A stretch of DNA of 64,000 nt from a virus: positions 62,001 to 126,000 of the IMG/VR virus record IMGVR_UViG_3300032313_001394; one strand, given 5' to 3'. Positions 1-64,000 of this stretch are shown piece by piece. A model generated the notes under the pieces. That model was not told the DNA's origin, did not search any database, and was given only the letters and a program-made list of their open reading frames with translations. Position 1 is the stretch's first letter. Every line of letters begins with the position of its first letter. A program made the translations under genes and the position numbers.

Positions 1-429
1 ATCTATATCTTCAGTTGTTATAAATTTAGAAAAATTAGAATTACTAGTTACTACTGTATTAGCAGGAATTAATAATGAATATGATAAATCAGGAGAACCA
101 CCTACTGAAGGTAGTAATTGATATATTTCAATATTAGTAGTAGAAGCATAAGATAATTTAGGGCGATATCCAAATGAATAGGCTAAATTATATAAACTTT
201 CTTGTTCTTTAGCTAAATTTAAAAAATTTTCTTGAAATTGAGTATCAATATAAAATGAAGAAACATCACCAACATATGATGCCATTTCAATAAACATATT
301 TCCTGGAGATGCTTCTGAAAAATCATTATAAGTATTAGGAAAATAGGTTTTAGCAAAATCTTGAAGTGATAATTTAAAATCACTAAATGATTTATTTAAA
401 TAATTTATATTTTTAGGCTCAGTTGTCAT
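1..429 (-). CDS. gp6: Baseplate wedge protein, gp6-like (partial, N-terminal part)
   Basis: Open to the window edge; the first 143 codons are present and the C-terminal part lies before position 1. The start ATG (429-427) overlaps the TGA of the upstream gp25-like gene as ATGA. Residues 40-56 read ASPGNMFIEMASYVGDV, followed by FYIDTQFQENF, a pattern I recognise from the N-terminus of T4-like gp6 baseplate wedge proteins (baseplate J family). In T4, gp6 forms the inner ring of the baseplate and contacts gp25 and gp53, and the adjacent gp25-like gene fits that. Family call is from motif memory; the truncated length prevents a domain check. Confidence 0.75.
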   Translation of the reverse strand, partial: MTTEPKNINYLNKSFSDFKLSLQDFAKTYFPNTYNDFSEASPGNMFIEMASYVGDVSSFYIDTQFQENFLNLAKEQESLYNLAYSFGYRPKLSYASTTNIEIYQLLPSVGGSPDLSYSLLIPANTVVTSNSNFSKFITTEDID

Positions 430-845
430 TGTAAAGTTGAGAAGTCTATAATAATATTATCTTTAGTTCCTGATAGTTTTATTATATATGAAATATTGAT
501 ATATAAAATATTATAATCAGTATCAGGATTAATTTCTATATCAGTTAATTCAATTTCAGGTATATAAGTAGTTACACTATTAATTATTTGATTTTGTATT
601 TTTTCAAATGTTTCTGGAGTGATTTGTTCAAATATTAATCGAGGTAAATCGGCACCAAATTCAGGATTTTCTATTCGTTCTCCTTTATATGTTAATAAAA
701 GATTAATTAAATTAGATTTAATTTGATCTTTAGTAGCATATGTACTTTTAAATACACCTCCAGCATTAAACGGAAGACTAACTCCTACGGCTTTATTTTT
801 ATCTAAATCTCTAGGATCAATCCTAACTACTTGAGGTATAGGCAT
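426..845 (-). CDS. gp25: Baseplate wedge protein, gp25-like
   Basis: 139 residues, the normal size for the gp25/lysozyme-like baseplate wedge family of contractile tails. The core around residues 40-75 has NLINLLLTYKGERIENPEFG followed by ADLPRLIFEQ, the usual family signature where the ring of monomers assembles; the C-terminal half alternates strand-like hydrophobics. Despite the family name these proteins are structural, not enzymes. It sits directly before a gp6-like gene and 3 nt after a small virion-type gene, so it belongs to a tail operon. Confidence 0.85.
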   Translation of the reverse strand: MPIPQVVRIDPRDLDKNKAVGVSLPFNAGGVFKSTYATKDQIKSNLINLLLTYKGERIENPEFGADLPRLIFEQITPETFEKIQNQIINSVTTYIPEIELTDIEINPDTDYNILYINISYIIKLSGTKDNIIIDFSTLQ

Positions 846-847
846 AA

Positions 848-1165
848 TTATTCGCTATATTGTCTCATTTGAGCTAATTCTTGCGGAGTCATTGTAGCCG
901 CAGTTTCAGCAATTATATCTAAATATGGATTTCCTGTTGATTGAACCTTTGGAGATGTTTGTTGATATCCATTATGTATAGGAGGAGTTTGTAAACCCAT
1001 CATATTAGCTAAATTTTTTCTATAAGCTACCATATCAACATCTTGTGAAGTAAAATTCATATTTCTATTCTCTTGAATAGGTTGAGGTTGAAAAGCAGAT
1101 AACTCCTCACGTAAAACTTCACGGACTGATTCTTTGATTAATTTTTTAAATACATCTATTTTCAT
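848..1165 (-). CDS. Small hypothetical protein in tail operon
   Basis: 105 residues with no family I recognise. The N-terminus (residues 2-22) is a strongly amphipathic charged helix, KLIKESVREVLREEL, followed by a Pro/Gln/Asn-rich middle and a short C-terminal helix. It lies 3 nt from the gp25-like gene and 12 nt after a coiled-coil tail protein, so a small baseplate or assembly role is likely from context only. Confidence 0.6.
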   Translation of the reverse strand: MKIDVFKKLIKESVREVLREELSAFQPQPIQENRNMNFTSQDVDMVAYRKNLANMMGLQTPPIHNGYQQTSPKVQSTGNPYLDIIAETAATMTPQELAQMRQYSE

Positions 1166-1176
1166 GATTATAAATA

Positions 1177-2394
1177 TTAAGCCACGAGATTTTTCTCGTC
1201 TATTATTAATTTTAATTCTTCAACTAATATATCTGGTTCTAAAGTAAATGAAAATTGACTTTTTAATATTTCATTACCATCTTTATTTAAAGCAATTGCA
1301 TATCTACGTTTATTCCCTTTAACTACAAAATTAGGATTTTCTTCTTCTTTAATAAAAAATCTAAATCCTTTATAATCATATCCTTTTAAATAACCTAATC
1401 CAGAACGAGCATCATTTATTAATGCTGATATTTCCGTTGAAGTTAGATTTTCAAAATTAATATCTAAAATATTATTTATTTGTAATAGTCTTGATTCTTG
1501 AAAAATTAAATCTTCTAATAATTTAGAAGTAATTAGATTAGCTGTAGATAATAAAGAAGATGAATCGTTTAATATTTTTTGTAATTTTTGTAAAAGTTGA
1601 ATTGTTGCTCCTGTAATAGCTAAAGGAGGTAAAAAATTTAAAGCATTAATAATAGGATTTAATATTTGAATGATTAATTCTATTATACTTATTATTTTAT
1701 TTACATTTTGTAAAGATTGTTTATTTGTATTAATTAATGTTACTGCTTGATTTCTTAATAATTTTGCAGTTTCAATTTCATTTTTTGTAATAGCAGATGA
1801 AATAATATTATTAACATTATCTACTGTTTCAGTTATTTTAGCATTAGTTACAGAAATAAATTGAAAAAGTATAGATAATATAGTATTAATTGTGTTTACT
1901 ATATCATTAAAACTTTTAGGAATAGGTATTGTTAATTTATTTTTTGTATTATTTTGTATTTCACTAATTTTATCTGCTTTTAATCTAGCTAATCTTTCAG
2001 CTTCTGTTTTTTTTAAACCAAAAAAACCTTGAGTATTATTATTTAATTCTTCATTTAAATCAAAAATTTGTTTATTAATAGTTTCAATTAATTTATTATA
2101 GTAATTTTCTGTATCGAATTTATCTAAAATATAATCTTCTAAAGAATATTCTCCTGTGGTTGATGTATTAAATTTATTATCTAATTTATTTAATTGACCT
2201 ATATATTCTATATCAATAGTTACTAAACTTGCTTTTAAAATTACTATTTCTTCTAATATTTCTTTAGTTCGAGCCGCTTTAGCAACTGCTGATTTAATAT
2301 TACTTATAGTATTATTTACTCCTTGAGCAATTTTTTTAGCTCTATTAGTTACTTTATTAGCACTATTACTTAATATTTGTTTTAAATTAGCCAT
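1177..2394 (-). CDS. Putative tail/baseplate structural protein, helical
   Basis: 405 residues, dominated by long Ile/Asn/Lys-rich helices (roughly 1-100 and 160-320) with coiled-coil character, and a basic strand-rich C-terminus (about 330-405: GYDYKGFRFFIKEEEN and VVKGNKRRYAIALNKDG). The stop overlaps the start region of the next gene by 1 nt. No enzymatic motif is visible. Position between a hub-like protein and the gp25/gp6 pair suggests a baseplate or tail-tube component; the specific role is unknown. Confidence 0.6.
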   Translation of the reverse strand: MANLKQILSNSANKVTNRAKKIAQGVNNTISNIKSAVAKAARTKEILEEIVILKASLVTIDIEYIGQLNKLDNKFNTSTTGEYSLEDYILDKFDTENYYNKLIETINKQIFDLNEELNNNTQGFFGLKKTEAERLARLKADKISEIQNNTKNKLTIPIPKSFNDIVNTINTILSILFQFISVTNAKITETVDNVNNIISSAITKNEIETAKLLRNQAVTLINTNKQSLQNVNKIISIIELIIQILNPIINALNFLPPLAITGATIQLLQKLQKILNDSSSLLSTANLITSKLLEDLIFQESRLLQINNILDINFENLTSTEISALINDARSGLGYLKGYDYKGFRFFIKEEENPNFVVKGNKRRYAIALNKDGNEILKSQFSFTLEPDILVEELKLIIDEKNLVA

Positions 2395-3644
2395 TATTTA
2401 GATACAAAAGTACTTTCAGATAAAACATTATTTAATTTTTTTCTTAAACTATCTAAAGAAGTTTGAGCAGAAGCAGCAAAAGTAGCAATAGCAGTGGCCG
2501 CGTATTGAGAATCTGATTTTGATAATAAAGTTAAATCAGAAGTAAATTTATTTAGAATTTTTAATAAATCAGATAAAAATAATTGAGTATTAGTACCTAA
2601 TAATATAGGTTGAGGATTATTATTTAAATTATTAGATAATGATTGATTATTAATTTGTCCTAAATAAATTTTAGGAGCATTTAAATAAATTTGTTCTTGA
2701 CCATTTAAATGAATTGTTTTACCTGCTCCTAATTCAATATTAGTAGCACCATATAAAATAATATCATCTTTATTTGAATTTAATGTTATTCTATTAGATG
2801 AAAAAACTAATTGAGATTTATTAGAATAAATATCAGGAGCAATTAAAGTACCAAACTCACCGGGTTTTTTAGTAATTAGAATTTTAGGTGTAAAATTAGT
2901 TAATGTCTGAGTAGATGTTAAGTAAATAGAAGAAGCATCATTATTAATATTTTCTAAATATAAATCTTCTTTTCCTATAGCTTCTTTATCAATTGTGTTA
3001 TAACCATTAACTAACATAGTTATAGGATCTCCTATTTTACCTCCATAACTCCAAAAATCATTAGGTCGTTCAGGATCAAATTTAAAAGTAGAAGAAAAAC
3101 GAATTCCAGATCCCCATCTTGAATTTAAGATAAAATCACCTTCAAAAGGAATTAAATTTTGAATTGTAGATAATTCTTCAATATAATCACCTAATTTAAT
3201 TCGATCAGTATCTTCTACAGTATTATAAATACCTTGCGAATTATTATGAACATTATTATATAAATTAATAGTAGATAAATAATATGTTTGATTTTTTCCC
3301 GCTACAGCTCCTGAATCAAATGAAGGAAGATCAAATAATAAAACTAATTCATCTAAAACAGGAAGATAAATTATATTAGGTAATAATGGAAAAATTAATT
3401 TTAATCCACTATTTATTAAATCTTTTTGGGTAATTTTAGAATCAGTTAAATTTAGATCTAAATTAGGTTTTGATGCATTATCAGCTAATATATATACTTT
3501 ACCAATATCAGAATCATCAGTATATCCGGCTGATCTAGCACTAGTAATAATATGGAATACTCTACCTATATTAGAAGGTAAAGTTTGATTTGAATTATTA
3601 CTAAATGTAGAATAAAACGTACCAAAATTATTTCTTATCTTCAT
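2394..3644 (-). CDS. Putative baseplate hub / tail-tip protein (gp5-like organisation)
   Basis: 416 residues. The middle (about 180-220) contains RWGSGIRFSSTF and GKIGDPITMLVNGY, which resembles the OB-fold region of myovirus hub proteins. Residues 290-340 form repeated strands ending in LNGQEQIYLNAPKIYLG, similar to the beta-prism/VgrG-type spike repeats where such lines read INGxxIxLNAxxI. The C-terminal 70 residues are helical. No lysozyme domain is seen, unlike T4 gp5. It overlaps the next gene by 17 nt. Hub assignment is an inference from repeat pattern and neighbours. Confidence 0.55.
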   Translation of the reverse strand: MKIRNNFGTFYSTFSNNSNQTLPSNIGRVFHIITSARSAGYTDDSDIGKVYILADNASKPNLDLNLTDSKITQKDLINSGLKLIFPLLPNIIYLPVLDELVLLFDLPSFDSGAVAGKNQTYYLSTINLYNNVHNNSQGIYNTVEDTDRIKLGDYIEELSTIQNLIPFEGDFILNSRWGSGIRFSSTFKFDPERPNDFWSYGGKIGDPITMLVNGYNTIDKEAIGKEDLYLENINNDASSIYLTSTQTLTNFTPKILITKKPGEFGTLIAPDIYSNKSQLVFSSNRITLNSNKDDIILYGATNIELGAGKTIHLNGQEQIYLNAPKIYLGQINNQSLSNNLNNNPQPILLGTNTQLFLSDLLKILNKFTSDLTLLSKSDSQYAATAIATFAASAQTSLDSLRKKLNNVLSESTFVSK

Positions 3645-3996
3645 TTATAGGGATAGATTTAGATACTTCATTATCTATAGATTGAACAGCATTTAATAAT
3701 TGTTCTTTTTCAGATTCACTTAAAACAAAATCATCAGATCCACCTGATGAATTAGCCATAGCCCGTTGAACAATACCTGCTATTTTAATTAATGAATCAT
3801 CATTTTTAACAGATACATCTAAATATTCTTTGATTAAGGGAACAACTATAAGAGCTGATTGAGTATCAACTACCATAGGTTTAAGACTTGAAATTAAGTC
3901 CTTTATTTGTTTTTCTTTTTTAGATGAATTATCGTAGATATTTTTTAAAAGATCTGAAAATGTTTTACCTTCAAATATTTGTGATTCAAAATCCAT
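3628..3996 (-). CDS. Hypothetical protein in tail operon
   Basis: 122 residues, mostly helical and acidic, with a short SSGGSDDF linker near residue 90. It overlaps the start of the hub-like gene by 17 nt, so the two are translated together. No family recognised. An AT-rich TATTTATA stretch (3999-4006) lies only 3 nt before the start codon, too close to be an ordinary promoter. Confidence 0.6.
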   Translation of the reverse strand: MDFESQIFEGKTFSDLLKNIYDNSSKKEKQIKDLISSLKPMVVDTQSALIVVPLIKEYLDVSVKNDDSLIKIAGIVQRAMANSSGGSDDFVLSESEKEQLLNAVQSIDNEVSKSIPINEDKK

Positions 3997-4029
3997 AATA
4001 TTTATATTTTATTAATAAATATACTTTTA

Positions 4030-4785
4030 TTAAAATTCTATATAACCATTTTCGTAATATTCATTATATATATTATAATATACTTTTTTTAATATTTTAA
4101 TTACTTTAGTTATTTGAAAAGTATCAACATCTATCATTTCACGAATATAAATGTATATAGCTTTTTTATTAAAAATTTCTAAATTTTCACGTTTACGAAA
4201 TAATTCTAAAATAACATCTGCTGTACGTTGATCATGAGGGCGTGGAAATAATTTAGTTAAATTTTTATCAACATAAGTAACAAAATAATCTATAAAATCA
4301 GATAAATGATTTTTATCATCATTTGATTCACGAACTAAATCTTCAACAATTATTTTATCTTCATCTGCTTCTTCTAATGTTCCTTTTTCTTTAACTTTTT
4401 TATAATTTTTTTCATTATAAATAATTAAATAACGTTTAGCAATAGTACCAAAATAGGAAAATGCTTTACCTTTAGATTGTTGATATAAATGTAGTTTTTC
4501 AAGTAAAAAAGCAACTACTTCATGTTTTAATTCATTAATAGTATCAACATCAGTATAATAAAACTTAAATGTATGGATAATATTTTCTGCTAATTTATGA
4601 AATGAATAATTTATTCGATCATAAAAAATTTTATTTCTTTCGACTTGATCAGTTGAAGCTAAGTAAGCTAATATAGCATCCTCAGTATCTTGAGTAAAAT
4701 ATATGTTTGCTTTCTTGGGTTTACGCTTGCGGATAGTACCTTTTTTAGTTAAAAGTACTTCCTCCGTAGAGGTCTCTAAATCCAT
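4030..4785 (-). CDS. gp55: Late transcription sigma factor, gp55-like
   Basis: 251 residues. The segment KAFSYFGTIAKRYLI (107-121) within a helical sigma region 2-like domain is the pattern seen in T4-like gp55 late sigma factors, which redirect host RNA polymerase to phage late promoters together with the sliding clamp. The N-terminus is basic (KKGTIRKRKPKK, 14-25). A gp45-like clamp is encoded at 46.7 kb, consistent with clamp-coupled late transcription. It stands between tail genes and small genes, 33 nt upstream of the 122-residue tail-operon gene. I see no region 4 helix-turn-helix, as expected for gp55. Confidence 0.75.
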   Translation of the reverse strand: MDLETSTEEVLLTKKGTIRKRKPKKANIYFTQDTEDAILAYLASTDQVERNKIFYDRINYSFHKLAENIIHTFKFYYTDVDTINELKHEVVAFLLEKLHLYQQSKGKAFSYFGTIAKRYLIIYNEKNYKKVKEKGTLEEADEDKIIVEDLVRESNDDKNHLSDFIDYFVTYVDKNLTKLFPRPHDQRTADVILELFRKRENLEIFNKKAIYIYIREMIDVDTFQITKVIKILKKVYYNIYNEYYENGYIEF

Positions 4786-4787
4786 AA

Positions 4788-5060
4788 TTATTTTCTTGTT
4801 TTAAAGGAGTTAAGTTGAGATTGAATCTCCTGTAGTGTTTCGAAGAAAAAACCAATTTCATCATCGGTTTTGAAAGCATTGGCAATTTCTGATTCTCCTA
4901 TTTTATTATTTGAAAGTTCAATTAATTCAGAAAGACGATCAACGTAAATATTTTGATCGTCTACTATTTTTTCTAATTTTTCTGTTTTAGATAGTAAATT
5001 ATATATTGTAAAAGATAATATAATTATAATTAATGTTAAAGTAATTAATATATATTCCAT
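4788..5060 (-). CDS. Small single-pass membrane protein
   Basis: 90 residues. Residues 3-23 are a continuous hydrophobic helix (YILITLTLIIIILSFTIYNLL), followed by a charged coiled-coil-like cytoplasmic or periplasmic tail (about 28-85). It sits between the sigma factor (2 nt gap) and the HD hydrolase (3 nt gap). The layout resembles an inner-membrane spanin or a small anchor, but nothing decides between these. Confidence 0.6.
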   Translation of the reverse strand: MEYILITLTLIIIILSFTIYNLLSKTEKLEKIVDDQNIYVDRLSELIELSNNKIGESEIANAFKTDDEIGFFFETLQEIQSQLNSFKTRK

Positions 5061-5063
5061 AAT

Positions 5064-5819
5064 TTAATTAAAGAATGAAGCCATAGCATTTTTTAAACTA
5101 TCATTTTCAGGAATAGAAGGTTTATCTTCTTTAACAAGTTTAAATGATTTAGGGGCTTCAACCGGTGTATTATTTAATTTATCAATCCATTCACGTTCAA
5201 ATTCAACACGAGCAGCTAATAAATCAGCTTGATGAATAATATATGGTAATGATGTTCTTAATTTAGTTTCTGGAGACCAAGATATTAAATACGATTTATT
5301 TGATTCATCATATAAACCATCATGTAATTTAATAGCTAAGTATTCATTTTTAGACACTGAAATGCCTAATTGGGTTAATAACCATAATCCACGATCAGGG
5401 ACAGTCATATAATCTAACTGAGTATTGAAAGTATAAATTTCACCTCGGTTTTTAACATGCCATTCAGATGGATTGGGTAAAACAGCTTCATTGGTAAAAT
5501 CTCCAAATTTACCTAAATCATGATTTAAAGCAGAAAATACAACTTCTTCAATAGTATGGTTTGATTTAGTTCCAAACGTATTCCATAATTCATTTACTTT
5601 AATAGCAGCATCTACAACACGATTAACATGTTCAACATAACCACCAGGAAAACAATTATGATACTGAGGTTTATGTGAGGCGGGCATTAATATGAAACGT
5701 TCTTCATATTGTAAATAAAAATCTAATAATTGACTCTGACGTGGTTCAGAGATATATGTTCTAATATTGTATAAAAAAATATTCCAATTACTAATTAGTT
5801 GTTCTTCATTTAAATTCAT
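5064..5819 (-). CDS. HD-domain metal-dependent phosphohydrolase
   Basis: 251 residues with an HD superfamily pattern: GGYVEHVNRV (H64), ALNHDLGKFGD (H100, D101) and a late HQAD, giving the H...HD...D metal-binding set. Such enzymes cleave nucleotide or cyclic nucleotide phosphates; the substrate cannot be told from sequence. I chose the start at 5819 (MNLNEEQ) because the DNA before it encodes a separate 36-residue membrane peptide in another frame. The reading frame could open earlier, at 5900, but that extension would lie entirely over that gene. Confidence 0.7.
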   Translation of the reverse strand: MNLNEEQLISNWNIFLYNIRTYISEPRQSQLLDFYLQYEERFILMPASHKPQYHNCFPGGYVEHVNRVVDAAIKVNELWNTFGTKSNHTIEEVVFSALNHDLGKFGDFTNEAVLPNPSEWHVKNRGEIYTFNTQLDYMTVPDRGLWLLTQLGISVSKNEYLAIKLHDGLYDESNKSYLISWSPETKLRTSLPYIIHQADLLAARVEFEREWIDKLNNTPVEAPKSFKLVKEDKPSIPENDSLKNAMASFFN

Positions 5820-5824
5820 AAAAC

Positions 5825-5935
5825 CTATTTTATAAGATGATAACCGATGGTTAGATAGAATATAGCTTTTAACGTGTAAAAGATAGCTGCTATCCACCAA
5901 TATTTTTTAAGATAATACTTTAATTTAGACCACAT
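5825..5935 (-). CDS. Tiny membrane peptide (36 aa)
   Basis: Reads MWSKLKYYLKKYWWIAAIFY then TLKAIFYLTIGYHLIK: a basic amphipathic start and one hydrophobic helix. Its ATG shares one base with the stop of the upstream gene (TAATG) and it ends 5 nt before the HD-hydrolase start, exactly the tight spacing of its neighbours. Very short Lys/Trp-rich single-helix peptides are common in phage operons, but no function is known to me. Confidence 0.55.
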   Translation of the reverse strand: MWSKLKYYLKKYWWIAAIFYTLKAIFYLTIGYHLIK

Positions 5936-6129
5936 TAGTTGCCGTATGTTTCAAAATCATTATGCTCGATTGAAAGTATAGAACGTAAGTCTTCTACTTT
6001 CTCTTTTACTTCAGAAATATATTGTAGTATTTCATTTTGTGGTTGTGAACGTGAAACTAAAAAGTCTAACGTTCTCATCATATTTTCTAATTGAGCAACT
6101 TTATTTAATGCTTGTTCTTTATACCTCAT
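5935..6129 (-). CDS. Small hypothetical protein
   Basis: 64 residues, entirely helical with heptad-like spacing (LENMMRTLDFL, VEDLRSIL), suggesting a small coiled coil. First gene of the sigma/HD operon, with a 150 bp gene-free stretch upstream. No family recognised. Confidence 0.55.
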   Translation of the reverse strand: MRYKEQALNKVAQLENMMRTLDFLVSRSQPQNEILQYISEVKEKVEDLRSILSIEHNDFETYGN

Positions 6130-6281
6130 GATTGTTATAATTTAATACATTTATACGTATATACACCGTGTATCACGTGTTAACGCGTCTTTCACGTTCT
6201 CTTATCCGTTTCTATATTCATGTTCAACGTTTTTCTTTTATCCCGTGGAATGAATATATTAAGGAGAAAAACAACGCCAAA

Positions 6282-6569
6282 TTATTTTGTGGAAGTTTTT
6301 TTCTTTCTTTTAGATTCTTTAATGATTGATTTTAAATCAATTTGACGTAATGGAAATTTAAAATGTTTAGCATTGATTGCTTGATCCAAAATTGAAATTT
6401 CTTGAGGATCATCGGTGATAAACAATGTAAATTCTGTTTTATCGGCACTTGGTGTGTCGATTAAATCATTGGAGGAAATTTCGCGTTCTAGTTTATTTTC
6501 AGAAAACAAAGAATTTAAGCCATTTACAAAAGCTGCTTTATTTTCATCACGAAAAAGATATGTTGCCAT
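6282..6569 (-). CDS. Hypothetical protein with basic tail
   Basis: 95 residues: an acidic body of mixed helices and strands, ending in a basic KESKRKKKTSTK tail. Stands alone between two gene-free stretches. A TTTC...TATATT-like variant element (6250-6269) lies downstream of it, not upstream. No family recognised. Confidence 0.5.
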   Translation of the reverse strand: MATYLFRDENKAAFVNGLNSLFSENKLEREISSNDLIDTPSADKTEFTLFITDDPQEISILDQAINAKHFKFPLRQIDLKSIIKESKRKKKTSTK

Positions 6570-6614
6570 AAAATTTTATTTGGTTATACTGTTATAAATA
6601 TATATGTTGGTTAT

Positions 6615-7085
6615 TTACGTGAGATCCTCGTTGTTAATACCCAATACTTCAAAAATCGTGGAACGTGCCACATCATACGAAACCGCAAAACCTTCACGAT
6701 TATCTGTTACTCTGAATTCATTTAATAAACGATGAATTTCTTGTTCTTTTAAATAAGGTTCCTGAGTAAACCAAAAATCACGTACAAACCAAGGTGTAAT
6801 AACACCTGTTGCTTTATTAATTTCATTTAAACGATCGGCAACCGAACGTTCAGTAAATCCAATTTTAAAAACACCTGGTATTGAAGTATTTTGTAGAATA
6901 TAGATATGACCTGTAGAATTAGGGGAATTTTTAGAACCATATTTTTTCTTAAAATACCGCACTTTCCATGCATTATGTCCATCATCGACAAAATCGTAAC
7001 CTTTAGCTGATCGTACGTTATCTCGCACTTGTTGGTCGTTCATCTCGTAAAATTCGGACGTGTCCTTACCTGTTAAATTTTTCAT
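6615..7085 (-). CDS. T5orf172-type GIY-YIG superfamily protein
   Basis: 156 residues. HIYILQNTS (60-68) followed by VFKIGFTER (72-80), SVADRLNEIN (81-90) and YLKEQEIHRLL (111-121) matches the T5orf172/MUG113 branch of the GIY-YIG nuclease fold, where YIL replaces GIY and KIG replaces YIG, with a conserved Arg and a Glu as catalytic or structural residues. These proteins occur singly in many phages and are assumed to bind or cut DNA. It has its own upstream conserved promoter element (7106-7122). Confidence 0.75.
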   Translation of the reverse strand: MKNLTGKDTSEFYEMNDQQVRDNVRSAKGYDFVDDGHNAWKVRYFKKKYGSKNSPNSTGHIYILQNTSIPGVFKIGFTERSVADRLNEINKATGVITPWFVRDFWFTQEPYLKEQEIHRLLNEFRVTDNREGFAVSYDVARSTIFEVLGINNEDLT

Positions 7086-7405
7086 ATTAATTTTTTCATA
7101 ACATGTAAATATGGTAAGGAAATTTTAGGTAGGCAAGCGTATATACAAGGGGTTTACCAAGAATTTTTAAAGAGGTTAAAATTTGATATCTTGGATTTTA
7201 GATGCAAAAGGGTTATTTCGAAAACGTATATACGGGGGTTGGGTGTAAAGATCGTATACGTGTTGAGAGTTGGTACGACAGACACACGGATAATCGCACC
7301 ACGTATAGGGAACGCAATTAACGTGGGAGCGGTCCGCGGTCGAATCGATATCGATACGCTATCGTCTGCTTTTTCTTTTCTTTTTTTAATACACGCGATA
7401 TTTTT
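7086..7405. other. Gene-free stretch with CGTATATAC repeats
   Basis: No credible gene in 320 bp. It is noticeably richer in G and C than its neighbours and holds CGTATATAC at 7138-7146 and 7225-7233 (a third copy is at 6156-6164, in the other gene-free stretch). A long pyrimidine run lies at 7370-7388. The weak plus-strand open frame here has no family features. Confidence 0.5.
7106..7122 (-). promoter_or_regulatory. Conserved promoter-like element before the T5orf172 gene
   Basis: Minus-strand TTTCCTTACCATATTTA, 21 nt before the start at 7085; a member of the repeated TTTC/TTATATTTA family described in the findings. Confidence 0.55.
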
Positions 7406-7633
7406 TTAATATATGTATTTGGCGTAAGTCTTTTTAATAAACGGTAAGGCAAAGCGAGGGTGTGATTGGTTTATTAGCTCTTCGCAAGTATAATAAATAA
7501 CATACCCTTCTTGACTAACATATATAGCACTCGTCATATTTACCATTTGATATTCATATACGCGTTTAATAGTTGAAAATTGTAATTCAATATGATTTGA
7601 ACGCTTATTAGGTTTGTCTTTCAGTTTTATCAT
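7406..7633 (-). CDS. Small hypothetical protein
   Basis: 75 residues, basic at both ends, with strand-like hydrophobic alternation in the middle (AIYVSQEGYVIYYTCEELI). No family recognised. No conserved promoter element is visible directly upstream; 56 bp separate it from the AT-hook-like gene. Confidence 0.5.
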   Translation of the reverse strand: MIKLKDKPNKRSNHIELQFSTIKRVYEYQMVNMTSAIYVSQEGYVIYYTCEELINQSHPRFALPFIKKTYAKYIY

Positions 7634-7682
7634 CTGGTATTATTATTTAGTGAGTATATTTTTACTTAGGCGGATAAGCATA

Positions 7683-7703
7683 AAGTGACCTAAACGGTCA
7701 CCT
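7683..7703 (-). terminator. Terminator-like hairpin
   Basis: Minus-strand stem AGGTGACC / GGTCACTT (8 bp with one G-U) with a 5 nt loop, overlapping the stop codon of the AT-hook-like gene and followed by TTATGC; only a weak U-tract. Confidence 0.45.
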
Positions 7704-8058
7704 TAGCTTTCTTACTCACTTTAGCCTTGGTAGGCACTTCAATCACCACATTCATTTTTGGGCGACCTAATTTAAATGAACCACTTGCCTTTTTGGCTGC
7801 CAATTCAGCGATTCGTTGTTGGCGTTTTGAGTTCATATTAACTGGACGTCCTTTGCTTAACGACTCACCATTCATAATTTTCTCATAACGTGCTGCCTTA
7901 ATTGCTGCGTTCTTAGAACCTTCAACTACTGGGCGGCCGCGTTTTACTAACCCTGCTGCTCTGCGTTCTGCAACCTCGGCTAAACGTTTCTGACGATTTG
8001 ACTCCATATTAACTGGACGACCTAACTTTGCTGTGTTGTTTGTTTGTGTGTTTGACAT
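7690..8058 (-). CDS. AT-hook-like repeat protein (four GRP motifs)
   Basis: 122 residues, very basic. GRP cores at residues 13-15, 41-43, 70-72 and 98-100 are spaced 28-29 residues apart; between them are Arg/Lys/Ala-rich helices (NRQKRLAEVAERRAAG and SKRQQRIAELAAKKASG are near copies). The second core is KRGRPV, close to the canonical AT-hook PRGRP that binds the minor groove of AT tracts. The tail (KAKVSKKAKV) is histone-H1-like. It probably coats or bends DNA; that is inferred from composition. It has its own promoter element (8101-8118). Confidence 0.65.
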   Translation of the reverse strand: MSNTQTNNTAKLGRPVNMESNRQKRLAEVAERRAAGLVKRGRPVVEGSKNAAIKAARYEKIMNGESLSKGRPVNMNSKRQQRIAELAAKKASGSFKLGRPKMNVVIEVPTKAKVSKKAKVTV

Positions 8059-8100
8059 AATGTTTGTTTGTTTAAAATTAGTTATTATTTTTTATTATGA

Positions 8101-8118
8101 TTAAATATAATTAAGAAA
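8101..8118 (-). promoter_or_regulatory. Conserved promoter-like element before AT-hook-like gene
   Basis: Minus-strand TTTCTTAATTATATTTAA, a perfect family member, about 42 nt before the start at 8058. Confidence 0.65.
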
Positions 8119-8127
8119 TATGGGGCA

Positions 8128-8373
8128 TTATTTATCTAAATTAACTACCCCATATACGGTCACTGCGAACCCAAATACTAAAACGACTGCCCAATCGGTG
8201 TCTTGGTTATATAGGAATCCGTAACATGCAATTGCTGATACTGTTACTCCTAATTTCATGATTAATGAGGCGCCGTTTTTCTTGGTTTTAGCCTGTTTCT
8301 CGGCTGCGATCTTAGCTAAACGATCTTTGTCATCAGCCCACTGTTCGAATTGTCTTGATTGTTTTATCAACAT
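8128..8373 (-). CDS. Small two-helix membrane protein
   Basis: 81 residues: a charged N-terminal helix (1-33), then two hydrophobic helices (about 36-55 and 60-78). Insulated cassette with its own promoter element upstream. The last codons can pair with sequence just downstream (TATGGGG/CCCCATA around a 22 nt loop). Function unknown. Confidence 0.55.
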   Translation of the reverse strand: MLIKQSRQFEQWADDKDRLAKIAAEKQAKTKKNGASLIMKLGVTVSAIACYGFLYNQDTDWAVVLVFGFAVTVYGVVNLDK

Positions 8374-8409
8374 GTCTTTTTATTTAGTTAGTTAATTATT
8401 TATTACGTA

Positions 8410-8427
8410 TTAAATATAATTTAGAAA
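8410..8427 (-). promoter_or_regulatory. Conserved promoter-like element
   Basis: Minus-strand TTTCTAAATTATATTTAA, 36 nt before the 81-residue membrane protein gene. Confidence 0.6.
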
Positions 8428-8432
8428 TTACG

Positions 8433-8459
8433 AGCACCTATCTTATTATAATAGGCGCT
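8433..8459 (-). terminator. Terminator-like hairpin
   Basis: Nine-base arms AGCGCCTAT / ATAGGTGCT (one A-C mismatch) around a 9 nt AT loop at the end of the 69-residue gene; the next promoter element follows within 10 nt. Confidence 0.4.
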
Positions 8460-8647
8460 AATTTTTTAGCTCGTGGTTTTCTAATTTTATTTACTTCGTA
8501 ATATTTAACACCACCAATTGTGATGTAGTTATCAAAACGTTCTTGACAATAGTCAAATCGAACATAATTGCGACCATTTAATCTACGTACTGGGACGTGA
8601 CTTGGAATGTTGTTGTTTGTGTGAGTGCGTCTAATTGTTGCTGACAT
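8438..8647 (-). CDS. Small basic hypothetical protein
   Basis: 69 residues, rich in Arg, Asn and Tyr (RRLNGRNYVRFDYCQERFDN), ending in RKPRAKKLAPIIIR. Probably a small nucleic-acid or protein binder, by charge only. Own promoter element at 8682-8699. Confidence 0.5.
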   Translation of the reverse strand: MSATIRRTHTNNNIPSHVPVRRLNGRNYVRFDYCQERFDNYITIGGVKYYEVNKIRKPRAKKLAPIIIR

Positions 8648-8681
8648 ATTATTATTTATTTAGTTAATTATTTATTACAAG

Positions 8682-8699
8682 TTAAATATAACTGGGAAA
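8682..8699 (-). promoter_or_regulatory. Conserved promoter-like element
   Basis: Minus-strand TTTCCCAGTTATATTTAA upstream of the 69-residue gene. Confidence 0.6.
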
Positions 8700-8703
8700 T
8701 AGG

Positions 8704-8877
8704 TTAATCCCTATCCACCCATTCTGCTATATATTTTACTTCCTCAGGTGTTAGATTATCTACCATTTCATCTAACTTATCAGCCTTAGCGATAGTTGTG
8801 TAACCGATCTGATCAATGTCTGAATTGATGTCCCACTGTAATTTTTTGAATTCGATGCACTTTTGAATGTTAAGCAT
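8704..8877 (-). CDS. Small acidic hypothetical protein (57 aa)
   Basis: Reads MLNIQKCIEFKKLQ ... EEVKYIAEWVDRD; two predicted helices, acidic C-terminus. Flanked by its own conserved promoter element upstream and another just downstream, the same cassette layout as its neighbours, which supports it as real despite its length. Confidence 0.55.
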   Translation of the reverse strand: MLNIQKCIEFKKLQWDINSDIDQIGYTTIAKADKLDEMVDNLTPEEVKYIAEWVDRD

Positions 8878-8900
8878 ATTGTTTATTTATTTGTTACAAG

Positions 8901-8918
8901 TTAAATATAATTTGGAAA
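8901..8918 (-). promoter_or_regulatory. Conserved promoter-like element
   Basis: Minus-strand TTTCCAAATTATATTTAA upstream of the 57-residue gene. Confidence 0.6.
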
Positions 8919-8936
8919 GTAGTTTAATCAAATGAG

Positions 8937-8965
8937 AAAGACCCTGCTCATCGAGCGGGGCCTTT
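8937..8965. terminator. Bidirectional-looking terminator hairpin after tRNA-like gene
   Basis: Arms CCCTGCTC / GAGCGGGG (8 bp, one G-U) with a 3 nt loop, flanked by AAAG on one side and CTTT on the other. It follows the minus-strand tRNA-like gene and is the most GC-rich hairpin nearby. Confidence 0.6.
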
Positions 8966-8996
8966 GCTTGTAATAATTAACTAATAAACAATATAG

Positions 8997-9094
8997 TGGT
9001 CAGGACAGGATTCGAACCTGTATAACCTTTCATCGTAACTACTTGGCTCATTCCAGCACCAACACTGCACGTCTACCAATTCCGTCACCTGACT
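8997..9094 (-). tRNA. Leu-type tRNA-like gene with abnormal anticodon arm
   Basis: 98 nt. Acceptor arms AGTCAGG / CCTGACC (A-C at the first pair), a leucine-type D arm ACGGAATTGGTAGACGT, and a good T arm ACAGG TTCGAAT CCTGT. The anticodon region GTGCAGTGTTGGTGCTGGAA forms only CAGT/GCTG around a 6 nt loop (or CAG/CTG around 8 nt), so no leucine anticodon can be read. The part between anticodon arm and T arm is about 30 nt, far longer than a normal class II variable arm. It may be a degenerate or specialised tRNA. Confidence 0.6.
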
Positions 9095-9102
9095 ATTTAC
9101 TT

Positions 9103-9264
9103 TTAACTTGCCTTCACAAATCGTCCGTTACGGATATCACGTTTACGAACACGACCCCATTTGTCGGTCACCGTTTCGAAATAACGATTTGAAAGTGCTG
9201 TGTAAGCGAAATATCCACTTACACCTAATAATGCGGCTGAGCCTAAAATTTGAAATAATTGCAT
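9103..9264 (-). CDS. Small membrane protein (53 aa)
   Basis: MQLFQILGSAALLGVSGYFA gives one hydrophobic helix (3-24), followed by a basic tail with WGRVRKRDIRNGRF. It starts 22 nt after a conserved promoter element and ends just upstream of the tRNA-like gene, so the two may be cotranscribed. Function unknown. Confidence 0.55.
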   Translation of the reverse strand: MQLFQILGSAALLGVSGYFAYTALSNRYFETVTDKWGRVRKRDIRNGRFVKAS

Positions 9265-9286
9265 ATATTTGTTTTAATTGTTACAC

Positions 9287-9304
9287 TTAAATATAATCGG
9301 GAAA
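9287..9304 (-). promoter_or_regulatory. Conserved promoter-like element
   Basis: Minus-strand TTTCCCGATTATATTTAA, 22 nt before the 53-residue gene and possibly driving the tRNA-like gene. Confidence 0.6.
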
Positions 9305-9313
9305 TTTGAGGGC

Positions 9314-9478
9314 TTATTCTTCCCCCAATTCCACATAATCAAAATCATGGTCATAAGTTTCCTCACTCACTACTTCAAATTCACCTTGGCTCCATAAATC
9401 TTGAGCTTCAGCTAATGTGTTTGCTTTAATTTCAATAACCATTTCTACTGTTGCAGGTACTGTGATTGTAAATTTCAT
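9314..9478 (-). CDS. Small acidic hypothetical protein (54 aa)
   Basis: Starts MKFTITVPATVEMVIEIKAN, a beta-hairpin-like segment followed by a helix (TLAEAQDLW) and a very acidic tail. This strand-strand-helix pattern is common in small phage proteins. The start is preceded by the AAACAAACA-type leader. Confidence 0.55.
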   Translation of the reverse strand: MKFTITVPATVEMVIEIKANTLAEAQDLWSQGEFEVVSEETYDHDFDYVELGEE

Positions 9479-9516
9479 GTTTGTTTGTTTATAGTTAATT
9501 AATTTTTCTTACAAAA

Positions 9517-9533
9517 TAAATATAATAAAGAAA
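9517..9533 (-). promoter_or_regulatory. Conserved promoter-like element
   Basis: Minus-strand TTTCTTTATTATATTTA upstream of the 54-residue gene. Confidence 0.65.
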
Positions 9534-9538
9534 TTATA

Positions 9539-9733
9539 TCATTCAAATTTAACCTCTACATTTAAATCATATAATATGTTAAGGAACTCATCACCCCAGA
9601 ATTCTGTGTCACCGTCTGTCCATCTGTATTTTACAGTTAACATATTCTGTAATGCATACCAGTTATTATCACCTACTAATATTTCAGTAACATTATTTGT
9701 TTTAATGTATTGTTCAATTGTTTGTTCGATCAT
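9539..9733 (-). CDS. Small acidic hypothetical protein (64 aa)
   Basis: Start chosen at 9733 (MIEQTIEQYI); a longer frame exists but would run through the promoter element at 9763-9780. 64 residues, acidic, Trp-containing (NNWYALQ, YRWTDGDTEFWGDEF). No family recognised. Confidence 0.55.
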   Translation of the reverse strand: MIEQTIEQYIKTNNVTEILVGDNNWYALQNMLTVKYRWTDGDTEFWGDEFLNILYDLNVEVKFE

Positions 9734-9762
9734 GTGTTTTTTGTTTATGTTAATTATTATAA

Positions 9763-9780
9763 TTAAATATAATAAAGAAA
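9763..9780 (-). promoter_or_regulatory. Conserved promoter-like element
   Basis: Minus-strand TTTCTTTATTATATTTAA, 29 nt before the start at 9733. Confidence 0.65.
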
Positions 9781-9789
9781 AGGGGGACA

Positions 9790-10257
9790 TTAATTTATAT
9801 CCCACCCACTTTTTAACAATTTATTTAACTTTACTTCATTAATAATCCTGATTAATTTACCTTTACTATTAAATCCAAATATTAATTTCTCATTACCATC
9901 CCTATCAATTAAGGTTGGTACAACCATTATTTTAATACTTCTATTTACTTTATCAATAATAATTTTACCATAACCAAACTTACTATTTTCATTATAGTCT
10001 GGGATGATATCAAAATCATTACATTCACTAAACCATTTATCAAAAAATTTATTATATTCTTTTTCCTCTTCATCATAATCCCAGTCCCAATCCTCTTCAT
10101 TTAAATCCCTACTCATTAAATAACCCTCATCTTTAATTTCATTAATGTCTTCATCATCATAATGATAATAATAACCAACACAATGATTAGTACTACCTAA
10201 ATACCCATCACAAAAATCATACCAACCACTTTCTTCAATTTGTTCATCAATTCTCAT
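9790..10257 (-). CDS. Very acidic hypothetical protein
   Basis: 155 residues with an extreme Asp/Glu/Tyr content in the first half (about 1-85: CDGYLGSTNHCVGYYYHYDD and EEDWDWDYDEEEKEY), then a basic strand-rich second half (FGYGKIIIDKVNRSIKI, LIFGFNSKGKLIRII). The acidic half could mimic DNA, as some phage anti-restriction proteins do, but that is speculation. Own promoter element upstream; beyond it lies the large gene-free stretch. Confidence 0.6.
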   Translation of the reverse strand: MRIDEQIEESGWYDFCDGYLGSTNHCVGYYYHYDDEDINEIKDEGYLMSRDLNEEDWDWDYDEEEKEYNKFFDKWFSECNDFDIIPDYNENSKFGYGKIIIDKVNRSIKIMVVPTLIDRDGNEKLIFGFNSKGKLIRIINEVKLNKLLKSGWDIN

Positions 10258-10286
10258 ATTATTTATATTTATTAATTAATTTATAA

Positions 10287-10304
10287 TTAAATATAATAAA
10301 GAAA
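10287..10304 (-). promoter_or_regulatory. Conserved promoter-like element
   Basis: Minus-strand TTTCTTTATTATATTTAA upstream of the acidic 155-residue gene. Confidence 0.65.
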
Positions 10305-10807
10305 TTTTTGAGAAAAAATGGGTGAGGATTTAACATGTTAAACAAACACCCCCAAATAAAAAAATCACGTTTAACTTACTATACAATGTGGTTAGTCATT
10401 TGACTAATTAGTTGTTTGACTAAGCATTTTTGGCAACAAAATATCCACTTCTAATGGTATCTTATCCACACTTCAGGATTTTCACCCGCGAACTTTTCAT
10501 TCACATGCTCAGATTGGACCCTTTTTGATGTCATTTTGTATATACATTTAAGGTTACAGGATGGGGAGGGGCGGGCACACAAAGGGCACATCCACTACTT
10601 TTATTTTACCCATCCACCTTACCTTCATTCCACATACCACCCACTTAGTCATCTCACTAATTAGTCATTCAACTACCCGTTAGTCACATTCCACACTCTG
10701 TTTTCCACATCTATATAACAAAAAAACATAACAAAAAAACGCGGGATCTACGTATATTATTAACAAAAAAAATCTATATACTACATTATATTAACAAAAA
10801 AAACGTG
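10305..10807. other. Gene-free stretch: candidate origin or control region
   Basis: No gene on either strand. It holds a perfect DnaA box TTATCCACA (10462-10470), looser copies ATTCCACA (10627-10634, 10688-10695) and TTTTCCACA (10701-10709), and six copies of TTAGTCA: direct at 10392, 10645, 10661 and 10680, inverted at 10401 and 10417. The first direct and inverted copies form a palindrome with a 2 nt gap. A 14 bp palindrome TTTAACATGTTAAA lies at 10329-10342, and four A7-A8 runs sit at 10720-10802. The plus strand is strikingly poor in G from about 10580 to 10720. Origin function is an inference. Confidence 0.5.
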
Positions 10808-11041
10808 TCACCTAACGCGCAGTTTTCTAATACGCTCATATCGCTTAATAAACCAATACACGTGTACCAAACAAACTAATATGTTTACTATAATGGTCGG
10901 GTTATTGTTTATCATGTATCCGTACCCTACCCACGTTAGACACGCTATTAAGTTCGTTATACGAATAAAGCGTTGTTTTGATAGTGTAAACGAGAGTATG
11001 CTTAATCCCATTGCCGTGTATCCTAATATGTCTGTATTCAT
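10808..11041 (-). CDS. Small three-helix membrane protein, YgjV/SemiSWEET-like
   Basis: 77 residues with three hydrophobic helices (about 4-20, 27-45, 47-66) and a basic end. The run LGYTAMGLSILSFTLSKQRF then RITNLIACLTWVGYG resembles the bacterial YgjV family of small inner-membrane proteins, related in layout to SemiSWEET half-transporters. In a phage it might act as a holin-like or transport protein; no direct evidence for either. Confidence 0.5.
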   Translation of the reverse strand: MNTDILGYTAMGLSILSFTLSKQRFIRITNLIACLTWVGYGYMINNNPTIIVNILVCLVHVYWFIKRYERIRKLRVR

Positions 11042-11071
11042 GTTTATTTAGTCTGGATATTATTTATTTTC

Positions 11072-11329
11072 TTATTTTCCATTATATGTTTGTTCTAATT
11101 CTTCTAATTGTTCATCATATTCAATCTTCATAAATAGACCGCTCCAATGGCAATATGGTATTTCTACAAATTCATACCAATCACCTGGTGCTACATTATA
11201 TTTTGCTGCTTCTTTAAATGAAGTGTGTGGTACTACATCTAATACATGATATATTTCACCACGGCTTATATGTGGACGATCTGGAAAATGATTATTAGTT
11301 CCGTCTTTAATGCATATTACTTTATCCAT
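11072..11329 (-). CDS. Small hypothetical protein
   Basis: 85 residues, opening MDKVICIKDGTNNHF with SRGEIYHVLDVV and WYEFVEIPYCHWSGLFMKIE: a compact all-beta arrangement typical of small phage domains of the KOW/SH3-like kind. Single nt from the next gene upstream. No family confirmed. Confidence 0.55.
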   Translation of the reverse strand: MDKVICIKDGTNNHFPDRPHISRGEIYHVLDVVPHTSFKEAAKYNVAPGDWYEFVEIPYCHWSGLFMKIEYDEQLEELEQTYNGK

Positions 11330-11330
11330 A

Positions 11331-11693
11331 TTATTCCATTGGGGTGAAGTGACTTTCTAATACGTGTTTGATTACTTTCTCCATACGGTACTTATCATAT
11401 GTAACATCTTCAAGATATATTTCGTTAGCATTGATTCCGTACGTTTGGTCTTCGAGTAATTCTACACCTTCGTTATCTAAATCGGAAACGATATCCTCTG
11501 CAATTTGATCTATTACCATCGGTGATAATATTCTTGTTCCTAACATATCTGTAGCAACACCTAATTGCGACTTCATTTGATCGGTCATTGCTGTTTTTTC
11601 AAGGATATACTCCATTGTTTCGCCATCAACGTCGATTCCGTTTAATAATGCGATTACTGCTGTTACGATTGTTTTTTGATCTTCGTTTACCAT
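11331..11693 (-). CDS. Hypothetical helical protein
   Basis: 120 residues, acidic, mostly helical; no motif recognised. It is the first gene of a two-gene unit led by the promoter element at 11731-11748; the 85-residue gene follows after 1 nt. Confidence 0.55.
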   Translation of the reverse strand: MVNEDQKTIVTAVIALLNGIDVDGETMEYILEKTAMTDQMKSQLGVATDMLGTRILSPMVIDQIAEDIVSDLDNEGVELLEDQTYGINANEIYLEDVTYDKYRMEKVIKHVLESHFTPME

Positions 11694-11730
11694 TGTCTGT
11701 TTATTTATTGGTTTAAATTCTTATTATATT

Positions 11731-11748
11731 TAAAGATAATTTAGAAAT
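11731..11748 (-). promoter_or_regulatory. Conserved promoter-like element
   Basis: Minus-strand TTTCTAAATTATCTTTAA, 37 nt before the start at 11693. Confidence 0.6.
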
Positions 11749-11749
11749 T

Positions 11750-12064
11750 TTATTTAACCAAGGTATACGTTTCATTTACCTCGTATACTTTACAATTTAA
11801 ATGTTTTAACTTAATTTGAAAACTAGACCCGTCTACTTTTTTTCCGTTTTCATCCACTTTAGCTTTTAAACTTGTAAATGTTGTTTCTAAATCAAAGTTT
11901 TTAGTAGTGGAGAAATATTTCGAATCTTTAGTTACATGTCTGCCTGTATAATATGGATTTATGTAACCAAATTTAATGTTGTATTTATAGAACTCATTTA
12001 ATTCATTCGCACCTAATTCATTTAAACCTGTTACTTCAACATAGTATTGTTTTTTATCTTTCAT
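11750..12064 (-). CDS. Hypothetical protein
   Basis: 104 residues, basic, with Lys-rich strands and a final strand KVYEVNETYTLVK. Start follows an AAACAAACA leader. Own cassette; unknown function. Confidence 0.55.
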   Translation of the reverse strand: MKDKKQYYVEVTGLNELGANELNEFYKYNIKFGYINPYYTGRHVTKDSKYFSTTKNFDLETTFTSLKAKVDENGKKVDGSSFQIKLKHLNCKVYEVNETYTLVK

Positions 12065-12085
12065 GTTTGTTTGTTTTAATATATT

Positions 12086-12103
12086 GTAAAGGTAATTTAG
12101 AAA
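12086..12103 (-). promoter_or_regulatory. Promoter-like element, weak variant
   Basis: Minus-strand TTTCTAAATTACCTTTAC, diverging in the TATA part, upstream of the 104-residue gene. Confidence 0.45.
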
Positions 12104-12105
12104 GT

Positions 12106-12270
12106 TTAATCTTTCAAATTATATACGTAGTATCTTATTGGTTCGCCACTACTACTTTGTATTTCGTTCATTTGTGGTTCTGATCCAATGGATTCGAATA
12201 GCTGTTGTGATCCTGTAGGATCCACTTGAAACATGTAATTAATCGTTGTTTGTAGGTAGATTTGTTTCAT
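12106..12270 (-). CDS. Small hypothetical protein (54 aa)
   Basis: Reads MKQIYLQTTINYMFQVDP ... GEPIRYYVYNLKD. Its ATG shares one base with the stop of the upstream 57-residue gene (TAATG), a translational-coupling arrangement used across this genome. No family recognised. Confidence 0.5.
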   Translation of the reverse strand: MKQIYLQTTINYMFQVDPTGSQQLFESIGSEPQMNEIQSSSGEPIRYYVYNLKD

Positions 12271-12443
12271 TACTTGATTTCCCATTCATTTTCAAACATC
12301 AATGTGTTAACGTAATCATCTAAATGTTGATATAATTTACCCATATCTACACCTAATTCCGTTTCTTTTTGGAGACTGAATGCAATTGTTGATGCTTGGT
12401 CCAAATGGAATATTAATTGTTGTAATTCTGTTGGTTGTGCCAT
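12270..12443 (-). CDS. Small helical hypothetical protein (57 aa)
   Basis: Reads MAQPTELQQLIFHLDQASTI ... MFENEWEIK; predicted to be all helical. Starts 2 nt after the stop of the 101-residue gene and overlaps the next start by one base, so the three form one unit. Confidence 0.5.
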   Translation of the reverse strand: MAQPTELQQLIFHLDQASTIAFSLQKETELGVDMGKLYQHLDDYVNTLMFENEWEIK

Positions 12444-12444
12444 G

Positions 12445-12750
12445 TTATTGTATTTTAGATTCTAATTTAACAATGAAATCAAACGCGTCTATTTTACCTC
12501 CAACGTGGAATATCGTTAATTCATTTAACGTGTATTCGCGATCGTATGTTTTCCAATCGTAGATAGTAAAGTAATCGTTTTTGAATTTAACTACCCATTC
12601 CACCTGTGTTTTATCATCACCTGATGGTGTGTTAAATGTAGGTTCGCCTAATACAGCTACTAATTGTTTGTAGGTAGCGGCTGTGTAGCCTTTTAATGAT
12701 GTGCCGCATGTTTGATTTGATGCGAATTCTTGATTTCTTAATGTTCTCAT
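12445..12750 (-). CDS. Small phage protein with IYDWK motif
   Basis: 101 residues. VEWVVKFKNDYFTIYDWKTY followed by FHVGGK resembles small conserved phage proteins in which a strand ends TIYDWK and a later WHIGG-like motif appears; I cannot name the family with certainty. First gene of a three-gene unit with its own promoter element and AAACAAACG-type leader. Confidence 0.55.
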   Translation of the reverse strand: MRTLRNQEFASNQTCGTSLKGYTAATYKQLVAVLGEPTFNTPSGDDKTQVEWVVKFKNDYFTIYDWKTYDREYTLNELTIFHVGGKIDAFDFIVKLESKIQ

Positions 12751-12774
12751 GTTCGTTTGTTTTAATTATTATAA

Positions 12775-12792
12775 TTAAATATAACTAGGAAA
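12775..12792 (-). promoter_or_regulatory. Conserved promoter-like element
   Basis: Minus-strand TTTCCTAGTTATATTTAA, 24 nt before the start at 12750. Confidence 0.6.
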
Positions 12793-12796
12793 TCTC

Positions 12797-13111
12797 TTAA
12801 ATCCTATTCATACGGAATCGATTTCTAATGTCCCATATATTCAAACTTGAATCGGATTCAATCAAGTCACCTTTAATTAGTTTACCTGATTTACCTACAA
12901 CTGTGTTGTAGATACTGTAGCCGTATTTTGAATGTTGAACGATAATTGATCGTCCGTTATATGATAACCATTTTGAATCGCGTATCTTTTCTAATTTAAC
13001 TTCTGAATTAGCTGCTTTTACTCGTGGTTCAACCATCTTATCTATTAATGATAAAGTTGATTGTAATTGTTCTACAGGTAATTCGTTAATTAGTTTTAAT
13101 ATCTCTTCCAT
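12797..13111 (-). CDS. Hypothetical protein
   Basis: 104 residues: helical first third (LIKLINELPVEQLQSTLSLI-like), then strands around WLSYNGRSIIVQHSKYGYSI. Follows the 62-residue gene by 2 nt. Unknown function. Confidence 0.55.
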   Translation of the reverse strand: MEEILKLINELPVEQLQSTLSLIDKMVEPRVKAANSEVKLEKIRDSKWLSYNGRSIIVQHSKYGYSIYNTVVGKSGKLIKGDLIESDSSLNIWDIRNRFRMNRI

Positions 13112-13113
13112 GA

Positions 13114-13302
13114 TTATTTCTTTCTAGTTAGTGAAGCGATTTTAGATTTGAGCTCATTAGCAGCCATTGCTGGATATTTGATATCGAACATAACGCGATG
13201 TCCCTTTGCTTCTGCTTCGGTGATTTCCTTTTCAAATTGAGCTACCCATAGCTCTAATGCTTGTTCAATTACGAATTGATCGTGTCCGTTTAACTTTTTC
13301 AT
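13114..13302 (-). CDS. Small helical hypothetical protein
   Basis: 62 residues, two charged helices, ending KSKIASLTRKK. Lead gene of a two-gene unit with AAACAAACA leader and promoter element at 13332-13349. Confidence 0.55.
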   Translation of the reverse strand: MKKLNGHDQFVIEQALELWVAQFEKEITEAEAKGHRVMFDIKYPAMAANELKSKIASLTRKK

Positions 13303-13331
13303 GTTTGTTTGTTTAAATTTTTAACTTATAA

Positions 13332-13349
13332 TTAAATATAATTAAGAAA
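13332..13349 (-). promoter_or_regulatory. Conserved promoter-like element
   Basis: Minus-strand TTTCTTAATTATATTTAA, 30 nt before the start at 13302; the terminator hairpin at 13350-13370 directly abuts it. Confidence 0.65.
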
Positions 13350-13370
13350 AGGTGACCTAAATGGCCACCT
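13350..13370 (-). terminator. Terminator-like hairpin abutting promoter element
   Basis: Minus-strand AGGTGGCC-ATTTA-GGTCACCT with one mismatch, immediately followed by TTTTCTTAAT, so the U-tract and the promoter TTTC element overlap. Confidence 0.55.
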
Positions 13371-13734
13371 CTTCTCTTTCTAATTCAACAATATCGTCTT
13401 CTTTTAACTTATACAATTCCATTTCTAAATAGGCGATCTTTGCTTTGCGATACTCTTCATTTACAATTTGTAATAAGTCATTTAACTCTTCATCTGTAAT
13501 GTCGATTTGAAATCCTACTTTGTAATTGTTATCACGAGTTGAATATCTCATAATTTCTACCTTTTCATTGTAACGTTCTCCAAATGTAACTGATGTTACG
13601 TTGTGATTTTCGGAATACCATACTGTGATATGATCTGAAAATTTGCTGTGTGTTTCGTTTGGTAGATTCTGTAATATACCTAATCCACGTACTTGCTCGA
13701 ATAATGTTTTGAATTGATTTAATTCGTTTCTCAT
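13357..13734 (-). CDS. Hypothetical protein
   Basis: 125 residues, alpha/beta: strands at ITVWYSENHNVTSVTFGERY, then helices and a final acidic helix ELYKLKEDDIVELEREE. No family recognised. Own cassette with terminator overlapping its last codons. Confidence 0.55.
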   Translation of the reverse strand: MRNELNQFKTLFEQVRGLGILQNLPNETHSKFSDHITVWYSENHNVTSVTFGERYNEKVEIMRYSTRDNNYKVGFQIDITDEELNDLLQIVNEEYRKAKIAYLEMELYKLKEDDIVELEREEVAI

Positions 13735-13771
13735 TTGTTTGTTATTTAAATTATTTAACTTTTATTACATA

Positions 13772-13789
13772 TTAAAGATAATAAGGAAA
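13772..13789 (-). promoter_or_regulatory. Conserved promoter-like element
   Basis: Minus-strand TTTCCTTATTATCTTTAA, 37 nt before the start at 13734. Confidence 0.6.
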
Positions 13790-13796
13790 TTTTTGA

Positions 13797-14150
13797 TTAC
13801 CAACTCGAACTGTAGTACAAGTCGTCTAAACAGTATGATTTAAATTCGAGTATATAATTGATTTCACTTTTTGTTTCTTTCAAATTATAATAATAACTAT
13901 CATCATATTCAACACCACCGAAGAAGAATCCGCTTTGAGTAGGTAATAACTGTTCTGCTAAGTTATTATCATTCAATACATCATTACAGGCATTATGTAA
14001 TTGAATTAAATGTTCTTTAGTTACTTTATATTGACCACAATCATCAACACCGTTTTGAACGTTGTCTACGAACCATTTGTGTATAGCATTTGCTTTACGC
14101 CATGAGGTAATCGCATTACCATCATGAATTAACATCATGTCTAATCCCAT
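13797..14150 (-). CDS. Hypothetical protein, phosphoglycerate-kinase-like short phage family
   Basis: 117 residues. The opening MGLDMMLIH, a Trp-rich first helix (SWRKANAIHKWFVDNVQNG), a Cys (DDCGQY), and FFFGGVEYDDSYYYNLKET form a pattern shared by short phage proteins that are usually annotated as hypothetical or misannotated as phosphoglycerate kinase. No true kinase motif is present. Follows the 65-residue gene by 2 nt. Confidence 0.55.
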   Translation of the reverse strand: MGLDMMLIHDGNAITSWRKANAIHKWFVDNVQNGVDDCGQYKVTKEHLIQLHNACNDVLNDNNLAEQLLPTQSGFFFGGVEYDDSYYYNLKETKSEINYILEFKSYCLDDLYYSSSW

Positions 14151-14152
14151 AA

Positions 14153-14350
14153 TTATTTTTTTAAATTTAAACGTATATGTTCTTTACTAATGAAGTAATC
14201 TAAACTCGCTGCTGCGTTTTGAATTACTAATAGTAAATCGATTTGTGATAGTACTGGATCGGTATTTAACAGTTGCTGTGATGCTTTAGCAATCATATTG
14301 CTGTAGTACTCAATTTTGGGCATGTAGCCGTTCGGATATTTATTTTTCAT
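14153..14350 (-). CDS. Small hypothetical protein
   Basis: 65 residues, helical (YSNMIAKASQQLLN, DLLLVIQNAAASLDYFI). Lead gene of a two-gene unit with an AAACAAACA leader. Confidence 0.55.
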   Translation of the reverse strand: MKNKYPNGYMPKIEYYSNMIAKASQQLLNTDPVLSQIDLLLVIQNAAASLDYFISKEHIRLNLKK

Positions 14351-14374
14351 GTTTGTTTGTTTTAATTATTATAT

Positions 14375-14392
14375 TTAAATATAATTAAGAAA
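14375..14392 (-). promoter_or_regulatory. Conserved promoter-like element
   Basis: Minus-strand TTTCTTAATTATATTTAA, 25 nt before the start at 14350. Confidence 0.65.
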
Positions 14393-14395
14393 GTC

Positions 14396-14656
14396 TTAAA
14401 ATTCAATCATTGAAATTGGTACATTATATGAACCAACCGTACCTTCAATCTGTAGAATCGCTTTAGTACGTTTTACTTGTTTTACAATCAATGATTTGCC
14501 TTGTAATGTGGGGTGATTTACTTTCACTTTATCACCAATATTCAATTCAAATTGAGCAATTAACTGTTTACGTTTCAATTTAATTGTTTTAACAACCATT
14601 TCGTTTAATGTACGTAATTGCTCTAATGTTAGTTGATTTAATTGTGCTTGTGTCAT
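14396..14656 (-). CDS. Small protein with SH3-like C-terminus
   Basis: 86 residues: a helical N-terminus (1-36, Gln/Leu-rich) then a five-strand stretch NIGDKVKVNHPTLQGKSLIV and QVKRTKAILQIEGT that looks like a KOW/SH3-like barrel. Possibly nucleic-acid or protein binding. Follows the 62-residue gene by 6 nt. Confidence 0.55.
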   Translation of the reverse strand: MTQAQLNQLTLEQLRTLNEMVVKTIKLKRKQLIAQFELNIGDKVKVNHPTLQGKSLIVKQVKRTKAILQIEGTVGSYNVPISMIEF

Positions 14657-14662
14657 GTTTAT

Positions 14663-14851
14663 TTATTTATATAAATTCATTAATAGACCATCTATGAAAC
14701 AATGTAATTCATTTTCAGTTTCAATACATCCTTCATAATAATCAACTACTTGATCAATAAATCGTTGTTGTAATTCAGGTGTTGTTAGATAACTGTCTTT
14801 AAAATCTTCTGCTAATTCAGTTATATAGGCTTTTACACTTTGAGTATCCAT
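14663..14851 (-). CDS. Small acidic helical protein
   Basis: 62 residues, all helical and acidic (ITELAEDFKDSYLTTPELQQ). Lead gene of a two-gene unit. Unknown function. Confidence 0.5.
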   Translation of the reverse strand: MDTQSVKAYITELAEDFKDSYLTTPELQQRFIDQVVDYYEGCIETENELHCFIDGLLMNLYK

Positions 14852-14878
14852 ATGTTTGTTTAAATTATTTATTACAAG

Positions 14879-14896
14879 TTAAATATAATAAGGAAA
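14879..14896 (-). promoter_or_regulatory. Conserved promoter-like element
   Basis: Minus-strand TTTCCTTATTATATTTAA, 28 nt before the start at 14851. Confidence 0.65.
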
Positions 14897-14907
14897 ACTT
14901 TAATACT

Positions 14908-15657
14908 CTATTGAGCATTAAAGTAATCCATGACCTCGTTAACAGACATCTTTCTGAATACAGTGTCTACTTTCTCACGTGTATATTCTCTATCAGGTGT
15001 ACTATATACTTCAAACACTATATAACTACCTGATTTAAATGTAACTGTAACAGTATCGAATTCTGTATAATTACCTCTACCACGATTATAACCTTTACCT
15101 GCTTTTACTTCAGCGTCTGGGTATAGTTTCTTGTATTTATCAATTGTATATTCTACTGTTGATTTAGTTTTATTAGCGATTTCGTATTTGTATTTAGCCG
15201 TTTCAGCTGCTTTAGCGATGTTAGCTAATAATGTTGTTGGTTTAAGAGCGCGTGAATTTTGAGTTAATGAATAACATTCAAGTTTATCACCACGTAAATC
15301 AACCCATGCTTTGCGTTTAATAATTTTATTTTGGCCAGCATCATATTCATCAAATAAGATATAAAATTTACCATTGAAATGATCTAATTCAACTTCAACC
15401 ATTTTACGATCTTCTCTCCATGAGTTGACATTAATTTCACGCATCACCTTAATACAGTCAGTACTATAACCATATTGAGAATTTGTAAATCCAGCTTCAT
15501 CAACTAAATTTACTTTACGTAACACTTCATCTTGTTGACGTTGCATTTGCTTTGTAGCTGATATTTTTTCATCTGCAACTCGTTGTTCTTGTTCTACAGT
15601 TAACATATCTGCAAACAATGGTAATTGGTTTGGGGCAATTTCGATTATATTTTCCAT
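14908..15657 (-). CDS. Hypothetical protein (249 aa)
   Basis: The largest gene of its neighbourhood. Residues 75-125 form strands around VEVELDHFNGKFYILFDEYD; a helical middle (AAETAKYKYEIANKTKS) is followed by an IDKYKKLYPDAEVKAGKGY segment and a strand pair FDTVTVTFKSGSYIVFEVYS. No catalytic motif seen. Stand-alone cassette with AAACAAATA leader. Confidence 0.55.
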   Translation of the reverse strand: MENIIEIAPNQLPLFADMLTVEQEQRVADEKISATKQMQRQQDEVLRKVNLVDEAGFTNSQYGYSTDCIKVMREINVNSWREDRKMVEVELDHFNGKFYILFDEYDAGQNKIIKRKAWVDLRGDKLECYSLTQNSRALKPTTLLANIAKAAETAKYKYEIANKTKSTVEYTIDKYKKLYPDAEVKAGKGYNRGRGNYTEFDTVTVTFKSGSYIVFEVYSTPDREYTREKVDTVFRKMSVNEVMDYFNAQ

Positions 15658-15681
15658 ATTTGTTTGTTTAAATTATTATAC

Positions 15682-15699
15682 TTAAATATAATTAAGAAA
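15682..15699 (-). promoter_or_regulatory. Conserved promoter-like element
   Basis: Minus-strand TTTCTTAATTATATTTAA, 24 nt before the start at 15657. Confidence 0.65.
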
Positions 15700-15996
15700 T
15701 TAAACACCTATATTATTAAGTGCTTTTTCATATTTATCAATCTCAGGAATAATAACTGTTTGAATATAATCATTAAACAACGTTTCGTGTTCAATCATTT
15801 CTGCAGGCGCCCAATTGTAAGTACATACATCATAATATGATCTATGATACGACATTGACTCGTTTGGATAATTTTCATTAGTCAATGTGTACGTTCCATC
15901 ACCCTCAATATCGTCTACTTCATACTCTGGATAGTTTTCAGTTAACCATGTTAGGAACGTTTTGTTAATTAATTTGCGTTTTTCTGTCTTATTCAT
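15700..15996 (-). CDS. Hypothetical protein
   Basis: 98 residues, acidic and Tyr-rich (SYHRSYYDVCTYNWAPAEMI). Mixed alpha/beta, unknown. Stop codon directly abuts the next promoter element. Confidence 0.55.
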   Translation of the reverse strand: MNKTEKRKLINKTFLTWLTENYPEYEVDDIEGDGTYTLTNENYPNESMSYHRSYYDVCTYNWAPAEMIEHETLFNDYIQTVIIPEIDKYEKALNNIGV

Positions 15997-16021
15997 ATGT
16001 TTGTTTATTTATTTGTACAGA

Positions 16022-16039
16022 TTAAAGATAATAAGGAAA
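16022..16039 (-). promoter_or_regulatory. Conserved promoter-like element
   Basis: Minus-strand TTTCCTTATTATCTTTAA, 25 nt before the start at 15996. Confidence 0.6.
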
Positions 16040-16056
16040 GAGGGCTAAAGCCCTCT
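16039..16056 (-). terminator. Terminator hairpin fused to promoter element
   Basis: Perfect stem AGAGGGC / GCCCTCT around TTTA, followed on the minus strand by TTCCTTATT; the U-rich tail is the start of the next promoter element. Confidence 0.65.
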
Positions 16057-16063
16057 ATCCATG

Positions 16064-16312
16064 TTATTCACCTCTATTTCCCGCTTTCTGGAATTTCTTA
16101 TAATCAGGAATACCTTCGAAATTACGTTGCCAATAATCGAAGTCCTTCTCGCTCATCGGCATTCCGAATACGTGGTATTCTTTTAATTTGCGATCACCTT
16201 GTGGAATGAATGCAGGTCCATCTGAGTTGTGGAATTGTTTCTTACCACCTCGATCAATGTAATAGCCGATTGTTCCGTCTGCTGTTTTAAATTTACCGTA
16301 CTTTAATTTCAT
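16064..16312 (-). CDS. Small protein with DGPA-type repeat motif
   Basis: 82 residues. QFHNSDGPAFIPQGD followed by EYHVFGMPMSEKDFDYW follows the short repeat seen in many phage and bacterial proteins, in which H-x2-DGPA and a WxxxG turn line up. Such repeats form small beta sheets of unknown role. It is the last gene of a unit of three led by the phosphatase at 16439. Confidence 0.6.
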   Translation of the reverse strand: MKLKYGKFKTADGTIGYYIDRGGKKQFHNSDGPAFIPQGDRKLKEYHVFGMPMSEKDFDYWQRNFEGIPDYKKFQKAGNRGE

Positions 16313-16316
16313 AACT

Positions 16317-16442
16317 TTATTTTTTAATGTTCCACTTTTTTTCTAAATAATCGTAATAGCGTTGTGTTTTATTTCCATTATATAGGAAATATACTAAATG
16401 GATATCAATCCAAAATTCAATTTTACGTAGTAGCTGTTTCAT
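16317..16442 (-). CDS. Tiny basic hypothetical protein (41 aa)
   Basis: Reads MKQLLRKIEFWIDIHLVYFL then a Lys-rich tail. Starts inside the stop of the phosphatase gene (ATGA, 4 nt overlap) and ends 4 nt before the next start, so it is clearly placed as an operon gene. One possible membrane-associated helix. Confidence 0.5.
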   Translation of the reverse strand: MKQLLRKIEFWIDIHLVYFLYNGNKTQRYYDYLEKKWNIKK

Positions 16443-17164
16443 CTTTTATATGTGTTAAATTTAATTTCACCGTTATCCGTACTAATTTGTTCTAAAATCA
16501 TATACTGACCTGATGTACCTAATGTATCAATATAGTAGTAACGACCACCTGTTGATTTACCTTCAGTATCAATCTTACCTTGTGTAGTATGACCTACAAC
16601 TTGAATAAATTGGTCACGTAATGTATCACGATTCGCAGCCTGTAATGAATAGGGGCGAATCCAAATCGGTGATGATATTTTACTGTCACCATATGGATCA
16701 CGACCTGCAAATCCAAATACATTTGGGGTATATTCCCATAAATCATTTACTTTCTCTTCAACTGATTCCCATCCTTCCCATTTATTAATCTTTAACCAAT
16801 CATAACTAACACCAGCATGAGTAAATAAGAAATCACCCATTTGATAACACATTTGCATGTGTTGTCTATTTTCATATAATAACTGCTCAATGGCGGGTCT
16901 TGCCCCACTTTGATATCCTGAATAATATTGAGTAACACCACGCATGTAATGGTAATCGTGGTTACCAATCAACATAATTACTTCAGATTGGCCTGATTGT
17001 TTCCAATCAATAATTTCCTGAAAGTTATGCATCTGCTCAACTGCGGTATTATCAAATGAATCAAAGTAATCACCAATGAATATAACTCGATCTGGAGATT
17101 CGCTTGCTACGATTTGCTTCCAATGTGGGCGACCATGTGTGTCGCCTAATATAACTGTTTTCAT
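16439..17164 (-). CDS. Calcineurin-like metallophosphoesterase (PPP-type)
   Basis: 241 residues. The metal-binding signatures are in order: GDTHGRPHW (7-15), GDYFDSFDN (31-39), GNHDYHY (67-73), THAGVS in the second half and VVGHTTQ near the end. This GDxHG/GDxxD/GNHD order is that of PPP-type protein phosphatases such as the phage lambda enzyme, so protein or nucleotide phosphate esters are likely substrates. Overlaps the 41-residue gene by 4 nt and follows the SWIM gene by 2 nt. One of three such enzymes in the window. Confidence 0.8.
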   Translation of the reverse strand: MKTVILGDTHGRPHWKQIVASESPDRVIFIGDYFDSFDNTAVEQMHNFQEIIDWKQSGQSEVIMLIGNHDYHYMRGVTQYYSGYQSGARPAIEQLLYENRQHMQMCYQMGDFLFTHAGVSYDWLKINKWEGWESVEEKVNDLWEYTPNVFGFAGRDPYGDSKISSPIWIRPYSLQAANRDTLRDQFIQVVGHTTQGKIDTEGKSTGGRYYYIDTLGTSGQYMILEQISTDNGEIKFNTYKR

Positions 17165-17166
17165 AA

Positions 17167-17385
17167 CTATATATGTAAATGGTCTTTAATGTTTTGAATA
17201 TGCTTACACACTTTAGTACGTCCACATTGGAATGCTAAGCAATTGCATTTCAATTGGTTATCTTGATTTCGTACTACCTTATAATCTTGGTATTTACCTT
17301 TTTTATCTTTGGATCCCATCACTATATAAGTGATTGTCCATTTTTCAGTTGGTATCTGTGTTGATTTTGGTCGTCCTCTGGGCAT
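17167..17385 (-). CDS. AT-hook plus SWIM-type zinc finger protein
   Basis: 72 residues. The N-terminus MPRGRPKSTQ is a canonical AT-hook core. The C-terminal half KCNCLAFQCGRTKVCKH gives C47-x-C49...C60-x-H62, the CxCx(n)CxH pattern of SWIM zinc fingers, which bind DNA or proteins. The pairing suggests a small DNA-binding regulator. It overlaps the upstream 61-residue gene by 41 nt. Confidence 0.7.
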   Translation of the reverse strand: MPRGRPKSTQIPTEKWTITYIVMGSKDKKGKYQDYKVVRNQDNQLKCNCLAFQCGRTKVCKHIQNIKDHLHI

Positions 17386-17530
17386 CTGATAGTTGGTTTT
17401 GTAATTGACGTATTTCTAATTGTAACATTTTATATTCATTTGAGCGTAGTCCATCTTTACTCGACAACAATATTATTGTTGACTGATTGTGTAAATTCAT
17501 CAGTTGAGTAATTATAGTATTTGTTTCCAC
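17345..17530 (-). CDS. Small helical hypothetical protein
   Basis: 61 residues, Gln/Leu-rich helices (EYKMLQLEIRQLQNQL) with a possible coiled coil, then a polar tail. Its last 41 nt overlap the start of the SWIM gene in another frame. Unknown function. Confidence 0.45.
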   Translation of the reverse strand: METNTIITQLMNLHNQSTIILLSSKDGLRSNEYKMLQLEIRQLQNQLSDAQRTTKINTDTN

Positions 17531-17538
17531 TGCTCATA

Positions 17539-17733
17539 TTATATACACATATAAATATAATGGGACATATCTCTATGTCCCTTATGTTTTACTTGATATA
17601 ATTTATCTCGTTTACCTTTACCTGTTCGTTGTGTTGTCATTCTGGATATGATATGACAACTTTCACCTATTGATAGTGGTTCCGGTTTAAATTGAGATAA
17701 TATTTCTGCGAATGTTAATTTGTTATTTTTCAT
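17539..17733 (-). CDS. Small basic hypothetical protein
   Basis: 64 residues, with a basic centre (TTQRTGKGKRDKLYQVKHKG). The start lies only 4 nt after its promoter element, giving an unusually short leader. Unknown function. Confidence 0.45.
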   Translation of the reverse strand: MKNNKLTFAEILSQFKPEPLSIGESCHIISRMTTQRTGKGKRDKLYQVKHKGHRDMSHYIYMCI

Positions 17734-17736
17734 ATC

Positions 17737-17754
17737 TTAAAGATAATAAGGAAA
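17737..17754 (-). promoter_or_regulatory. Conserved promoter-like element
   Basis: Minus-strand TTTCCTTATTATCTTTAA, directly before the 64-residue gene. Confidence 0.6.
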
Positions 17755-17756
17755 TC

Positions 17757-18374
17757 TTATTTATCCAAACCTGCTAACTTACCTAATCGCTCATACATTG
17801 AAGCATAGTCACGAGGTACTTCACGGTTCGCTTCCTCTTCCTCATAATCGTCTACCATTGCTTTATCTCTATCTGATAATGGTTTATTAGGTAATGCTTT
17901 ATCTTCATCACTTAGATGATCAGTATTATCAGGTTCGATTTCGTCTATTGCTTCTTGAGCACGAGCATAATATTCGCTTGCTTTATCAAGGTATAATTTG
18001 GTTGCTTGATCATTGATAGTTGGATCCATAGCTAATGTTCTATATTCATAGAATTTATCCATTAAAAACTTTATATAATCAGCTGGACTCATTTCGTCTT
18101 TAGCATCAGGACCAAACTCTTCTATCACTTCATTAATTTCAGATGTTAATGGAGATAATTCATACCAATATAAATAACCTGTATCTTCATCATAATCATC
18201 ATATTCTTCTGCTTTTAAACCTAATTTAGCTAAACCAGCATTTAATCCATTTAAATCTCTTTGACGATTCCAATATCCTGTTCTGATATATGGTTTTGCA
18301 CTTTGTAAACGATCAATTTGAGCATTAGGTTCTAATTCTAAAACGCCTTGTATTTGTTCTGGAGTTAATTTCAT
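17757..18374 (-). CDS. Acidic hypothetical protein
   Basis: 205 residues, highly acidic and helical. SAKPYIRTGYWNRQRDLNGL near residue 25 and repeated SDEDKALPNKPLSDRDKAMVD near 160 are notable; the latter looks like a duplicated S-D-x-D-K-A turn. No enzymatic motif. Own cassette. Confidence 0.55.
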   Translation of the reverse strand: MKLTPEQIQGVLELEPNAQIDRLQSAKPYIRTGYWNRQRDLNGLNAGLAKLGLKAEEYDDYDEDTGYLYWYELSPLTSEINEVIEEFGPDAKDEMSPADYIKFLMDKFYEYRTLAMDPTINDQATKLYLDKASEYYARAQEAIDEIEPDNTDHLSDEDKALPNKPLSDRDKAMVDDYEEEEANREVPRDYASMYERLGKLAGLDK

Positions 18375-18395
18375 TTTATTATTTATTCATTTGAT

Positions 18396-18413
18396 ATAAA
18401 TATAATTAAGAAA
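18396..18413 (-). promoter_or_regulatory. Conserved promoter-like element
   Basis: Minus-strand TTTCTTAATTATATTTAT, 22 nt before the start at 18374. Confidence 0.65.
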
Positions 18414-18414
18414 A

Positions 18415-18430
18415 GGGAACCTAAGTTCCC
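18415..18430 (-). terminator. Terminator hairpin fused to promoter element
   Basis: Perfect 6 bp stem GGGAAC / GTTCCC with a 4 nt loop following the lipoprotein genes; TTTTCTTAAT comes straight after it on the minus strand. Confidence 0.6.
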
Positions 18431-18454
18431 CTTAATTAAAATACTAATATGAAA

Positions 18455-18628
18455 TTACTGAACATTCTTAGCTGTATCAACAGCAGCAGTATCAGCAACA
18501 ACTGTATCTGCAGCAATAGTATCTACTGTAGTTGAGTCAGCAGTAGCAGTTTCTGTTTTAGAACCACATGATGTAGCTGCTAATGCGATAAATAATGCAA
18601 CGAATGTTAATGCGAATAAATTTTTCAT
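18455..18628 (-). CDS. Small exported lipoprotein (57 aa)
   Basis: MKNLFALTFVALFIALAATS then Cys21: a signal peptide with a lipobox. The mature part is a Thr/Asp/Ala repeat (VDTIAADTVVADTAAVDT), so a short unstructured tethered peptide is expected. The layout is like host Bacteroidetes lipoproteins. It starts 1 nt after the stop of the next lipoprotein gene. Confidence 0.65.
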   Translation of the reverse strand: MKNLFALTFVALFIALAATSCGSKTETATADSTTVDTIAADTVVADTAAVDTAKNVQ

Positions 18629-18629
18629 T

Positions 18630-18818
18630 TTACTTTGGTTTATTTTTATTTAATTGTTTAATATACTCACGATTACGAATATGAAATCCATTAATCCCTA
18701 AACGATGGTAACGTTTTAAGTTAGTACGTTTGTGGTGGAATCGTCCAGTTTCACGTACATACGTATAACAACTCGACGTTAAAACTGAAATTACGATAAA
18801 TAATAATAACTTTTTCAT
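18630..18818 (-). CDS. Small basic lipoprotein
   Basis: 62 residues. MKKLLLFIVISVLTSSC is a lipoprotein signal with Cys17; the mature part is very basic and His-rich (RFHHKRTNLKRYHRLG). Paired with the 57-residue acidic lipoprotein, which is opposite in charge. Confidence 0.65.
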   Translation of the reverse strand: MKKLLLFIVISVLTSSCYTYVRETGRFHHKRTNLKRYHRLGINGFHIRNREYIKQLNKNKPK

Positions 18819-18823
18819 ATGAT

Positions 18824-18841
18824 TTAAATGTAGTTAAGAAA
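18824..18841 (-). promoter_or_regulatory. Promoter-like element, variant
   Basis: Minus-strand TTTCTTAACTACATTTAA, 5 nt before the 62-residue lipoprotein start. Confidence 0.5.
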
Positions 18842-18844
18842 TCC

Positions 18845-19993
18845 TTAAAATCCAATCTTGCGTTTTGTATCTACTGCTTTGTATTCTACTTCTTGTAAGT
18901 TATATATTTCAGTTAATGTCATATCATCAGTAGCGACATGATCTATTCCTAAATGCTTAATCAATTTATTTACGTCGTCGACTTTTAATTTATCGAATTT
19001 ATGTTCAGCAATTAATCTACCTTTACGTAATAATGCTGTATCGATTTTCTTACGATCCATATTGAATGTAGCAACGATCTGGATATTTAATATATCACCT
19101 AATATACCGTCAGTTAAGTTCAGGATATTTGATACACCGTTTGCTCCATTAGCATCTCGGTCAGTAATAACACGTTCAGCGTCTTCAATGAATAGAATCG
19201 AATCACTGTTTTCAATTAGAAACGGAGTCATCTCAGGTGAGGTGATGAAGTCCACCAAATAGGGTGGAACGAACATCACCTTCTTGTCCTTGATTTTAGA
19301 GGCTAAATATTTTAAATAATGTGTTTTACCTGTACCTGGTTCACCATGTAATAGTACTAATCCCTTACCTTTCTTTTGATTCAGTGTTTTAAGTATTTTA
19401 TCATGAATGGGGAGAAATGATGAACCATAGTTATGTTCTAAATCTAATTTCTGTTTAGGCAGATCGAATGTTTGGGTATCATATCCATGACGAGTCTGAA
19501 CGATTAATGATATATTATTTTCCCGTTTTGGTTTTTTCTTTAGAATCTTAAGTAAACTATCCTTCAATAACTGGAATCCATCATTACTAATATTGGAATA
19601 TAATGTTATACCTCCTTCATTATAATCTTCATCATCGTCATCTTTAGTATGGTTTACTTCAGTAAATGGACTAAACTTTAATAATACCATTGCTGGTTCT
19701 TGATTTGAATCTAGAACTAATTTTCTAAATACTTTCGTTTCAGAACGTTTTTTATATGAAGTATAATTTACACTATGTATTTCTTCAAAATTCCATTTAG
19801 TTAACCATGATTTCATCTCCTCTAACTTAAACGAATATCCTGAAAGATATTCATATATAGTCATCCACTTATCAGTTTGAGCTGTAAAATAGTGAGCTAT
19901 TGGGAATTCATCAATATCAGAATTATGGAATGGAGTATTATTCATTGTTTCGTGTTTACCCTTAGTTAAATCATTTATGCTTATATAAGTCAT
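18845..19993 (-). CDS. AAA+ ATPase
   Basis: 382 residues. Residues 1-200 are a family-specific N-domain; the AAA+ core follows with Walker A HGEPGTGKTHYLKYL (216-230), Walker B ILFIEDAE (266-273), a sensor I-like VATFNMD and an arginine-finger candidate LLRKGRLIAEH. The LIExFN-type layout resembles BCS1/ClpX-like phage AAA proteins that unfold or remodel partners. It overlaps the lipoprotein gene at 19993 by 1 nt. Confidence 0.75.
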   Translation of the reverse strand: MTYISINDLTKGKHETMNNTPFHNSDIDEFPIAHYFTAQTDKWMTIYEYLSGYSFKLEEMKSWLTKWNFEEIHSVNYTSYKKRSETKVFRKLVLDSNQEPAMVLLKFSPFTEVNHTKDDDDEDYNEGGITLYSNISNDGFQLLKDSLLKILKKKPKRENNISLIVQTRHGYDTQTFDLPKQKLDLEHNYGSSFLPIHDKILKTLNQKKGKGLVLLHGEPGTGKTHYLKYLASKIKDKKVMFVPPYLVDFITSPEMTPFLIENSDSILFIEDAERVITDRDANGANGVSNILNLTDGILGDILNIQIVATFNMDRKKIDTALLRKGRLIAEHKFDKLKVDDVNKLIKHLGIDHVATDDMTLTEIYNLQEVEYKAVDTKRKIGF

Positions 19994-20232
19994 TATTTAA
20001 TGTAGATATACTGTGACTTATTACGCTTTTCAAATGCTTTATCAGCTTTCCAATTTTGAATCTGCCATTCAGCTAATTCTTTACTTTGAAACGAAGCATA
20101 GTGTTCTACCCAATGTAGTCCAACTCGTTGAGATGGAGTGTAATACGTTTGTGCTTCGGTTTCGTTTACTCTAATTCGATAAGCTGAGCAACTACTTAGT
20201 AGTACTGTTGCTAATATTAGTAATTTTTTCAT
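19993..20232 (-). CDS. Small lipoprotein
   Basis: 79 residues; MKKLLILATVLLSSC is a lipoprotein signal with Cys15. The mature part is Tyr/Trp-rich. It overlaps the phosphoesterase gene by 4 nt, so it is cotranscribed with an intracellular enzyme and the AAA+ ATPase. Confidence 0.65.
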   Translation of the reverse strand: MKKLLILATVLLSSCSAYRIRVNETEAQTYYTPSQRVGLHWVEHYASFQSKELAEWQIQNWKADKAFEKRNKSQYIYIK

Positions 20233-20855
20233 TGTATTCGTTTTACGTGATGATCAAATTCAAATCCTGATTTGATCGGTTGATTATTTATCAATGTTAA
20301 TACTTTACTTAACGATATTGGATCCATTCCGTTACCATCCATCCCTACATCCATCATTTTACCTTTACCAATACGACGATCAGAAGGTAAGTGAACGTGT
20401 CCGTGTAAGTGAATTACACCATCATTCATTTTATTCCATGACATGATTGGATAGTGCATCAATACGAAGTTATGTTGCTTATTAACTTCTAACTCAACGT
20501 ATTGATTAACTGAAGTAAATAATCGTCTAATATCTTCACGATCTCGTTCGATGTGATGATCGTGGTTACCTAATATTAAGTGGATGTTTTTACAATTAAT
20601 ACGATTACGGAATTGTTCAATCATTTCAAACCCACCAAACGACCAATCACCTAAGTGGAACAAGATATCATCTTGACCTACTTCAGCATTAATACCAGCT
20701 ACAATTCGATCATTCATTTGATCTAATGTTTTAAAATCACGAGTAATATCTTCAGCATCAGTCCAACGAGTTGTACCTCTACAAATGTTAGTATGATTGT
20801 AATGAGTATCTGATGTAAAGTATAATCGTTGATTTGGTTCTAATTTTAATCTCAT
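20229..20855 (-). CDS. Calcineurin-like metallophosphoesterase
   Basis: 208 residues. TSDTHYNHTNI (14-24), HLGDWSFGG, LGNHDHHIERD, LMHYPIMSW and HLHGHVHLPSD make up the full metal-binding set of the metallophosphoesterase fold. This short form, with DTHxxH at the start, is common in phages and bacteria and is often annotated simply as phosphoesterase. It overlaps the 55-residue membrane gene by 4 nt. Confidence 0.8.
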   Translation of the reverse strand: MRLKLEPNQRLYFTSDTHYNHTNICRGTTRWTDAEDITRDFKTLDQMNDRIVAGINAEVGQDDILFHLGDWSFGGFEMIEQFRNRINCKNIHLILGNHDHHIERDREDIRRLFTSVNQYVELEVNKQHNFVLMHYPIMSWNKMNDGVIHLHGHVHLPSDRRIGKGKMMDVGMDGNGMDPISLSKVLTLINNQPIKSGFEFDHHVKRIQ

Positions 20856-21019
20856 CCTATTTGTATTTTATCGTCTTCATCTAATCCAAATAAATCATCA
20901 CCCTTATAATTTGGATGATTTTTATGCATATAATCAATTCCAATGGCCCAACGCCAAACAATAACAGCACATACTATTAAAACTAATAATACACCCGGAA
21001 TATATTTTACGAATTCCAT
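20852..21019 (-). CDS. Small membrane protein (55 aa)
   Basis: MEFVKYIPGVLLVLIVCAVI gives one hydrophobic helix; the tail is acidic (DDLFGLDEDDK). Joined to the phosphoesterase gene through an ATGA overlap and to the 59-residue gene by a 13 nt overlap. Confidence 0.55.
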   Translation of the reverse strand: MEFVKYIPGVLLVLIVCAVIVWRWAIGIDYMHKNHPNYKGDDLFGLDEDDKIQIG

Positions 21020-21186
21020 GCTTCGATTGATGTTTTAGTTTTATTCTGTTTTAATTCAGTTAGATTATACTTACGCATGTATTCTTGTTTTTGACGAGAA
21101 TAATACTCATTTAACTCCTTATCAATTGATGATATTACAGTTGTAGGAACTAATTTAATATTGAAAATATCTTTTTTAGCTGTCAT
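21007..21186 (-). CDS. Small basic hypothetical protein (59 aa)
   Basis: Reads MTAKKDIFNIKLVPTTVISS then a charged helix (SRQKQEYMRKYNLTELKQNK). It is the lead gene of the unit containing the membrane peptide, phosphoesterase, lipoprotein and AAA+ ATPase. Unknown function. Confidence 0.55.
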   Translation of the reverse strand: MTAKKDIFNIKLVPTTVISSIDKELNEYYSRQKQEYMRKYNLTELKQNKTKTSIEAWNS

Positions 21187-21196
21187 AACTTTTTAT

Positions 21197-21213
21197 TTAA
21201 TATAATTAAGAAA
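21197..21213 (-). promoter_or_regulatory. Conserved promoter-like element
   Basis: Minus-strand TTTCTTAATTATATTAA, 11 nt before the start at 21186, driving the five-gene unit down to 18845. Confidence 0.6.
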
Positions 21214-21214
21214 A

Positions 21215-21235
21215 ATAGGGGGCATAGCCCCCTAT
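21215..21235 (-). terminator. Strong terminator hairpin fused to promoter element
   Basis: Perfect 9 bp stem ATAGGGGGC / GCCCCCTAT with a 3 nt loop, followed by TTTTTCTTAA on the minus strand. The best terminator in the window. Confidence 0.75.
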
Positions 21236-21237
21236 TA

Positions 21238-22029
21238 CTAGTTGGCCAATACATATTCATCTGCTAACTCCCATAATTTGGAATTGAAATCAATATTTTG
21301 AGTAAAATTCTTAATCTTTCTAGCTTTACGTGACTTACCTTTTTCATTTTGATAATGAAACCCACCATTAACTAATTTCTCTTGAACTCGATTCAATACA
21401 GCCCACATTGAATTATTAGCGTCTTCTTGACGTTCAACTAATAATAACATATTTGGATCTAAATTTTTAAAATTATCTCCAAAACGTAATTGAGCTGCTT
21501 TTAAAGCAAACGCTTGAGCCATTTCATCCGATATAGGTGAATCAGCAAACTTATTAATACGACCAACTACATCAGGTAATTTTTCGATCATTGTATTAAT
21601 TAATCCTCTTAACGTTTCGAAATTATAACCCATGTGTCTAATTTTTAACTCACCTAAGTCATGATCCTTAACTACTAATCCATTCGAACATACTAATCTA
21701 AAAATACCAATTTCAAATCTAAATGTAGATGAACCATCATGTGAATTAGTTAATAACACTTCAATATATGAATCTACATTTCCATTCTCATCAGCCATAA
21801 ACACACCTTCGTTTCTAAACTTAACTAAGTGTTTCTTAATTGATGAATTACCTCCCTTACGTGCTTTAACTCCAATTGCCTGAACTGGCTCCCAACCTAA
21901 TTTTCTCATGTCTTCAACGACTTGAATAGTTGGAATGTGAGTGTAATGTTCTGATAAACCTGCTTTATGTTCTGTTGACATAACTGCTGGTGCTAAACTT
22001 GCGATTTGTTCATTTGATAATGTAGTCAT
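21238..22029 (-). CDS. DUF932-like protein
   Basis: 263 residues. EHYTHIPTIQVVEDMRKLGW (26-45), then HLVKFRNEG, FRFEIGIFRLVCSNGLVV and KIRHMGY follow the DUF932 (phage/plasmid-like, YfjQ/YafZ type) layout. These proteins are widespread on phages and plasmids with unknown biochemical role. Its stop is 3 nt from the terminator. Own cassette. Confidence 0.7.
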   Translation of the reverse strand: MTTLSNEQIASLAPAVMSTEHKAGLSEHYTHIPTIQVVEDMRKLGWEPVQAIGVKARKGGNSSIKKHLVKFRNEGVFMADENGNVDSYIEVLLTNSHDGSSTFRFEIGIFRLVCSNGLVVKDHDLGELKIRHMGYNFETLRGLINTMIEKLPDVVGRINKFADSPISDEMAQAFALKAAQLRFGDNFKNLDPNMLLLVERQEDANNSMWAVLNRVQEKLVNGGFHYQNEKGKSRKARKIKNFTQNIDFNSKLWELADEYVLAN

Positions 22030-22066
22030 AATATTTGATTTATTTGTTTAATTTATTTATTACGTA

Positions 22067-22084
22067 TTAAATATAATAAGGAAA
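22067..22084 (-). promoter_or_regulatory. Conserved promoter-like element
   Basis: Minus-strand TTTCCTTATTATATTTAA, 37 nt before the DUF932-like gene. Confidence 0.65.
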
Positions 22085-22095
22085 GTCCTTTATTA

Positions 22096-22314
22096 CTAAT
22101 ACTTATAATTAACTTCTTCAGTCATATCTTCATCTCTTATTGGTTCAATTGGTTTTGAATAAGTATAAGGCACAATTGTATAACCCATAGTTTCAAGCAT
22201 TAATTTTAAATTTGCTACTTTCGGGTATGCCATTTTTTCTAATTCAGAGCCGATACCTTTAAGTAAAAGCATCTCTTTATAATCGCGGGGTGTTTTTTTG
22301 TTTGTACTCTCCAT
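22096..22314 (-). CDS. Small hypothetical protein
   Basis: 72 residues, charged, with a central helix (LEKMAYPKVANLKLMLETMG) and an acidic end. Own cassette with AAACAAACA-type leader. Unknown function. Confidence 0.5.
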   Translation of the reverse strand: MESTNKKTPRDYKEMLLLKGIGSELEKMAYPKVANLKLMLETMGYTIVPYTYSKPIEPIRDEDMTEEVNYKY

Positions 22315-22351
22315 TCTGTTTGTTTTTTAAATTGAAAATTTATTTTATAAG

Positions 22352-22369
22352 GTAAATATAATTAAGAAA
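22352..22369 (-). promoter_or_regulatory. Conserved promoter-like element
   Basis: Minus-strand TTTCTTAATTATATTTAC, 37 nt before the start at 22314. Confidence 0.65.
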
Positions 22370-22371
22370 AT

Positions 22372-22995
22372 TTAAATCGATCTATATGCTTGTCTAATTC
22401 GTTTTTGAACTAGCTCTTTATAACCATCAGCAGCGGCTATAAATTCACCTCGTGATGCATTCCATAACTCTAATTCTGCTTTACGACGACGTACTAATCC
22501 TTTACGAACACGTCCACCTGCTAATTTATACTGTAGTAGGTATGGTTTGATATTTTTACCACGTTTAATTGCTCTACCTAAACCATCAGTGCTGAAACGC
22601 ATTCCGATGTTATAGGCAATCATTGATGTTAATATAATCTTTTTATATGATTTAACTTCAGGAAAACGACGTTTAACGTCTTTAATGAATTTTTGATAAT
22701 CTTTATCAAATAGGCGATCTGCTTCCTCTAATGTAATACCATGTCTATATTTACGACGTTCGGTTTTAGTCATAACATGGCCCCATCCAATTGTCCATTT
22801 ACCACCTGGGCATTTATATGGTTTTAATTTTAATGACTCTTCTGACTTAATGAATAATGTAGCTGTATTGTAGAGTTTATCTTCGGTAGGTTCAGCTACT
22901 GTAATGTGTTTTGGTTCTTGTGGTGGTTTGTCTTGTTTATTATTATAACCTATCCACAATGCGGCTAGCATAGCTGTTATGACTATTTTCTTCAT
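22372..22995 (-). CDS. GH24 phage lysozyme (endolysin) with N-terminal membrane helix
   Basis: 207 residues. The T4-lysozyme signature is present as EESLKLKPYKCPGGKWTIGW: catalytic Glu53, then Cys62 in the position of Asp20 of T4 lysozyme, then Thr68; the E-8aa-(D/C)-5aa-T spacing is allowed in this family. The N-terminus (1-17) is a hydrophobic helix with little polar flanking, so it could be a signal peptide or a SAR anchor. It hydrolyses peptidoglycan for lysis. It lies away from the late lysis genes and has an early-type promoter, which is odd for an endolysin. Confidence 0.8.
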   Translation of the reverse strand: MKKIVITAMLAALWIGYNNKQDKPPQEPKHITVAEPTEDKLYNTATLFIKSEESLKLKPYKCPGGKWTIGWGHVMTKTERRKYRHGITLEEADRLFDKDYQKFIKDVKRRFPEVKSYKKIILTSMIAYNIGMRFSTDGLGRAIKRGKNIKPYLLQYKLAGGRVRKGLVRRRKAELELWNASRGEFIAAADGYKELVQKRIRQAYRSI

Positions 22996-23028
22996 AAGTA
23001 ATGTTGGTTAAATTGTTAAACTTATAAT

Positions 23029-23046
23029 TTAAAGTTAATTAAGAAA
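23029..23046 (-). promoter_or_regulatory. Conserved promoter-like element, variant
   Basis: Minus-strand TTTCTTAATTAACTTTAA, 33 nt before the lysozyme start. Confidence 0.55.
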
Positions 23047-23064
23047 GCCTTAGTTTCCTAAGGC
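23047..23064 (-). terminator. Terminator hairpin fused to promoter element
   Basis: Perfect 7 bp stem GCCTTAG / CTAAGGC with a 4 nt loop, overlapping the stop of the 23-residue reading frame and followed by TTTCTTAATT. Confidence 0.65.
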
Positions 23065-23129
23065 TCGTCATCAAATTCAGGGAATGGATAAAAACCATTT
23101 AAAACCGCTTCAATATAAATTTCATCCAT
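23058..23129 (-). CDS. Possible micropeptide (23 aa)
   Basis: Reads MDEIYIEAVLNGFYPFPEFD then DEP. It sits alone in a complete cassette: conserved promoter element 22 nt upstream and a perfect terminator hairpin over its stop. That placement, not its composition, is the evidence that it is expressed; a small RNA is the alternative. Confidence 0.4.
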   Translation of the reverse strand: MDEIYIEAVLNGFYPFPEFDDEP

Positions 23130-23150
23130 CGTCTTAATTTTTAGTACGAT

Positions 23151-23168
23151 GTAAATATAATTGAGAAA
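23151..23168 (-). promoter_or_regulatory. Conserved promoter-like element
   Basis: Minus-strand TTTCTCAATTATATTTAC between the LpxH-like gene and the 23-residue frame. Confidence 0.6.
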
Positions 23169-23171
23169 TTT

Positions 23172-23900
23172 TTAAAATCCGAATGTTTTTATTTTATTAT
23201 CCTTATCGATTAAGATTGCGGTCTTCGACTCTACCCAATCTCCTGAATTAATATAATGTGTGTTTTTAATTAATTTATTGTCTGGGGTATGGATGTGACC
23301 AACAATAACTCCATCATAACCGTATTGTTTAGCTATTTTAACAGCGTTTTCTTCAAAATCACCTATAAATGAAACCGCTTGTTTTACTTTAGCTTTAATT
23401 TGTTTACTAATTGAGTAATAAGGTAAACCACGCCATAACCTATATCTATTATACCATGTATTTAATGTGAGCGCTATATCATAACCAATCGATCCAATTT
23501 TAGCTATCCACGTCCATTTTGAACTGAATAAATCTAATATATCACCATGAAATACAAGGTATTTTCTACTGGTTACTTGGCCACCTATTGTTAATATATA
23601 GTTTTCACATATAGTGATATTATTCATTTTAATATGAAAGTAATCTTTTAAGAAATCATCATGATTACCTCTAATCAATACTATATTAGTTTTTTTAGAT
23701 AATTCTAATAATTTTAATACAACCTTGCTATGTTGTTTCTTCCATTTAGAACCACGTTCCAAAGCCCATCCATCGATGATATCTCCATTTAGTATTAATT
23801 GGTCAGTTGGGTGTTCATCTAAGAATTTAATGAATTCTTTAGTCTGACTATCTTTAGTTCCTAAATGAATATCAGATACTATAATTGTTTTATACTTCAT
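23172..23900 (-). CDS. LpxH-like metallophosphoesterase (UDP-2,3-diacylglucosamine hydrolase type)
   Basis: 242 residues from the preferred start at 23900 (MKYKTIIVSDIHLGTK). Metal-binding motifs: SDIHLG (9-14), LNGDIIDGW (37-45), RGNHDD (77-82), FHGD and GHIHTP. The layout, with IVSDIHLGTK and LVFHGD, is that of Bacteroidetes UDP-2,3-diacylglucosamine diphosphatases that act in lipid A synthesis. It overlaps the RimK-like gene by 11 nt and is followed upstream by a glycosyltransferase of the type that neighbours this gene in bacterial genomes. Confidence 0.75.
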   Translation of the reverse strand: MKYKTIIVSDIHLGTKDSQTKEFIKFLDEHPTDQLILNGDIIDGWALERGSKWKKQHSKVVLKLLELSKKTNIVLIRGNHDDFLKDYFHIKMNNITICENYILTIGGQVTSRKYLVFHGDILDLFSSKWTWIAKIGSIGYDIALTLNTWYNRYRLWRGLPYYSISKQIKAKVKQAVSFIGDFEENAVKIAKQYGYDGVIVGHIHTPDNKLIKNTHYINSGDWVESKTAILIDKDNKIKTFGF

Positions 23901-24789
23901 TTTTATCGAATAATTTATAATCAATATATTCTACTATTATTTTGGCAATGTCGACCCCACAATATTTTTCAAAACCTTTAAATCCAGGTGCACTATTTGC
24001 TTCACATACTACAAACTTATCATTATCAAATAATAAATCAATCCCCGCTATATGTAAATTTAATATTCTTGCTGTTTCTCTTGCTATGAAATCAATTTCA
24101 GATGTTATGTTAAATTTTTCACCTGTTCCTCCATTTGAAATATTTGCTCTAAAATCACCTTTAGGTCCAATTCTTTTCATAGCACCAATTACTTTACCTC
24201 CTATTACTAAAACTCGAAGGTCTTCTCCTGGGTTTGATCCCATATATTCTTGAAGTAATAATGTTTTTGATATCCCTACGTTATGGACAAACTCCATAAG
24301 TTTATTAAAATCTCTCCGCTTTTCACATAAGTAAACTCCAACACCCTGAGTGCCTGTAATTACTTTAACAACACATGGGAATCCTATTCTATCTTTTACA
24401 ATTGTTGAATCAACAGGATGTTTTACCATCATTGTATTAGGTATTGATATATTATGTTGTGATAGTATTTGAGAAGTTTTTAATTTGTCTGAAGCTGTTT
24501 CTACAGCATCGGCTTCATTTATACATATGACTCCAGCTTTATCTAATTGCCTTAACACAGCTAACATGAAATTATTTGTTTCGGCACCTGTTCTAACTAA
24601 TACAACTTTAGGCAATTCAACTAATTGCCCATTATATAAAATACTATTTTTAATATTTTTATTTACAATGATATCAAAACTACTTGGTTCAACTACTTTA
24701 GAAGTAATGTTTTTCTTAGTAAAAGTTTCTATTAATCTTTTATTCTCATAATCTACTTCACTATTTCGAGAAAAAATCCAAACATCCAT
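23890..24789 (-). CDS. RimK-like ATP-grasp ligase
   Basis: 299 residues from 24789 (MDVWIFSRNS); this start avoids overlap with the upstream gene. ATP-grasp motifs: PCVVKVITGTQGVGVYL (138-154), LLLQEYMGSNPGEDLRVLVI (177-196), AGIDLLF (248-254) and VCEANSAPGF (261-270). RimK proteins add glutamate or other amino acids to a C-terminus, such as that of ribosomal protein S6. The target here is unknown. Flanked by an LpxH-like phosphoesterase and a small membrane protein. Confidence 0.8.
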   Translation of the reverse strand: MDVWIFSRNSEVDYENKRLIETFTKKNITSKVVEPSSFDIIVNKNIKNSILYNGQLVELPKVVLVRTGAETNNFMLAVLRQLDKAGVICINEADAVETASDKLKTSQILSQHNISIPNTMMVKHPVDSTIVKDRIGFPCVVKVITGTQGVGVYLCEKRRDFNKLMEFVHNVGISKTLLLQEYMGSNPGEDLRVLVIGGKVIGAMKRIGPKGDFRANISNGGTGEKFNITSEIDFIARETARILNLHIAGIDLLFDNDKFVVCEANSAPGFKGFEKYCGVDIAKIIVEYIDYKLFDKNEV

Positions 24790-24796
24790 ATGAGTT

Positions 24797-25084
24797 TTAT
24801 TTTTTAAATAATTTATTCCAAATTTTATTACGCGGATTACCAAATTGCATACCCAAATATTTTCCTAATACAGAGCCAATTACATAAAATATCACAATAG
24901 TAAATCTACCATTTAATAAATCATCAATTGCATAATAAGTAGAGGCCAATGCAATTAAATTTATCCAAACTGAATTCAATAATAATGCTCCTATTTTATT
25001 TTGGTATGTATATTTTATTTCCAATACTTTAAGAATATTATATATCGTTTGTGCAAATAATACAATTACTTCTTTATACATCAT
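24797..25084 (-). CDS. Small membrane protein
   Basis: 95 residues with three or four hydrophobic segments (about 5-20, 32-51, 58-74) and a basic C-terminus. VIGSVLGKYLGM resembles the membrane part of UPF0316/DUF5698-like proteins, with low certainty. It overlaps the glycosyltransferase gene by 11 nt. Confidence 0.55.
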   Translation of the reverse strand: MMYKEVIVLFAQTIYNILKVLEIKYTYQNKIGALLLNSVWINLIALASTYYAIDDLLNGRFTIVIFYVIGSVLGKYLGMQFGNPRNKIWNKLFKK

Positions 25085-26069
25085 ATAATACGTGTTCTAT
25101 TGCTTGTAGTACTTCTTCGTCTGTTGATATTTTAAAATAATTCTGAATACCTGATTCAAATGTTTTATATAGGAAATGTTCTAAATATACTGGAGCTAAT
25201 GTACCTTTATAACCATTAGGAAATCTACTTGCTGCAGTTGCATTACATTCCTGTTCGTATTGTCCTTTAATTGGTATTGTTAATACAGGTTTATTTAAGT
25301 ATAATGCTTCAGCTACTGTTTCAAATCCACCACCTGTAATTACTCCCCTACACTGCAGTAAAGCATACATAAATTCGGATTGATTAACTGATCTAAATTT
25401 AACATTTGAGTTATTCCAGCCTGGTTTATCTATTTGAGATGAGAATATCACAAATTTAAAATCCTTATATTTACTAAATACATTAACTAAGTCTTCTACT
25501 TTATATGCTGATAAGTAAACTAATATATAATCTTTACGTTCAGCTTTATCTTTATTATCACGTATAACACTCCTAATATGAGGTGATAATATAAAGTCAT
25601 CATACTTATTAAAATGGAATCCAATATTATACTTACACGGAGCATAATTCTTTAATACCCATTCAGCCATATGATCTATTTCATATGACCGTGGAGTATT
25701 TTTAGACAGGAATGCAGCGTGATGAGATAATGATAACGACTTAACAACTCGTAGTTTAGCAGCATATGCTGATATTGGTTCAAAATCAGATATAACTAAG
25801 TCATATTGTTCAACAGATAATGAACATACATCTTTGATGAATTGAAATATATTTAGTTGTCTGAATGTTTTCCAATAATCTAATTTACCATTACTATAAG
25901 CAAATGTAAATCCTTTAAAACGATATTTAATTTTTTGTCCAATATCGATTGGATTCATTTCACCTGATACCATTATATCAACTTCATGGTGTTGTAATAA
26001 AGGTAATATTGACATCGCTCGCGATGCATGTCCATAACCGGTGCCGTTGAAGGCATATAATATTTTCAT
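25074..26069 (-). CDS. GT-B glycosyltransferase of MJ1255 type
   Basis: 331 residues. The N-terminus ILYAFNGTGYGHASRAMSIL (3-22) and the C-terminal GVITGGGFETVAEALYLNKP nucleotide-sugar site define the MJ1255/CHP00661 glycosyltransferase family, common in Bacteroidetes next to LpxH-like genes. It probably moves a sugar onto a lipid or cell-envelope acceptor. Overlaps a 31-residue membrane peptide by one base. Confidence 0.75.
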   Translation of the reverse strand: MKILYAFNGTGYGHASRAMSILPLLQHHEVDIMVSGEMNPIDIGQKIKYRFKGFTFAYSNGKLDYWKTFRQLNIFQFIKDVCSLSVEQYDLVISDFEPISAYAAKLRVVKSLSLSHHAAFLSKNTPRSYEIDHMAEWVLKNYAPCKYNIGFHFNKYDDFILSPHIRSVIRDNKDKAERKDYILVYLSAYKVEDLVNVFSKYKDFKFVIFSSQIDKPGWNNSNVKFRSVNQSEFMYALLQCRGVITGGGFETVAEALYLNKPVLTIPIKGQYEQECNATAASRFPNGYKGTLAPVYLEHFLYKTFESGIQNYFKISTDEEVLQAIEHVLYDV

Positions 26070-26164
26070 TAGCGTTTTTTAGTAATTTGATCTACTATTA
26101 AAGCAATAACTGCTAAACTTACTACTACAGCAAATGAAATAATCCAAGGGAAAATTGTGCTCAT
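26069..26164 (-). CDS. Tiny membrane peptide (31 aa)
   Basis: MSTIFPWIISFAVVVSLAVI is one hydrophobic helix followed by a basic end (DQITKKR). TAATG overlap with the glycosyltransferase start and 4 nt from the phosphoribosyltransferase stop support it as an operon gene. Confidence 0.5.
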   Translation of the reverse strand: MSTIFPWIISFAVVVSLAVIALIVDQITKKR

Positions 26165-26168
26165 AACT

Positions 26169-26705
26169 TTATTCTTTTAGTTTATATATTTCGTCTAAAC
26201 AACGTCCTTGTTCATCGTAGTCTAATCCAAAACCAATAATAAATTCATCATCGGTTAATTCCATTCCTACGTAATCAACAACCACATTAGTCTTGTAATT
26301 CTTGGGGCGTGTAAATAAAGAACATATTTTAACGCTGTTAACTTGCTTCTCATTAATTAGATAGTCTTTTAATTCAACCATTGTTAAGCCTGTCTCAACA
26401 ATGTCCTCGACTATAATTATATTACGTTTATAGAGGTCGCGGGATATTCCAAGAACTTGTTTTACAGTACCTATTGATTCAGTACCATCATATGATGATA
26501 ATCTAACGAATTCTAATTCGGGGCTTAATGGATATAATTGTTCAGCTAAATGTGCTCCAAATATACCTGCTCCTTTTAATACTATAACTAATACCGGATT
26601 ATAATTTTGGTCATGTATTATTTCCATTGCTAATGCCTTAATCATAGCATTTAGCTTTTGTTTAGGTATTAGTGGTTCGAAATGTTTATCTTTTATCTTT
26701 AGCAT
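26169..26705 (-). CDS. hpt: Hypoxanthine phosphoribosyltransferase-like enzyme
   Basis: 178 residues, normal family length. VIVLKGAGIFGAHLAEQL (40-57) and the PRPP loop IIIVEDIVETGLTM (96-109) with the acidic pair Glu100-Asp101 are diagnostic; YDGTESIGTV matches the flexible loop. It salvages hypoxanthine or guanine into IMP or GMP using PRPP. Gives the phage purine salvage for its AT-rich but large genome. Overlaps the 58-residue gene by 20 nt. Confidence 0.8.
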   Translation of the reverse strand: MLKIKDKHFEPLIPKQKLNAMIKALAMEIIHDQNYNPVLVIVLKGAGIFGAHLAEQLYPLSPELEFVRLSSYDGTESIGTVKQVLGISRDLYKRNIIIVEDIVETGLTMVELKDYLINEKQVNSVKICSLFTRPKNYKTNVVVDYVGMELTDDEFIIGFGLDYDEQGRCLDEIYKLKE

Positions 26706-26862
26706 GTTCTTTTTTTAAATCCTCAGCTATCTGCTTAATAATATCATCAGGCGTCATCATTAACAGAGTATTTAATTTATATTTTCCTCTATATCTGTCG
26801 TATGAAGTAAGTACTTCACGAATTAGGCTCTCTGTTATTGGAGTTTGGATATCGTTCTGCAT
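26686..26862 (-). CDS. Small hypothetical protein (58 aa)
   Basis: Reads MQNDIQTPITESLIREVLTS ... DLKKEHAKDKR; charged, helical. It overlaps both neighbours (20 nt and 47 nt) in different frames, so confidence is limited. Continuous compact spacing otherwise would leave a 110 bp gap here. Confidence 0.45.
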   Translation of the reverse strand: MQNDIQTPITESLIREVLTSYDRYRGKYKLNTLLMMTPDDIIKQIAEDLKKEHAKDKR

Positions 26863-27031
26863 AACTTATTGTATGATGTGTTGTTTTTATTTTATGCCCC
26901 ATATTATATGGGTTGTAGTTTATTTCTAATGTCAATGTAGATAATGTATCATCCTCACACTGCTCATATAGATCAGCAAGTGCTTTAATTAACATTTGAC
27001 GTTGTGCCGATTTTATTTCTTGAGCATTCAT
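26816..27031 (-). CDS. Small hypothetical protein
   Basis: 71 residues: a helical half (SAQRQMLIKALADLYEQCED) then a polar strand-rich half. Follows the acidic 86-residue gene by 2 nt. Unknown function. Confidence 0.5.
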   Translation of the reverse strand: MNAQEIKSAQRQMLIKALADLYEQCEDDTLSTLTLEINYNPYNMGHKIKTTHHTISYAERYPNSNNREPNS

Positions 27032-27033
27032 GA

Positions 27034-27294
27034 TTAATCTACAAAGTCGCTTACATTTTCATCAGCGAATAGATCTTCTGGAAATTCCTCATAATCATCA
27101 TCTTCATCTAATAAATCTTCGTCAGCCCAAATTATTTCCCATTTATCACCCTCTAATTCATTTAATGGATCAATAATTTCTTCTAATCCATAATATTCTA
27201 AATCCTCCTCATATGTTTCGTTATAAGCGATGTTATCAATATCAATATTGAGTGGTGTTTTAGGATCGCGTGGTTTATAAGTCTGTGATTGCAT
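27034..27294 (-). CDS. Very acidic hypothetical protein
   Basis: 86 residues with about a third Asp/Glu, mostly in DLLDEDDDYEEFPEDLF near the end. Overlaps the upstream gene by 20 nt. Possibly a DNA-mimicking or binding-blocking peptide, by charge only. Confidence 0.5.
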   Translation of the reverse strand: MQSQTYKPRDPKTPLNIDIDNIAYNETYEEDLEYYGLEEIIDPLNELEGDKWEIIWADEDLLDEDDDYEEFPEDLFADENVSDFVD

Positions 27295-27649
27295 CTACAA
27301 TTGATTTTTTAAGTTTTTTACGAGTAAATTTAATTGTTGGTACTAATTCCTTTAATTTAATAATCTTAGCACAATATTCATACTCTTCTGCTTCTTCTAA
27401 TGTTGGTAAACAACCATCTAAATTCTCTAAATAATCAGTATCATCCATTGCTAATGATGTAGCCATATTCATACCTCCTATTGTTGGTGATAATATAATA
27501 CAAGCAATAACATATTTTATCTTATGATTACAAGCAAATTCGACCGCTTTAACAGTTTGCTTAGCAATCTCTAACCTGTATTCAGGTCCGGGTGTGCCAA
27601 ACTTACCTCCTTTAATTATAAGCGGCTCGAATTCATCTTGTTCTTTCAT
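27275..27649 (-). CDS. Hypothetical protein with C-terminal UVR-like motif
   Basis: 124 residues. The N-terminus reads LIIKGGKFGTPGPEYRLEIA; the segment EEAEEYEYCAKIIKLKELV (about 90-108) is repeated in similar form in the gene at 28944 (KFEDYETCAEIVKLKEKL). This charged helix pair resembles the UvrB/UvrC interaction motif, which mediates protein contacts. Function unknown. Confidence 0.5.
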   Translation of the reverse strand: MKEQDEFEPLIIKGGKFGTPGPEYRLEIAKQTVKAVEFACNHKIKYVIACIILSPTIGGMNMATSLAMDDTDYLENLDGCLPTLEEAEEYEYCAKIIKLKELVPTIKFTRKKLKKSIVDAITDL

Positions 27650-27661
27650 TACTAATAAATA

Positions 27662-27871
27662 TTATGCTTCAATCACGGAAACAATAGTTGATTTAGATGC
27701 TGATTTAATTTCAAAATCATTCTCACCACGTTCAGCTAAATATTCTGTAATACGTGCTTCAGCTTCTGTAACTGACATTGCATCAACTAAATAATTTTCC
27801 GTTTGTTTTTTAATTTTACCTTTTGCGTCTTCTACTTCGAAAACAGCTTTTACTGTGAAATACTGAGCCAT
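27662..27871 (-). CDS. Small hypothetical protein
   Basis: 69 residues. Strands around QYFTVKAVFEVEDAKGKIKK and NYLVDAMSVTEAEARITEYL make a small alpha/beta domain of the sort seen in DUF4494-like Bacteroidetes phage proteins; family call tentative. Own promoter element upstream. Confidence 0.55.
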   Translation of the reverse strand: MAQYFTVKAVFEVEDAKGKIKKQTENYLVDAMSVTEAEARITEYLAERGENDFEIKSASKSTIVSVIEA

Positions 27872-27892
27872 ATTTATTTTGTTTTATTTTAA

Positions 27893-27909
27893 TTAATATA
27901 AGTAAGAAA
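27893..27909 (-). promoter_or_regulatory. Conserved promoter-like element, variant
   Basis: Minus-strand TTTCTTACTTATATTAA, 21 nt before the 69-residue gene. Confidence 0.5.
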
Positions 27910-27911
27910 TT

Positions 27912-28550
27912 TTACAATTTAGCAATTAAACTATCTTCATCTGCTTCTTCATCCCACAGTCCTAATGATTTCATATTTGCAATTTGTTTATCATCTAATT
28001 GCCAGTCAAAGTCTTTACTTTTAACTTCTTGATTTGATTCAACTGAGCGTATTTGAGAATTAGTAAGCACATCACCTACATATAAGAAATAGCAATTATA
28101 ACATAACAATTGTAAATTTTCTAATCTATAATCTGATTTATTATTATTTCTGAAGTTAAGTAATAAAGGTACTTTATAATCAATTACACGACGTTCTGAA
28201 AAATCACATTTGTCACAACATTCTCTTAAGAATCCTTCATTAATAGCTCTGATTTTGATTTTCTCAGGCGTAAAACTCTGCCAACCATCTCCACCTTCGA
28301 GAATATGCTTGACGGTAGGGTCCTTCTTAGTTTGAGGTAAAAACTTAGGGATGCCTTTTCCCACTTGGTTATAATGTACTTCAAACAAAGTCGGAGAATT
28401 AGGATTGTTATCATCTATCCTATATAATTTAAAATATGGTTTAACATGTTGATAACTACACCCCAAGTAATTAGCGGCAGCACGAATTGATTTTGTATAC
28501 TGCATCGCCCGCAATAAATCTTGCTTAGTAAGCGGTTTTGCACTCGGCAT
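27912..28550 (-). CDS. HTH plus degenerate HNH-like protein
   Basis: 212 residues. The N-terminus (10-42) is a helix-turn-helix (LLRAMQYTKSIRAAANYLGC). Residues 111-154 follow the HNH zinc fold: CCDKCDF, then IDYKVPLLLNF, then LENLQLLCYNCYF. The general-base His of a working HNH nuclease (usually DHxxP) is Tyr125 here, and the final CxxCH is CxxCY, so it probably binds DNA without cutting. The zinc Cys residues are kept. Follows the 131-residue gene by 1 nt. Confidence 0.65.
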   Translation of the reverse strand: MPSAKPLTKQDLLRAMQYTKSIRAAANYLGCSYQHVKPYFKLYRIDDNNPNSPTLFEVHYNQVGKGIPKFLPQTKKDPTVKHILEGGDGWQSFTPEKIKIRAINEGFLRECCDKCDFSERRVIDYKVPLLLNFRNNNKSDYRLENLQLLCYNCYFLYVGDVLTNSQIRSVESNQEVKSKDFDWQLDDKQIANMKSLGLWDEEADEDSLIAKL

Positions 28551-28551
28551 A

Positions 28552-28947
28552 TTATAACAATTTTTTCACTGCTTGCCACAACTGTTCTGGATTCGATATT
28601 TCACGTTCAGTCCCATGTTCGTCAATGTAAGGAATAGAACCATCCATTTCAATACGATCATAGCAATAGTGGATAATTAATTCGGCTGCTTTAGTACCGA
28701 ATGATAAATAAATTAAGTTATCAATAATTTGTAAATATAACTCATCATAATCAGTCAAATCAATTTTAAAGTCTGAATGTACTAATGTAGAACGATTGAT
28801 TACTAATTCAATTTGAGTAATAATGTTGATAAATAATTCATGTTTGATATCTTCATTATTTTTCTTACGGCGTACTATTTTAGTGTTAGTACCAATAAGG
28901 CCATTAATTTGGTTTTGAATTCCCTCAATCTCTTTATCTACGTTCAT
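28552..28947 (-). CDS. Hypothetical protein
   Basis: 131 residues, helical with a basic KIVRRKKNNED patch near 23-33; no motif recognised. Overlaps the 102-residue gene by 4 nt. Confidence 0.55.
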   Translation of the reverse strand: MNVDKEIEGIQNQINGLIGTNTKIVRRKKNNEDIKHELFINIITQIELVINRSTLVHSDFKIDLTDYDELYLQIIDNLIYLSFGTKAAELIIHYCYDRIEMDGSIPYIDEHGTEREISNPEQLWQAVKKLL

Positions 28948-29252
28948 AACTTTTCTTTTAATTTAACAATTTCAGCACACGTTTCATAATCTTCAAACTT
29001 TTCATAGTATGAAATTGATTTATTGAGTGCTGACTCAAAATCTTGTTTGTCTACTGTTAAGTATTGTCCAGTTGAGTTGATTTCTATTATTTTAGCGTGT
29101 TTTAATTTACGCTTAATAGCTTCTCTAATCCCCCATACTGTTTGAGAATAAACAATATCTTGTATTACTTCATTTTCTCCAATTACTGAGTAATCTGGTT
29201 CACCGTCTCCGTTTATATTAAACTGTAGGTTCGGTATTTGTCTCTTTGCCAT
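28944..29252 (-). CDS. Hypothetical protein with C-terminal UVR-like motif
   Basis: 102 residues. DIVYSQTVWGIREAIKRKLK in the middle and YEKFEDYETCAEIVKLKEKL at the end; the latter is nearly the same helix pair as in the gene at 27275. Overlaps the 136-residue gene by 35 nt. Confidence 0.5.
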   Translation of the reverse strand: MAKRQIPNLQFNINGDGEPDYSVIGENEVIQDIVYSQTVWGIREAIKRKLKHAKIIEINSTGQYLTVDKQDFESALNKSISYYEKFEDYETCAEIVKLKEKL

Positions 29253-29628
29253 CTGTATTAGGATTTAAAATGTTCTTAATGAATAATTTAAAGCTCTCTA
29301 ATCGGATTAAGAATCCAACTACATTCTGATATGGCACGTCTAAATCAGTATCAACTGATAATCCCATATCAGCTAATCCTTTATTTAATTTAGTTTTTAA
29401 TTTTTGGGTAATTTCTTCCTTTTTAGCCTCGTCTGTGCCTTGAGGAACAATAAATTGAATTTTAATACCCTTCTTAGTTGGGTTTTTATTTACATCGAGT
29501 ATCATTTTAAGACCCGATTCAGGTGACTCTGGGGGAGTCATATCAACAGCTGGTTGAGTATCAGTAGGTATTTCTTCACTATCTACCTCTAATATAGCTT
29601 TGATTTCATCTTCTAATAAATTTATCAT
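29218..29628 (-). CDS. Hypothetical protein
   Basis: 136 residues: an acidic Pro-rich N-terminus (10-36), a basic central alpha/beta part (NPTKKGIKIQFIVPQG, KKEEITQKLKTKLNKGL) and a helical end. Ends in a 35 nt overlap with the next gene. Unknown function; lead gene of a unit reaching the HNH-like gene. Confidence 0.55.
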   Translation of the reverse strand: MINLLEDEIKAILEVDSEEIPTDTQPAVDMTPPESPESGLKMILDVNKNPTKKGIKIQFIVPQGTDEAKKEEITQKLKTKLNKGLADMGLSVDTDLDVPYQNVVGFLIRLESFKLFIKNILNPNTDGKETNTEPTV

Positions 29629-29647
29629 TTTTATTTATTTGTTTAAT

Positions 29648-29665
29648 ATAAATATAATAAAGAAA
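29648..29665 (-). promoter_or_regulatory. Conserved promoter-like element
   Basis: Minus-strand TTTCTTTATTATATTTAT, 20 nt before the start at 29628. Confidence 0.65.
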
Positions 29666-29687
29666 GGTCCTAGAAATTAGGACCTTT
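29663..29687 (-). terminator. Strong terminator hairpin fused to promoter element
   Basis: Perfect 10 bp stem AAAGGTCCTA / TAGGACCTTT with a 5 nt loop; its last TTT and the following CTTTATTATA are the promoter element itself. Confidence 0.75.
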
Positions 29688-29705
29688 AACTTTAATTGTG
29701 TGTTA

Positions 29706-30104
29706 TTACTTCTTTTTAGGATAGTAACGACGTTTCTTCTTAGGTGGCTTTGGAGCGGTTTCTTCTATTGCTGATGGAGTAGATACTGCTGCTTGAGCAT
29801 TAGCTAATTCATCTTGTAATTTTTCAATAGATGATAACTCATTAGCCACCTCTTGAGGAATTGAAGCTTCAACAGTATTAGTTAATACATTATCGATTTT
29901 TTCGATCATTGTTTTAACTTTTTTAGTTGATTCTTTAACTGTTTTTAAAGCATCTTCTTGAACTTGCTTTAATTCTGCTTCTTCAAATGAAGGATTAGAA
30001 GCAGTAACATCTCCATGAGAGAGATTAACGGTTTGCGTTTGCTGACGAGCAAAGTACCAGATGGCACCAGCAATACCTAACAACACTAAAATTGCAATAA
30101 ACAT
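29706..30104 (-). CDS. Single-pass membrane protein with basic tail
   Basis: 132 residues: a membrane helix at 2-18 (FIAILVLLGIAGAIWYF), then a helical charged body (about 45-110) and a very basic PPKKKRRYYPKKK end. Could tether DNA or a protein at the membrane; function unknown. The strong hairpin follows it. Confidence 0.55.
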   Translation of the reverse strand: MFIAILVLLGIAGAIWYFARQQTQTVNLSHGDVTASNPSFEEAELKQVQEDALKTVKESTKKVKTMIEKIDNVLTNTVEASIPQEVANELSSIEKLQDELANAQAAVSTPSAIEETAPKPPKKKRRYYPKKK

Positions 30105-30128
30105 AATTATTTGGGTTTGGTTAAAAAA

Positions 30129-30365
30129 TTAATCTTCAAAAAAGTAAATAATATACGCATAAATAACAGCTCCAAAAAACACTAAAAAGAATAATATAAA
30201 TGCTAATTCAGCTACTCCTGGTATTAGTAAATACCTTTTATATTTTGATTTATACCATCCAGTACTATCACAATCTTCTAGTAATGAATCAGTCATACCA
30301 GTAATTAATATATGAGCTAATAAACCGATAAAAATTAAAAATGCAACCATTAAATAGTAAAACAT
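30129..30365 (-). CDS. Two-helix membrane protein
   Basis: 78 residues; hydrophobic helices at about 2-24 and 48-73 around a charged loop with WYKSKYKRYLL. Follows a 58-residue membrane gene by 1 nt; the three membrane genes here form one unit. Confidence 0.55.
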   Translation of the reverse strand: MFYYLMVAFLIFIGLLAHILITGMTDSLLEDCDSTGWYKSKYKRYLLIPGVAELAFILFFLVFFGAVIYAYIIYFFED

Positions 30366-30366
30366 A

Positions 30367-30543
30367 TTATTCTTCTCTATGTTGTTTAGTTGTGTTATGA
30401 TAAATAAATGCAGTCAATAATACCCATCCAAATTTAGATGTTGGAGTCCAATCAACTAGAGCAACATCATAATTAATCAATGTAAATACTCCAAATGAAA
30501 GTAAAACTGCTACGAGTGCGTATTGTATTAAAACTTTATTCAT
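30367..30543 (-). CDS. Small membrane protein (58 aa)
   Basis: MNKVLIQYALVAVLLSFGVF is one hydrophobic helix, with a second weaker one (FGWVLLTAFIYH). Lead gene of the three-gene membrane unit; 3 nt after its promoter element. Confidence 0.55.
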   Translation of the reverse strand: MNKVLIQYALVAVLLSFGVFTLINYDVALVDWTPTSKFGWVLLTAFIYHNTTKQHREE

Positions 30544-30546
30544 AAT

Positions 30547-30564
30547 TTAAATATATTAAGGAAA
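30547..30564 (-). promoter_or_regulatory. Conserved promoter-like element
   Basis: Minus-strand TTTCCTTAATATATTTAA directly before the start at 30543; the last copy before the glycan island. Confidence 0.6.
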
Positions 30565-30570
30565 TTTTGT

Positions 30571-31335
30571 TTAGACAAATACTTGATTGGTTTGAGGATT
30601 ACGTTTCATATAATCACCCCATTTATATTTAAAGTAATAATGACATTCATGTTCTTGTCTGTATGATTCTTGACTTCTTTCTCCTGATTTGGTACCTATT
30701 GAAACGAAATGATAGAAAGCAACATTATATAAACGAATACTTCCAATTCCATTTAAATTACATTTCATAAAGAATTCACAATCAACAACCCACCCACCTG
30801 GATATGATTCGTCCCATCCACCTACTTTTAAATAGTCTTGCTTAGACATGAATATAGGTAAAGTAGATCCATTTATATCAGTTACCATTTTAGATGAACT
30901 AACTTCAAATACTCTAAATGCTTCTAAATCAAATGTATCAGGTGTACGTCCAAAGTTTTTTATTTTGAATTGTGAGAATATACTTGGGATTGGCTCAATT
31001 TGATTTGGAGCATAAACAGCACCTGGTTGGTATTGTGATTCTAAACGTGTGTCCCAATCAGCAGGAAATACATTATCATCATTTACAATTAAAATCAATT
31101 CATTTGATGCATTATATACTCCTAAATTAGTTGCTCGGGCTAATCCTACATTTTGTTTTAAATCAAGTACTGAAATATTATCTTGGTATTTATATAATAC
31201 TTCTTTGTTTTCCTCGTAGAATCCATCTACAACAACGATAATTTCGTTTTTATTTGTTTGACCTTCAATAGCTGATCTTAAACATAAATCAAGTACTTCT
31301 GGTTCTCTGTAAGTTGGAATTATAACTGATATCAT
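30571..31335 (-). CDS. Family 2-type glycosyltransferase (GT-A)
   Basis: 254 residues from 31335 (MISVIIPTYREPEVLDL), the start that makes an ATGA overlap with the upstream gene. GT2 pattern: IPTYR at the N-terminus, VVDGF, QNVGLARATNLG (61-72) and the metal-binding NDDN (85-88). Transfers a sugar from a nucleotide-sugar. Last gene of the first glycan island. Confidence 0.8.
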   Translation of the reverse strand: MISVIIPTYREPEVLDLCLRSAIEGQTNKNEIIVVVDGFYEENKEVLYKYQDNISVLDLKQNVGLARATNLGVYNASNELILIVNDDNVFPADWDTRLESQYQPGAVYAPNQIEPIPSIFSQFKIKNFGRTPDTFDLEAFRVFEVSSSKMVTDINGSTLPIFMSKQDYLKVGGWDESYPGGWVVDCEFFMKCNLNGIGSIRLYNVAFYHFVSIGTKSGERSQESYRQEHECHYYFKYKWGDYMKRNPQTNQVFV

Positions 31336-32018
31336 ATTTTTGACCAATCGATTAAAGGTGTTAACCAAGCTGTTTCGCCGTGAGTTGAATATCCTGGTAT
31401 TGGAGTAATTAAGTAATGAGCTGAATTATATAATGAAATAAACATGTCGAAATCACGTGGATAACTGCCTTGAGTATATTCACGCAATACATTTTCCACC
31501 TTACGAAGTGTCTTCACTTTAGCCGCGAATGTCATCGTTGTTGAGTTAGTTACTTTCCAATGTGATGATGTAGATAACATAACACGAGTCATTTCACCTC
31601 CACCTTGTACATATGGATTCGCTCCATCAATATATTTATCTGGATGATCATATAATGAAACAAAATCTGCTCCGATTTCATTTAATCCTTCTTCAATTAT
31701 TTTTTGTGAGCCTGGTTTATGTAAATAATCATTTTCACAGAAATAAACTATTTCATTATCATCAAACGTTAATGCTTTATCTAATGCTAAATTAAATGTA
31801 CCCGCACCATGTCCAACTGAAACATATTCAATTACATCTAAATTATCAATATATTGAAACAACATATTATTTGTTTTTTCAGATACGTTATCAGCAATAA
31901 TATGCCAATCAGCATCCTTAAACACATTAACTGCATTCCATAAACAATTTCTATTATTGATGTATTTAGGTTTTACTTTATTATAACCTGAATCTGATAT
32001 TCTATAAATTATTTTCAT
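31332..32018 (-). CDS. Glycosyltransferase-like protein
   Basis: 228 residues. MKIIYRISDSGYNKVKPKYI then GHGAGTFNLALDKAL and VYFCENDYLHKPG, where the END stands at the place of the DxD of GT-A enzymes. The C-terminus has HGETAWLTP. Similar proteins occur in capsule clusters and large phages. Overlaps both neighbours by 4 nt. Confidence 0.6.
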   Translation of the reverse strand: MKIIYRISDSGYNKVKPKYINNRNCLWNAVNVFKDADWHIIADNVSEKTNNMLFQYIDNLDVIEYVSVGHGAGTFNLALDKALTFDDNEIVYFCENDYLHKPGSQKIIEEGLNEIGADFVSLYDHPDKYIDGANPYVQGGGEMTRVMLSTSSHWKVTNSTTMTFAAKVKTLRKVENVLREYTQGSYPRDFDMFISLYNSAHYLITPIPGYSTHGETAWLTPLIDWSKI

Positions 32019-32779
32019 TTGTTATATATTTGAGCAAATGTTTTGATACTATCTAAAATATTATTATGTTCTAATACTTCGTATGTTATTGTTTTATCAT
32101 ATTTACTATTTTTGATCATATTTGCCCATCCTAAATGAAGAGATTTATCAACAATAGGAATTAATTTAGGTTCCGAAATATGAATATGTTCTATATAGTC
32201 AATATAATCAAGAAAATCACTTATTGGATTTCTTTTTTCAAGAATAGAATTATGAGTATCAACCATTGTTCTTATATTAATTAAGTTATTTTCTTTAATA
32301 AAATTAACTATCTCATCAATATTATGAAAGAATTGACCATTATATACAGAAGCGTTAGGTTCAATTACAACTTTAATATCTTTACCTTCTAATAACTTAT
32401 CTACTTGAGTGAATATATTTACAAGTGTATCTTCCCACCCTTCATGTTTTTGTCTTAAACTAGGTGAACCAAATACAAGTATCTTAGAACCCAATGTAAC
32501 AGCACAATTAATTACTCGTTTAAAATGATTTACAACAACATCAACATCAGTTATCTTACAATCAACTCCATAAAATAAAGACTGAATAGAATAAGATTTA
32601 AGATTATAATCATCTAATGCAATTTTATAATTCATTAAATCAATATAAGTTAATTTATCCCAATCTTTGAGTTTAGTTAGAATAGTTTCAACTTGAGTAA
32701 TATTATTTTTTCTTAAACAGTTAAATATATCTCCAGCATGGTATCTATCCCAAGCAAAATTACTTAATGCTAAATTCAT
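32015..32779 (-). CDS. Sugar phosphate isomerase/epimerase-like TIM barrel
   Basis: 254 residues. KVVIEPNASVYNG, MVDTHNSILEKRN and EHIHISEPKL give the Glu, Asp/His and His metal ligands of the xylose isomerase-like (AP endonuclease 2) barrel. Likely interconverts a sugar intermediate for the glycan. Overlaps the reductase gene by 20 nt. Confidence 0.7.
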   Translation of the reverse strand: MNLALSNFAWDRYHAGDIFNCLRKNNITQVETILTKLKDWDKLTYIDLMNYKIALDDYNLKSYSIQSLFYGVDCKITDVDVVVNHFKRVINCAVTLGSKILVFGSPSLRQKHEGWEDTLVNIFTQVDKLLEGKDIKVVIEPNASVYNGQFFHNIDEIVNFIKENNLINIRTMVDTHNSILEKRNPISDFLDYIDYIEHIHISEPKLIPIVDKSLHLGWANMIKNSKYDKTITYEVLEHNNILDSIKTFAQIYNK

Positions 32780-33518
32780 TGATAAATTGTTTAATTTCGT
32801 TTAATACTTTATTTTTATTTGAAATGTAACCACCAAATTTAGTATGGTAATCATATGTTACTTTACTTCCATTTTGAACTTTATCCATATGTTCAGGAAA
32901 TAATTCAACAATATCTGATGTGTATATTGGTTCAGTAAATAAATTAAATGAAGATTCATTAGGGTATTGAGTTGAAAATGAATTTATATCATTATGTAAG
33001 TTATCTAAATTATACCATTGGTAGTATGAATTTTGGTTTATTTGATCTACATTATTATTATGAATTAAATCATATATTACATTTTTCTTTATTAATGAAT
33101 TAAATAATGCTGGTAATCTAAATATTTTTAAATCATCGCATTTAACCATTTCCCTAACCATTAACTCAAATAAATAACGATTATTACCATAACTTAATTT
33201 ACTAATGTTTGGATTATAAGTTTCATTAGATAATAATGGTGAGTCATTATAAACATCAATAGTTGAAATTAATGTTATTTTTGAATATTGAAATTGAGAT
33301 ATAATACTAATAATATTATTAATGTTTTGGATATCTGCAGTTAAGTTTTTATTAACCATCCATTTTGTTGCGGGTAGACAAGTTAAAAATAATTCATCAC
33401 CATCTTTAGCTAAATGCTCAAATGTATATAAATTTTTACTATTGAACTCATAATCAAACGTTTCGAACTGTTTGATTGTCTGTCCCACTAAGCCCGTATT
33501 GCCAATTAATAATTTCAT
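32760..33518 (-). CDS. NAD-dependent sugar dehydratase/reductase (extended SDR, RmlD-like)
   Basis: 252 residues. LLIGNTGLVGQTI (3-15) is the Rossmann glycine motif; ITLISTIDVYND and LSYGNNRYLFE hold the Ser and YxxxK-type catalytic Tyr, with N-R-Y-L replacing the usual lysine spacing, so activity is uncertain. Its start overlaps the upstream oxidoreductase by 65 nt in another frame. Confidence 0.65.
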   Translation of the reverse strand: MKLLIGNTGLVGQTIKQFETFDYEFNSKNLYTFEHLAKDGDELFLTCLPATKWMVNKNLTADIQNINNIISIISQFQYSKITLISTIDVYNDSPLLSNETYNPNISKLSYGNNRYLFELMVREMVKCDDLKIFRLPALFNSLIKKNVIYDLIHNNNVDQINQNSYYQWYNLDNLHNDINSFSTQYPNESSFNLFTEPIYTSDIVELFPEHMDKVQNGSKVTYDYHTKFGGYISNKNKVLNEIKQFINEFSIK

Positions 33519-34458
33519 CTATTTGTTTTTCTATAATGTATATTCCTTGTATTTTACCTGTAAAGCAATTTATTATATTATTTTCTACTTTTACTACAGG
33601 GTATCTGTTTGCTGAATTACTTTTTATTTTTGATTTAACTGATAGAAAATAATCATTATAAGTAAAATGTTCTAAAAATTCAGGATAATAATATTTAATT
33701 TTATCTTCAATTAATTTTTGTTTTTCTAAAACGTTATTGAATTTATAATTATTTAATTCATTAATATCATTAGTAGTAAATAAAGGTGTATGTTCTACAT
33801 CTGTTACTGTGTATAATTTATCTTTATACGGATAAATTGAAAAGAAATTACCATCAACTAAAGTAAGAGCACCAAATGATGTTGGTTGTATTTTCTTATA
33901 TAATAATGATAATGTTAATTCATAGAATGTATTATCAATTTGATTTAATTGATTATTAGTAGCATTAATTACTAAATCATATTCTTTAGATAATGCTTTA
34001 ATATCAGTTATTGTTTTCTTAACAATAATGTCTTTTAGTATTTTGTTAAAGTAAAGATTAGCTAATTCAAAATCAATATATCGTTCTTCAGTTTTTATGA
34101 TTCCTTCAACATGTTCAAATTCAGAGAATTGATTTTTATGATGTTGCGGTTCATCAAATATTTTTCTGAATGTATAGTAATCTAATAATGAATCGTCGGC
34201 AACACAATATAAATTATTTTCAACTTCACTAGTTAACATTTTATAATCATCCATAAACTGAGGAAATGTATCTTGACATAAATTCCTAGTTCTAGAATTT
34301 CGAGCATAATGATAACCTAAATGAAGACGATTCTGATTAGAATATGATGTTGCTTTAAACAATTCATCTTTTTCAAATAACGTTATATCATTATTTTTCA
34401 TTAATTTACGAGCTAGATGACATCCAACCCAACCACCACCTACAATTGCTATTCTCAT
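33454..34458 (-). CDS. FAD-dependent oxidoreductase (DAO type)
   Basis: 334 residues from 34458. MRIAIVGGGWVGCHLARKLM is the GxGxxG FAD-binding fold, FEKDE the acidic ribose-binding end, and ATSYSNQNRLHLGYHYARN a substrate loop. Members with this loop occur in polysaccharide clusters, next to epimerases and isomerases. It probably oxidises a sugar or amino-sugar intermediate. Confidence 0.7.
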   Translation of the reverse strand: MRIAIVGGGWVGCHLARKLMKNNDITLFEKDELFKATSYSNQNRLHLGYHYARNSRTRNLCQDTFPQFMDDYKMLTSEVENNLYCVADDSLLDYYTFRKIFDEPQHHKNQFSEFEHVEGIIKTEERYIDFELANLYFNKILKDIIVKKTITDIKALSKEYDLVINATNNQLNQIDNTFYELTLSLLYKKIQPTSFGALTLVDGNFFSIYPYKDKLYTVTDVEHTPLFTTNDINELNNYKFNNVLEKQKLIEDKIKYYYPEFLEHFTYNDYFLSVKSKIKSNSANRYPVVKVENNIINCFTGKIQGIYIIEKQIDEIINWQYGLSGTDNQTVRNV

Positions 34459-35132
34459 ACGTTTATAACCATATCTAAACCTGTACTTTGACCCCAATTT
34501 GATTTATTTTTATATAAATCTAATGATGGGTAATATTCTGTTCGACGTTGTACATCAGTACCAAACCAATTATCCCAATCAACTAAACTCCATTCACCAT
34601 CTTTATCATTTCCATTATAAATTGCGGGAGATGGTTCTGTTTGCCATAATATATAATCTTCTGCGCTCACTCCCCAATATTTCCATCGTTTTAATGATTC
34701 AACTGATAAATCTGTATTTCGAATACCCATCAATTTGTCTTTACAAGATAATAAATAATCATATCTATATGAACCAATAGACATTGATGGGGTAAGTCGC
34801 ATAGCAACTTTTTCAGGCCTATCTTCAGGAATATTATAAATTAATTCTTTAAATTTAGGTCCTATTTTACAAGTATCATGAATTAAAAACCAATAATCAG
34901 CTTCTAATTGTTTATCTACTATTTCAATTAAAGGACTATATTCATATGAGTTATGTTCTAATTGATAATAAGTAATACCGTCATTATTTTGTTTTCCTTC
35001 ATAACCAAAACCAGCTATAAACACATGAATATCTTCAGATTCAATTCCATTTTCAATTAATGAGGGAAGAATTATTGGGAGTGATTTCTGATAGAAATTT
35101 ATATTACTAGCTATTGCTATTTTTATTTTCAT
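34455..35132 (-). CDS. Glycosyltransferase-like protein
   Basis: 225 residues from 35132 (MKIKIAIASNINFYQKSLPI). ADYWFLIHDTCKIGPKFKEL shows a HDT at the DxD position, and the C-terminal part is Trp/Tyr-rich (WSLVDWDNWFG). Typical of short phage GT-A-like enzymes of unknown specificity. ATGA overlaps at both ends. Confidence 0.55.
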   Translation of the reverse strand: MKIKIAIASNINFYQKSLPIILPSLIENGIESEDIHVFIAGFGYEGKQNNDGITYYQLEHNSYEYSPLIEIVDKQLEADYWFLIHDTCKIGPKFKELIYNIPEDRPEKVAMRLTPSMSIGSYRYDYLLSCKDKLMGIRNTDLSVESLKRWKYWGVSAEDYILWQTEPSPAIYNGNDKDGEWSLVDWDNWFGTDVQRRTEYYPSLDLYKNKSNWGQSTGLDMVINV

Positions 35133-35923
35133 ATGTAAATAATTTGAAATTGAGGAAAATGCATATGACATACATTCTCCATCATTATATTTTTATGACT
35201 TGGATCATGAAACATATTATCTTTAATAAAATTTAATAAAGAAATATATGTTGTTGTAGTTAATAGATGTTCTTTTTTTAAATTATTTCTTTCAACACAA
35301 TCAGCTAAAAACTTTTCACAACTCCATCCTTCTATATATTCCCAAATTCGTCCATTATACTCATCTAACGATTTAACATAATCATATGTTTCATCAATAT
35401 AATAAGCATCATTTAGATAATCTGTTTTTGATACATTAATAAAATAAAAATTAGTTTGAGGATAAAAATCTTCTTTAATTACTTTATCAAAGTCAAAATC
35501 ATAATTAAGTAATCCTCCATAACCAATTCCATTAAAATAATAAAAATCAGCTTCATCTACTTCTTTATCTAATAGCTCAATATGAATAATAACATCATTA
35601 GATGATTTACATAACCATTCAATATTATTTTCTTTACAATAATTAAATATTAAATTATCTAAATCAGCAGTTCCAAAATTATGACCTCTATTATTTGTGG
35701 AATTTAATAATACACAATTTGGAAAATGATGCTTACACATTGCATTATGAATATCAATAAATGCTTCATTATCGAAGTTAGTTGCAATTATAATTTGAGC
35801 ATATTGATCTATTACATCTCTATTATAAGCAAAGTATTTATCGATTTTAATTAAATCATTTTCTACACCTACATAACCTATTGTTCCGTAAGCTGCTTTA
35901 TTAATAATTTGCTTTAAATTCAT
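35129..35923 (-). CDS. Glycosyltransferase-like protein
   Basis: 264 residues. IIIATNFDNEAFIDIHNAMC, NNRGHNFGTADLDNLIFNYC and EWLCKSSNDVIIHI follow the GT-A scaffold with SND near the metal site. Overlaps the methyltransferase gene by 23 nt. Sequence relation to the gene at 34455 is weak. Confidence 0.55.
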   Translation of the reverse strand: MNLKQIINKAAYGTIGYVGVENDLIKIDKYFAYNRDVIDQYAQIIIATNFDNEAFIDIHNAMCKHHFPNCVLLNSTNNRGHNFGTADLDNLIFNYCKENNIEWLCKSSNDVIIHIELLDKEVDEADFYYFNGIGYGGLLNYDFDFDKVIKEDFYPQTNFYFINVSKTDYLNDAYYIDETYDYVKSLDEYNGRIWEYIEGWSCEKFLADCVERNNLKKEHLLTTTTYISLLNFIKDNMFHDPSHKNIMMENVCHMHFPQFQIIYI

Positions 35924-36548
35924 CGAATGTAATTAAATTAAGTAATTCTTTTTTGTTGTTAACAAAATAAGTATATTCAAAATCAACATTTTCTAATTCA
36001 GGTTGCATATTATTATTAACTTGAATTACTCCTACACCAAAATCAGTATCTACAACACATGATTTCATATTAGGATACAGTTGTTTAAAACTTACAAATG
36101 CTTTCCATACATCACCATTCCAAGCAATTGTTCTACGTGGAACGTCTTGCGCTTCATAACTAGTTGGATTACAATCATGCAATAATATAAACCCACCATC
36201 AATAATGTGATCTAGCGCATTTTTAATATCTTTTTTTACTTGTTCAGAATGATGTAATCCATCAATGAATATAATATCGTATTTAATATCATGCCCTTTA
36301 ATTAAATCAAAGAATTCATCTGATGTTATAGGATAATTTGTTTCGGGAGCTACAAAATGCTCAACTGATGGATCGACTCCATCTTTATGTTTAGCTTTAA
36401 CTTCTCGAATATTTTCTCCTTTGAATACTCCTATTTCTAAATAATTAACTAAATTATATTTTTCAATTAAATAATTAATTATATGATAGCGTTTTATTTC
36501 GCTATTTAAATATCTAATTACTTCAGGATGATTTAAATTATCAATCAT
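35901..36548 (-). CDS. Class I SAM methyltransferase (Methyltransf_24 type)
   Basis: 215 residues. VNYLEIGVFKGENIREVKAK (34-53) is the SAM-binding glycine loop; YDIIFIDGLHHSEQVKKDI and GGFILLHDCNP follow the family order. Such enzymes O-methylate sugars in surface glycans. Overlaps the next GT by one base. Confidence 0.75.
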   Translation of the reverse strand: MIDNLNHPEVIRYLNSEIKRYHIINYLIEKYNLVNYLEIGVFKGENIREVKAKHKDGVDPSVEHFVAPETNYPITSDEFFDLIKGHDIKYDIIFIDGLHHSEQVKKDIKNALDHIIDGGFILLHDCNPTSYEAQDVPRRTIAWNGDVWKAFVSFKQLYPNMKSCVVDTDFGVGVIQVNNNMQPELENVDFEYTYFVNNKKELLNLITFDEFKANY

Positions 36549-37180
36549 TATAATGTATCGTAATATGCGTTTTGTTTTTCTTGACGTTTAATATCTTTAT
36601 GATGCCATAAAAATAATTCAGCTGGAATATATGAAAGAGTTTTATGTCCTTCAAGTACTTCATGTACTTTGTTTTTCCATTTTATTTTACCATTGTTTTT
36701 GAAGATACGATGCTGCCAATCAGGAAAATTAATCAAATCTTTATTATCAATTTTTTGAACTTTCCACCCCCATTTATCGATATGCTCTTGAGTTAATCCG
36801 TCAACTGTATTACGTCGTGCAATATAAAATGATTCAGCTAACCCACGATTAGATTCAAATATAGCTGGTAGATATGCCCAAAATTCTTTAGATGGTAATT
36901 CATCAGCATCAATTTGAACAATGTAATCGCCGGTACAATATTTTAGGAAATTGTTTTTAAATGAAGCAAAATCATTATTTAGTGAAGTTGCATACCAATC
37001 AATATCTGTAGAATATTCGGTTAATAATTTTAAATAATCTTTAACTTCAGGAGTACCATTATCTTGATCAAACAGGATGATTATCTCATCCTGTTCTTGT
37101 TTATAATCTAAGATATTATTTACTAATGCTTGTAATTCATTTAATTCATTACAAACCGGAATAGCAAAACTAAACTTCAT
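36548..37180 (-). CDS. Family 2 glycosyltransferase
   Basis: 210 residues. FSFAIPVCNELNELQALVNN at the N-terminus, DQDNG, and FLKYCTGDYIVQIDADELPS with the metal-binding DAD. The C-terminal HRIFKNNGKIKWKNKVHE resembles the acceptor part of GT2 enzymes of the SPS type. Confidence 0.8.
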   Translation of the reverse strand: MKFSFAIPVCNELNELQALVNNILDYKQEQDEIIILFDQDNGTPEVKDYLKLLTEYSTDIDWYATSLNNDFASFKNNFLKYCTGDYIVQIDADELPSKEFWAYLPAIFESNRGLAESFYIARRNTVDGLTQEHIDKWGWKVQKIDNKDLINFPDWQHRIFKNNGKIKWKNKVHEVLEGHKTLSYIPAELFLWHHKDIKRQEKQNAYYDTL

Positions 37181-37619
37181 TATCGTCTCTTAAAAATGTT
37201 GAATACAAATATAATGCAGCCGAAAACATTAATGGAGGAAATACTGTTGAGTTAATCATATCCAATTTATGAGTTTGACCTACAATTACTTTATCATTTG
37301 AATTTATAGGAACATATTTAGCTACTCTCCATCCCCACTCTTCAATACTTTTACCATCTGGAAATAACATAGCTTTATTTTGTTCATTTAAGACAGTTGG
37401 ATACCAAACAAAATTACTTTTATCTGTAATTTTTAAATCTTTAAATAATTCAGGTTGGGATTCATAAATTGATTTTTCTACATCACTTCCTTCAACTAAT
37501 CCTTCATTAGTTTGATACCCACAACTTTCACAAATCCAAGTAGTTACTCCTCCTATTTTAGTTTCAAATACACAATTTTGATCTTCACAAACAGGACAAT
37601 CATTTAGTTTTTCTTCCAT
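37170..37619 (-). CDS. Zinc-ribbon protein of glycan island
   Basis: 149 residues. CPVCEDQNCVFETKIGG followed by WICESCGYQTNEG is a treble-Cys zinc ribbon (CxxC...CxxC). The rest (WYPTVLNEQNKAMLFPDGKS) is a conserved-looking phage domain I cannot name. It lies between two glycosyltransferases in all operon directions, so it may be an accessory of glycosylation or of virion assembly. Confidence 0.6.
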   Translation of the reverse strand: MEEKLNDCPVCEDQNCVFETKIGGVTTWICESCGYQTNEGLVEGSDVEKSIYESQPELFKDLKITDKSNFVWYPTVLNEQNKAMLFPDGKSIEEWGWRVAKYVPINSNDKVIVGQTHKLDMINSTVFPPLMFSAALYLYSTFLRDDNEV

Positions 37620-37621
37620 TA

Positions 37622-38920
37622 TTATGCTTTTTTAAGTGTTGGTAGTTTTAATTTTGGTAATTCTAATGGTATAAATTTTGGAATTGGATTAGTTTTTTCT
37701 TCTAATATAACACCCAATAATTCAGTCATTGTTTTAATTGTGAAGTTTCTATTAGTTATACTAGCTTGTTTTTTAGCTCCAGGTAGATATTTTTTATAAT
37801 TTTCAAACATATCTTTTAAAGCAAATCCTACTTGAGCATCATCTGGTTTAAACCATTGAGCACTTTCTAATAACATAGTAGGCATATTAGTTGATTTATG
37901 AACGGGTTGTAATTCTCCTCCAATCAATAATGATGATTCTTTATCTAAGAAATCAATATGACCCGACCAACCAGAAGCAATAATTGGTTTTTCAGATGTT
38001 GTGAATTCAAGTAACGGACGACCGAATCCTTCACCTTTAGTAAACGATATCATTGCTTTTACTTTTGAGTGATTGTATAGATCATTCATATCTTCATCCT
38101 CTAAATCACCATGAATTAAATAAATATTAGGTAAACGACCATTAACTGATTTACGGAGAATTTCTATTTTATTTAAAATCTCATCTCTATCTAATAACGA
38201 TGTAGTAGCTGAATTTGTTTTTAAGATTAAAGCAGGTGGATTTGTTTTACCTTTAAATACTTCTAAAAATGCTTTAATTGTATACCAAACGTTTTTTCTA
38301 TCTTCACCAAAATCACCTTGTAACCAATGTCCAACAAATAAAAATGCAAAATCTTCTTTAATACTACTTAATGATTTTGTTAAGTCAGTAATAGGTAGAG
38401 TAGTTTTAAAATATTTTTCAACATCAACACCTTCAAATAATACTTCAATTGGTGTCTTTAATTCTACTAATCCTACTACTTGATTAGTATTTTGATCTTT
38501 TTGTTCGAATTTAGAATTTTCAAATACTGATTTAGCATGTTTACTAGAAACCATAACCATATCCATTCGATTACATCCTTCAACCCATGTTGGATCACAA
38601 ATTGTTGTTTCAATACCTGCTGTTACTCCAATACTTAAGTGTTTACCTACTTTTTGAAATTCATTTGGAACTGTAATTTGAAACCATACATCTGGTTGTT
38701 GTTTTATTTGAGGAATAATTCGATCTAGTAAATCTTTTTCTTCATCAATTTCAGAATTTAAAAACCCGAAACGAGTACTTCCCCAACGTTGAGATAATAA
38801 TTTAATATCCCACTCATCACCTTTAGCTTCAATTAAAGCTTTAATAAAATCTCTTGAACGCGCTCCATATCCTGAGAATGTATCTACAGGTGAGCTAACT
38901 ATACATAACGGTTTATTCAT
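37622..38920 (-). CDS. GT-B glycosyltransferase (family 4 type)
   Basis: 432 residues. IVSSPVDTFSGYGARSRDFI at the N-terminus (acceptor domain), LFVGHWLQGDFGEDRKN mid, and the donor site KAMISFTKGEGFGRPLLEFT with the E-x7-E-like spacing of GT4 enzymes. Overlaps the second GT4 gene by 8 nt; the two look like a pair. Confidence 0.75.
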   Translation of the reverse strand: MNKPLCIVSSPVDTFSGYGARSRDFIKALIEAKGDEWDIKLLSQRWGSTRFGFLNSEIDEEKDLLDRIIPQIKQQPDVWFQITVPNEFQKVGKHLSIGVTAGIETTICDPTWVEGCNRMDMVMVSSKHAKSVFENSKFEQKDQNTNQVVGLVELKTPIEVLFEGVDVEKYFKTTLPITDLTKSLSSIKEDFAFLFVGHWLQGDFGEDRKNVWYTIKAFLEVFKGKTNPPALILKTNSATTSLLDRDEILNKIEILRKSVNGRLPNIYLIHGDLEDEDMNDLYNHSKVKAMISFTKGEGFGRPLLEFTTSEKPIIASGWSGHIDFLDKESSLLIGGELQPVHKSTNMPTMLLESAQWFKPDDAQVGFALKDMFENYKKYLPGAKKQASITNRNFTIKTMTELLGVILEEKTNPIPKFIPLELPKLKLPTLKKA

Positions 38921-40355
38921 TTTCTGCTACTGGATGTTTTAAATAATTTTCTTCTAAATCTTCAATTTTATAAAAATCAAATGCTGATCTTGGAGTCCAT
39001 TTTTTAAATGTTTCTTCAAATCCTTCTATAACATTTTCACACATTTTACGAGCAGACATCATTGATTCGTCTGATGTAACCCATTCACGAGCTGTATCTC
39101 CTAATTTATTATATTCATTAGCATCTTCCATTTTTAAAGTATATGCTGATGCTAATTGATTAGCTACATCTCTAAAATCACATCTATCATCAAAGATATA
39201 AGGTGTTGGAGGAGAACCAATTAATGAAACATTACTTGGAAAGACAGGAAATGCAAATTTACCATGTTTTTTATATTTACCTAAATGGTTTGAACCAAAT
39301 GCTTCTGTAAATTTAATCCACTCACCATTCTCATCTTCAAAACGCATTTGATCTTGCATTCCACCTGTTACATTAGCAAGTATTGGAGTACCTGCCATCA
39401 TTGATTCAGTTAATGCTAAACCCCACCCTTCATTAGATGAAATCAAACAAGTAATATCAGCTAAATTATAATACTTATTTAACACATCCGGTGCTACTTT
39501 CTGATTTGAAAAATAGATATTATTTTGTTTTTTACCAAATAACATTTCAACTACTTTATTTAAATCAGTACCATTATCATCTACTGGATCTGTATGTAGA
39601 ATTAAACTACATTTATCAGCTTGTTGTTTAGGTAATGTATCAATAAATGTTTTAAATGCTAAAATTAAATCTGATGTTGATTTACGTCTTAGATTACGAG
39701 CGTTATAAAATACTATAAAATCTTTATCTTGATTCTTTAATACTTGACTTTTAAATTCTTTAAAATCATCAGTTGTTTTATCTAATGGATAAAACGTTTT
39801 CTCATTAATCCCGTGAGGAACATATTTGATAGTTTTATTTTTAGCTTTATCACCCAAAACAACCCTATTAATGTTTTCAGTTTGTTTTGAAATCGCTAAT
39901 AATGTATCACACGATTCATAAAATGTTTTATTGTAAAGTGGATAAGGTAAATCATCCCAGATATTTAAATAAACAATTGGAACTAATTGTCTAATTTCAC
40001 GCTCATGTTGCCATAACCAAACCCAATAACGTGGATCAGTAAATAACATGATTGCATCTGGTTTTTCAATTTGGATAATTTGACGAACAAATTCAATAGA
40101 ACCATAACCATCTGTAGGATAAACAGTTACTGATGCATCTTCAATACCAGCTAATTTGTTAGTATCAGATGAAACATCAATTCGTTGTCCTTTTTCTGGA
40201 TGATCAATAGCACCTCCAATGTTAACCCAATTATATTGATGAGAGGTACCGATAACGATTTCTTTAGACATAGTAGCTATACCTGAGGTAAATCTGATAT
40301 CATCACCCATTAATAGAATTTTTTTCCTTTGTTCTTTAGGAATGTAATTTGACAT
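38913..40355 (-). CDS. GT-B glycosyltransferase (family 4 type)
   Basis: 480 residues. ILLMGDDIRFTSGIATMSKE near the start, FYNARNLRRKSTSDLILAF, and LADITCLISSNEGWGLALTE, the donor site with the E-G-x-G-L-x-x-x-E motif. It ends 7 nt beyond the start of the next GT4. First gene of the first glycan island after a short RHH gene. Confidence 0.8.
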   Translation of the reverse strand: MSNYIPKEQRKKILLMGDDIRFTSGIATMSKEIVIGTSHQYNWVNIGGAIDHPEKGQRIDVSSDTNKLAGIEDASVTVYPTDGYGSIEFVRQIIQIEKPDAIMLFTDPRYWVWLWQHEREIRQLVPIVYLNIWDDLPYPLYNKTFYESCDTLLAISKQTENINRVVLGDKAKNKTIKYVPHGINEKTFYPLDKTTDDFKEFKSQVLKNQDKDFIVFYNARNLRRKSTSDLILAFKTFIDTLPKQQADKCSLILHTDPVDDNGTDLNKVVEMLFGKKQNNIYFSNQKVAPDVLNKYYNLADITCLISSNEGWGLALTESMMAGTPILANVTGGMQDQMRFEDENGEWIKFTEAFGSNHLGKYKKHGKFAFPVFPSNVSLIGSPPTPYIFDDRCDFRDVANQLASAYTLKMEDANEYNKLGDTAREWVTSDESMMSARKMCENVIEGFEETFKKWTPRSAFDFYKIEDLEENYLKHPVAENE

Positions 40356-40371
40356 AACTTATTTTTTAAAT

Positions 40372-40572
40372 TTATAAACTTCCAGACATTACTAGAGCAT
40401 TATGATTATGAATTTGGTTTCTAAATTCATCACTATTTAAATAAAGATGCATTGCTCTATTTACTAGTTTTTGAAAAAGAAATTTATTCTTAATCGATGC
40501 CATTTTAAATTCTTCGAAAATATCTCCGTGTACCTTTACACTTGTTAATATTAAATCTTTATTTTTTCCCAT
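40372..40572 (-). CDS. Ribbon-helix-helix-like small DNA-binding protein
   Basis: 66 residues. LILTSVKVHGDIFEEFKMAS followed by FLFQKLVNRAMHLYLN fits strand-helix-helix of the RHH/CopG fold. Could regulate the glycan island that starts 16 nt downstream. A 16-mer shared with another gene's 5' side (40591-40606) lies just upstream. Confidence 0.55.
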   Translation of the reverse strand: MGKNKDLILTSVKVHGDIFEEFKMASIKNKFLFQKLVNRAMHLYLNSDEFRNQIHNHNALVMSGSL

Positions 40573-40607
40573 AGTGATATATTTTTATATTCGTATATAA
40601 ATATATG

Positions 40608-41564
40608 CTAAGATATGAGAGACAAATCTTTATCACAAAGTTCTTTACTGTCTTTAAAAGGGCACCATTGACATGATTCTTTAGATACATTTTTAATAAA
40701 ATTACCTTGTTTGTAACTTCCATCAGAATTAAAAGCACTCTCAATAAATAACTCAATATGATTAACTGCTTTATTTCGTTTACCTTTACCTGATGCGGGT
40801 TCAACAATTTGGATACGTTTTTGAGGAAAATCTAAATTTTCATACAACTTACGTTTTACAACAAAGAATTCAACATCTATATTTTCAGGATCGATTCCGT
40901 ATTGACGAGCAAAGAATTCTTTATAAATAATAATTTGCTGCATTTTAGTTTCGTCTTTCTTCTCTTTATCCTTCCATCCCATCTTAGATGTTTTAATATC
41001 AAATATTTTTATTTTATTTGTATTTTCATTATATAAAACAAAATCGATATAACCTTTTAAATATATATTTGGATATTTAGGATTAATTTTTTGTACTAAT
41101 GGCATTTCAATACCTACCAAATCCCACTTACGGGTACCAAAATATTCTGATTTATTCTTTTTGAAGTAATCTAAAATAGCTAATCCATCTTCATAATACT
41201 CTCTCATTTCTAAAGCAGATGAGAAATGGATTCCATTATTACTGTTTAATGTTTTTTTATACTCTTCAGAAAATGCATTTTGAAAGAAACCTTCAATATC
41301 TACTCTATCAGCAGCCGCTCCTGATTCATCAAACATTGTTTGAATATAATGTTGCATTGCTACGTGTACTGCAGTTCCGAAAACAGCAGCCATAGATGCT
41401 TGATATTTTTGTCTTCCATCCCTGTATTCTAAAGCCCAACGATGAGGACATTTCGAATATATTGAAAATTGAGAATATGAAATAGTTTTATCAAACTGAT
41501 AATTTATTTCCTTTATTGGTCTTTTTTGTATTTCTCTTACTAGGAGTGGAGTCGTTTTGGCCAT
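40608..41564 (-). CDS. PD-(D/E)XK nuclease with Fe-S-type cysteines (RecB/Cas4-like)
   Basis: 318 residues. YSQFSIYSKCPHRWALEYRD (30-49), GTAVHVAM (63-70), GYIDFVLYN (171-179), FDIKTSK (188-194, the DxK of the active site) and QIIIYK follow the RecB-type nuclease. Cys39 with Cys298, Cys301 and Cys310 (ESCQWCPF...ELC) match the AddB/Cas4 iron-sulfur cluster. In T4-like marine phages this type is a recombination exonuclease. Overlaps the clamp-loader gene by 74 nt. Confidence 0.8.
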   Translation of the reverse strand: MAKTTPLLVREIQKRPIKEINYQFDKTISYSQFSIYSKCPHRWALEYRDGRQKYQASMAAVFGTAVHVAMQHYIQTMFDESGAAADRVDIEGFFQNAFSEEYKKTLNSNNGIHFSSALEMREYYEDGLAILDYFKKNKSEYFGTRKWDLVGIEMPLVQKINPKYPNIYLKGYIDFVLYNENTNKIKIFDIKTSKMGWKDKEKKDETKMQQIIIYKEFFARQYGIDPENIDVEFFVVKRKLYENLDFPQKRIQIVEPASGKGKRNKAVNHIELFIESAFNSDGSYKQGNFIKNVSKESCQWCPFKDSKELCDKDLSLIS

Positions 41565-41937
41565 AACTGTTTAATATGTCTTTAAATTGATCGTTGCTTA
41601 ATAAAGCAAGATAATCATTTGCTTCTCGTTGCGACACTTGTAATAATAAAGATAACTTAGAAACTTTGTCTTTGTCAATTTTATTAGAAGCTGCTTTAGT
41701 ATATTTGAAATACTTTTTAGATTTAGGTAATAATGATAAATAAATATTATATACTTGTTCTGCATTTAAATCAGGAATGGCTTGCACTTCATTTACTAAA
41801 ATACAATACTCAGAACTCATAGATAAGTACCTATGTAGCATATAAACATTAATACTTTTAATTTCAGTATCAGTTAATTTGCTATAAGGTACTTTATCGT
41901 ATGATAAGTAATTTAATAATTTAAAAAATTCATTCAT
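41491..41937 (-). CDS. gp62: Clamp loader small subunit, gp62-like
   Basis: 148 residues, usual length for gp62. NEFFKLLNYLSYDKVPYSKL at the start, LLPKSKKYFKYTK in the middle and LLLQVSQREANDYLALLSND near the end match the T4-like clamp loader subunit A pattern. It works with the gp44-like ATPase at 42594 to load the clamp at 46700. The last 74 nt run over the nuclease start. Confidence 0.75.
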   Translation of the reverse strand: MNEFFKLLNYLSYDKVPYSKLTDTEIKSINVYMLHRYLSMSSEYCILVNEVQAIPDLNAEQVYNIYLSLLPKSKKYFKYTKAASNKIDKDKVSKLSLLLQVSQREANDYLALLSNDQFKDILNSYGQNDSTPSKRNTKKTNKGNKLSV

Positions 41938-42215
41938 TATCGAACAATACTAAATGGTGATTTTTTAGGAGTTACATCTTCAACTGATGGTGCTTCATCA
42001 GCGGGTTTTGTTCTAGGTAAAAATTGAGCATTTACATGACCGCATTTAGCACAAGCAAAAACAGGAATAGGCATTACTCCATCTTGTTGAGTTCCGGTAA
42101 TAAAACGTGAAATACCACGTAACATTACTCCTTGATTAAATATGTTACTACTACATTTCTCACATGTAATCTCCGTAGTATCTTCGAGATTAACATTCAT
42201 TTGTTGTTGATTCAT
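41937..42215 (-). CDS. Zinc-ribbon protein
   Basis: 92 residues. ITCEKCSSNIFNQGVMLRGI and VFACAKCGHVNAQFLPR form a two-knuckle zinc ribbon (CxxC x35 CxxC). A matching small ribbon protein occurs in many marine T4-like genomes without known role. Overlaps gp62 by one base. Confidence 0.65.
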   Translation of the reverse strand: MNQQQMNVNLEDTTEITCEKCSSNIFNQGVMLRGISRFITGTQQDGVMPIPVFACAKCGHVNAQFLPRTKPADEAPSVEDVTPKKSPFSIVR

Positions 42216-42216
42216 A

Positions 42217-42594
42217 TTATTTTTTTCTATTATTTTTTATTACTTTTTTTATATATACTCGTTTTTCATTTTTAATTAATTCAGAGTAAAAGAATATAGT
42301 TATTGGAATAATAACAGAGACAACGTTCATTGCTACAAACTTTTGAGTAAATCCAATTTCAAACCAATAAGATAAAATATTAATTGACCATGAAATTAAG
42401 CCAAAGAATATAGCTGTATTTCTTCTACCAGCCATAGTAAAGATGAATATACTAGTTTCTAAAGAAATAGCAAATATCCAAGACATTATTTGTTCAAATA
42501 ATCCACCATTTGATAAAGTATAATATATATAGGATGCGTGGCTGATTTGAGTTAATAATGCAAATAAAATAGTTACTTTAATTAAATTTTTCAT
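42217..42594 (-). CDS. Four-helix membrane protein
   Basis: 125 residues with hydrophobic segments at about 5-25, 32-52, 58-78 and 85-108 and a basic end (RVYIKKVIKNNRKK). Located between clamp-loader subunits, 1 nt from one and overlapping the other by one base. Unknown function; possibly tethers replication to the membrane. Confidence 0.6.
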   Translation of the reverse strand: MKNLIKVTILFALLTQISHASYIYYTLSNGGLFEQIMSWIFAISLETSIFIFTMAGRRNTAIFFGLISWSINILSYWFEIGFTQKFVAMNVVSVIIPITIFFYSELIKNEKRVYIKKVIKNNRKK

Positions 42595-43481
42595 TATTTA
42601 ATTATGTTTATGATTGAGGCGATACACGCCATAAAATTGATTTCTTTATCCACGACTGTAGCGTGTTTGAATTGATATTCAGCTAACGTCATTGTAATTA
42701 AGCCATTATCTTTTCCTAATTCATCATATAACGCTCTATACATTGGTTCAAAGTCAGATATGTTATTATCTACTAAGTATTGTCTAACTGATTTGAATGC
42801 GTCTTTACCTTGGATTAACGAAACTACATCTGATATATCGAATTTAGTATCAATTTTAGTAATTACTAATTTGCCATCAATAGTGTGTTGTTGGGTTACA
42901 TTAATAATTTTACGGATATCTGGGTAGTATGGATTAATAATTCCAGCTAATTCAGACGGTTTGTATTCGATGTTTTCTGCATCCAATATACCTGCTAAAT
43001 GACGAGCAATCGATGGTTTAGATAGCGTTTCGATTTTAAACGCCTGGCATCTAGATTGTAATGGTTCAATAATACGCTCAACGTAGTTACATGTTAGAAT
43101 AAAACGTGTTTTAGCAGAAAACGTTTCAATTACATTACGTAATGATGCTTGAGCGTTAATAGTTAAATAATCTGATTCATCTAATATAACTACTTTTAGT
43201 GGTCTGAATGTAGATGTAGAGGCGAATGATTTTACTTTATCACGAATCGTATCAATACCATTTTCATCCGATGCATTAATATACATCATATCACAATCAA
43301 TATTTTGAGTGATTAATTTAGCGAGTGTTGTTTTACCAGTACCTGCTTTACCATATAATAATAAATGAGGAATATCATTTTTAGTAATCCAACTACCGAT
43401 TGTAGTTTTTAATTCTGAATTACCAATATATTGATCTAATGTTTGTGAACGGTACTTTTCAGTCCAAAGAGTATGTTGCAT
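42594..43481 (-). CDS. gp44: Clamp loader large subunit, gp44-like
   Basis: 295 residues. WTEKYRSQTLDQYIGNSELK (6-25), Walker A LLYGKAGTGKTTLAKLI (41-57), Walker B VVILDESDYL (97-106), and the SRC motif LQSRCQAFKIE (141-151) match RFC/gp44 AAA+ clamp-loader ATPases. Opens and loads the gp45-like ring. Confidence 0.9.
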   Translation of the reverse strand: MQHTLWTEKYRSQTLDQYIGNSELKTTIGSWITKNDIPHLLLYGKAGTGKTTLAKLITQNIDCDMMYINASDENGIDTIRDKVKSFASTSTFRPLKVVILDESDYLTINAQASLRNVIETFSAKTRFILTCNYVERIIEPLQSRCQAFKIETLSKPSIARHLAGILDAENIEYKPSELAGIINPYYPDIRKIINVTQQHTIDGKLVITKIDTKFDISDVVSLIQGKDAFKSVRQYLVDNNISDFEPMYRALYDELGKDNGLITMTLAEYQFKHATVVDKEINFMACIASIINIIK

Positions 43482-43483
43482 AA

Positions 43484-43633
43484 TTAATTACCTGGTATAT
43501 TATATTTTTCATGAATATGATTAAGAAATTTTAATTTATCAATCGTATCTTCTAATATAGCGATCTTTTCTTTTAGTAAAGCGTTTTCTTCTAAAGCGCG
43601 TTCTAATTGTAATTTTACTGTCTTTACTGTCAT
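43484..43633 (-). CDS. Small coiled-coil protein (49 aa)
   Basis: Reads MTVKTVKLQLERALEENALL and KEKIAILEDTIDKLKFLNHI: an almost perfect short coiled coil. Starts 16 nt from the tRNA-Met gene end and ends 2 nt before gp44. Unknown function. Confidence 0.5.
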   Translation of the reverse strand: MTVKTVKLQLERALEENALLKEKIAILEDTIDKLKFLNHIHEKYNIPGN

Positions 43634-43648
43634 AACATTTATTTTAAG

Positions 43649-43723
43649 TGGACCAGGTAGGGATCGAACCTACGACCTACTGATTATGAGTCAGTTGCTA
43701 CTAACCTACTGAGCTACAAGTCC
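43649..43723 (-). tRNA. tRNA with CAU anticodon (Met, or Ile if lysidine-modified)
   Basis: Acceptor arms GGACTTG / CTGGTCC (one weak pair), D arm GCTCAGTAGGTTAGTAGC, anticodon arm ACTGA CTCATAA TCAGT with CAT anticodon, T arm GTAGG TTCGATC CCTAC. The loop CTCATAA is as in elongator tRNA-Met. The terminal CCA is not encoded. The gene lies between the coiled-coil gene and other tRNA-like sequence. Confidence 0.9.
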
Positions 43724-43849
43724 AAAATTAGAGGTTTAACACTAGGATTGCCTCCATCCTATCCAACCAACGATTTGGCCCAATTCCTAAGCGAGCAGAT
43801 CTTACGGTATGCCGGTGGTGTCTTCGATCTAGTCGCGCACTAGCGTCTG
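43724..43849 (-). ncRNA. Structured non-coding stretch, unassigned
   Basis: 126 nt without a gene. On the minus strand, AGCAGA / TCTGCT closes a domain with hairpin CTAGT-GCGCG-ACTAG and a CGG-CATA-CCG stem; a second hairpin TAGGAT / ATCCTA follows. GC content is clearly above the genome. It lies within a tRNA cluster but has no T-loop. It could be a processed leader, a decayed tRNA or a phage RNA. Confidence 0.4.
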
Positions 43850-43991
43850 CTGTAGTGGGTGGAGTCGAACCACCAAGAGGCAATTAGGTTAAGGACATTG
43901 CTAGCTTGTGGTCAACCCATTATCCTTACTTTATTTTGTTATCCTCGCCCCCGAGACAGGAGGGTGCGTCTGCCAATTTCGCCACGCTACA
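43850..43991 (-). tRNA. Leu-type tRNA-like gene with oversized core (142 nt)
   Basis: 5' end TGTAGCG with leucine-type D arm GCGAAATTGGCAGACGC; 3' end GGTGG TTCGACT CCACC plus CACTACA closing the acceptor (one C-A mismatch). Next to the D arm, CCCTC-CTGTCTC-GGGGG could be the anticodon arm, but would read GTC, not a Leu anticodon. About 70 nt, with an inner stem GTAAGGA / TCCTTAAC, separate this from the T arm. This is too long for a variable arm and too short for a group I intron. Confidence 0.5.
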
Positions 43992-43996
43992 ATCTT

Positions 43997-44431
43997 TTAC
44001 TCTAAATCTAATTCTAATTGATTAGCCGTATAATTTACAGTACTTCCACTTACATGCCCATATGCGGTTGAAGTTGTTGTTAAAGTAAATGGTGGTTGCG
44101 CTCTTGTTACACTTAAATTCTGTATGAAATCATCTGTTACAATAACACCACTACCACTAGTAGTACCACTACCATAAGTTACTTTAGTGTCTGTTTTACC
44201 TGCTTTATATGGATTTACATAATGTGGGCGTTGCCAATTTGGTGCAGTATCAGGAACAACCCATCCACCTTCACCAATAGGTGAACCAAAATCAGGACAG
44301 TCTTTAATTTTATCCAATTCCGAAACAATGGTTTCCCATTGCTTCGGTGTTGGTCCTTCTTCATTAACTGCTTTAACAAAACCTTTAAGCCAATAAATAA
44401 ATTGCTCCTTATTCATACATTCCTGGTCCAT
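43997..44431 (-). CDS. Hypothetical protein overlapping groEL end
   Basis: 144 residues; an internal start at 44416 (MNKEQFIYWLKGFVKAVNEE) is equally likely and is the pattern seen in other phage proteins. The N-terminus is helical, the C-terminal half Gly/Ser/Thr-rich strands. It overlaps the groEL 3' end by up to 23 nt. The N-terminal MNKEQFIYWLKGF helix is familiar from phage hypothetical proteins, with no known role. Confidence 0.55.
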   Translation of the reverse strand: MDQECMNKEQFIYWLKGFVKAVNEEGPTPKQWETIVSELDKIKDCPDFGSPIGEGGWVVPDTAPNWQRPHYVNPYKAGKTDTKVTYGSGTTSGSGVIVTDDFIQNLSVTRAQPPFTLTTTSTAYGHVSGSTVNYTANQLELDLE

Positions 44432-46043
44432 AATTCATTGCTGAATTATCATTTTTTTCTTTTTCAGGCTCTTCATATACAATTGCCTCTGTAATAAGTA
44501 TTGTACCTGCAACTGATACTGCATTCTCTAATGCTAAACGAGTAACTTTTGTTGGATCAATAATACCGTTTTCAACTAAATTAACAATTGATTTTGATTT
44601 TAAATCATAACCATTTGTTGTTTCAGATAATACAACTGAATTAGCTAACATCCATGTTTCTGTTTCTTCGTACCCAGCATTAGTTAGAATTTTAATAAAT
44701 GGGGCTAAACAGGCTTTACGAACAATTTGACGACCTAATTCTAAGTTTGCTGTTTCGTATTCTGTATCTAATTTTTTACGAGCATGTAATAATGCTGATC
44801 CACCTCCTGCTACAATACCTTCTTGTAAAGCTGCTTTAGTTGCATGTAATGCATCATCAACCCGATCCTTTTTCTCTTTCATTTCAACCTCAGTTGGAGC
44901 ACCGATATTGATAATTGCTACTCCACCTGTTAATTTACCTAAACGTTCTTGTAATTTTTCACGTTCAAAGAATGAAGTTGCTTTATCGATTTGAGATTTT
45001 AATTCTTCAATACGAGACTCAATTGATTCTTTTCCACCTTTACCATCTACAATTGTAGTTGTTTCTTTAGCTACTGTAACTAAACGAGCAGTTCCTAACC
45101 AATCTGAATTAAATTTATCTAAACGCATTCCTTTTTCAGGCGATACTACTGTTCCACCTGTTAAAACAGCAATATCTTCTAAGATATGTAAACGACGATC
45201 TCCAAAATCAGGTGCTTTAACAGCACATACTTTTAAAATCTGTCTCATTTTATTTACTAATAAAGTAGATAAAGCTTCACCATCAATATCTTCTGCAATA
45301 ATCAATAATGGAGAACTTGCTTGTGAACAACCTTCAAGTAATGGTAATAAATCTTTAACGGCAGTTAAACGACCATTAAAAATTAAAATTTTAGGATCGT
45401 TCAATGTACAAGTCATAGCATCATTATTTGTAACGAAATACATCGACTTATAACCTTTATCAAACTGAATACCTTCAACAATATCTAAACTAGTTTCACC
45501 AATTTTACTTTCTTCAACAGTTACTACCCCATCAGCACCTACTGCTTTCATTGCTTCAGAAATTAATGTACCAATTTCTTTATCACCATTTGCTGAAATA
45601 ACAGCTACTTGATGAATTTGATCATCTGAAGTAATATCTTGTGATATTTCTTTTAGATTATCGATAACTTCTTTAGCTGCTTTTTCAATACCACGTTTTA
45701 CTTCTACTGCATTTGAACCAGCTTTAATAGCATTAAAACCATATTCAACCATCTCAGAGGCAAGTAAAGTAGTAGTTGTAGTACCGTCACCAGCTAAGTC
45801 AGCTGTTTTAATTGCTGCTTGTTTTAAAATTTGAGCACCAACATTCTCGATTGGATCTTTTAATGAGATAGATTTTGCAACCGTAACTCCATCTTTTGTT
45901 GATGTTGGATTACCACCTTGGTTTTCAATAATTACATTACGACCATTTGGTCCTAATGTAGCCGTAACTGCGTCAGATAATTTTTTGACACCTTTTAATA
46001 AGCTGGTCTTTGCTTCTTGATTAAATACAATCTGTTTATTCAT
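44409..46043 (-). CDS. groEL: GroEL-like chaperonin
   Basis: 544 residues, full length. TATLGPNGRNVIIE (27-40), DGVTVAKSI (51-59) and AGDGTTTTTLLA (84-95) are the ATP-binding motifs; DGVVTVEESK and LQEGIVAGGGSALL further on are also intact. The C-terminus ends NSAMNYGPGMYE rather than the Gly-Gly-Met repeat of host GroEL. Start overlaps the GroES stop by 8 nt, so the two are made together. Probably folds phage capsid proteins. Confidence 0.95.
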   Translation of the reverse strand: MNKQIVFNQEAKTSLLKGVKKLSDAVTATLGPNGRNVIIENQGGNPTSTKDGVTVAKSISLKDPIENVGAQILKQAAIKTADLAGDGTTTTTLLASEMVEYGFNAIKAGSNAVEVKRGIEKAAKEVIDNLKEISQDITSDDQIHQVAVISANGDKEIGTLISEAMKAVGADGVVTVEESKIGETSLDIVEGIQFDKGYKSMYFVTNNDAMTCTLNDPKILIFNGRLTAVKDLLPLLEGCSQASSPLLIIAEDIDGEALSTLLVNKMRQILKVCAVKAPDFGDRRLHILEDIAVLTGGTVVSPEKGMRLDKFNSDWLGTARLVTVAKETTTIVDGKGGKESIESRIEELKSQIDKATSFFEREKLQERLGKLTGGVAIINIGAPTEVEMKEKKDRVDDALHATKAALQEGIVAGGGSALLHARKKLDTEYETANLELGRQIVRKACLAPFIKILTNAGYEETETWMLANSVVLSETTNGYDLKSKSIVNLVENGIIDPTKVTRLALENAVSVAGTILITEAIVYEEPEKEKNDNSAMNYGPGMYE

Positions 46044-46332
46044 TTTCGTTTGGAATTAAAGCTAAAACATTTCTTTCACCTGTCACTAGATATTCTACCC
46101 CATCATATTCTACTCGTACAGGGCCAATTTTAGGTAGAACTACTTTATCGCCTATTTTAAATGATGTAGGAATTAATACTCCATTATCATTAGTGCGACC
46201 TGGTCCTACATCTACAATAATTCCGATGTGAGGCATTTCTTTACCCATATCTGGGATGACAATAGAACCGTACATTTTATCTTCGGTATCTTCTTGTTTA
46301 ATTACAATGTTATCAAATACTGCTTTGATCAT
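46036..46332 (-). CDS. groES: GroES-like co-chaperonin
   Basis: 98 residues. FDNIVIKQEDTEDKMYGSIV at the start, IGIIVDVGPGR (about 36-46), FKIGDKVVLPKIGPVRVEYD and an end VLALI match the GroES ring fold; the mobile loop (KMYGSIVIPDMGKEMP) is short. Upstream of groEL by an 8 nt overlap, forming a two-gene chaperonin operon. Confidence 0.9.
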   Translation of the reverse strand: MIKAVFDNIVIKQEDTEDKMYGSIVIPDMGKEMPHIGIIVDVGPGRTNDNGVLIPTSFKIGDKVVLPKIGPVRVEYDGVEYLVTGERNVLALIPNENE

Positions 46333-46625
46333 AATGATAATAAATTTTTAATTTGAGTTTTAGTATCAGAATATTCATTAATAAATTCATTTAATGAATA
46401 ATTTTGTTTTTTACTTGCGATTTGGTATTGAATAATTTTATTTACAGCAGATGATAATTCGGTAAAACTACCCATAAACCCACTTGTAGGTTTAGTTGAA
46501 TCTACTACTGTGTAGCTGTATTCATCTACCTGAATTTCATATGGTGCAATTAATGCATCAGAAATAATGGATTGTGATTTTGTTTGGCCCTTAACACGAC
46601 CAAATGTTCTTTTTTCTTCCGACAT
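46329..46625 (-). CDS. Hypothetical protein leading chaperonin operon
   Basis: 98 residues, polar; VKGQTKSQSIISDALIAPYE and SYTVVDSTKPTSGFMGSF. Overlaps groES by 4 nt, so cotranscribed. No family recognised. Confidence 0.55.
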   Translation of the reverse strand: MSEEKRTFGRVKGQTKSQSIISDALIAPYEIQVDEYSYTVVDSTKPTSGFMGSFTELSSAVNKIIQYQIASKKQNYSLNEFINEYSDTKTQIKNLLSL

Positions 46626-46645
46626 AACTTTTATTTTATTTTGTA

Positions 46646-46665
46646 CTAATAATATAACTAAGAAA
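46646..46665 (-). promoter_or_regulatory. Promoter-like element, variant
   Basis: Minus-strand TTTCTTAGTTATATTATTAG, 21 nt before the gene leading the chaperonin operon. Confidence 0.5.
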
Positions 46666-46699
46666 ATTATGATTTCCTACTTTATATATATAAATATAC

Positions 46700-47416
46700 C
46701 TAAGTTTGAGAAGCCATAATAAAGTATTGAGAAATTACATCACCTTCAGAAAACATTAAATGCATTAATCCATCTCCATTTACTTTCATTTCAGCATTAT
46801 CAAAGTTTTTATTAGTTGCTAATATTTCTTTTAATACATCTGATGGAAATAATAATGAAGTAAATGGAAATCCTTCAGTTACTGCCGGTATATTAAATTC
46901 TAATTTATTAGCATATCCTGATGGATCACCTAATATAATACGAGCAGTATTAGTTTGTGGTTCTAATGTGAATGTTTTAATATCGGATCCCAATGCTTTT
47001 TTACAATCAATAAATCGAGTAACGAAATCAGGTTCCATAACATATGTTAACTGATAATCAATATCTATAACATTAGGTGTTTTGGGAATTAATGAAATAT
47101 CAGATAATGAAAACATCATTTTATACTGATTATCTTCAATTAGTAATTTTTCTACAATATTAGATGTAACTTTATACTGAATATCAATATTAGTATCTAA
47201 AATATTTAGTAGTTTTAATAATGGAGATGTTTCAAATATACCAAATTCAGCATCAGGTAATTCAATTGGTAATGCAATTTCACCTACTACATCACGATTA
47301 GTTGTAGAAAATGGAATAACTAATACATTGTTTTTAATGTTGAACTTGACTGCTTCAGTCAGTCCATTCAGATAATATTTTTCAATACTATCTACTAATT
47401 TACGTTTATCGATCAT
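46700..47416 (-). CDS. gp45: Sliding clamp, gp45-like
   Basis: 238 residues. Two-domain clamp layout with repeated strand-helix-strand units; MIDKRKLVDSIEKYYLNGLT, the Phe/Leu-rich interdomain region (VMEPDFVTRFIDCKKALGSD) and FPSDVLKEILATNKNFDNAE fit the T4-like gp45 family. It is processivity ring for the polymerase and, with gp55, a late transcription activator. Starts 5 nt after its promoter-like element. Confidence 0.8.
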   Translation of the reverse strand: MIDKRKLVDSIEKYYLNGLTEAVKFNIKNNVLVIPFSTTNRDVVGEIALPIELPDAEFGIFETSPLLKLLNILDTNIDIQYKVTSNIVEKLLIEDNQYKMMFSLSDISLIPKTPNVIDIDYQLTYVMEPDFVTRFIDCKKALGSDIKTFTLEPQTNTARIILGDPSGYANKLEFNIPAVTEGFPFTSLLFPSDVLKEILATNKNFDNAEMKVNGDGLMHLMFSEGDVISQYFIMASQT

Positions 47417-47420
47417 AACC

Positions 47421-47437
47421 TTAATTTAATAAAGAAA
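47421..47437 (-). promoter_or_regulatory. Promoter-like element, variant
   Basis: Minus-strand TTTCTTTATTAAATTAA, 5 nt before the clamp gene start. Confidence 0.5.
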
Positions 47438-47438
47438 T

Positions 47439-48083
47439 TTAGTTTAGCTTTAAAAGCATACCAATTCCCATATAAGCATTTGGACGCATAGAACCTTCAT
47501 GTACATTACCACCAACTTGTAATTGAAGTAAATTATCATTTAATGATTTACGAACAATTGATAACCCAAATGATTGGAAGGGTTGTGTAAAGTTTGTAGT
47601 CATATGTGGTCCCATATACCATTGTATTGTTTTTGGTCGATATACCTCTACAATTCGTTCCTTAATTTTTGGTTTTACATCTGCAATCCATCTTCTACTT
47701 ACTAGGCGATTATGTGAAATTGTATCTGTAATTATAACATTGCCAACACCTTCTTCTAATGTTAGTACTTCTCTATGTACATTCTTTGGATAGTATTGTT
47801 GCAGAATAGCAACAGTATCTAATGCTGTTGGAGCAGTTGGTACATTTACTAGTTTATACTCAATTTGTGGAACTTTTACAATCTGTGGTTTTGATTTTTT
47901 AATCTTTACCTGTGGTACATATTTAATTTGAGTAACATTAATTGTTTGAGGTTGTTTTATTGGAATTACTTTAGATACGGTAGCAACTCCGTTCTTATAT
48001 GTTTTAATAATAATAAATTTTTGTTTTTGGCCAAACGCTGACACTCCCATCAGCATTAGTAATAGTATGTATAACTTTTTCAT
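47439..48083 (-). CDS. Exported protein, possible outer-membrane barrel-like
   Basis: 214 residues. MKKLYILLLMLMGVSAFGQ is a signal peptide with a likely cut after Gly18 or Gln19. The mature N-terminal half is Lys/Pro/Val-rich (PQVKIKKSKPQIVKVPQIEY); the last 90 residues are strands such as FGLSIVRKSLNDN and YMGIGMLLKLN, like a small beta-barrel end. Sits in the replication module, which is surprising. Followed by another such protein set at 58-61 kb. Confidence 0.6.
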   Translation of the reverse strand: MKKLYILLLMLMGVSAFGQKQKFIIIKTYKNGVATVSKVIPIKQPQTINVTQIKYVPQVKIKKSKPQIVKVPQIEYKLVNVPTAPTALDTVAILQQYYPKNVHREVLTLEEGVGNVIITDTISHNRLVSRRWIADVKPKIKERIVEVYRPKTIQWYMGPHMTTNFTQPFQSFGLSIVRKSLNDNLLQLQVGGNVHEGSMRPNAYMGIGMLLKLN

Positions 48084-48103
48084 CGTATATAAATATATAT
48101 TTT

Positions 48104-50680
48104 TTAATTAAAAGTGAAAAATTTATTAATATTTGCATTAAATATAGGCATCCCCCAACCAATATCTGAATATAATGATTCGATTTTATTTTTCATTATA
48201 TTATCAAATAATAATCCTCTATCGATATATTTTTCAATAAAATCAGTAATTTGAGATGGATCATTATAACCATTAAAACCAATACAATCTATTTTATATG
48301 GATTATCTTTTAAATAAGCAATTAACATCTTATCACCAACTTGAAATGCAGAATATTGTTTATCTAATTGTTTAAAACGTAATAAGTCATTATAACGAAT
48401 AGCTGCTTTAGTATTGATTGGGCATTTAGTTTTTAATTTACTAAATATTTCACCATTACATGGTTTGGATTCTAAATATGAACTTAATTGTTTTAAACCG
48501 GTTGGTTTTAATAATTGACGCCAATCGATTGTATTTACTTTAGTTTTAAAGTCAAGTAATTGTTTATCTATTTCATGTTTGGCTTTACCAAATATAATTT
48601 GATTTAATATTGACTCACCAAATTGTCTAAATAATGGTGGAAAATTTGATTTCATCAAATCTAATCCTTTAATATCTAGTTCTTCAACAGGTACACCTTC
48701 CTTATTTACAATAAACATTGCATAACGTCTTTTACCTGCAAAATAACCTCGTTCAAGTACTACTTCTTGTTTTAATTCAAAATAATGAGGACGATCATGT
48801 AAATTAAATAAATCAACAACTAATGTATTTAGATGTTCATTAGCAACTTTCTGTACTTCAGTTGCAATTTCTAAAACATGTTTAACTGTTTCTTCTCTAT
48901 TGCTTAAATCTAAATCAGGAAAACGTTTTTTAGCTAATTGTTTACATTGAATAAATAATGAATCGGTATCTGATGTAACAATATAATCTACATCTTGAGT
49001 ACCTACTTGTTCATTCATCCATTTATTTACAAATTTAATAGATTCTTGAGTTAGTCGTTGACCAGTTAATGTAATGGCTTTAGATATCATTTTATGACCA
49101 TCTGTGTATCGCCATGAATTTTTAGCAAACACACCATAAACATCATTTAATTTAATTTTATATGCATGTTGACGTCTATTATAAAAATCACCCATAACTG
49201 GATCTTTATCGACTTTAAATGCTTTTTTCATTAAATCCTTATATTCAACCCTTTTATTAAACCAATCCTCTAATATATTACAAACGATAGATTCTTTTGA
49301 TTTATCAAATATAACACCAGGAGCAGATATGATTAAATTAGCATTTTTAACCATATTAGTCATTATACCTGCTGTTGTTTCTCTTAATATAGTTGTTCTA
49401 TCAGGTAATACTTTTTCAACAGTAATTGGTGTATCTGGGTCCATTGATTCTAATATATCTAATGACCATTGATTATCATATTTATCTTTATTTACAATAC
49501 GACCAACTAATGTTTCAATACCAATATTTAAAGAACGAATAATTGATGGATATAGTGATGTAAAGTCTAAGTCAATAACCCATTCATATAAACCAGGTAC
49601 AGGATCTTTTAAATAACCACCTGCATATTCTTCTTCAACATCTTTTAATATTGGATTTAATGTAGTAGGTTTATTAGGAGATACAATATTCTTACGTTTT
49701 AAATAAGTTAAAATAGCACCATCATTTAATGCAGTTGAATAGTACATATTTTCATACTTAGTATGACATAAGTGACCAATTGTAACTGTTAAGTCAATAA
49801 ATTTTAATTTTTCTTCTAATTTAACTAGAATTTCAACGTCACGAATATTATATTCAATGAATTTAGTTACATCATCTCTAAATAATTTATCTAATGAACC
49901 ATAATATTCAATTTTACCTAACTTAACATATTTTTCTCCAATATCACCTAATTTATATGATGATTCTTGCTTCATGACAAATTTTTTAAATAATTGCATG
50001 TAGTCAAGATGATTAATACCTCCAATTATAACTGGACAATCTGTATTTTGTGGATTAACTTTAACTTTACGAATCGGAGATAAGCGGTCAGCTTGTGATT
50101 TACCTAATACTTTAGCAATACGTTGGTAAGTATAACCTACGTCAAAGAATTCACTATTCCAACCCGAGATTATCGTGGGATCTATTTCCTCCCATTTATC
50201 GAGGAATTGTTGCAGCAGGACTTTTTCGGAAAGACACGATATAACAATTTTATCGTCTTGAGTATAATTTTCAAGTAATTTATTTTCATCTAGAATATAA
50301 CAATAATATTGTTTAGTTGTTGCATCATATAAAGCAATTGATGTAATTTTCGTAGGTGTTTCAATTATTGTAGTAGGTGTTAATGCACCTGCAATTTCAC
50401 ACTCAATATCAAAAAATACAACATTATGATATGATGGTGTATCGTCTGATTCTGAATATAAATCTACTAAAACACGTGTTTCTTTATCAACATCAGTTTC
50501 ATAACAATCGGATTCATATTTTTTAGTAGGAGAAACCGGATCACCAAATAATGTTTTATAAGTACCTTTAGGATCGGGTTTATAGAATGTTGGTTGATAT
50601 TCGAATTCTTGCCATCCTAATTTATCATCACGTAAATGATATTTTTTTTCTTTATAATCGTAATAGATTGATTGAAACAT
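48104..50680 (-). CDS. gp43: Family B DNA polymerase, gp43-like
   Basis: 858 residues. Exonuclease motifs: FFDIECEI (89-96, Asp91, Glu93), SGWNSEFFD (172-180), YNIRDVEIL (277-285). Polymerase motifs: DFTSLYPSI (372-380, motif A), KIKLNDVYGVFAK (508-520, motif B) and TSDTDSLFI (569-577, motif C). All catalytic acids are present, so an active proofreading replicase. Slightly shorter than T4 gp43. Works with gp45 and gp44/62. Confidence 0.95.
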   Translation of the reverse strand: MFQSIYYDYKEKKYHLRDDKLGWQEFEYQPTFYKPDPKGTYKTLFGDPVSPTKKYESDCYETDVDKETRVLVDLYSESDDTPSYHNVVFFDIECEIAGALTPTTIIETPTKITSIALYDATTKQYYCYILDENKLLENYTQDDKIVISCLSEKVLLQQFLDKWEEIDPTIISGWNSEFFDVGYTYQRIAKVLGKSQADRLSPIRKVKVNPQNTDCPVIIGGINHLDYMQLFKKFVMKQESSYKLGDIGEKYVKLGKIEYYGSLDKLFRDDVTKFIEYNIRDVEILVKLEEKLKFIDLTVTIGHLCHTKYENMYYSTALNDGAILTYLKRKNIVSPNKPTTLNPILKDVEEEYAGGYLKDPVPGLYEWVIDLDFTSLYPSIIRSLNIGIETLVGRIVNKDKYDNQWSLDILESMDPDTPITVEKVLPDRTTILRETTAGIMTNMVKNANLIISAPGVIFDKSKESIVCNILEDWFNKRVEYKDLMKKAFKVDKDPVMGDFYNRRQHAYKIKLNDVYGVFAKNSWRYTDGHKMISKAITLTGQRLTQESIKFVNKWMNEQVGTQDVDYIVTSDTDSLFIQCKQLAKKRFPDLDLSNREETVKHVLEIATEVQKVANEHLNTLVVDLFNLHDRPHYFELKQEVVLERGYFAGKRRYAMFIVNKEGVPVEELDIKGLDLMKSNFPPLFRQFGESILNQIIFGKAKHEIDKQLLDFKTKVNTIDWRQLLKPTGLKQLSSYLESKPCNGEIFSKLKTKCPINTKAAIRYNDLLRFKQLDKQYSAFQVGDKMLIAYLKDNPYKIDCIGFNGYNDPSQITDFIEKYIDRGLLFDNIMKNKIESLYSDIGWGMPIFNANINKFFTFN

Positions 50681-50692
50681 ATAACCTTTTTA

Positions 50693-50712
50693 TTTTCAAT
50701 ATAATTAAGAAA
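50693..50712 (-). promoter_or_regulatory. Conserved promoter-like element
   Basis: Minus-strand TTTCTTAATTATATTGAAAA, 13 nt before the polymerase start. Confidence 0.6.
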
Positions 50713-51697
50713 ACATTTGAGATTGAATCCATTTATACGTTTTTTCTAAACCAATATAAAGTGGTTGTGTAGGTTCCCATCCTAATTTTTCCTTAATTAA
50801 TGTATTGTCTGAATTTCTTCCTCTAACACCTTCAGGTCCAGAAATATTTTTAATTCCTGCTCGTTTACCTGCTAGTTTAATAACTAACTTAGTTAAATCA
50901 TTAATAGAAATTATTTCATTAGAACCAATATTGACTGGATCTATAAATTGGGAATCCATTAAACGACGAACACCTTCTAAACATTCATCAATATATAAAA
51001 ATGAACGTGTTTGTAAACCATCACCCCATATTTCAATTTCTTCATCCATTAATGAATCAGCTACTTTACGGCATATTGCTGCTGGTGCTTTTTCTTTACC
51101 TCCATAAAATGTACTTTCAGGACCGAAAATATTATGGAAACGAGCAATACGAACATCTAAACCATAATTCCGATTAAATGCTAAGTATAATCTTTCACTA
51201 AATAATTTTTCCCATCCATATTCAGAATCTGGGTTGGCTGGATATGCAGATGACTCTTCGCAATTTGGATTATTTGGATCTAATTGATTATGTTCTGGAT
51301 ACATACAAGCTGAAGATGAATAGAATATTTTTTTAATTGATTTTTTTACAGCTTCATGTACTACATTTAAATTTATTAATGCTGAACTATGCATTACATT
51401 TGCATCATTTTCACCAGTAAAAATATAACCGGCTCCTCCCATGTCTGCTGCTAATTGATATACTTCATCAAATGAGTTTATATTATCTTGTTCAGATAAT
51501 TGATTTGGAGCATACATTACTTTAGATACTAATGATGGGTTTCTTAAATCCCCAACAATAAATTCATCGGCTTTAGATGATGAAAATTCGGGTAATTTTA
51601 AATCAACTCCTCGTACCCAATAACCTTCTGATTTTAATTTTGTAACTAAATGATTTCCAATAAAACCACCAGCTCCTAATACTAATGCTGTTTTCAT
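50705..51697 (-). CDS. GDP-mannose 3,5-epimerase-like NAD-dependent epimerase
   Basis: 330 residues. GAGGFIGN (8-15), LAADMGGAGYIFTGENDA (82-99), SSSACMYPEHNQL (127-139), Tyr160 and Lys164 in EYGWEKLF, RFHNIFGP, EKAPAAICRK and IWGDGLQTRSFLYIDEC. The LAADMGG and EKAPAAxCRK strings are typical of GDP-mannose 3,5-epimerase, which makes GDP-L-galactose or related sugars. Spans the second glycan island boundary next to polymerase. Confidence 0.8.
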   Translation of the reverse strand: MKTALVLGAGGFIGNHLVTKLKSEGYWVRGVDLKLPEFSSSKADEFIVGDLRNPSLVSKVMYAPNQLSEQDNINSFDEVYQLAADMGGAGYIFTGENDANVMHSSALINLNVVHEAVKKSIKKIFYSSSACMYPEHNQLDPNNPNCEESSAYPANPDSEYGWEKLFSERLYLAFNRNYGLDVRIARFHNIFGPESTFYGGKEKAPAAICRKVADSLMDEEIEIWGDGLQTRSFLYIDECLEGVRRLMDSQFIDPVNIGSNEIISINDLTKLVIKLAGKRAGIKNISGPEGVRGRNSDNTLIKEKLGWEPTQPLYIGLEKTYKWIQSQMFS

Positions 51698-51700
51698 ATA

Positions 51701-53071
51701 TTATTTATAATTTTTTAGATAATAATTTAAATCTTCAGGGGTACCTAACCCCCACATTTGGGTAGCTAAAAACGGTCTTATTTGTTTTTTATCTTGAATA
51801 GCTTGATTAAATACAGGACAAACATAAAATTCATTATTTACTCTAATATTTTTATCAATCATTTGTTCAGCATATTTAACAAAATCAGAACCATGTTTCC
51901 AATAATAATATCCTACTGTAGCATTATCTGATATTGGATTTTTTTCTTCTACTAAATCTATTAATCCAGTATTTTCATCTATTTGGGCAAATGACCATTT
52001 AGGATGAGTAGATTTAAATATAACTATACCCCCATCAGCTTCAGTTTCATTCATTTTATACATAAACTCATTTGAGTCCCATTCAACAAACTGATCAGAA
52101 TTAGCAAAAAACAAAGGAGCATTATTATTAATATAATCTTTAGCTAATAATGCTGTACAAGCTGCTCCTTCTGTTAAACCATCTACTTCTACAATTTTAC
52201 AATTTGGAGTAATTAAATTTAATAATGTATCTAAATTATATTTTTGACGATGGTTCTTTTGAACAACATAAATATAATTAGCATCAATATTTAAATTTTC
52301 AACTACAACCTGGATCATAGGTTTATTATTTATATCAATTAAAGGTTTAGGAAATGTATATCCTGCTTGTTCGAATCGAGAACCAGCTCCCGCCATTGGA
52401 ATTAATACATTTAATTTTCCATCTTGCCATTTTGGAATATTCATGTGTTTATTTTTATTTAATTTATTTATTATTTTTTCTAATGTTAAATCAGATGGAT
52501 TATCTACTCTTAAAACATTTGCTCTACTTCTACTAGCTGCAAGTAATCCATGAGGTGAATCTTCTACAATAAGAGTTTCTTCGGGTAAACAACTCATCAT
52601 ACTCATTGTTTTCCAATACATTTCTGGATGTGGTTTAGAATTTTTTACATCTTCATTAGATATAATTAAATCCATAAACTCAATTATACCTATTTTTGCT
52701 AACATAACTAATACAGACCTTCTAATTGAGTTTGAAGCACATGCTAACTTATACCCACCATCTCTCAATTCTTTAAACAATTTAATCTTTTCTGAATCCG
52801 GCTGTAATTTGGATATTGCTTCAATCGTTAGATGTTGTTTTCTAAACCAAATATTATCATAAAGTTCAAGATGTAATCCTTTATTTTGGGTAAGTAATTC
52901 TAATTTTTGAGTTGTTTTTAATCCATCATATATTGATAGATGTTCGGTTTCAGTAATTATATATTCATTACCATACTCTTTTAAAGCTTGATTTAAAGTA
53001 TCATAATGAATTTTTTTAGCTTCTACTAAAACTCCATCTAAATCAAATATAATTAATTTTATTTTAGTCAT
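51701..53071 (-). CDS. Fusion: HAD phosphatase + sugar nucleotidyltransferase
   Basis: 456 residues. Part 1 (1-205) is a HAD hydrolase of the beta-phosphoglucomutase type: FDLDGVLVE (9-17), CASNS (111-115), NSKPHPEMY (144-152) and VEDSPHG (169-175). Part 2 (218-456) is a sugar-phosphate nucleotidyltransferase: IPMAGAGSRFEQ (224-235), FPKPLIDINNKPM (240-252) and LFFANSDQF. A Met at 210 could be an internal start. A single protein joins phosphate removal and nucleotide-sugar formation. Confidence 0.8.
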   Translation of the reverse strand: MTKIKLIIFDLDGVLVEAKKIHYDTLNQALKEYGNEYIITETEHLSIYDGLKTTQKLELLTQNKGLHLELYDNIWFRKQHLTIEAISKLQPDSEKIKLFKELRDGGYKLACASNSIRRSVLVMLAKIGIIEFMDLIISNEDVKNSKPHPEMYWKTMSMMSCLPEETLIVEDSPHGLLAASRSRANVLRVDNPSDLTLEKIINKLNKNKHMNIPKWQDGKLNVLIPMAGAGSRFEQAGYTFPKPLIDINNKPMIQVVVENLNIDANYIYVVQKNHRQKYNLDTLLNLITPNCKIVEVDGLTEGAACTALLAKDYINNNAPLFFANSDQFVEWDSNEFMYKMNETEADGGIVIFKSTHPKWSFAQIDENTGLIDLVEEKNPISDNATVGYYYWKHGSDFVKYAEQMIDKNIRVNNEFYVCPVFNQAIQDKKQIRPFLATQMWGLGTPEDLNYYLKNYK

Positions 53072-53874
53072 TAAAATTTATTAAGATCTTTTATTAACGA
53101 TCTATATTTCTGTTCATTTAAAGTTAATATATTTTTTTCAAAATATGGATAAAAATAATATCTAGGAATTTGAGGTTCTTTAGGAAATTCTTTTATGTTT
53201 TGCCAATGTTCAGGCCAACACCCCCATTTATCAAAAAATAAATCCCAGTTATATCCATGCCACTCATGACTATGAAATTGACCATTTAAATTGTGGATTT
53301 GGTCAATAAATTTTTCATATGGGTCTTCTATAACATTATGCTGTCTGTGATGCCATAAACCATCATTTATACTTATTTTATCTTTATGCATAACATAGGC
53401 ATTCATAAAATAATCTGCTTCTTGATATCCTATTGAGCAAAATCTTTCATCAAATATTCCTATATGTTTGATTGCATCAACATTAAAACTCATCAATTGA
53501 TCCCCAGCTCCAATTTGTATAAAATCATATAGATTATGGTATTCTATTAAATTAGAAAAACAGTTAGGTTTTACAAAAGTATCATTTTGTAATGTTATAA
53601 CTAAATCAGTATCTGGATTATTTAAATCTTTAAATCCATTTATAATTGATTGATTCCAATTTCGTGATAAATGACCATTTGAAAAATCGGGTCTTAATAT
53701 ATTATTTAATACTTTTAAATTAGGATAATGATCAAATCCTATTAATTCAGAATAATTGTTTATAATATTTACATTATAATCATATTGTAATAAATCACTT
53801 GAATATAATCTTTCTAAGTTTTCTCTTAATACATTATCATTATTGTAGGTTACAATATATATTTTTATTTTCAT
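53071..53874 (-). CDS. Glycosyltransferase (GT2-like)
   Basis: 267 residues. MKIKIYIVTYNNDNVLRENL and LVITLQNDTFVKPN show the GT-A start and QND near the metal site. His/Trp-rich C-terminal half (HHRQHNVIEDPYEKF, EWHGYNWDLFFDKWGCW). Overlaps next gene by 4 nt. Confidence 0.65.
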   Translation of the reverse strand: MKIKIYIVTYNNDNVLRENLERLYSSDLLQYDYNVNIINNYSELIGFDHYPNLKVLNNILRPDFSNGHLSRNWNQSIINGFKDLNNPDTDLVITLQNDTFVKPNCFSNLIEYHNLYDFIQIGAGDQLMSFNVDAIKHIGIFDERFCSIGYQEADYFMNAYVMHKDKISINDGLWHHRQHNVIEDPYEKFIDQIHNLNGQFHSHEWHGYNWDLFFDKWGCWPEHWQNIKEFPKEPQIPRYYFYPYFEKNILTLNEQKYRSLIKDLNKF

Positions 53875-54530
53875 AAACGATAGAAGAAATGTTTATCTAT
53901 ATTTAATTTACTATTATATACTGTTTGATTTTTGGAAAAATTAGTATATTCTAAATAATGTTTAGACGCATCAATTAAATGGAACATTAAACTCCATCTT
54001 CGTTCCATACCACATCCTTCGTTTTTGTTAGTAGGATATTTTAACCACTCTTTAGGTAATTTATCTAATGTTTCTTTTCTTACTCCAAATATAGGACCAA
54101 ATATTGAATCATGAGGATTATTATTTATTGTTAAACCTTCTTCACCCCATAAACGTTGATCTTCATTTTCATAAAAATACCCAAAATTAATCCAAGGTAC
54201 CACTTCATAGATATCTAGAAAATTTTCCCACATTAAAATTAATTTAGGATTAGTTATGTTTAATGAATCTTGAAGGAATATATATTTGTTTGAAGGGTAA
54301 TTATTATACGCATAAATGTAGGCTCCTGAATCCCAACAAGTATAATCTAATGTTTCAAAAATATATTGAGGATAATTTAGTTTACATTCTTCAAAAAATG
54401 TTTTGTATTCTTCATTATCTGAATTAGTATCAATAATTAATACTTGATTATTATTTAAATTAATAGATGATAATGTTTTTAACATATTATCTAATAAATC
54501 TATTCTATTATGTGATGCTATTACTATCAT
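53871..54530 (-). CDS. Glycosyltransferase-like protein
   Basis: 219 residues. MIVIASHNRIDLLDNMLKTL, IDTNSDNEEYK and KYIFLQDSLNI fit a GT-A fold with LQDS in place of the DxD. The C-terminal FGPIFGVRKETLDKLPKEW is like capsule-type glycosyltransferases. Sits in the middle of the second glycan island. Confidence 0.6.
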   Translation of the reverse strand: MIVIASHNRIDLLDNMLKTLSSINLNNNQVLIIDTNSDNEEYKTFFEECKLNYPQYIFETLDYTCWDSGAYIYAYNNYPSNKYIFLQDSLNITNPKLILMWENFLDIYEVVPWINFGYFYENEDQRLWGEEGLTINNNPHDSIFGPIFGVRKETLDKLPKEWLKYPTNKNEGCGMERRWSLMFHLIDASKHYLEYTNFSKNQTVYNSKLNIDKHFFYRL

Positions 54531-55232
54531 TTAAATAAAATTATTAATATCTTTTTCCCAACCTAAATTAGTATAAGGTAAAGGAGTTAATGAATGTAAA
54601 TAAAATAAATTAGTTAAAATAGATTGATCCCAAGTATGTCTTACATAACCTTCATGATTATCTTCATTAATTGGTGAACATATAACATCATAATTTAAAC
54701 ACCATTGTTTCCATTCATTTAAAAAAGATAATGATTTAGGATTTTTTTCATATATTCCCCAATTAGCAGCTAATTGATATTTACTTCTATAAAATTCATC
54801 ATCACACCCCATTAATTTAAAACATTTATCTTTAGTATATTCATTATGTTTAAACCATCCATGACTTAATCCTATACCATTATATTCTTTTATTACTTTA
54901 TCAATTAAAACATTAACGTCTTTTTTAATACTAAAATTATATTCTAATCGACCTGCATCATGGTATAAAACAACATCACCATCATTTATTTTTTCGAGTA
55001 CATCCAATATTATTAATGGTTTCCAAGCATAAAAATTAAATCCTGGATCATCATTATTATCCTTAAATTGAGATGAAAATTCATCCATATTTAACATTTC
55101 AGGATTATATAAATGAAAATGTTCAATCCCAAACTGTTTAGAAGACTCAATTAATTGTTTAACACTATTAGCATAATAATTTATTACTCCATATTTTGAA
55201 GGAGTTGTAAACATTACTAAATGTACATTCAT
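54531..55232 (-). CDS. Glycosyltransferase-like protein
   Basis: 233 residues. INDGDVVLYHDAGRLEYNFS resembles the core of capsule-type and glycan-processing proteins; HDAGR stands where a metal-binding motif is expected, and Trp-rich loops follow (HGWFKHNEYTKDKCF, WDQSILTNL). Acceptor and donor unknown. Confidence 0.55.
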   Translation of the reverse strand: MNVHLVMFTTPSKYGVINYYANSVKQLIESSKQFGIEHFHLYNPEMLNMDEFSSQFKDNNDDPGFNFYAWKPLIILDVLEKINDGDVVLYHDAGRLEYNFSIKKDVNVLIDKVIKEYNGIGLSHGWFKHNEYTKDKCFKLMGCDDEFYRSKYQLAANWGIYEKNPKSLSFLNEWKQWCLNYDVICSPINEDNHEGYVRHTWDQSILTNLFYLHSLTPLPYTNLGWEKDINNFI

Positions 55233-55233
55233 A

Positions 55234-55749
55234 TTATTTTATATAGGAAGAATGAATATAATAATCATCCTGAGTGTTTAATTCTTTTACAAATATATAT
55301 CCTTTTTGCTTAAATAATTCTCTAGATTCATCTCTAGTTGATTGATCTCTATAATAATCAGTTTCAAAAGTAACTACATTAAATATATAATCAGTTTCAA
55401 ATAATTTTTTTAATGCAGCAAATGTTAATGTAGGTGGTTCAATATCTACTGATAGATAATCTATTACTAATGGCATATTATTTTCTTTTAATAAAGCATC
55501 ATAATCTATAATAACAGCATCAGCACATACAAATTTACTATTAGGTCTATTTTGAATCCAATCTGCTTCAAAATCACATTTTACATCAATTCCAATGCCT
55601 CTCCAATTTAGTTCATTTTCTAGATAGTAAGTATTTGAAATGTTTTTATAATGATGACAACCAATATCTAAAAAGGTTCCATCTGTTTTAAAATTTAAAG
55701 TTTCAGCAACAAATTGATCTTGAGCTGTCCATTCTTGAGAATAATACAT
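55234..55749 (-). CDS. FkbM-type SAM methyltransferase
   Basis: 171 residues. GTFLDIGCHHYKNISNTYYL, the acidic IGIDVKCDFEADW, YLSVDIEPPTLTFAALKKLF and FNVVTFETDYY match the FkbM sugar-methylase family, although shorter than usual. Probably O-methylates a sugar of the phage glycan. One base from the next gene. Confidence 0.7.
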   Translation of the reverse strand: MYYSQEWTAQDQFVAETLNFKTDGTFLDIGCHHYKNISNTYYLENELNWRGIGIDVKCDFEADWIQNRPNSKFVCADAVIIDYDALLKENNMPLVIDYLSVDIEPPTLTFAALKKLFETDYIFNVVTFETDYYRDQSTRDESRELFKQKGYIFVKELNTQDDYYIHSSYIK

Positions 55750-56687
55750 TATTTTATAATTATGTCAGTAATATTATACATCCAATGGGGATGATTTCCT
55801 TCAACAAAATCTACATCTATTTCTACACCATCATTACCTCTACCATAAATAACTTGTTTATCTAAAACAGGACTATATACTTTAGCGGTAGGAGATAAAA
55901 ATGAAGCCCACCAACTAAATGAACTGTTTGCTCTAAATATGGTACGTGCAAAATATAATTTAAGAAAATCTTCTAACCAATCAAACACTATAGAATCATC
56001 ATATTGAGACCCTACAGGATATGACCATCCTAAAATAGGAGTAGGTAAACGATCAATATGCCATTTTTTACTATGATCATCTGAAATCCACATAATATCT
56101 TCAGGATTATATCCGAATTTTTCAAATGCTTTAGAATATGAATCTTTAGAAACTACTGAATATCCTTGTGGGTTGTTTTTATTATATTCTGAATTTGAAA
56201 TATCATCTCTACGTAAATGAGCAATATCATAAGTTCCGGCAATTGAACTCCAATATTTGTAAGCGTCTGTATTTTTAACTTTATCAGAAAATTCAAATAC
56301 CTTTAATAAGTATTCTTTATTCATTGAGTCAAAAATATGATGAGAATAGGCACAAACTGAATCAAAAAATACAGGATAATCATATTTAGCATAATTCTGA
56401 TTAATTACATCAGGATTAATTAATTTAGCATCCGGATGTAATTTTTGAATTGATTGTGTTCTAAATTCTAAAGTATTCATAGAAGATTGAGTCTGGTTAA
56501 TTTCTAATCTTAAAGTATCATCTTCTACAACTTCATGATATTGATTCTTAAATAAATGAGTTCCTTCCCAATCACTAGGTAAATAAAAAGGAATATTATT
56601 TAATTTAGCATAAGTGGCCCCATAAGCATATTGATGCATACGATTACCAAAACGGCCATTCCAATGGGCTAATAATATAAAACTCAT
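55749..56687 (-). CDS. GT11 alpha-1,2-fucosyltransferase-like protein
   Basis: 312 residues. HWNGRFGNRMHQYAYG (8-23), IAHLRRDDIS (155-164) and SSFSWWASFL (255-264) are the three GT11 markers (GRxGNxxxxYA, HxRRxD and SFSWW). GT11 enzymes use GDP-fucose. With the GDP-mannose epimerase-like gene at 50705, a GDP-sugar pathway is likely. Confidence 0.75.
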   Translation of the reverse strand: MSFILLAHWNGRFGNRMHQYAYGATYAKLNNIPFYLPSDWEGTHLFKNQYHEVVEDDTLRLEINQTQSSMNTLEFRTQSIQKLHPDAKLINPDVINQNYAKYDYPVFFDSVCAYSHHIFDSMNKEYLLKVFEFSDKVKNTDAYKYWSSIAGTYDIAHLRRDDISNSEYNKNNPQGYSVVSKDSYSKAFEKFGYNPEDIMWISDDHSKKWHIDRLPTPILGWSYPVGSQYDDSIVFDWLEDFLKLYFARTIFRANSSFSWWASFLSPTAKVYSPVLDKQVIYGRGNDGVEIDVDFVEGNHPHWMYNITDIIIK

Positions 56688-57178
56688 ATATTCTTTAACT
56701 CGTTTTCAGTGAAAAATTGTCTTAAATTAGGTGGGAAATATGATAATGATTTTTGTACTTTACGATCTTCAGAACGGTATATTACATACTTATCACCACG
56801 TTTTTCAAAATGACATGGGCGACCAGAAGCAGCAGCTCTAAATTTAGCAGTTGCATCAGCTTCTTCCTCTGTAGCACATGATTTAGATAAATTAGATGCT
56901 TGTACTTCATTATATGCAGCTAAGAATTTATCCTTTAAACCAAATGCCATAATACCAGCTGATAATACGTACATAATATCACAGAATGCATCTAGTACTT
57001 CTACAATATCACCATCTTCTGCTGCTTCTTTATATTCGTCTAATTCTTCTTGAATAAAATTATAAATAAAATCACGTTCCATTTTTTCTGGAATCGTAGG
57101 AGTATAATTATTTAGTTTACCAAATAATTTATTGAATTTTTCTACTTCACTAATGAAGTGTAATTTATTATCTTCCAT
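56684..57178 (-). CDS. MazG-like nucleotide pyrophosphohydrolase
   Basis: 164 residues. RDFIYNFIQEELDEYKEAAE (35-54) and VEVLDAFCDIMYVLSAGIMA (58-77) show the EExxE...ExxD metal motif of the all-helical NTP-PPase (MazG, phosphoribosyl-ATP pyrophosphohydrolase) superfamily. Cleans up or alters nucleotide pools and alarmones. Next to GTP cyclohydrolase I. Confidence 0.75.
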   Translation of the reverse strand: MEDNKLHFISEVEKFNKLFGKLNNYTPTIPEKMERDFIYNFIQEELDEYKEAAEDGDIVEVLDAFCDIMYVLSAGIMAFGLKDKFLAAYNEVQASNLSKSCATEEEADATAKFRAAASGRPCHFEKRGDKYVIYRSEDRKVQKSLSYFPPNLRQFFTENELKNI

Positions 57179-57179
57179 A

Positions 57180-57890
57180 TTAAATGTATGCTTGTAAATT
57201 AAATTTTAACATTTCTAGTACTTCTTGTTTAGCTGTTTTAGCATGATCAGCAAATACACCTGATACTTCTGATGTCATCATACTAGCACCCATATGCTTA
57301 ACTCCACGACATGATACACAATTATGTGTTGCATGCATCATTACCATAATACCTTCATTACCTTCAATTAATTTATCCATAGCATTATGAATAGCCATAG
57401 TTAATTGCTCTTGAATAGCACCTCTACGTGAGAAATGCTCAACTACACGATTTAATTTTGATAATCCGATTACCTTTGATTCAGGACCAGGTACATATGC
57501 AATATGACATTTACCTAAGATTGCTTGGTGGTGATGAGAACACATTGATATTACTGGAATATCGCGCTCTAATACAATACCATTATAACCGTCTGATGGG
57601 AATGCTGTAATATCACCTAATACTTCATAACGGCCTCTCCATAAATCATTAACGTATGCTTTAGCAACGCGTTTTGGAGTGTTAGATGAGTTTGGATCGT
57701 TTTTCCAATCAACACCTAATGCGTCTAAGAAATTACCATATGCAACAGTTGCATTATCGATAATAGTTTGTTTTTCTTCTACGGTTAGAGATCGCTCTTT
57801 ACCTTCGGTTTTAATGATTTGTTGTAAATGGAGTGAGATACCATTTGCATTACCTGAATTGGTAATTTCTAAATTGTCTATTTTACACAT
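57180..57890 (-). CDS. folE: GTP cyclohydrolase I
   Basis: 236 residues. SMCSHHHQAILGKCHI (115-130, zinc ligands Cys117 and His), IGLSKLNRVVEHFSRRGAIQ (141-160) and ATHNCVSCRGV (187-197, Cys191) are typical of FolE. Converts GTP to dihydroneopterin triphosphate, for folate or for the queuosine and 7-deazaguanine pathway that some phages use to modify DNA. No QueC/D/E partners are seen in this window. Confidence 0.9.
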   Translation of the reverse strand: MCKIDNLEITNSGNANGISLHLQQIIKTEGKERSLTVEEKQTIIDNATVAYGNFLDALGVDWKNDPNSSNTPKRVAKAYVNDLWRGRYEVLGDITAFPSDGYNGIVLERDIPVISMCSHHHQAILGKCHIAYVPGPESKVIGLSKLNRVVEHFSRRGAIQEQLTMAIHNAMDKLIEGNEGIMVMMHATHNCVSCRGVKHMGASMMTSEVSGVFADHAKTAKQEVLEMLKFNLQAYI

Positions 57891-57914
57891 ATAACTTTTA
57901 TTTATTTATAACAA

Positions 57915-57932
57915 TTAAATATAGATAAGAAA
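57915..57932 (-). promoter_or_regulatory. Conserved promoter-like element
   Basis: Minus-strand TTTCTTATCTATATTTAA, 24 nt before folE; drives folE, MazG-like and perhaps the glycan island behind it. Confidence 0.6.
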
Positions 57933-57956
57933 AGCCTGATAAACAAGCTCTTCTAT

Positions 57957-58238
57957 TTATTTTATTCCTGCAATTTTATTCCAGCGATACTTAGTTTCAT
58001 TCATTACTCCATCTTCTACAGATGTCATATTGCTTGTATCAACTTCTGGTTTGACATCAATTAATTGATCATAATCATCCATAGATAATACTTGACCATC
58101 TTGGCAAGCTTGGATAATATTTTCAGTTACTTTATGTAATGTCTCATCATTAGTTGCATCTTCACGAGCAAATTCGAGTAAACGAATAAATAACGGTACA
58201 TCAAATGTAACTACGTCTTGTGGATTTTGTTCTTCCAT
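57957..58238 (-). CDS. Hypothetical acidic protein
   Basis: 93 residues: helical, acidic, with VTFDVPLFIRLLEFAREDA, LHKVTENIIQACQDGQV and a basic last part. Own cassette. Small proteins of this kind occur beside late genes in marine myophages, but the family is not certain. Confidence 0.5.
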   Translation of the reverse strand: MEEQNPQDVVTFDVPLFIRLLEFAREDATNDETLHKVTENIIQACQDGQVLSMDDYDQLIDVKPEVDTSNMTSVEDGVMNETKYRWNKIAGIK

Positions 58239-58251
58239 ATTATTATTTAAT

Positions 58252-58269
58252 ATAAATATATTAGAGAAA
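58252..58269 (-). promoter_or_regulatory. Conserved promoter-like element, variant
   Basis: Minus-strand TTTCTCTAATATATTTAT, 13 nt before the 93-residue gene. Confidence 0.5.
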
Positions 58270-58276
58270 TAAATTT

Positions 58277-59806
58277 CTATAAGTTTAATTTAGAACCTAC
58301 AGTAAAGAAGAATGTAGGTTTATCAAATGTAGATGGTATATTTGATTTAATATTAAAGTTAATTCGGAAACGTTTAGATAACGGAATATCAAATGAATTA
58401 CCTAACATAACATTAAAATCTTTATTTACTCTCATTATTGGATCACTCGTAATATAAGATGTCGGAGAATAAAGTAAAAACACCTCAGGTGTAAATTTAA
58501 TTTTAGTTTTTGTTTCTAATGGCCTCATATAGAATCCAGTTAATGACGGACCATACATTTGATCGCCTGATCCTAAGAATCCAGCAATTAAAGATACGTT
58601 ATAACCTGCAACACCTTTTTTACCTAATAATTTAATATAAGTATATCCAGCAAATGTTAAATGGTCTGTAAATGTAGTTGCATATGTTAATGAGTAATTT
58701 CGAACATGACTAATAGCACCGTTTGTAGTATACATTTTAGTATACTTACCTGTTAATGCTAATTGTTTGAAATTTAAGTGGATCATTGAAGTAGCACCCC
58801 ACGATTCATTTCCCATTAACGATGCTTTAGATGCTGATACACCCAGTACTGGAGTAAATGTATTGTCTGCATTTTGCATTAATGCAAAGTCACCTTGTAC
58901 TACTAATGGATTAGTTGTATTTACTGTTTTAGCTTTCTTTTCGTCTTTTTTACTATCTGATTTCTTTTCGTCTTTTTTGCTTTCACTTTTAGCATCGTCT
59001 TTCTTTTCTTCCTTACTTTCGGATTTAGATTCTGATTTGCTTTCTTCTTTGGATTCCGACTTTGATTCGCTTTTAGATTCAGACTTGGCTTCAGCTTTAG
59101 CCTCTGCTTTAGCTTCGGCCTTTGCTTCGGCTTTAACCCCTCCCGGAGATCCACCGCCTCCTCCACCACCGCCTCCACCTCCACCACCTGGAGCGCCTCC
59201 ACCACTTGGAGCGGAACTACCCGCTGATGATGCGCTTGAACTCGCTGTAGATGATGCTGAACTAGATGCACTAGATGATGCGGTAGATGAAGCTGTGTTA
59301 GCGGCAGCACCTGCGGCTGTATTGGCTGCTGTACCTGAAGCTGTGTTTGCTGCTGTAGATGCTGCTGTATTGGCAGCTGTTGAAGCTGCTGTAGAGGCAG
59401 CGGTACTTGCTGCTGTTGCGGCCGCAGTAGCAGCAGCTGTTTGTGCTGCTGTTTGAGCAGCAGTCTGGGCAGCTGTCTGTGCCGCAACTTGAGCTGCTGC
59501 TTGAGCTACTACTGCTGAAATTGTATTTGAAATTGTTTGAGTTTGAGTTTGGGCAACTACTTCTTGTGCTTTACACACATATGCTTTCATTTGCTCATTT
59601 ACCCATAATTGTACCTCTCCTTTAGCTGCTTCTTCATATGAAAATGAACGTGCAGAACTACGATATACAATCAATACTGAACCCCCGATCGGAACAGTAT
59701 ATAATACCATCTGTTTCGAGCAGGGGTCAAAGTATGCGTTGGTAAGTACTTGTGCCTTACTTAAAAATGAAACAGTTAAGAGTAAGAATACAAATACATA
59801 TTTCAC
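58277..59806 (-). CDS. Exported low-complexity protein with barrel-like C-terminus
   Basis: 509 residues in four parts: a signal peptide (MKYVFVFLLLTVSFLSKAQ, 1-19); an N-domain to about 97; a low-complexity span (99-295); and a strand-rich C-terminal domain (about 300-509) that resembles an outer-membrane barrel and ends VGSKLNL. The low-complexity part runs from TAAQ/TAAS/TAAN tetrads to Ser-rich, then a Gly run (207-219), then KAEA, KSES and KKDEK repeats. It is likely an extracytoplasmic or virion-surface protein, perhaps a tail-fibre-like or host-envelope protein. Confidence 0.65.
   Translation of the reverse strand: MKYVFVFLLLTVSFLSKAQVLTNAYFDPCSKQMVLYTVPIGGSVLIVYRSSARSFSYEEAAKGEVQLWVNEQMKAYVCKAQEVVAQTQTQTISNTISAVVAQAAAQVAAQTAAQTAAQTAAQTAAATAAATAASTAASTAASTAANTAASTAANTASGTAANTAAGAAANTASSTASSSASSSASSTASSSASSAGSSAPSGGGAPGGGGGGGGGGGGGSPGGVKAEAKAEAKAEAKAEAKSESKSESKSESKEESKSESKSESKEEKKDDAKSESKKDEKKSDSKKDEKKAKTVNTTNPLVVQGDFALMQNADNTFTPVLGVSASKASLMGNESWGATSMIHLNFKQLALTGKYTKMYTTNGAISHVRNYSLTYATTFTDHLTFAGYTYIKLLGKKGVAGYNVSLIAGFLGSGDQMYGPSLTGFYMRPLETKTKIKFTPEVFLLYSPTSYITSDPIMRVNKDFNVMLGNSFDIPLSKRFRINFNIKSNIPSTFDKPTFFFTVGSKLNL
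58922..59512. repeat. Low-complexity repeat tract inside gene
   Basis: Codes residues 99-295 of the protein above: TAAx tetrads, Ser-rich tetrads, a Gly run, then KAEA, KSES and KKDEK repeats. Locally GC-rich against an AT-rich genome. It opens long spurious frames on other strands. Confidence 0.8.
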
Positions 59807-60636
59807 TAAGCTAGTAGCTTATAATATTCTTTAAAATGTTTGATACGATCTGGTAGACCAATTGTACCACCATTAACACGTTTTGTGATTTGAGTAACTA
59901 CAGCATCGGAAGCACCACTATCAGCCATCTTGTGTAATCCGTTTTTAGAGAAAAACCAAGCAGCTGAGAGTAAGGCATATTTCGATGAAACCACATCTGG
60001 GTTAGACAAAATGTCTTCTCCAATGGACTTACCGAATGCAGTGTAGTTTTCTTTACCAGTTAACTGTATGTAACCTCTTCCGCGAAATTTATATCCTTCA
60101 CCTGATGCTTCATTACCATTACCCATTCTACCTCCGTAGACACGAGCAGCAATTTTAGCAGGTTTGCGTTCATACTGGGCAGCTAATGATGCGTTTGGAA
60201 AATATTTTTTAAATATTCCCATTAATCCTTTAGCTGAATAATTTAAATTTTCTTGAGTTGCGCGGAATCCACCTGATTCGTGTCCGCACTGTGCTAAAAA
60301 GTGAGCTAAACGTAATGGGGTATTGATAGCAAATTTAGCTGCTGTATCAGGAATCATTGCAATTACTGCATCAGGAATGTGTCCTTTTAAATTAGCTAAT
60401 TTTAGATTACCTGAATTAGTAATTGGAGCAACTACTGGTGCTGCTGGAGTAGCAATACCAAATAATTTACCCCAAGTACCAGCTCCAACTATACCATCAG
60501 CTGTTAATCCGTTAGCTGATTGCCAAGCTTTAACTGCTGCATCTGTTTTAGGTCCAAATTTACCAATGGCTTCTATACCTAATTTTACTTGAAGCTTTTT
60601 TACATCTTCACCCTCGGATCCTAGCTTTAATAGCAT
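59806..60636 (-). CDS. GH19 (chitinase-like) endolysin with PG-binding domain
   Basis: 276 residues. Residues 1-60 are a PG_binding_1 domain (LKLGSEGEDVKKLQVKLG...FGPKTDAAVKAWQ...TADGIVGAGTWGKL). From about 85 comes the GH19 domain: FLAQCGHESGGFRA (113-126; Glu120 catalytic), SGEGYKFRGRGYIQLTGKEN (178-197) and Asn-rich loops. Cleaves peptidoglycan; probably the main endolysin. The stop overlaps the downstream gene by one base. Confidence 0.9.
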   Translation of the reverse strand: MLLKLGSEGEDVKKLQVKLGIEAIGKFGPKTDAAVKAWQSANGLTADGIVGAGTWGKLFGIATPAAPVVAPITNSGNLKLANLKGHIPDAVIAMIPDTAAKFAINTPLRLAHFLAQCGHESGGFRATQENLNYSAKGLMGIFKKYFPNASLAAQYERKPAKIAARVYGGRMGNGNEASGEGYKFRGRGYIQLTGKENYTAFGKSIGEDILSNPDVVSSKYALLSAAWFFSKNGLHKMADSGASDAVVTQITKRVNGGTIGLPDRIKHFKEYYKLLA

Positions 60637-60683
60637 CGTTTATTGTTTTTATAGTTAATTATTACAGTTGTACTCTTTTACTC

Positions 60684-61103
60684 TTAGAACTGGATTTTAT
60701 CCAATTTGTAAGTCAAACCTAATCCTGGTGTGAAGTTAGATCCAACTAGATTTCCAATGACCCAAATTTTAAGTCCTTCGGATTTTAATGGAGCGTATCC
60801 TATCCACACGTTAGGCTTATTTACATTATCTACAGGTTGAATACCCATACCTAACATTAAGCGCTCACTAGCAAACATACGAATAACACCAAATTTCATA
60901 GTTTTATCAAAACTACCTGTTTTAGTTGATACCATTGGATCAGCGTCATACTTAAAACCAGCATAAATACCCCATCCTTTTTTGATATAACCACCTGTTA
61001 AGTATCCGTCCATACCTTTATTAGTAGCAGAACCGAAAAATTCTTGTGCGTTAGCAGCTACTGCAGACAAACACAAAATTGCAATCAATAATAACTTTTT
61101 CAT
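60684..61103 (-). CDS. Small exported barrel-like protein
   Basis: 139 residues. MKKLLLIAILCLSAVAANAQ is a signal peptide (cut after Ala-Gln). The mature part is strands (GYIKKGWGIYAGFKYD, KFGVIRMFASERLMLGMG, PGLGLTYKLDKIQF) ending in Phe, as in outer-membrane barrel proteins. Size fits an 8-stranded or smaller barrel. Confidence 0.65.
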   Translation of the reverse strand: MKKLLLIAILCLSAVAANAQEFFGSATNKGMDGYLTGGYIKKGWGIYAGFKYDADPMVSTKTGSFDKTMKFGVIRMFASERLMLGMGIQPVDNVNKPNVWIGYAPLKSEGLKIWVIGNLVGSNFTPGLGLTYKLDKIQF

Positions 61104-61106
61104 AGT

Positions 61107-61820
61107 TTAATTTTTAAATATATTCTTTTTTATCATACGTGATACTATCCTAGAAGCTGCTGTTTCCAACGCTTTTTTAGTGGTAATTCCGATTGTTGAT
61201 TGATTAAATTTAATCTCATCAAATGAATCAGATAACGCACCTTGTTTTACTGTACTTGCTTCACCTAAGCCTGAACCAGTGATATACTCAGCAGTTTCAG
61301 CATTAACGAACTTAACTTGTAAGCCCAGCCTGGTAGTTTGAGTTTGCTTAACACCATCTTTTAATTTTAATTGTTCGTCTTCAGAAACAGAGAAGTCGTA
61401 TACCTCTACATATACAAAATATTGTGCAAGCTTAATTTTTCCTCTACCATCTAATTTATTTTCTGTAATACCTGATTGAGAAGCTTGGAATTGTTTTACC
61501 ATTCTATTCTTAATCTCGGCTTTATCTTCAGTAAAAGTAAATCGATTAGTTTCTTCTAAAAATTCAACTACAATATTTGTTAAACCTAAACCAACTCGTT
61601 TATCTTTTAATTCAGGATACATTGCAAATATCTCATCTGTAATTCCAATTGATAATAATTGAATTGGAATTTTAGGTCCTTCATAATCAGATACAACATC
61701 TATTGATTGTTTCTTTTCAAAATCAGCTTGGTATGCTTCTGTCTTTACAGAACCAATAGTTTGTCCAAGCACAGGCAAACATAATAAAGAAAGAAATAAA
61801 ATCAATAAATTAGCCTTCAT
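61107..61820 (-). CDS. CsgG-like exported protein
   Basis: 237 residues. MKANLLILFLSLLCLPVLGQ is a signal peptide without lipobox Cys. VGLGLTNIVVEFLEETNRFT (76-95), KLAQYFVYVEVYDFSV and LQVKFVNAETAEYITGSGLG match the CsgG family core (nucleotide-binding-fold domain of the curli secretion pore). The C-terminus has KKALETAASRIVSRMI, the last helix of CsgG. Host CsgG forms a lipoprotein pore; the phage version lacks the lipid-anchor Cys, so its job may differ. Confidence 0.7.
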   Translation of the reverse strand: MKANLLILFLSLLCLPVLGQTIGSVKTEAYQADFEKKQSIDVVSDYEGPKIPIQLLSIGITDEIFAMYPELKDKRVGLGLTNIVVEFLEETNRFTFTEDKAEIKNRMVKQFQASQSGITENKLDGRGKIKLAQYFVYVEVYDFSVSEDEQLKLKDGVKQTQTTRLGLQVKFVNAETAEYITGSGLGEASTVKQGALSDSFDEIKFNQSTIGITTKKALETAASRIVSRMIKKNIFKN

Positions 61821-62106
61821 ATTCTTCTTCTTTTTTTTCTGCTTTAGTAGCTTCTGAAATTTGTTTTTTCATTCCTGTAAATTTATCTACTGAAGATAAA
61901 CCTAATGAACCGAACGCAAGTAATGCTACTGCATTTACTAATGATTCTGCAGGTGCGATATGTGCTTCAGAAAATGAATTTTGATACATTGTAATACACA
62001 ATGTTAATGCAGCTAATAAACCCACAAATCGTTTTGATGATACAGCACCTTTTTCATCAGCTAGTAATGAGTTAGCACCATCCATAAATTTTTTTAATAT
62101 TTCCAT
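61810..62106 (-). CDS. Holin-like two-helix membrane protein
   Basis: 98 residues: charged N-terminal helix, hydrophobic helices at about 26-42 and 55-74, acidic tail EATKAEKKEEEYEG. The size and layout fit a small holin; overlaps the CsgG-like gene by 11 nt. Function is inferred. Confidence 0.5.
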   Translation of the reverse strand: MEILKKFMDGANSLLADEKGAVSSKRFVGLLAALTLCITMYQNSFSEAHIAPAESLVNAVALLAFGSLGLSSVDKFTGMKKQISEATKAEKKEEEYEG

Positions 62107-62107
62107 T

Positions 62108-62260
62108 TTACCACGGTTGTTTTGATATTTTAGCTGCTATTTCATTTGCTTTATCATTCTGATTGGTAAAATGTAGGTATACAAAATACATCTGAGTGCT
62201 AAAGCCAACTATAATTCCAGCTAAAACTAATTTTGAATAAATTTTATATACCTTTTCCAT
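62108..62260 (-). CDS. Small membrane protein (50 aa)
   Basis: MEKVYKIYSKLVLAGIIVGF has one membrane helix (10-30), then a helical tail (NQNDKANEIAAKISKQPW). Starts 5 nt after the holin-like gene at 62266 and ends 1 nt before the next, so it belongs to the lysis set. Confidence 0.55.
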   Translation of the reverse strand: MEKVYKIYSKLVLAGIIVGFSTQMYFVYLHFTNQNDKANEIAAKISKQPW

Positions 62261-62265
62261 TTTTA

Positions 62266-62823
62266 TTATCCTTCTATAGATTCTTCTACATCCTTTATTT
62301 TACCACATTTAAGACATTCTTCATCTCCGTCTCCATCAGCATCACCCCATACGTGTTCGCATTGGCGATGAGCGAAGTATTCATCGATTTTACCGTCGCC
62401 ATCATGATCTAAACCATCCATTGTGCCATCTCCATCTTCATCGATTTCAACGCCCTTCTTTTCGGTAGTTGGTACAGGAGTTGGTGCGTCACCTCCTTTA
62501 GTATCGGATAATGACACACCATCTTCCTCGTCCATTTTCTGAACTAACATTTTATCTTTATCTGTATCAGAGAACCAGTAATCAATAATTTTACCATATG
62601 AACCAATGAATGCTCCAAGTAACAACAACATTAATTCTTTCCATTCTCCTGCAATATCAGTGCCTTGAACAATAGCGGCAAATATACCACCAATTATTAA
62701 CATAAATCCACCTAAAACTATAGCGGTAATATACCATCTACGTTTCATCATTGCATTTAATAGTTCCTTAAATCCCGTAGGAGTAGGTTGTGACATAGGT
62801 TGTTCTTCTTTAAATAACTTCAT
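62266..62823 (-). CDS. 3TM-type holin with EF-hand-like calcium and zinc-binding tail
   Basis: 185 residues. Helices at about 32-52 and 63-77, with ELMLLLLGAFIGSYGKIIDY and YWFS similar to 3TM holins. The C-terminal tail has DEDGDGTMDGLD (128-139) and DHDGDGKIDEYF (139-150), calcium-binding EF-hand/dockerin-like loops, a third DADGDGDEE, and Cys155/His157...Cys170/Cys173, a zinc-site pattern. A holin with this tail is unusual. Confidence 0.6.
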   Translation of the reverse strand: MKLFKEEQPMSQPTPTGFKELLNAMMKRRWYITAIVLGGFMLIIGGIFAAIVQGTDIAGEWKELMLLLLGAFIGSYGKIIDYWFSDTDKDKMLVQKMDEEDGVSLSDTKGGDAPTPVPTTEKKGVEIDEDGDGTMDGLDHDGDGKIDEYFAHRQCEHVWGDADGDGDEECLKCGKIKDVEESIEG

Positions 62824-62829
62824 TGTTAA

Positions 62830-63135
62830 TTACCATTTAGGAGCTTCTTCTAGCTCTTCTTTAGCTGTTTTAGGTTTTGGTTTAACGGGAGCAGCAGCAG
62901 GAGATCCTGCGTTTTTATTTATTATAATAGTTTTTGGAGCTGCTGCAGGTGCAGCGGCTGCTTGATTGATATTAATTACTGGTGCTGGTGCTGATACAGC
63001 TGTTGCTGGTTCATCTTTTTCACCTGTAATAATTTTTGTTACATATGCTGCAATACCTAATGATATTGTACTTACAACTGTAATTAAAACTCCTTTAAGA
63101 GATTTTCCTGTTGATTCTTCTTGTTCTTCTGCCAT
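62830..63135 (-). CDS. Small membrane protein with Ala/Pro tail
   Basis: 101 residues. One membrane helix at about 14-33 (GVLITVVSTISLGIAAYVTK), then an Ala/Pro-rich stretch (PVININQAAAAPAAAPKTII) and a Lys/Pro end. Between the EF-hand holin and a coiled-coil gene; unknown function. Confidence 0.55.
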   Translation of the reverse strand: MAEEQEESTGKSLKGVLITVVSTISLGIAAYVTKIITGEKDEPATAVSAPAPVININQAAAAPAAAPKTIIINKNAGSPAAAPVKPKPKTAKEELEEAPKW

Positions 63136-63136
63136 T

Positions 63137-63472
63137 TTATTTCTTTAACGATTTAATTTTAGTTTTTACCTCTTCAACTTCTTTTTTTGTGTCTTCAACA
63201 AATGTTTTTGAAGATTCAAAAGCATCTGTAGCATCAGCTAGATTTTTAGTTTTAATAGCTTTTTCAATTTTTTCAGCAACTGCTTGAGATTCATCAATTT
63301 GAGCTTCTAACTTCTCTTCAATTTCATCAATTGCTTGTAAAGCTTTCTTAGCATCTGCTGCTAAACCAGGAGCGTATTTAGCTGATTTATCAATTAAAAG
63401 TTCAGCTTGTTCTTCTAATTTGTCAATTTTAACAAATAATCCTTTAATAAAGGCAAATAACTTTTTGATCAT
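63137..63472 (-). CDS. Coiled-coil protein with N-terminal amphipathic helix
   Basis: 111 residues, almost entirely a charged coiled coil from residue 15 (KIDKLEEQAELLIDKSAKYA on to EVEEVKTKIKSLKK). The first helix is hydrophobic (LFAFIKGLFVKI). Possibly a structural tether or Rz-like protein; no clear signal. Confidence 0.5.
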   Translation of the reverse strand: MIKKLFAFIKGLFVKIDKLEEQAELLIDKSAKYAPGLAADAKKALQAIDEIEEKLEAQIDESQAVAEKIEKAIKTKNLADATDAFESSKTFVEDTKKEVEEVKTKIKSLKK

Positions 63473-63483
63473 TTTTTTTTTAT

Positions 63484-63852
63484 TTATCTTTTAATTATTA
63501 ATGGTTTTTTAACTGTACCTCCATTGATATCAGTTAATGTTATATCGTATAATCCATCTTCTAAATCTTTGAAATCGTATATTTTAGTTACAATCTCACT
63601 TTCAGCAGTTAATGGTAATGTTTTTGTAGGTTCTACAGCAGCAAATTTATATATTTGTACAGAGTACTTAGCTCCAGTCGTAACCGCGTATTGTACTGTA
63701 ACTTGACCACCTGTTGATACTACACTAAGTATATCTGTGGACTTTGCTGTAACTCCTAATTTAATTTCAGGTGTAGATAAAACTTCTATATCACTGCATC
63801 CTGCGGTAATAAATATAAGGCCGATTAAAACAATTGATAATAAGTTTTTCAT
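63484..63852 (-). CDS. Lipoprotein with beta-rich domain
   Basis: 122 residues. MKNLLSIVLIGLIFITAGC is a lipoprotein signal with Cys19. The remaining part is strands (TGGQVTVQYAVTTGAKYSVQ, DGLYDITLTDINGGT), like an Ig-like or fibronectin-like domain. Probably anchored in the host outer membrane or periplasm. Confidence 0.6.
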   Translation of the reverse strand: MKNLLSIVLIGLIFITAGCSDIEVLSTPEIKLGVTAKSTDILSVVSTGGQVTVQYAVTTGAKYSVQIYKFAAVEPTKTLPLTAESEIVTKIYDFKDLEDGLYDITLTDINGGTVKKPLIIKR

Positions 63853-63854
63853 AT

Positions 63855-64000
63855 TTAAAAGTTGTTATATCCTGTTAATTTTATTGTTTCTGTGTTTAAA
63901 TTTATTCCCAACTGAGATCCGCTAGTTGATGCGGCATCTGTTGCAGAAGTAATTTTAATAAATGAATTAATATCTAATCCGCTTACTAATGTGCTGAATT
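63855..64000 (-). CDS. Partial gene, C-terminal 47 residues, probable virion protein
   Basis: In-frame without a stop up to the window end; its 5' part lies beyond 64000. The C-terminus reads SGLDINSFIKITSATDAAST then GSQLGINLNTETIKLTGYNNF-like strands, Ser/Thr/Asn-rich as in phage tail fibre or other surface proteins. Too short for a family call. Confidence 0.5.
   Translation of the reverse strand, partial: FSTLVSGLDINSFIKITSATDAASTSGSQLGINLNTETIKLTGYNNF

Follow-up and report, generated by a model that had tools for sequence, protein, structure and literature searches.

We asked what role could be served by a phage protein in which a signal peptide and a small N-terminal domain are joined to a C-terminal domain by a long low-complexity linker of graded composition. 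The gene lies in a window of 64,000 nucleotides, the whole stretch of DNA analysed here (positions 62001-126000 of a virus record of 139,243 bases). It occupies 58277-59806 on the minus strand, where the first-pass annotation had placed it, begins with GTG and encodes 509 aa; its start shares one base with the stop codon of an endolysin gene (TAGTG). From the N-terminus, the product has a signal peptide (residues 1-18, 59753-59806), with a predicted SPase I site between ...SFLSKA and Q and without a lipobox; an N-domain of four strands and a helix, delimited by AlphaFold2 and conservation (residues 19-79, 59570-59752); a predicted long helix (residues 80-154, 59345-59569, AlphaFold2 pLDDT 47-68); a predicted disordered linker (residues 155-297, 58916-59344, pLDDT about 31-48 over 154-297); and a C-terminal 12-stranded β-barrel predicted with AlphaFold2 and Foldseek (residues 298-509, 58280-58915), all on the minus strand. 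Helix and linker together carry a series of segments whose residue limits are approximate: xTAA tetrads (~residues 107-176, 59279-59488), Ser/Ala tetrads (~residues 177-199, 59210-59278), a Gly run (residues 202-223, 59138-59203), KAEA repeats (residues 225-241, 59084-59134), KSES repeats (residues 242-265, 59012-59083) and a K/D/E-rich segment adjoining the barrel (residues 266-293, 58928-59011). This is the order, from Ala/Thr tetrads through to the C-terminal domain, that the first-pass annotation had read. A 229-aa plus-strand ORF within the tract (58767-59456) looks like a by-product of the tract's codon composition.

The low complexity of the tract and the order of its segments are not due to chance. 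The entropy of the tract is 2.9 bits, versus 3.95 and 4.0 for the flanking domains, and it ranks lowest in complexity among 195-residue stretches when all 43 stop-to-stop frames of this size in the window are compared. The same segment order recurs in a homologue that is 64-65% identical (L041). Closer to the target, 14 near-relative loci in viral contigs encode versions that are 86-99% identical, and among ten aligned near relatives the differences fall mainly inside the linker (N to S changes; GGSS-type sequence in place of the KAEA repeats in L006). Complete near relatives from many metagenomes have 505, 509 or 515 aa, in steps that are mostly whole 4-residue units. Synonymous third-base agreement of repeated residues in the target tract is 0.37, versus 0.44 ± 0.04 in a codon shuffle, and thus shows no trace of recent slippage. 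The expectation that the tract is unstable in length was therefore not sustained in the target lineage, and a slippage-prone tract was rejected on account of both the 505-515 aa lengths and the scrambled codons. Across the family as a whole, linkers do turn over, as indicated by DNA-pure repeats in three relatives (L145, L183 and L143; z 8.2, 5.5 and 3.9). The linker encoded at L145:6712-8244 is built of GSGGS repeats nearly pure at the DNA level (third-base agreement 0.83), a fresh expansion.

The structure of the target was predicted by running AlphaFold2 on a 41-sequence family alignment. The model has the signal-peptide helix followed by the N-domain (pLDDT mostly 74-86), and then helix 80-154 (mostly 62-68), in which a conserved hydrophobic start leads into the xTAA tetrads. 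Residues 171-297 fall under pLDDT 50 and contain no helix. Exactly 12 strands are predicted over 301-508 (mostly 77-88), in keeping with the earlier description of this end as barrel-like. We found neither a helical plug ahead of the barrel nor a helix in its lumen in this model, and neither a lipobox nor a transmembrane helix besides the signal peptide in the target. When the model was compared with the PDB by Foldseek, chains of the FapF amyloid exporter ranked best (E 7.8e-6), with other small outer-membrane barrels such as BrkA, intimin and KdgM close behind; 12-stranded barrels are among these hits. Because the E-values of unrelated outer-membrane barrels lie near that of FapF, the match indicates a small outer-membrane barrel and not kinship. 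The predictions support the C-terminal domain being a small 12-strand outer-membrane barrel. The long helix, of modest confidence, may possibly form a coiled-coil trimer. Its heptad-like periodicity is significant in 9 of 41 family members, the target not among them, and was for that reason rejected as firm evidence.

Export of the protein, claimed in the first-pass annotation, is supported by a signal peptide pattern that is conserved across the family, with a nearly invariant Q19 as the +1 residue. The mature protein has two Cys residues only, both in the N-domain (C29 and C78), and a disulfide is therefore likely. Exactly two Cys are present in 34 of the 41 family mature proteins, a sequence pattern that fits a periplasmic, oxidised N-domain.

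Searches with the target protein itself found near-identical relatives in viral contigs and nothing else, annotated phages yielding none, and sequence searches of Pfam, NCBIfam, PHROG and PDB with the target or family gave no matches or low-complexity artefacts. The family was reached through the endolysin neighbour (L041), through the barrel alone (L108/L109) and mainly through a CsgG-like neighbour at 61107-61820, for which the best 80 of at least 345 relatives were used (alignment A6). It comprises 41 non-redundant members in Bacteroidetes myophages, is referred to here as DPC-linker-barrel, and is without a name in Pfam, NCBIfam, PHROGs or PDB. The sole cultured and sole annotated example found is gp018 of Flavobacterium phage vB_FspM_immuto (YP_010114430.1), a 'hypothetical protein' that L166 matches at E 2e-54. 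Domain order is kept in L041 (~65% identical to the target) and in L108/L109 (~35% identical). Both ends of the protein are fixed among the 41 members: DPC is separated from the second Cys by 51-57 residues, and the barrel spans 202-223 residues, usually with Leu last, which holds for the target in both length and end. Invariant residues are D27, P28, C29, G63, W68, C78, D306, P448, F480 and G504, so that the target N-domain carries the DPC, G, W and C of the family. There are two subtypes, with homologous N-domains (hhalign E 1.6e-21) and homologous barrels (profile comparison E 1e-6, prob 91). T9SS tails, Bacteroidetes-style signal peptides and the host of immuto point to Bacteroidetes as the hosts of these phages.

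Between the fixed ends, the linker of the 41 non-redundant members ranges from 88 to 308 residues (median 192), and its chemistry may be TAAx/KSES, GSGGS, N/T/S/G-rich, Pro-rich or KKEEE. Its polarity is kept in both barrel subtypes, with Ala and hydrophobic residues by the N-domain and Gly and charge by the barrel. When the subtypes were taken separately among these members, the mean relative linker position in the target's subtype was 0.33 for Ala (z -8.5), 0.64 for Gly (z 7.2) and 0.75 for Lys/Arg (z 10.4). The family is thus a natural experiment on linkers, with end domains fixed, length varying 3.5-fold, chemistry changing completely and polarity conserved. Domain order, family membership, synteny and polarity are read from the sequences themselves; barrel, helix and disorder are predicted, as is the CsgG fold of the neighbour.

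This neighbour, an exported protein (61107-61820, minus strand), is the family's conserved genomic partner. In Foldseek, its predicted model matches CsgG in each of the 22 top-ranking PDB hits (best E 4.2e-8), and FlgT and PelC rank lower. By sequence, no CsgG-family match was found in Pfam, NCBIfam or the CsgG chains in the PDB, and comparison with the CsgG of phage HTVC008M detected no similarity (hhalign prob 2.8). Calling it CsgG by descent was therefore rejected. It lacks the lipobox Cys, its mature end being Q20; the Cys is present in a distant relative, L204. Inspection of the monomer model of 237 aa revealed no clear amphipathic hairpin inserts. A motif scan identified a family member in 74 of the 79 listed loci that had been fetched with the CsgG-like gene alone, and in 31 of the 45 non-redundant loci examined for adjacency it follows that gene directly, as immuto gp018 follows the CsgG-like gp017. 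In the target's own clade the endolysin lies between the two, and some relatives have one or two more genes there. Across the 45 loci the family gene often overlaps the start of the next gene by 4 bases, and the next gene usually encodes another exported protein. The CsgG-like partner had four matches in cellular genomes, three on contigs with a phage-type gene cluster and the fourth partial; a family member stands beside it in 2 of the four. Further small exported proteins near the module appear CsgG-like by eye (L199:1645-2157, L119:7955-8407, L203:10316-10759).

The rest of the gene run in the window is likewise on the minus strand. The endolysin (59806-60636) has PG_binding_1 and GH19 domain matches and is followed by genes for a small exported barrel-like protein of 139 aa (60684-61103), and, beyond the CsgG-fold gene, a small membrane protein that is holin-like by inspection (61810-62106). 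Then come a membrane protein with two hydrophobic stretches and acidic DxDGDG repeats (62266-62823; its cluster in 35/55 loci), a single-TM protein with an Ala/Pro-rich tail, homologous to immuto gp016 (62830-63135; its cluster in 47/55 loci), a coiled-coil-like protein of 111 aa (63137-63472), a putative lipoprotein with an ITAGC lipobox (63484-63852) and the C-terminal end of a 597-aa exported cohesin-domain protein (63858-64000) that continues past the window (G000 125858-127648). All 55 non-redundant loci contain the CsgG-like gene; 53 also encode, no more than 6 kb away, an exported protein from the cohesin/T9SS/lectin cluster, 28 have a GH19 endolysin within that distance and 18 a holin-like protein. 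A scan of 48 upstream exported proteins recognised a T9SS sorting tail in 35 with NCBIfam and in 38 with Pfam, and a cohesin domain in 33. The T9SS C-terminal sorting domain was not found in the target protein; the tail sits in the neighbouring proteins of its relatives. Such phage-encoded cohesin/T9SS-tail exported proteins (L169:3667-5547, L119:4692-5420 and homologues, A9) are near-constant neighbours of the module, and phage-encoded T9SS cargo has been reported earlier (PMC7468147; PMC6949934).

Several other genes were observed in the window or its relatives. In the close relatives L120-L122, genes of 102 and 266 aa, or one of 300 aa, are inserted between endolysin and target homologue and are absent from the window; the 300-aa product has an Ala/Glu-rich start and a hydrophobic, Cys-containing end. 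An exported 214-aa protein with a barrel-like C-terminus is encoded at 47439-48083 of the window, and a similar-looking protein follows the target homologue directly in L108 and L109. Upstream of the module in a virus-classed contig, L190:2466-4715 resembles TonB-dependent receptors (NCBIfam TIGR01782, E 1.2e-47, under cut-off). Several phages have an exported NUC1-type nuclease near the module (L199:3556-4179, L119:1936-2514, L129:6932-7546), which, if periplasmic, might block superinfecting DNA. A GTP cyclohydrolase-like gene (window 57180-57890) and QueE/QueC/QueD-like genes (L199:8505-11429) make deazaguanine DNA modification possible. A second, T4-lysozyme-like gene with an N-terminal hydrophobic segment lies apart from the GH19 endolysin at 22372-22995.

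Taken together, we favour a reading to which we give an even chance as a whole: the target is an outer-membrane barrel with a linker-tethered periplasmic domain that acts together with the CsgG-fold protein in export or display. Taken alone, the location, a barrel in the outer membrane tethered on the periplasmic side, is very probable; the export or display role is plausible, though we lean slightly against it. The protein would be made during infection and exported, its signal peptide removed, and the C-terminal barrel would insert into the host outer membrane, leaving the disulfide-stabilised N-domain, the helix and the long disordered linker in the periplasm. Passage through a narrow barrel is unfavourable for a Cys pair. 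Since this pair disfavours passage and the two termini of a 12-strand barrel point to the periplasmic side, the periplasm is the most likely location of N-domain and linker. The N-terminal part of FapF is likewise periplasmic (PMC5557850). About 200 disordered or helical residues should suffice to reach through the cell wall, so that one of two suggestions in the first-pass annotation, a tract spanning the periplasm, stands in the form of a tether that could extend deep into it or to its far side, whereas the other, a virion fibre, does not. The linker would act as a spacer between the barrel and the N-domain, which would bind a partner or substrate; reach and flexibility would matter more than the letters, with the polarity from helix-prone and uncharged to charged being kept. 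Barrel and CsgG-fold protein may assemble at the outer membrane into a device for export or display, which would most plausibly serve the adhesin-type exported proteins (cohesin, T9SS-tail, lectin) whose genes lie in this cluster. A point against this is that proteins with a T9SS tail already leave the cell by another route. We infer the linker's periplasmic side, the partnership, the export role and the substrate; the most economical view would be that the CsgG-fold protein is the barrel's partner and that export or anchoring of the adhesin-type neighbours is the purpose.

The main rival is a lysis factor, in view of the neighbouring endolysin and holin-like genes and of the lysis role proposed for phage CsgG (PMC9004378). 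The target would then be a spanin-like disruptor of the outer membrane, produced along with the endolysin and holin-like proteins, and its tether would connect that membrane with the wall or the inner membrane so that the envelope collapses after the wall has been cut. The one-base overlap with the endolysin stop, the presence in this gene run of a putative lipoprotein and of small membrane proteins resembling holins, and the endolysin within 6 kb in about half of the loci (28/55) all agree with this. However, immuto has an endolysin-holin cluster, complete with a spanin-like gene pair, at 43.7-46.5 kb, ~30 kb away from the module (13.7-15.9 kb); the target has neither a lipobox nor a membrane helix besides its signal peptide; and surface proteins and the CsgG-like gene accompany the family more constantly than the endolysin does. 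We regard a lysis role as unlikely.

The order of signal peptide, N-domain, linker and C-terminal 12-strand barrel would also suit autotransporter-like display, in which N-domain and linker pass through their own barrel to form a flexible stalk on the infected cell surface. The autotransporter barrels BrkA, Hbp and EspP are among the Foldseek matches of the target, and many relatives have Ser/Thr/Gly/Asn-rich linkers. This reading is improbable, given a model without a helix before or inside the barrel, the invariant Cys pair of the N-domain, and the lack of any autotransporter hit in Pfam, whether for the target or for the family at large.

A linker and periplasmic domain anchor OmpA to the wall. 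If N-domain and linker of the target only did the same, the barrel could work in the outer membrane on its own, excluding superinfecting phages or letting nutrients pass. Outer-membrane proteins were common in phages in the Foldseek results, and the barrel is the fixed part of the protein while the linker drifts; but such a role, which we hold to be quite improbable, leaves both the tight association with the CsgG-fold gene and the invariant N-domain residues unexplained. A virion-surface fibre or other structural protein, suggested by low-complexity linkers in phage fibres and by C-type lectin domains in a neighbouring protein, is hardly credible. Virions are put together in the cytoplasm, where a barrel exported by Sec to the outer membrane would not encounter them, and the gene lies outside the tail-gene region, amid genes for export, envelope and lysis functions; neighbouring products are exported too. 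The papers on phage immuto that were searched yielded no virion or secretion proteomics.

The target belongs to an abundant phage family that lacks annotation and is linked to a CsgG-fold partner. CsgG operons and T9SS cargo have both been described in phages before; the papers searched did not report a phage that pairs a CsgG-fold protein with a FapF-like tethered barrel. CsgG/CsgF operons occur in SAR11 and OM43 phages, with 'sibling capture' or lysis control as proposed roles, and the present module, represented in a cultured phage that infects Flavobacterium, would open CsgG-operon function to experiment. The findings suggest that these phages remodel, or secrete through, the surface of infected cells. 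A more specific proposal, that a widespread group of Bacteroidetes myophages encodes a hybrid outer-membrane secretion/display machine of CsgG-fold protein and FapF-like barrel on a long, fast-evolving periplasmic tether, devoted to placing phage-encoded adhesins on the cell surface before lysis, is tentative and on balance doubtful.

By the tests made, the target is not a member of the FapF, CsgG, spanin or autotransporter families. FapF, the Pseudomonas functional-amyloid exporter (PDB 5o65, 5o67, 5o68; PMC5557850), shares with it a signal peptide, an N-terminal helical segment, a disordered linker and a C-terminal 12-strand barrel. However, the target has no sequence similarity to FapF or any PDB chain, has an additional Cys-Cys N-domain and is modelled without a helical plug; PTG motifs are missing in 41 of 41 family members, whose linkers have 88-308 residues versus 42 in FapF; and the gene is phage-encoded beside a CsgG-fold gene, not in a fap operon. 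FapF is also a trimer with a periplasmic trimeric coiled coil; in the target a helix is predicted and its periodicity is weak. Calling the target FapF was rejected on the lack of sequence similarity, plug and PTG motifs. Type V autotransporters (BrkA, EspP, NalP) likewise place a C-terminal 12-strand barrel behind an N-terminal region; the target differs in lacking an in-pore helix and a Pfam match and in having the invariant N-domain Cys pair. For the neighbour at 61107-61820, the periplasmic CsgG-fold proteins PelC and FlgT, lower-ranked in Foldseek and without a sequence match, offer an analogy by which it could form a periplasmic ring without a pore of its own. The phage CsgG/CsgF curli operons of pelagimyophage HTVC008M and methylophage Melnitz (PMC7029224, PMC9004378) resemble the present module as myophage clusters of a CsgG-type protein and exported proteins, with putative roles in both. 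They differ in that no CsgF or curlin-repeat protein was recognised here, a 12-strand barrel is present and the hosts are of Bacteroidetes type. In HTVC008M, where curli subunits were treated as missing (PMC7029224), the exported gp016 and gp018 beside csgFG (L206:8871-9554, L206:10638-11960) have curlin-like repeats by eye. Immuto gp018 is a true relative: its linker is neutral and S/G/T/N-rich and its barrel is of the other subtype, but it has the same domain order and the same CsgG-like gene directly upstream.
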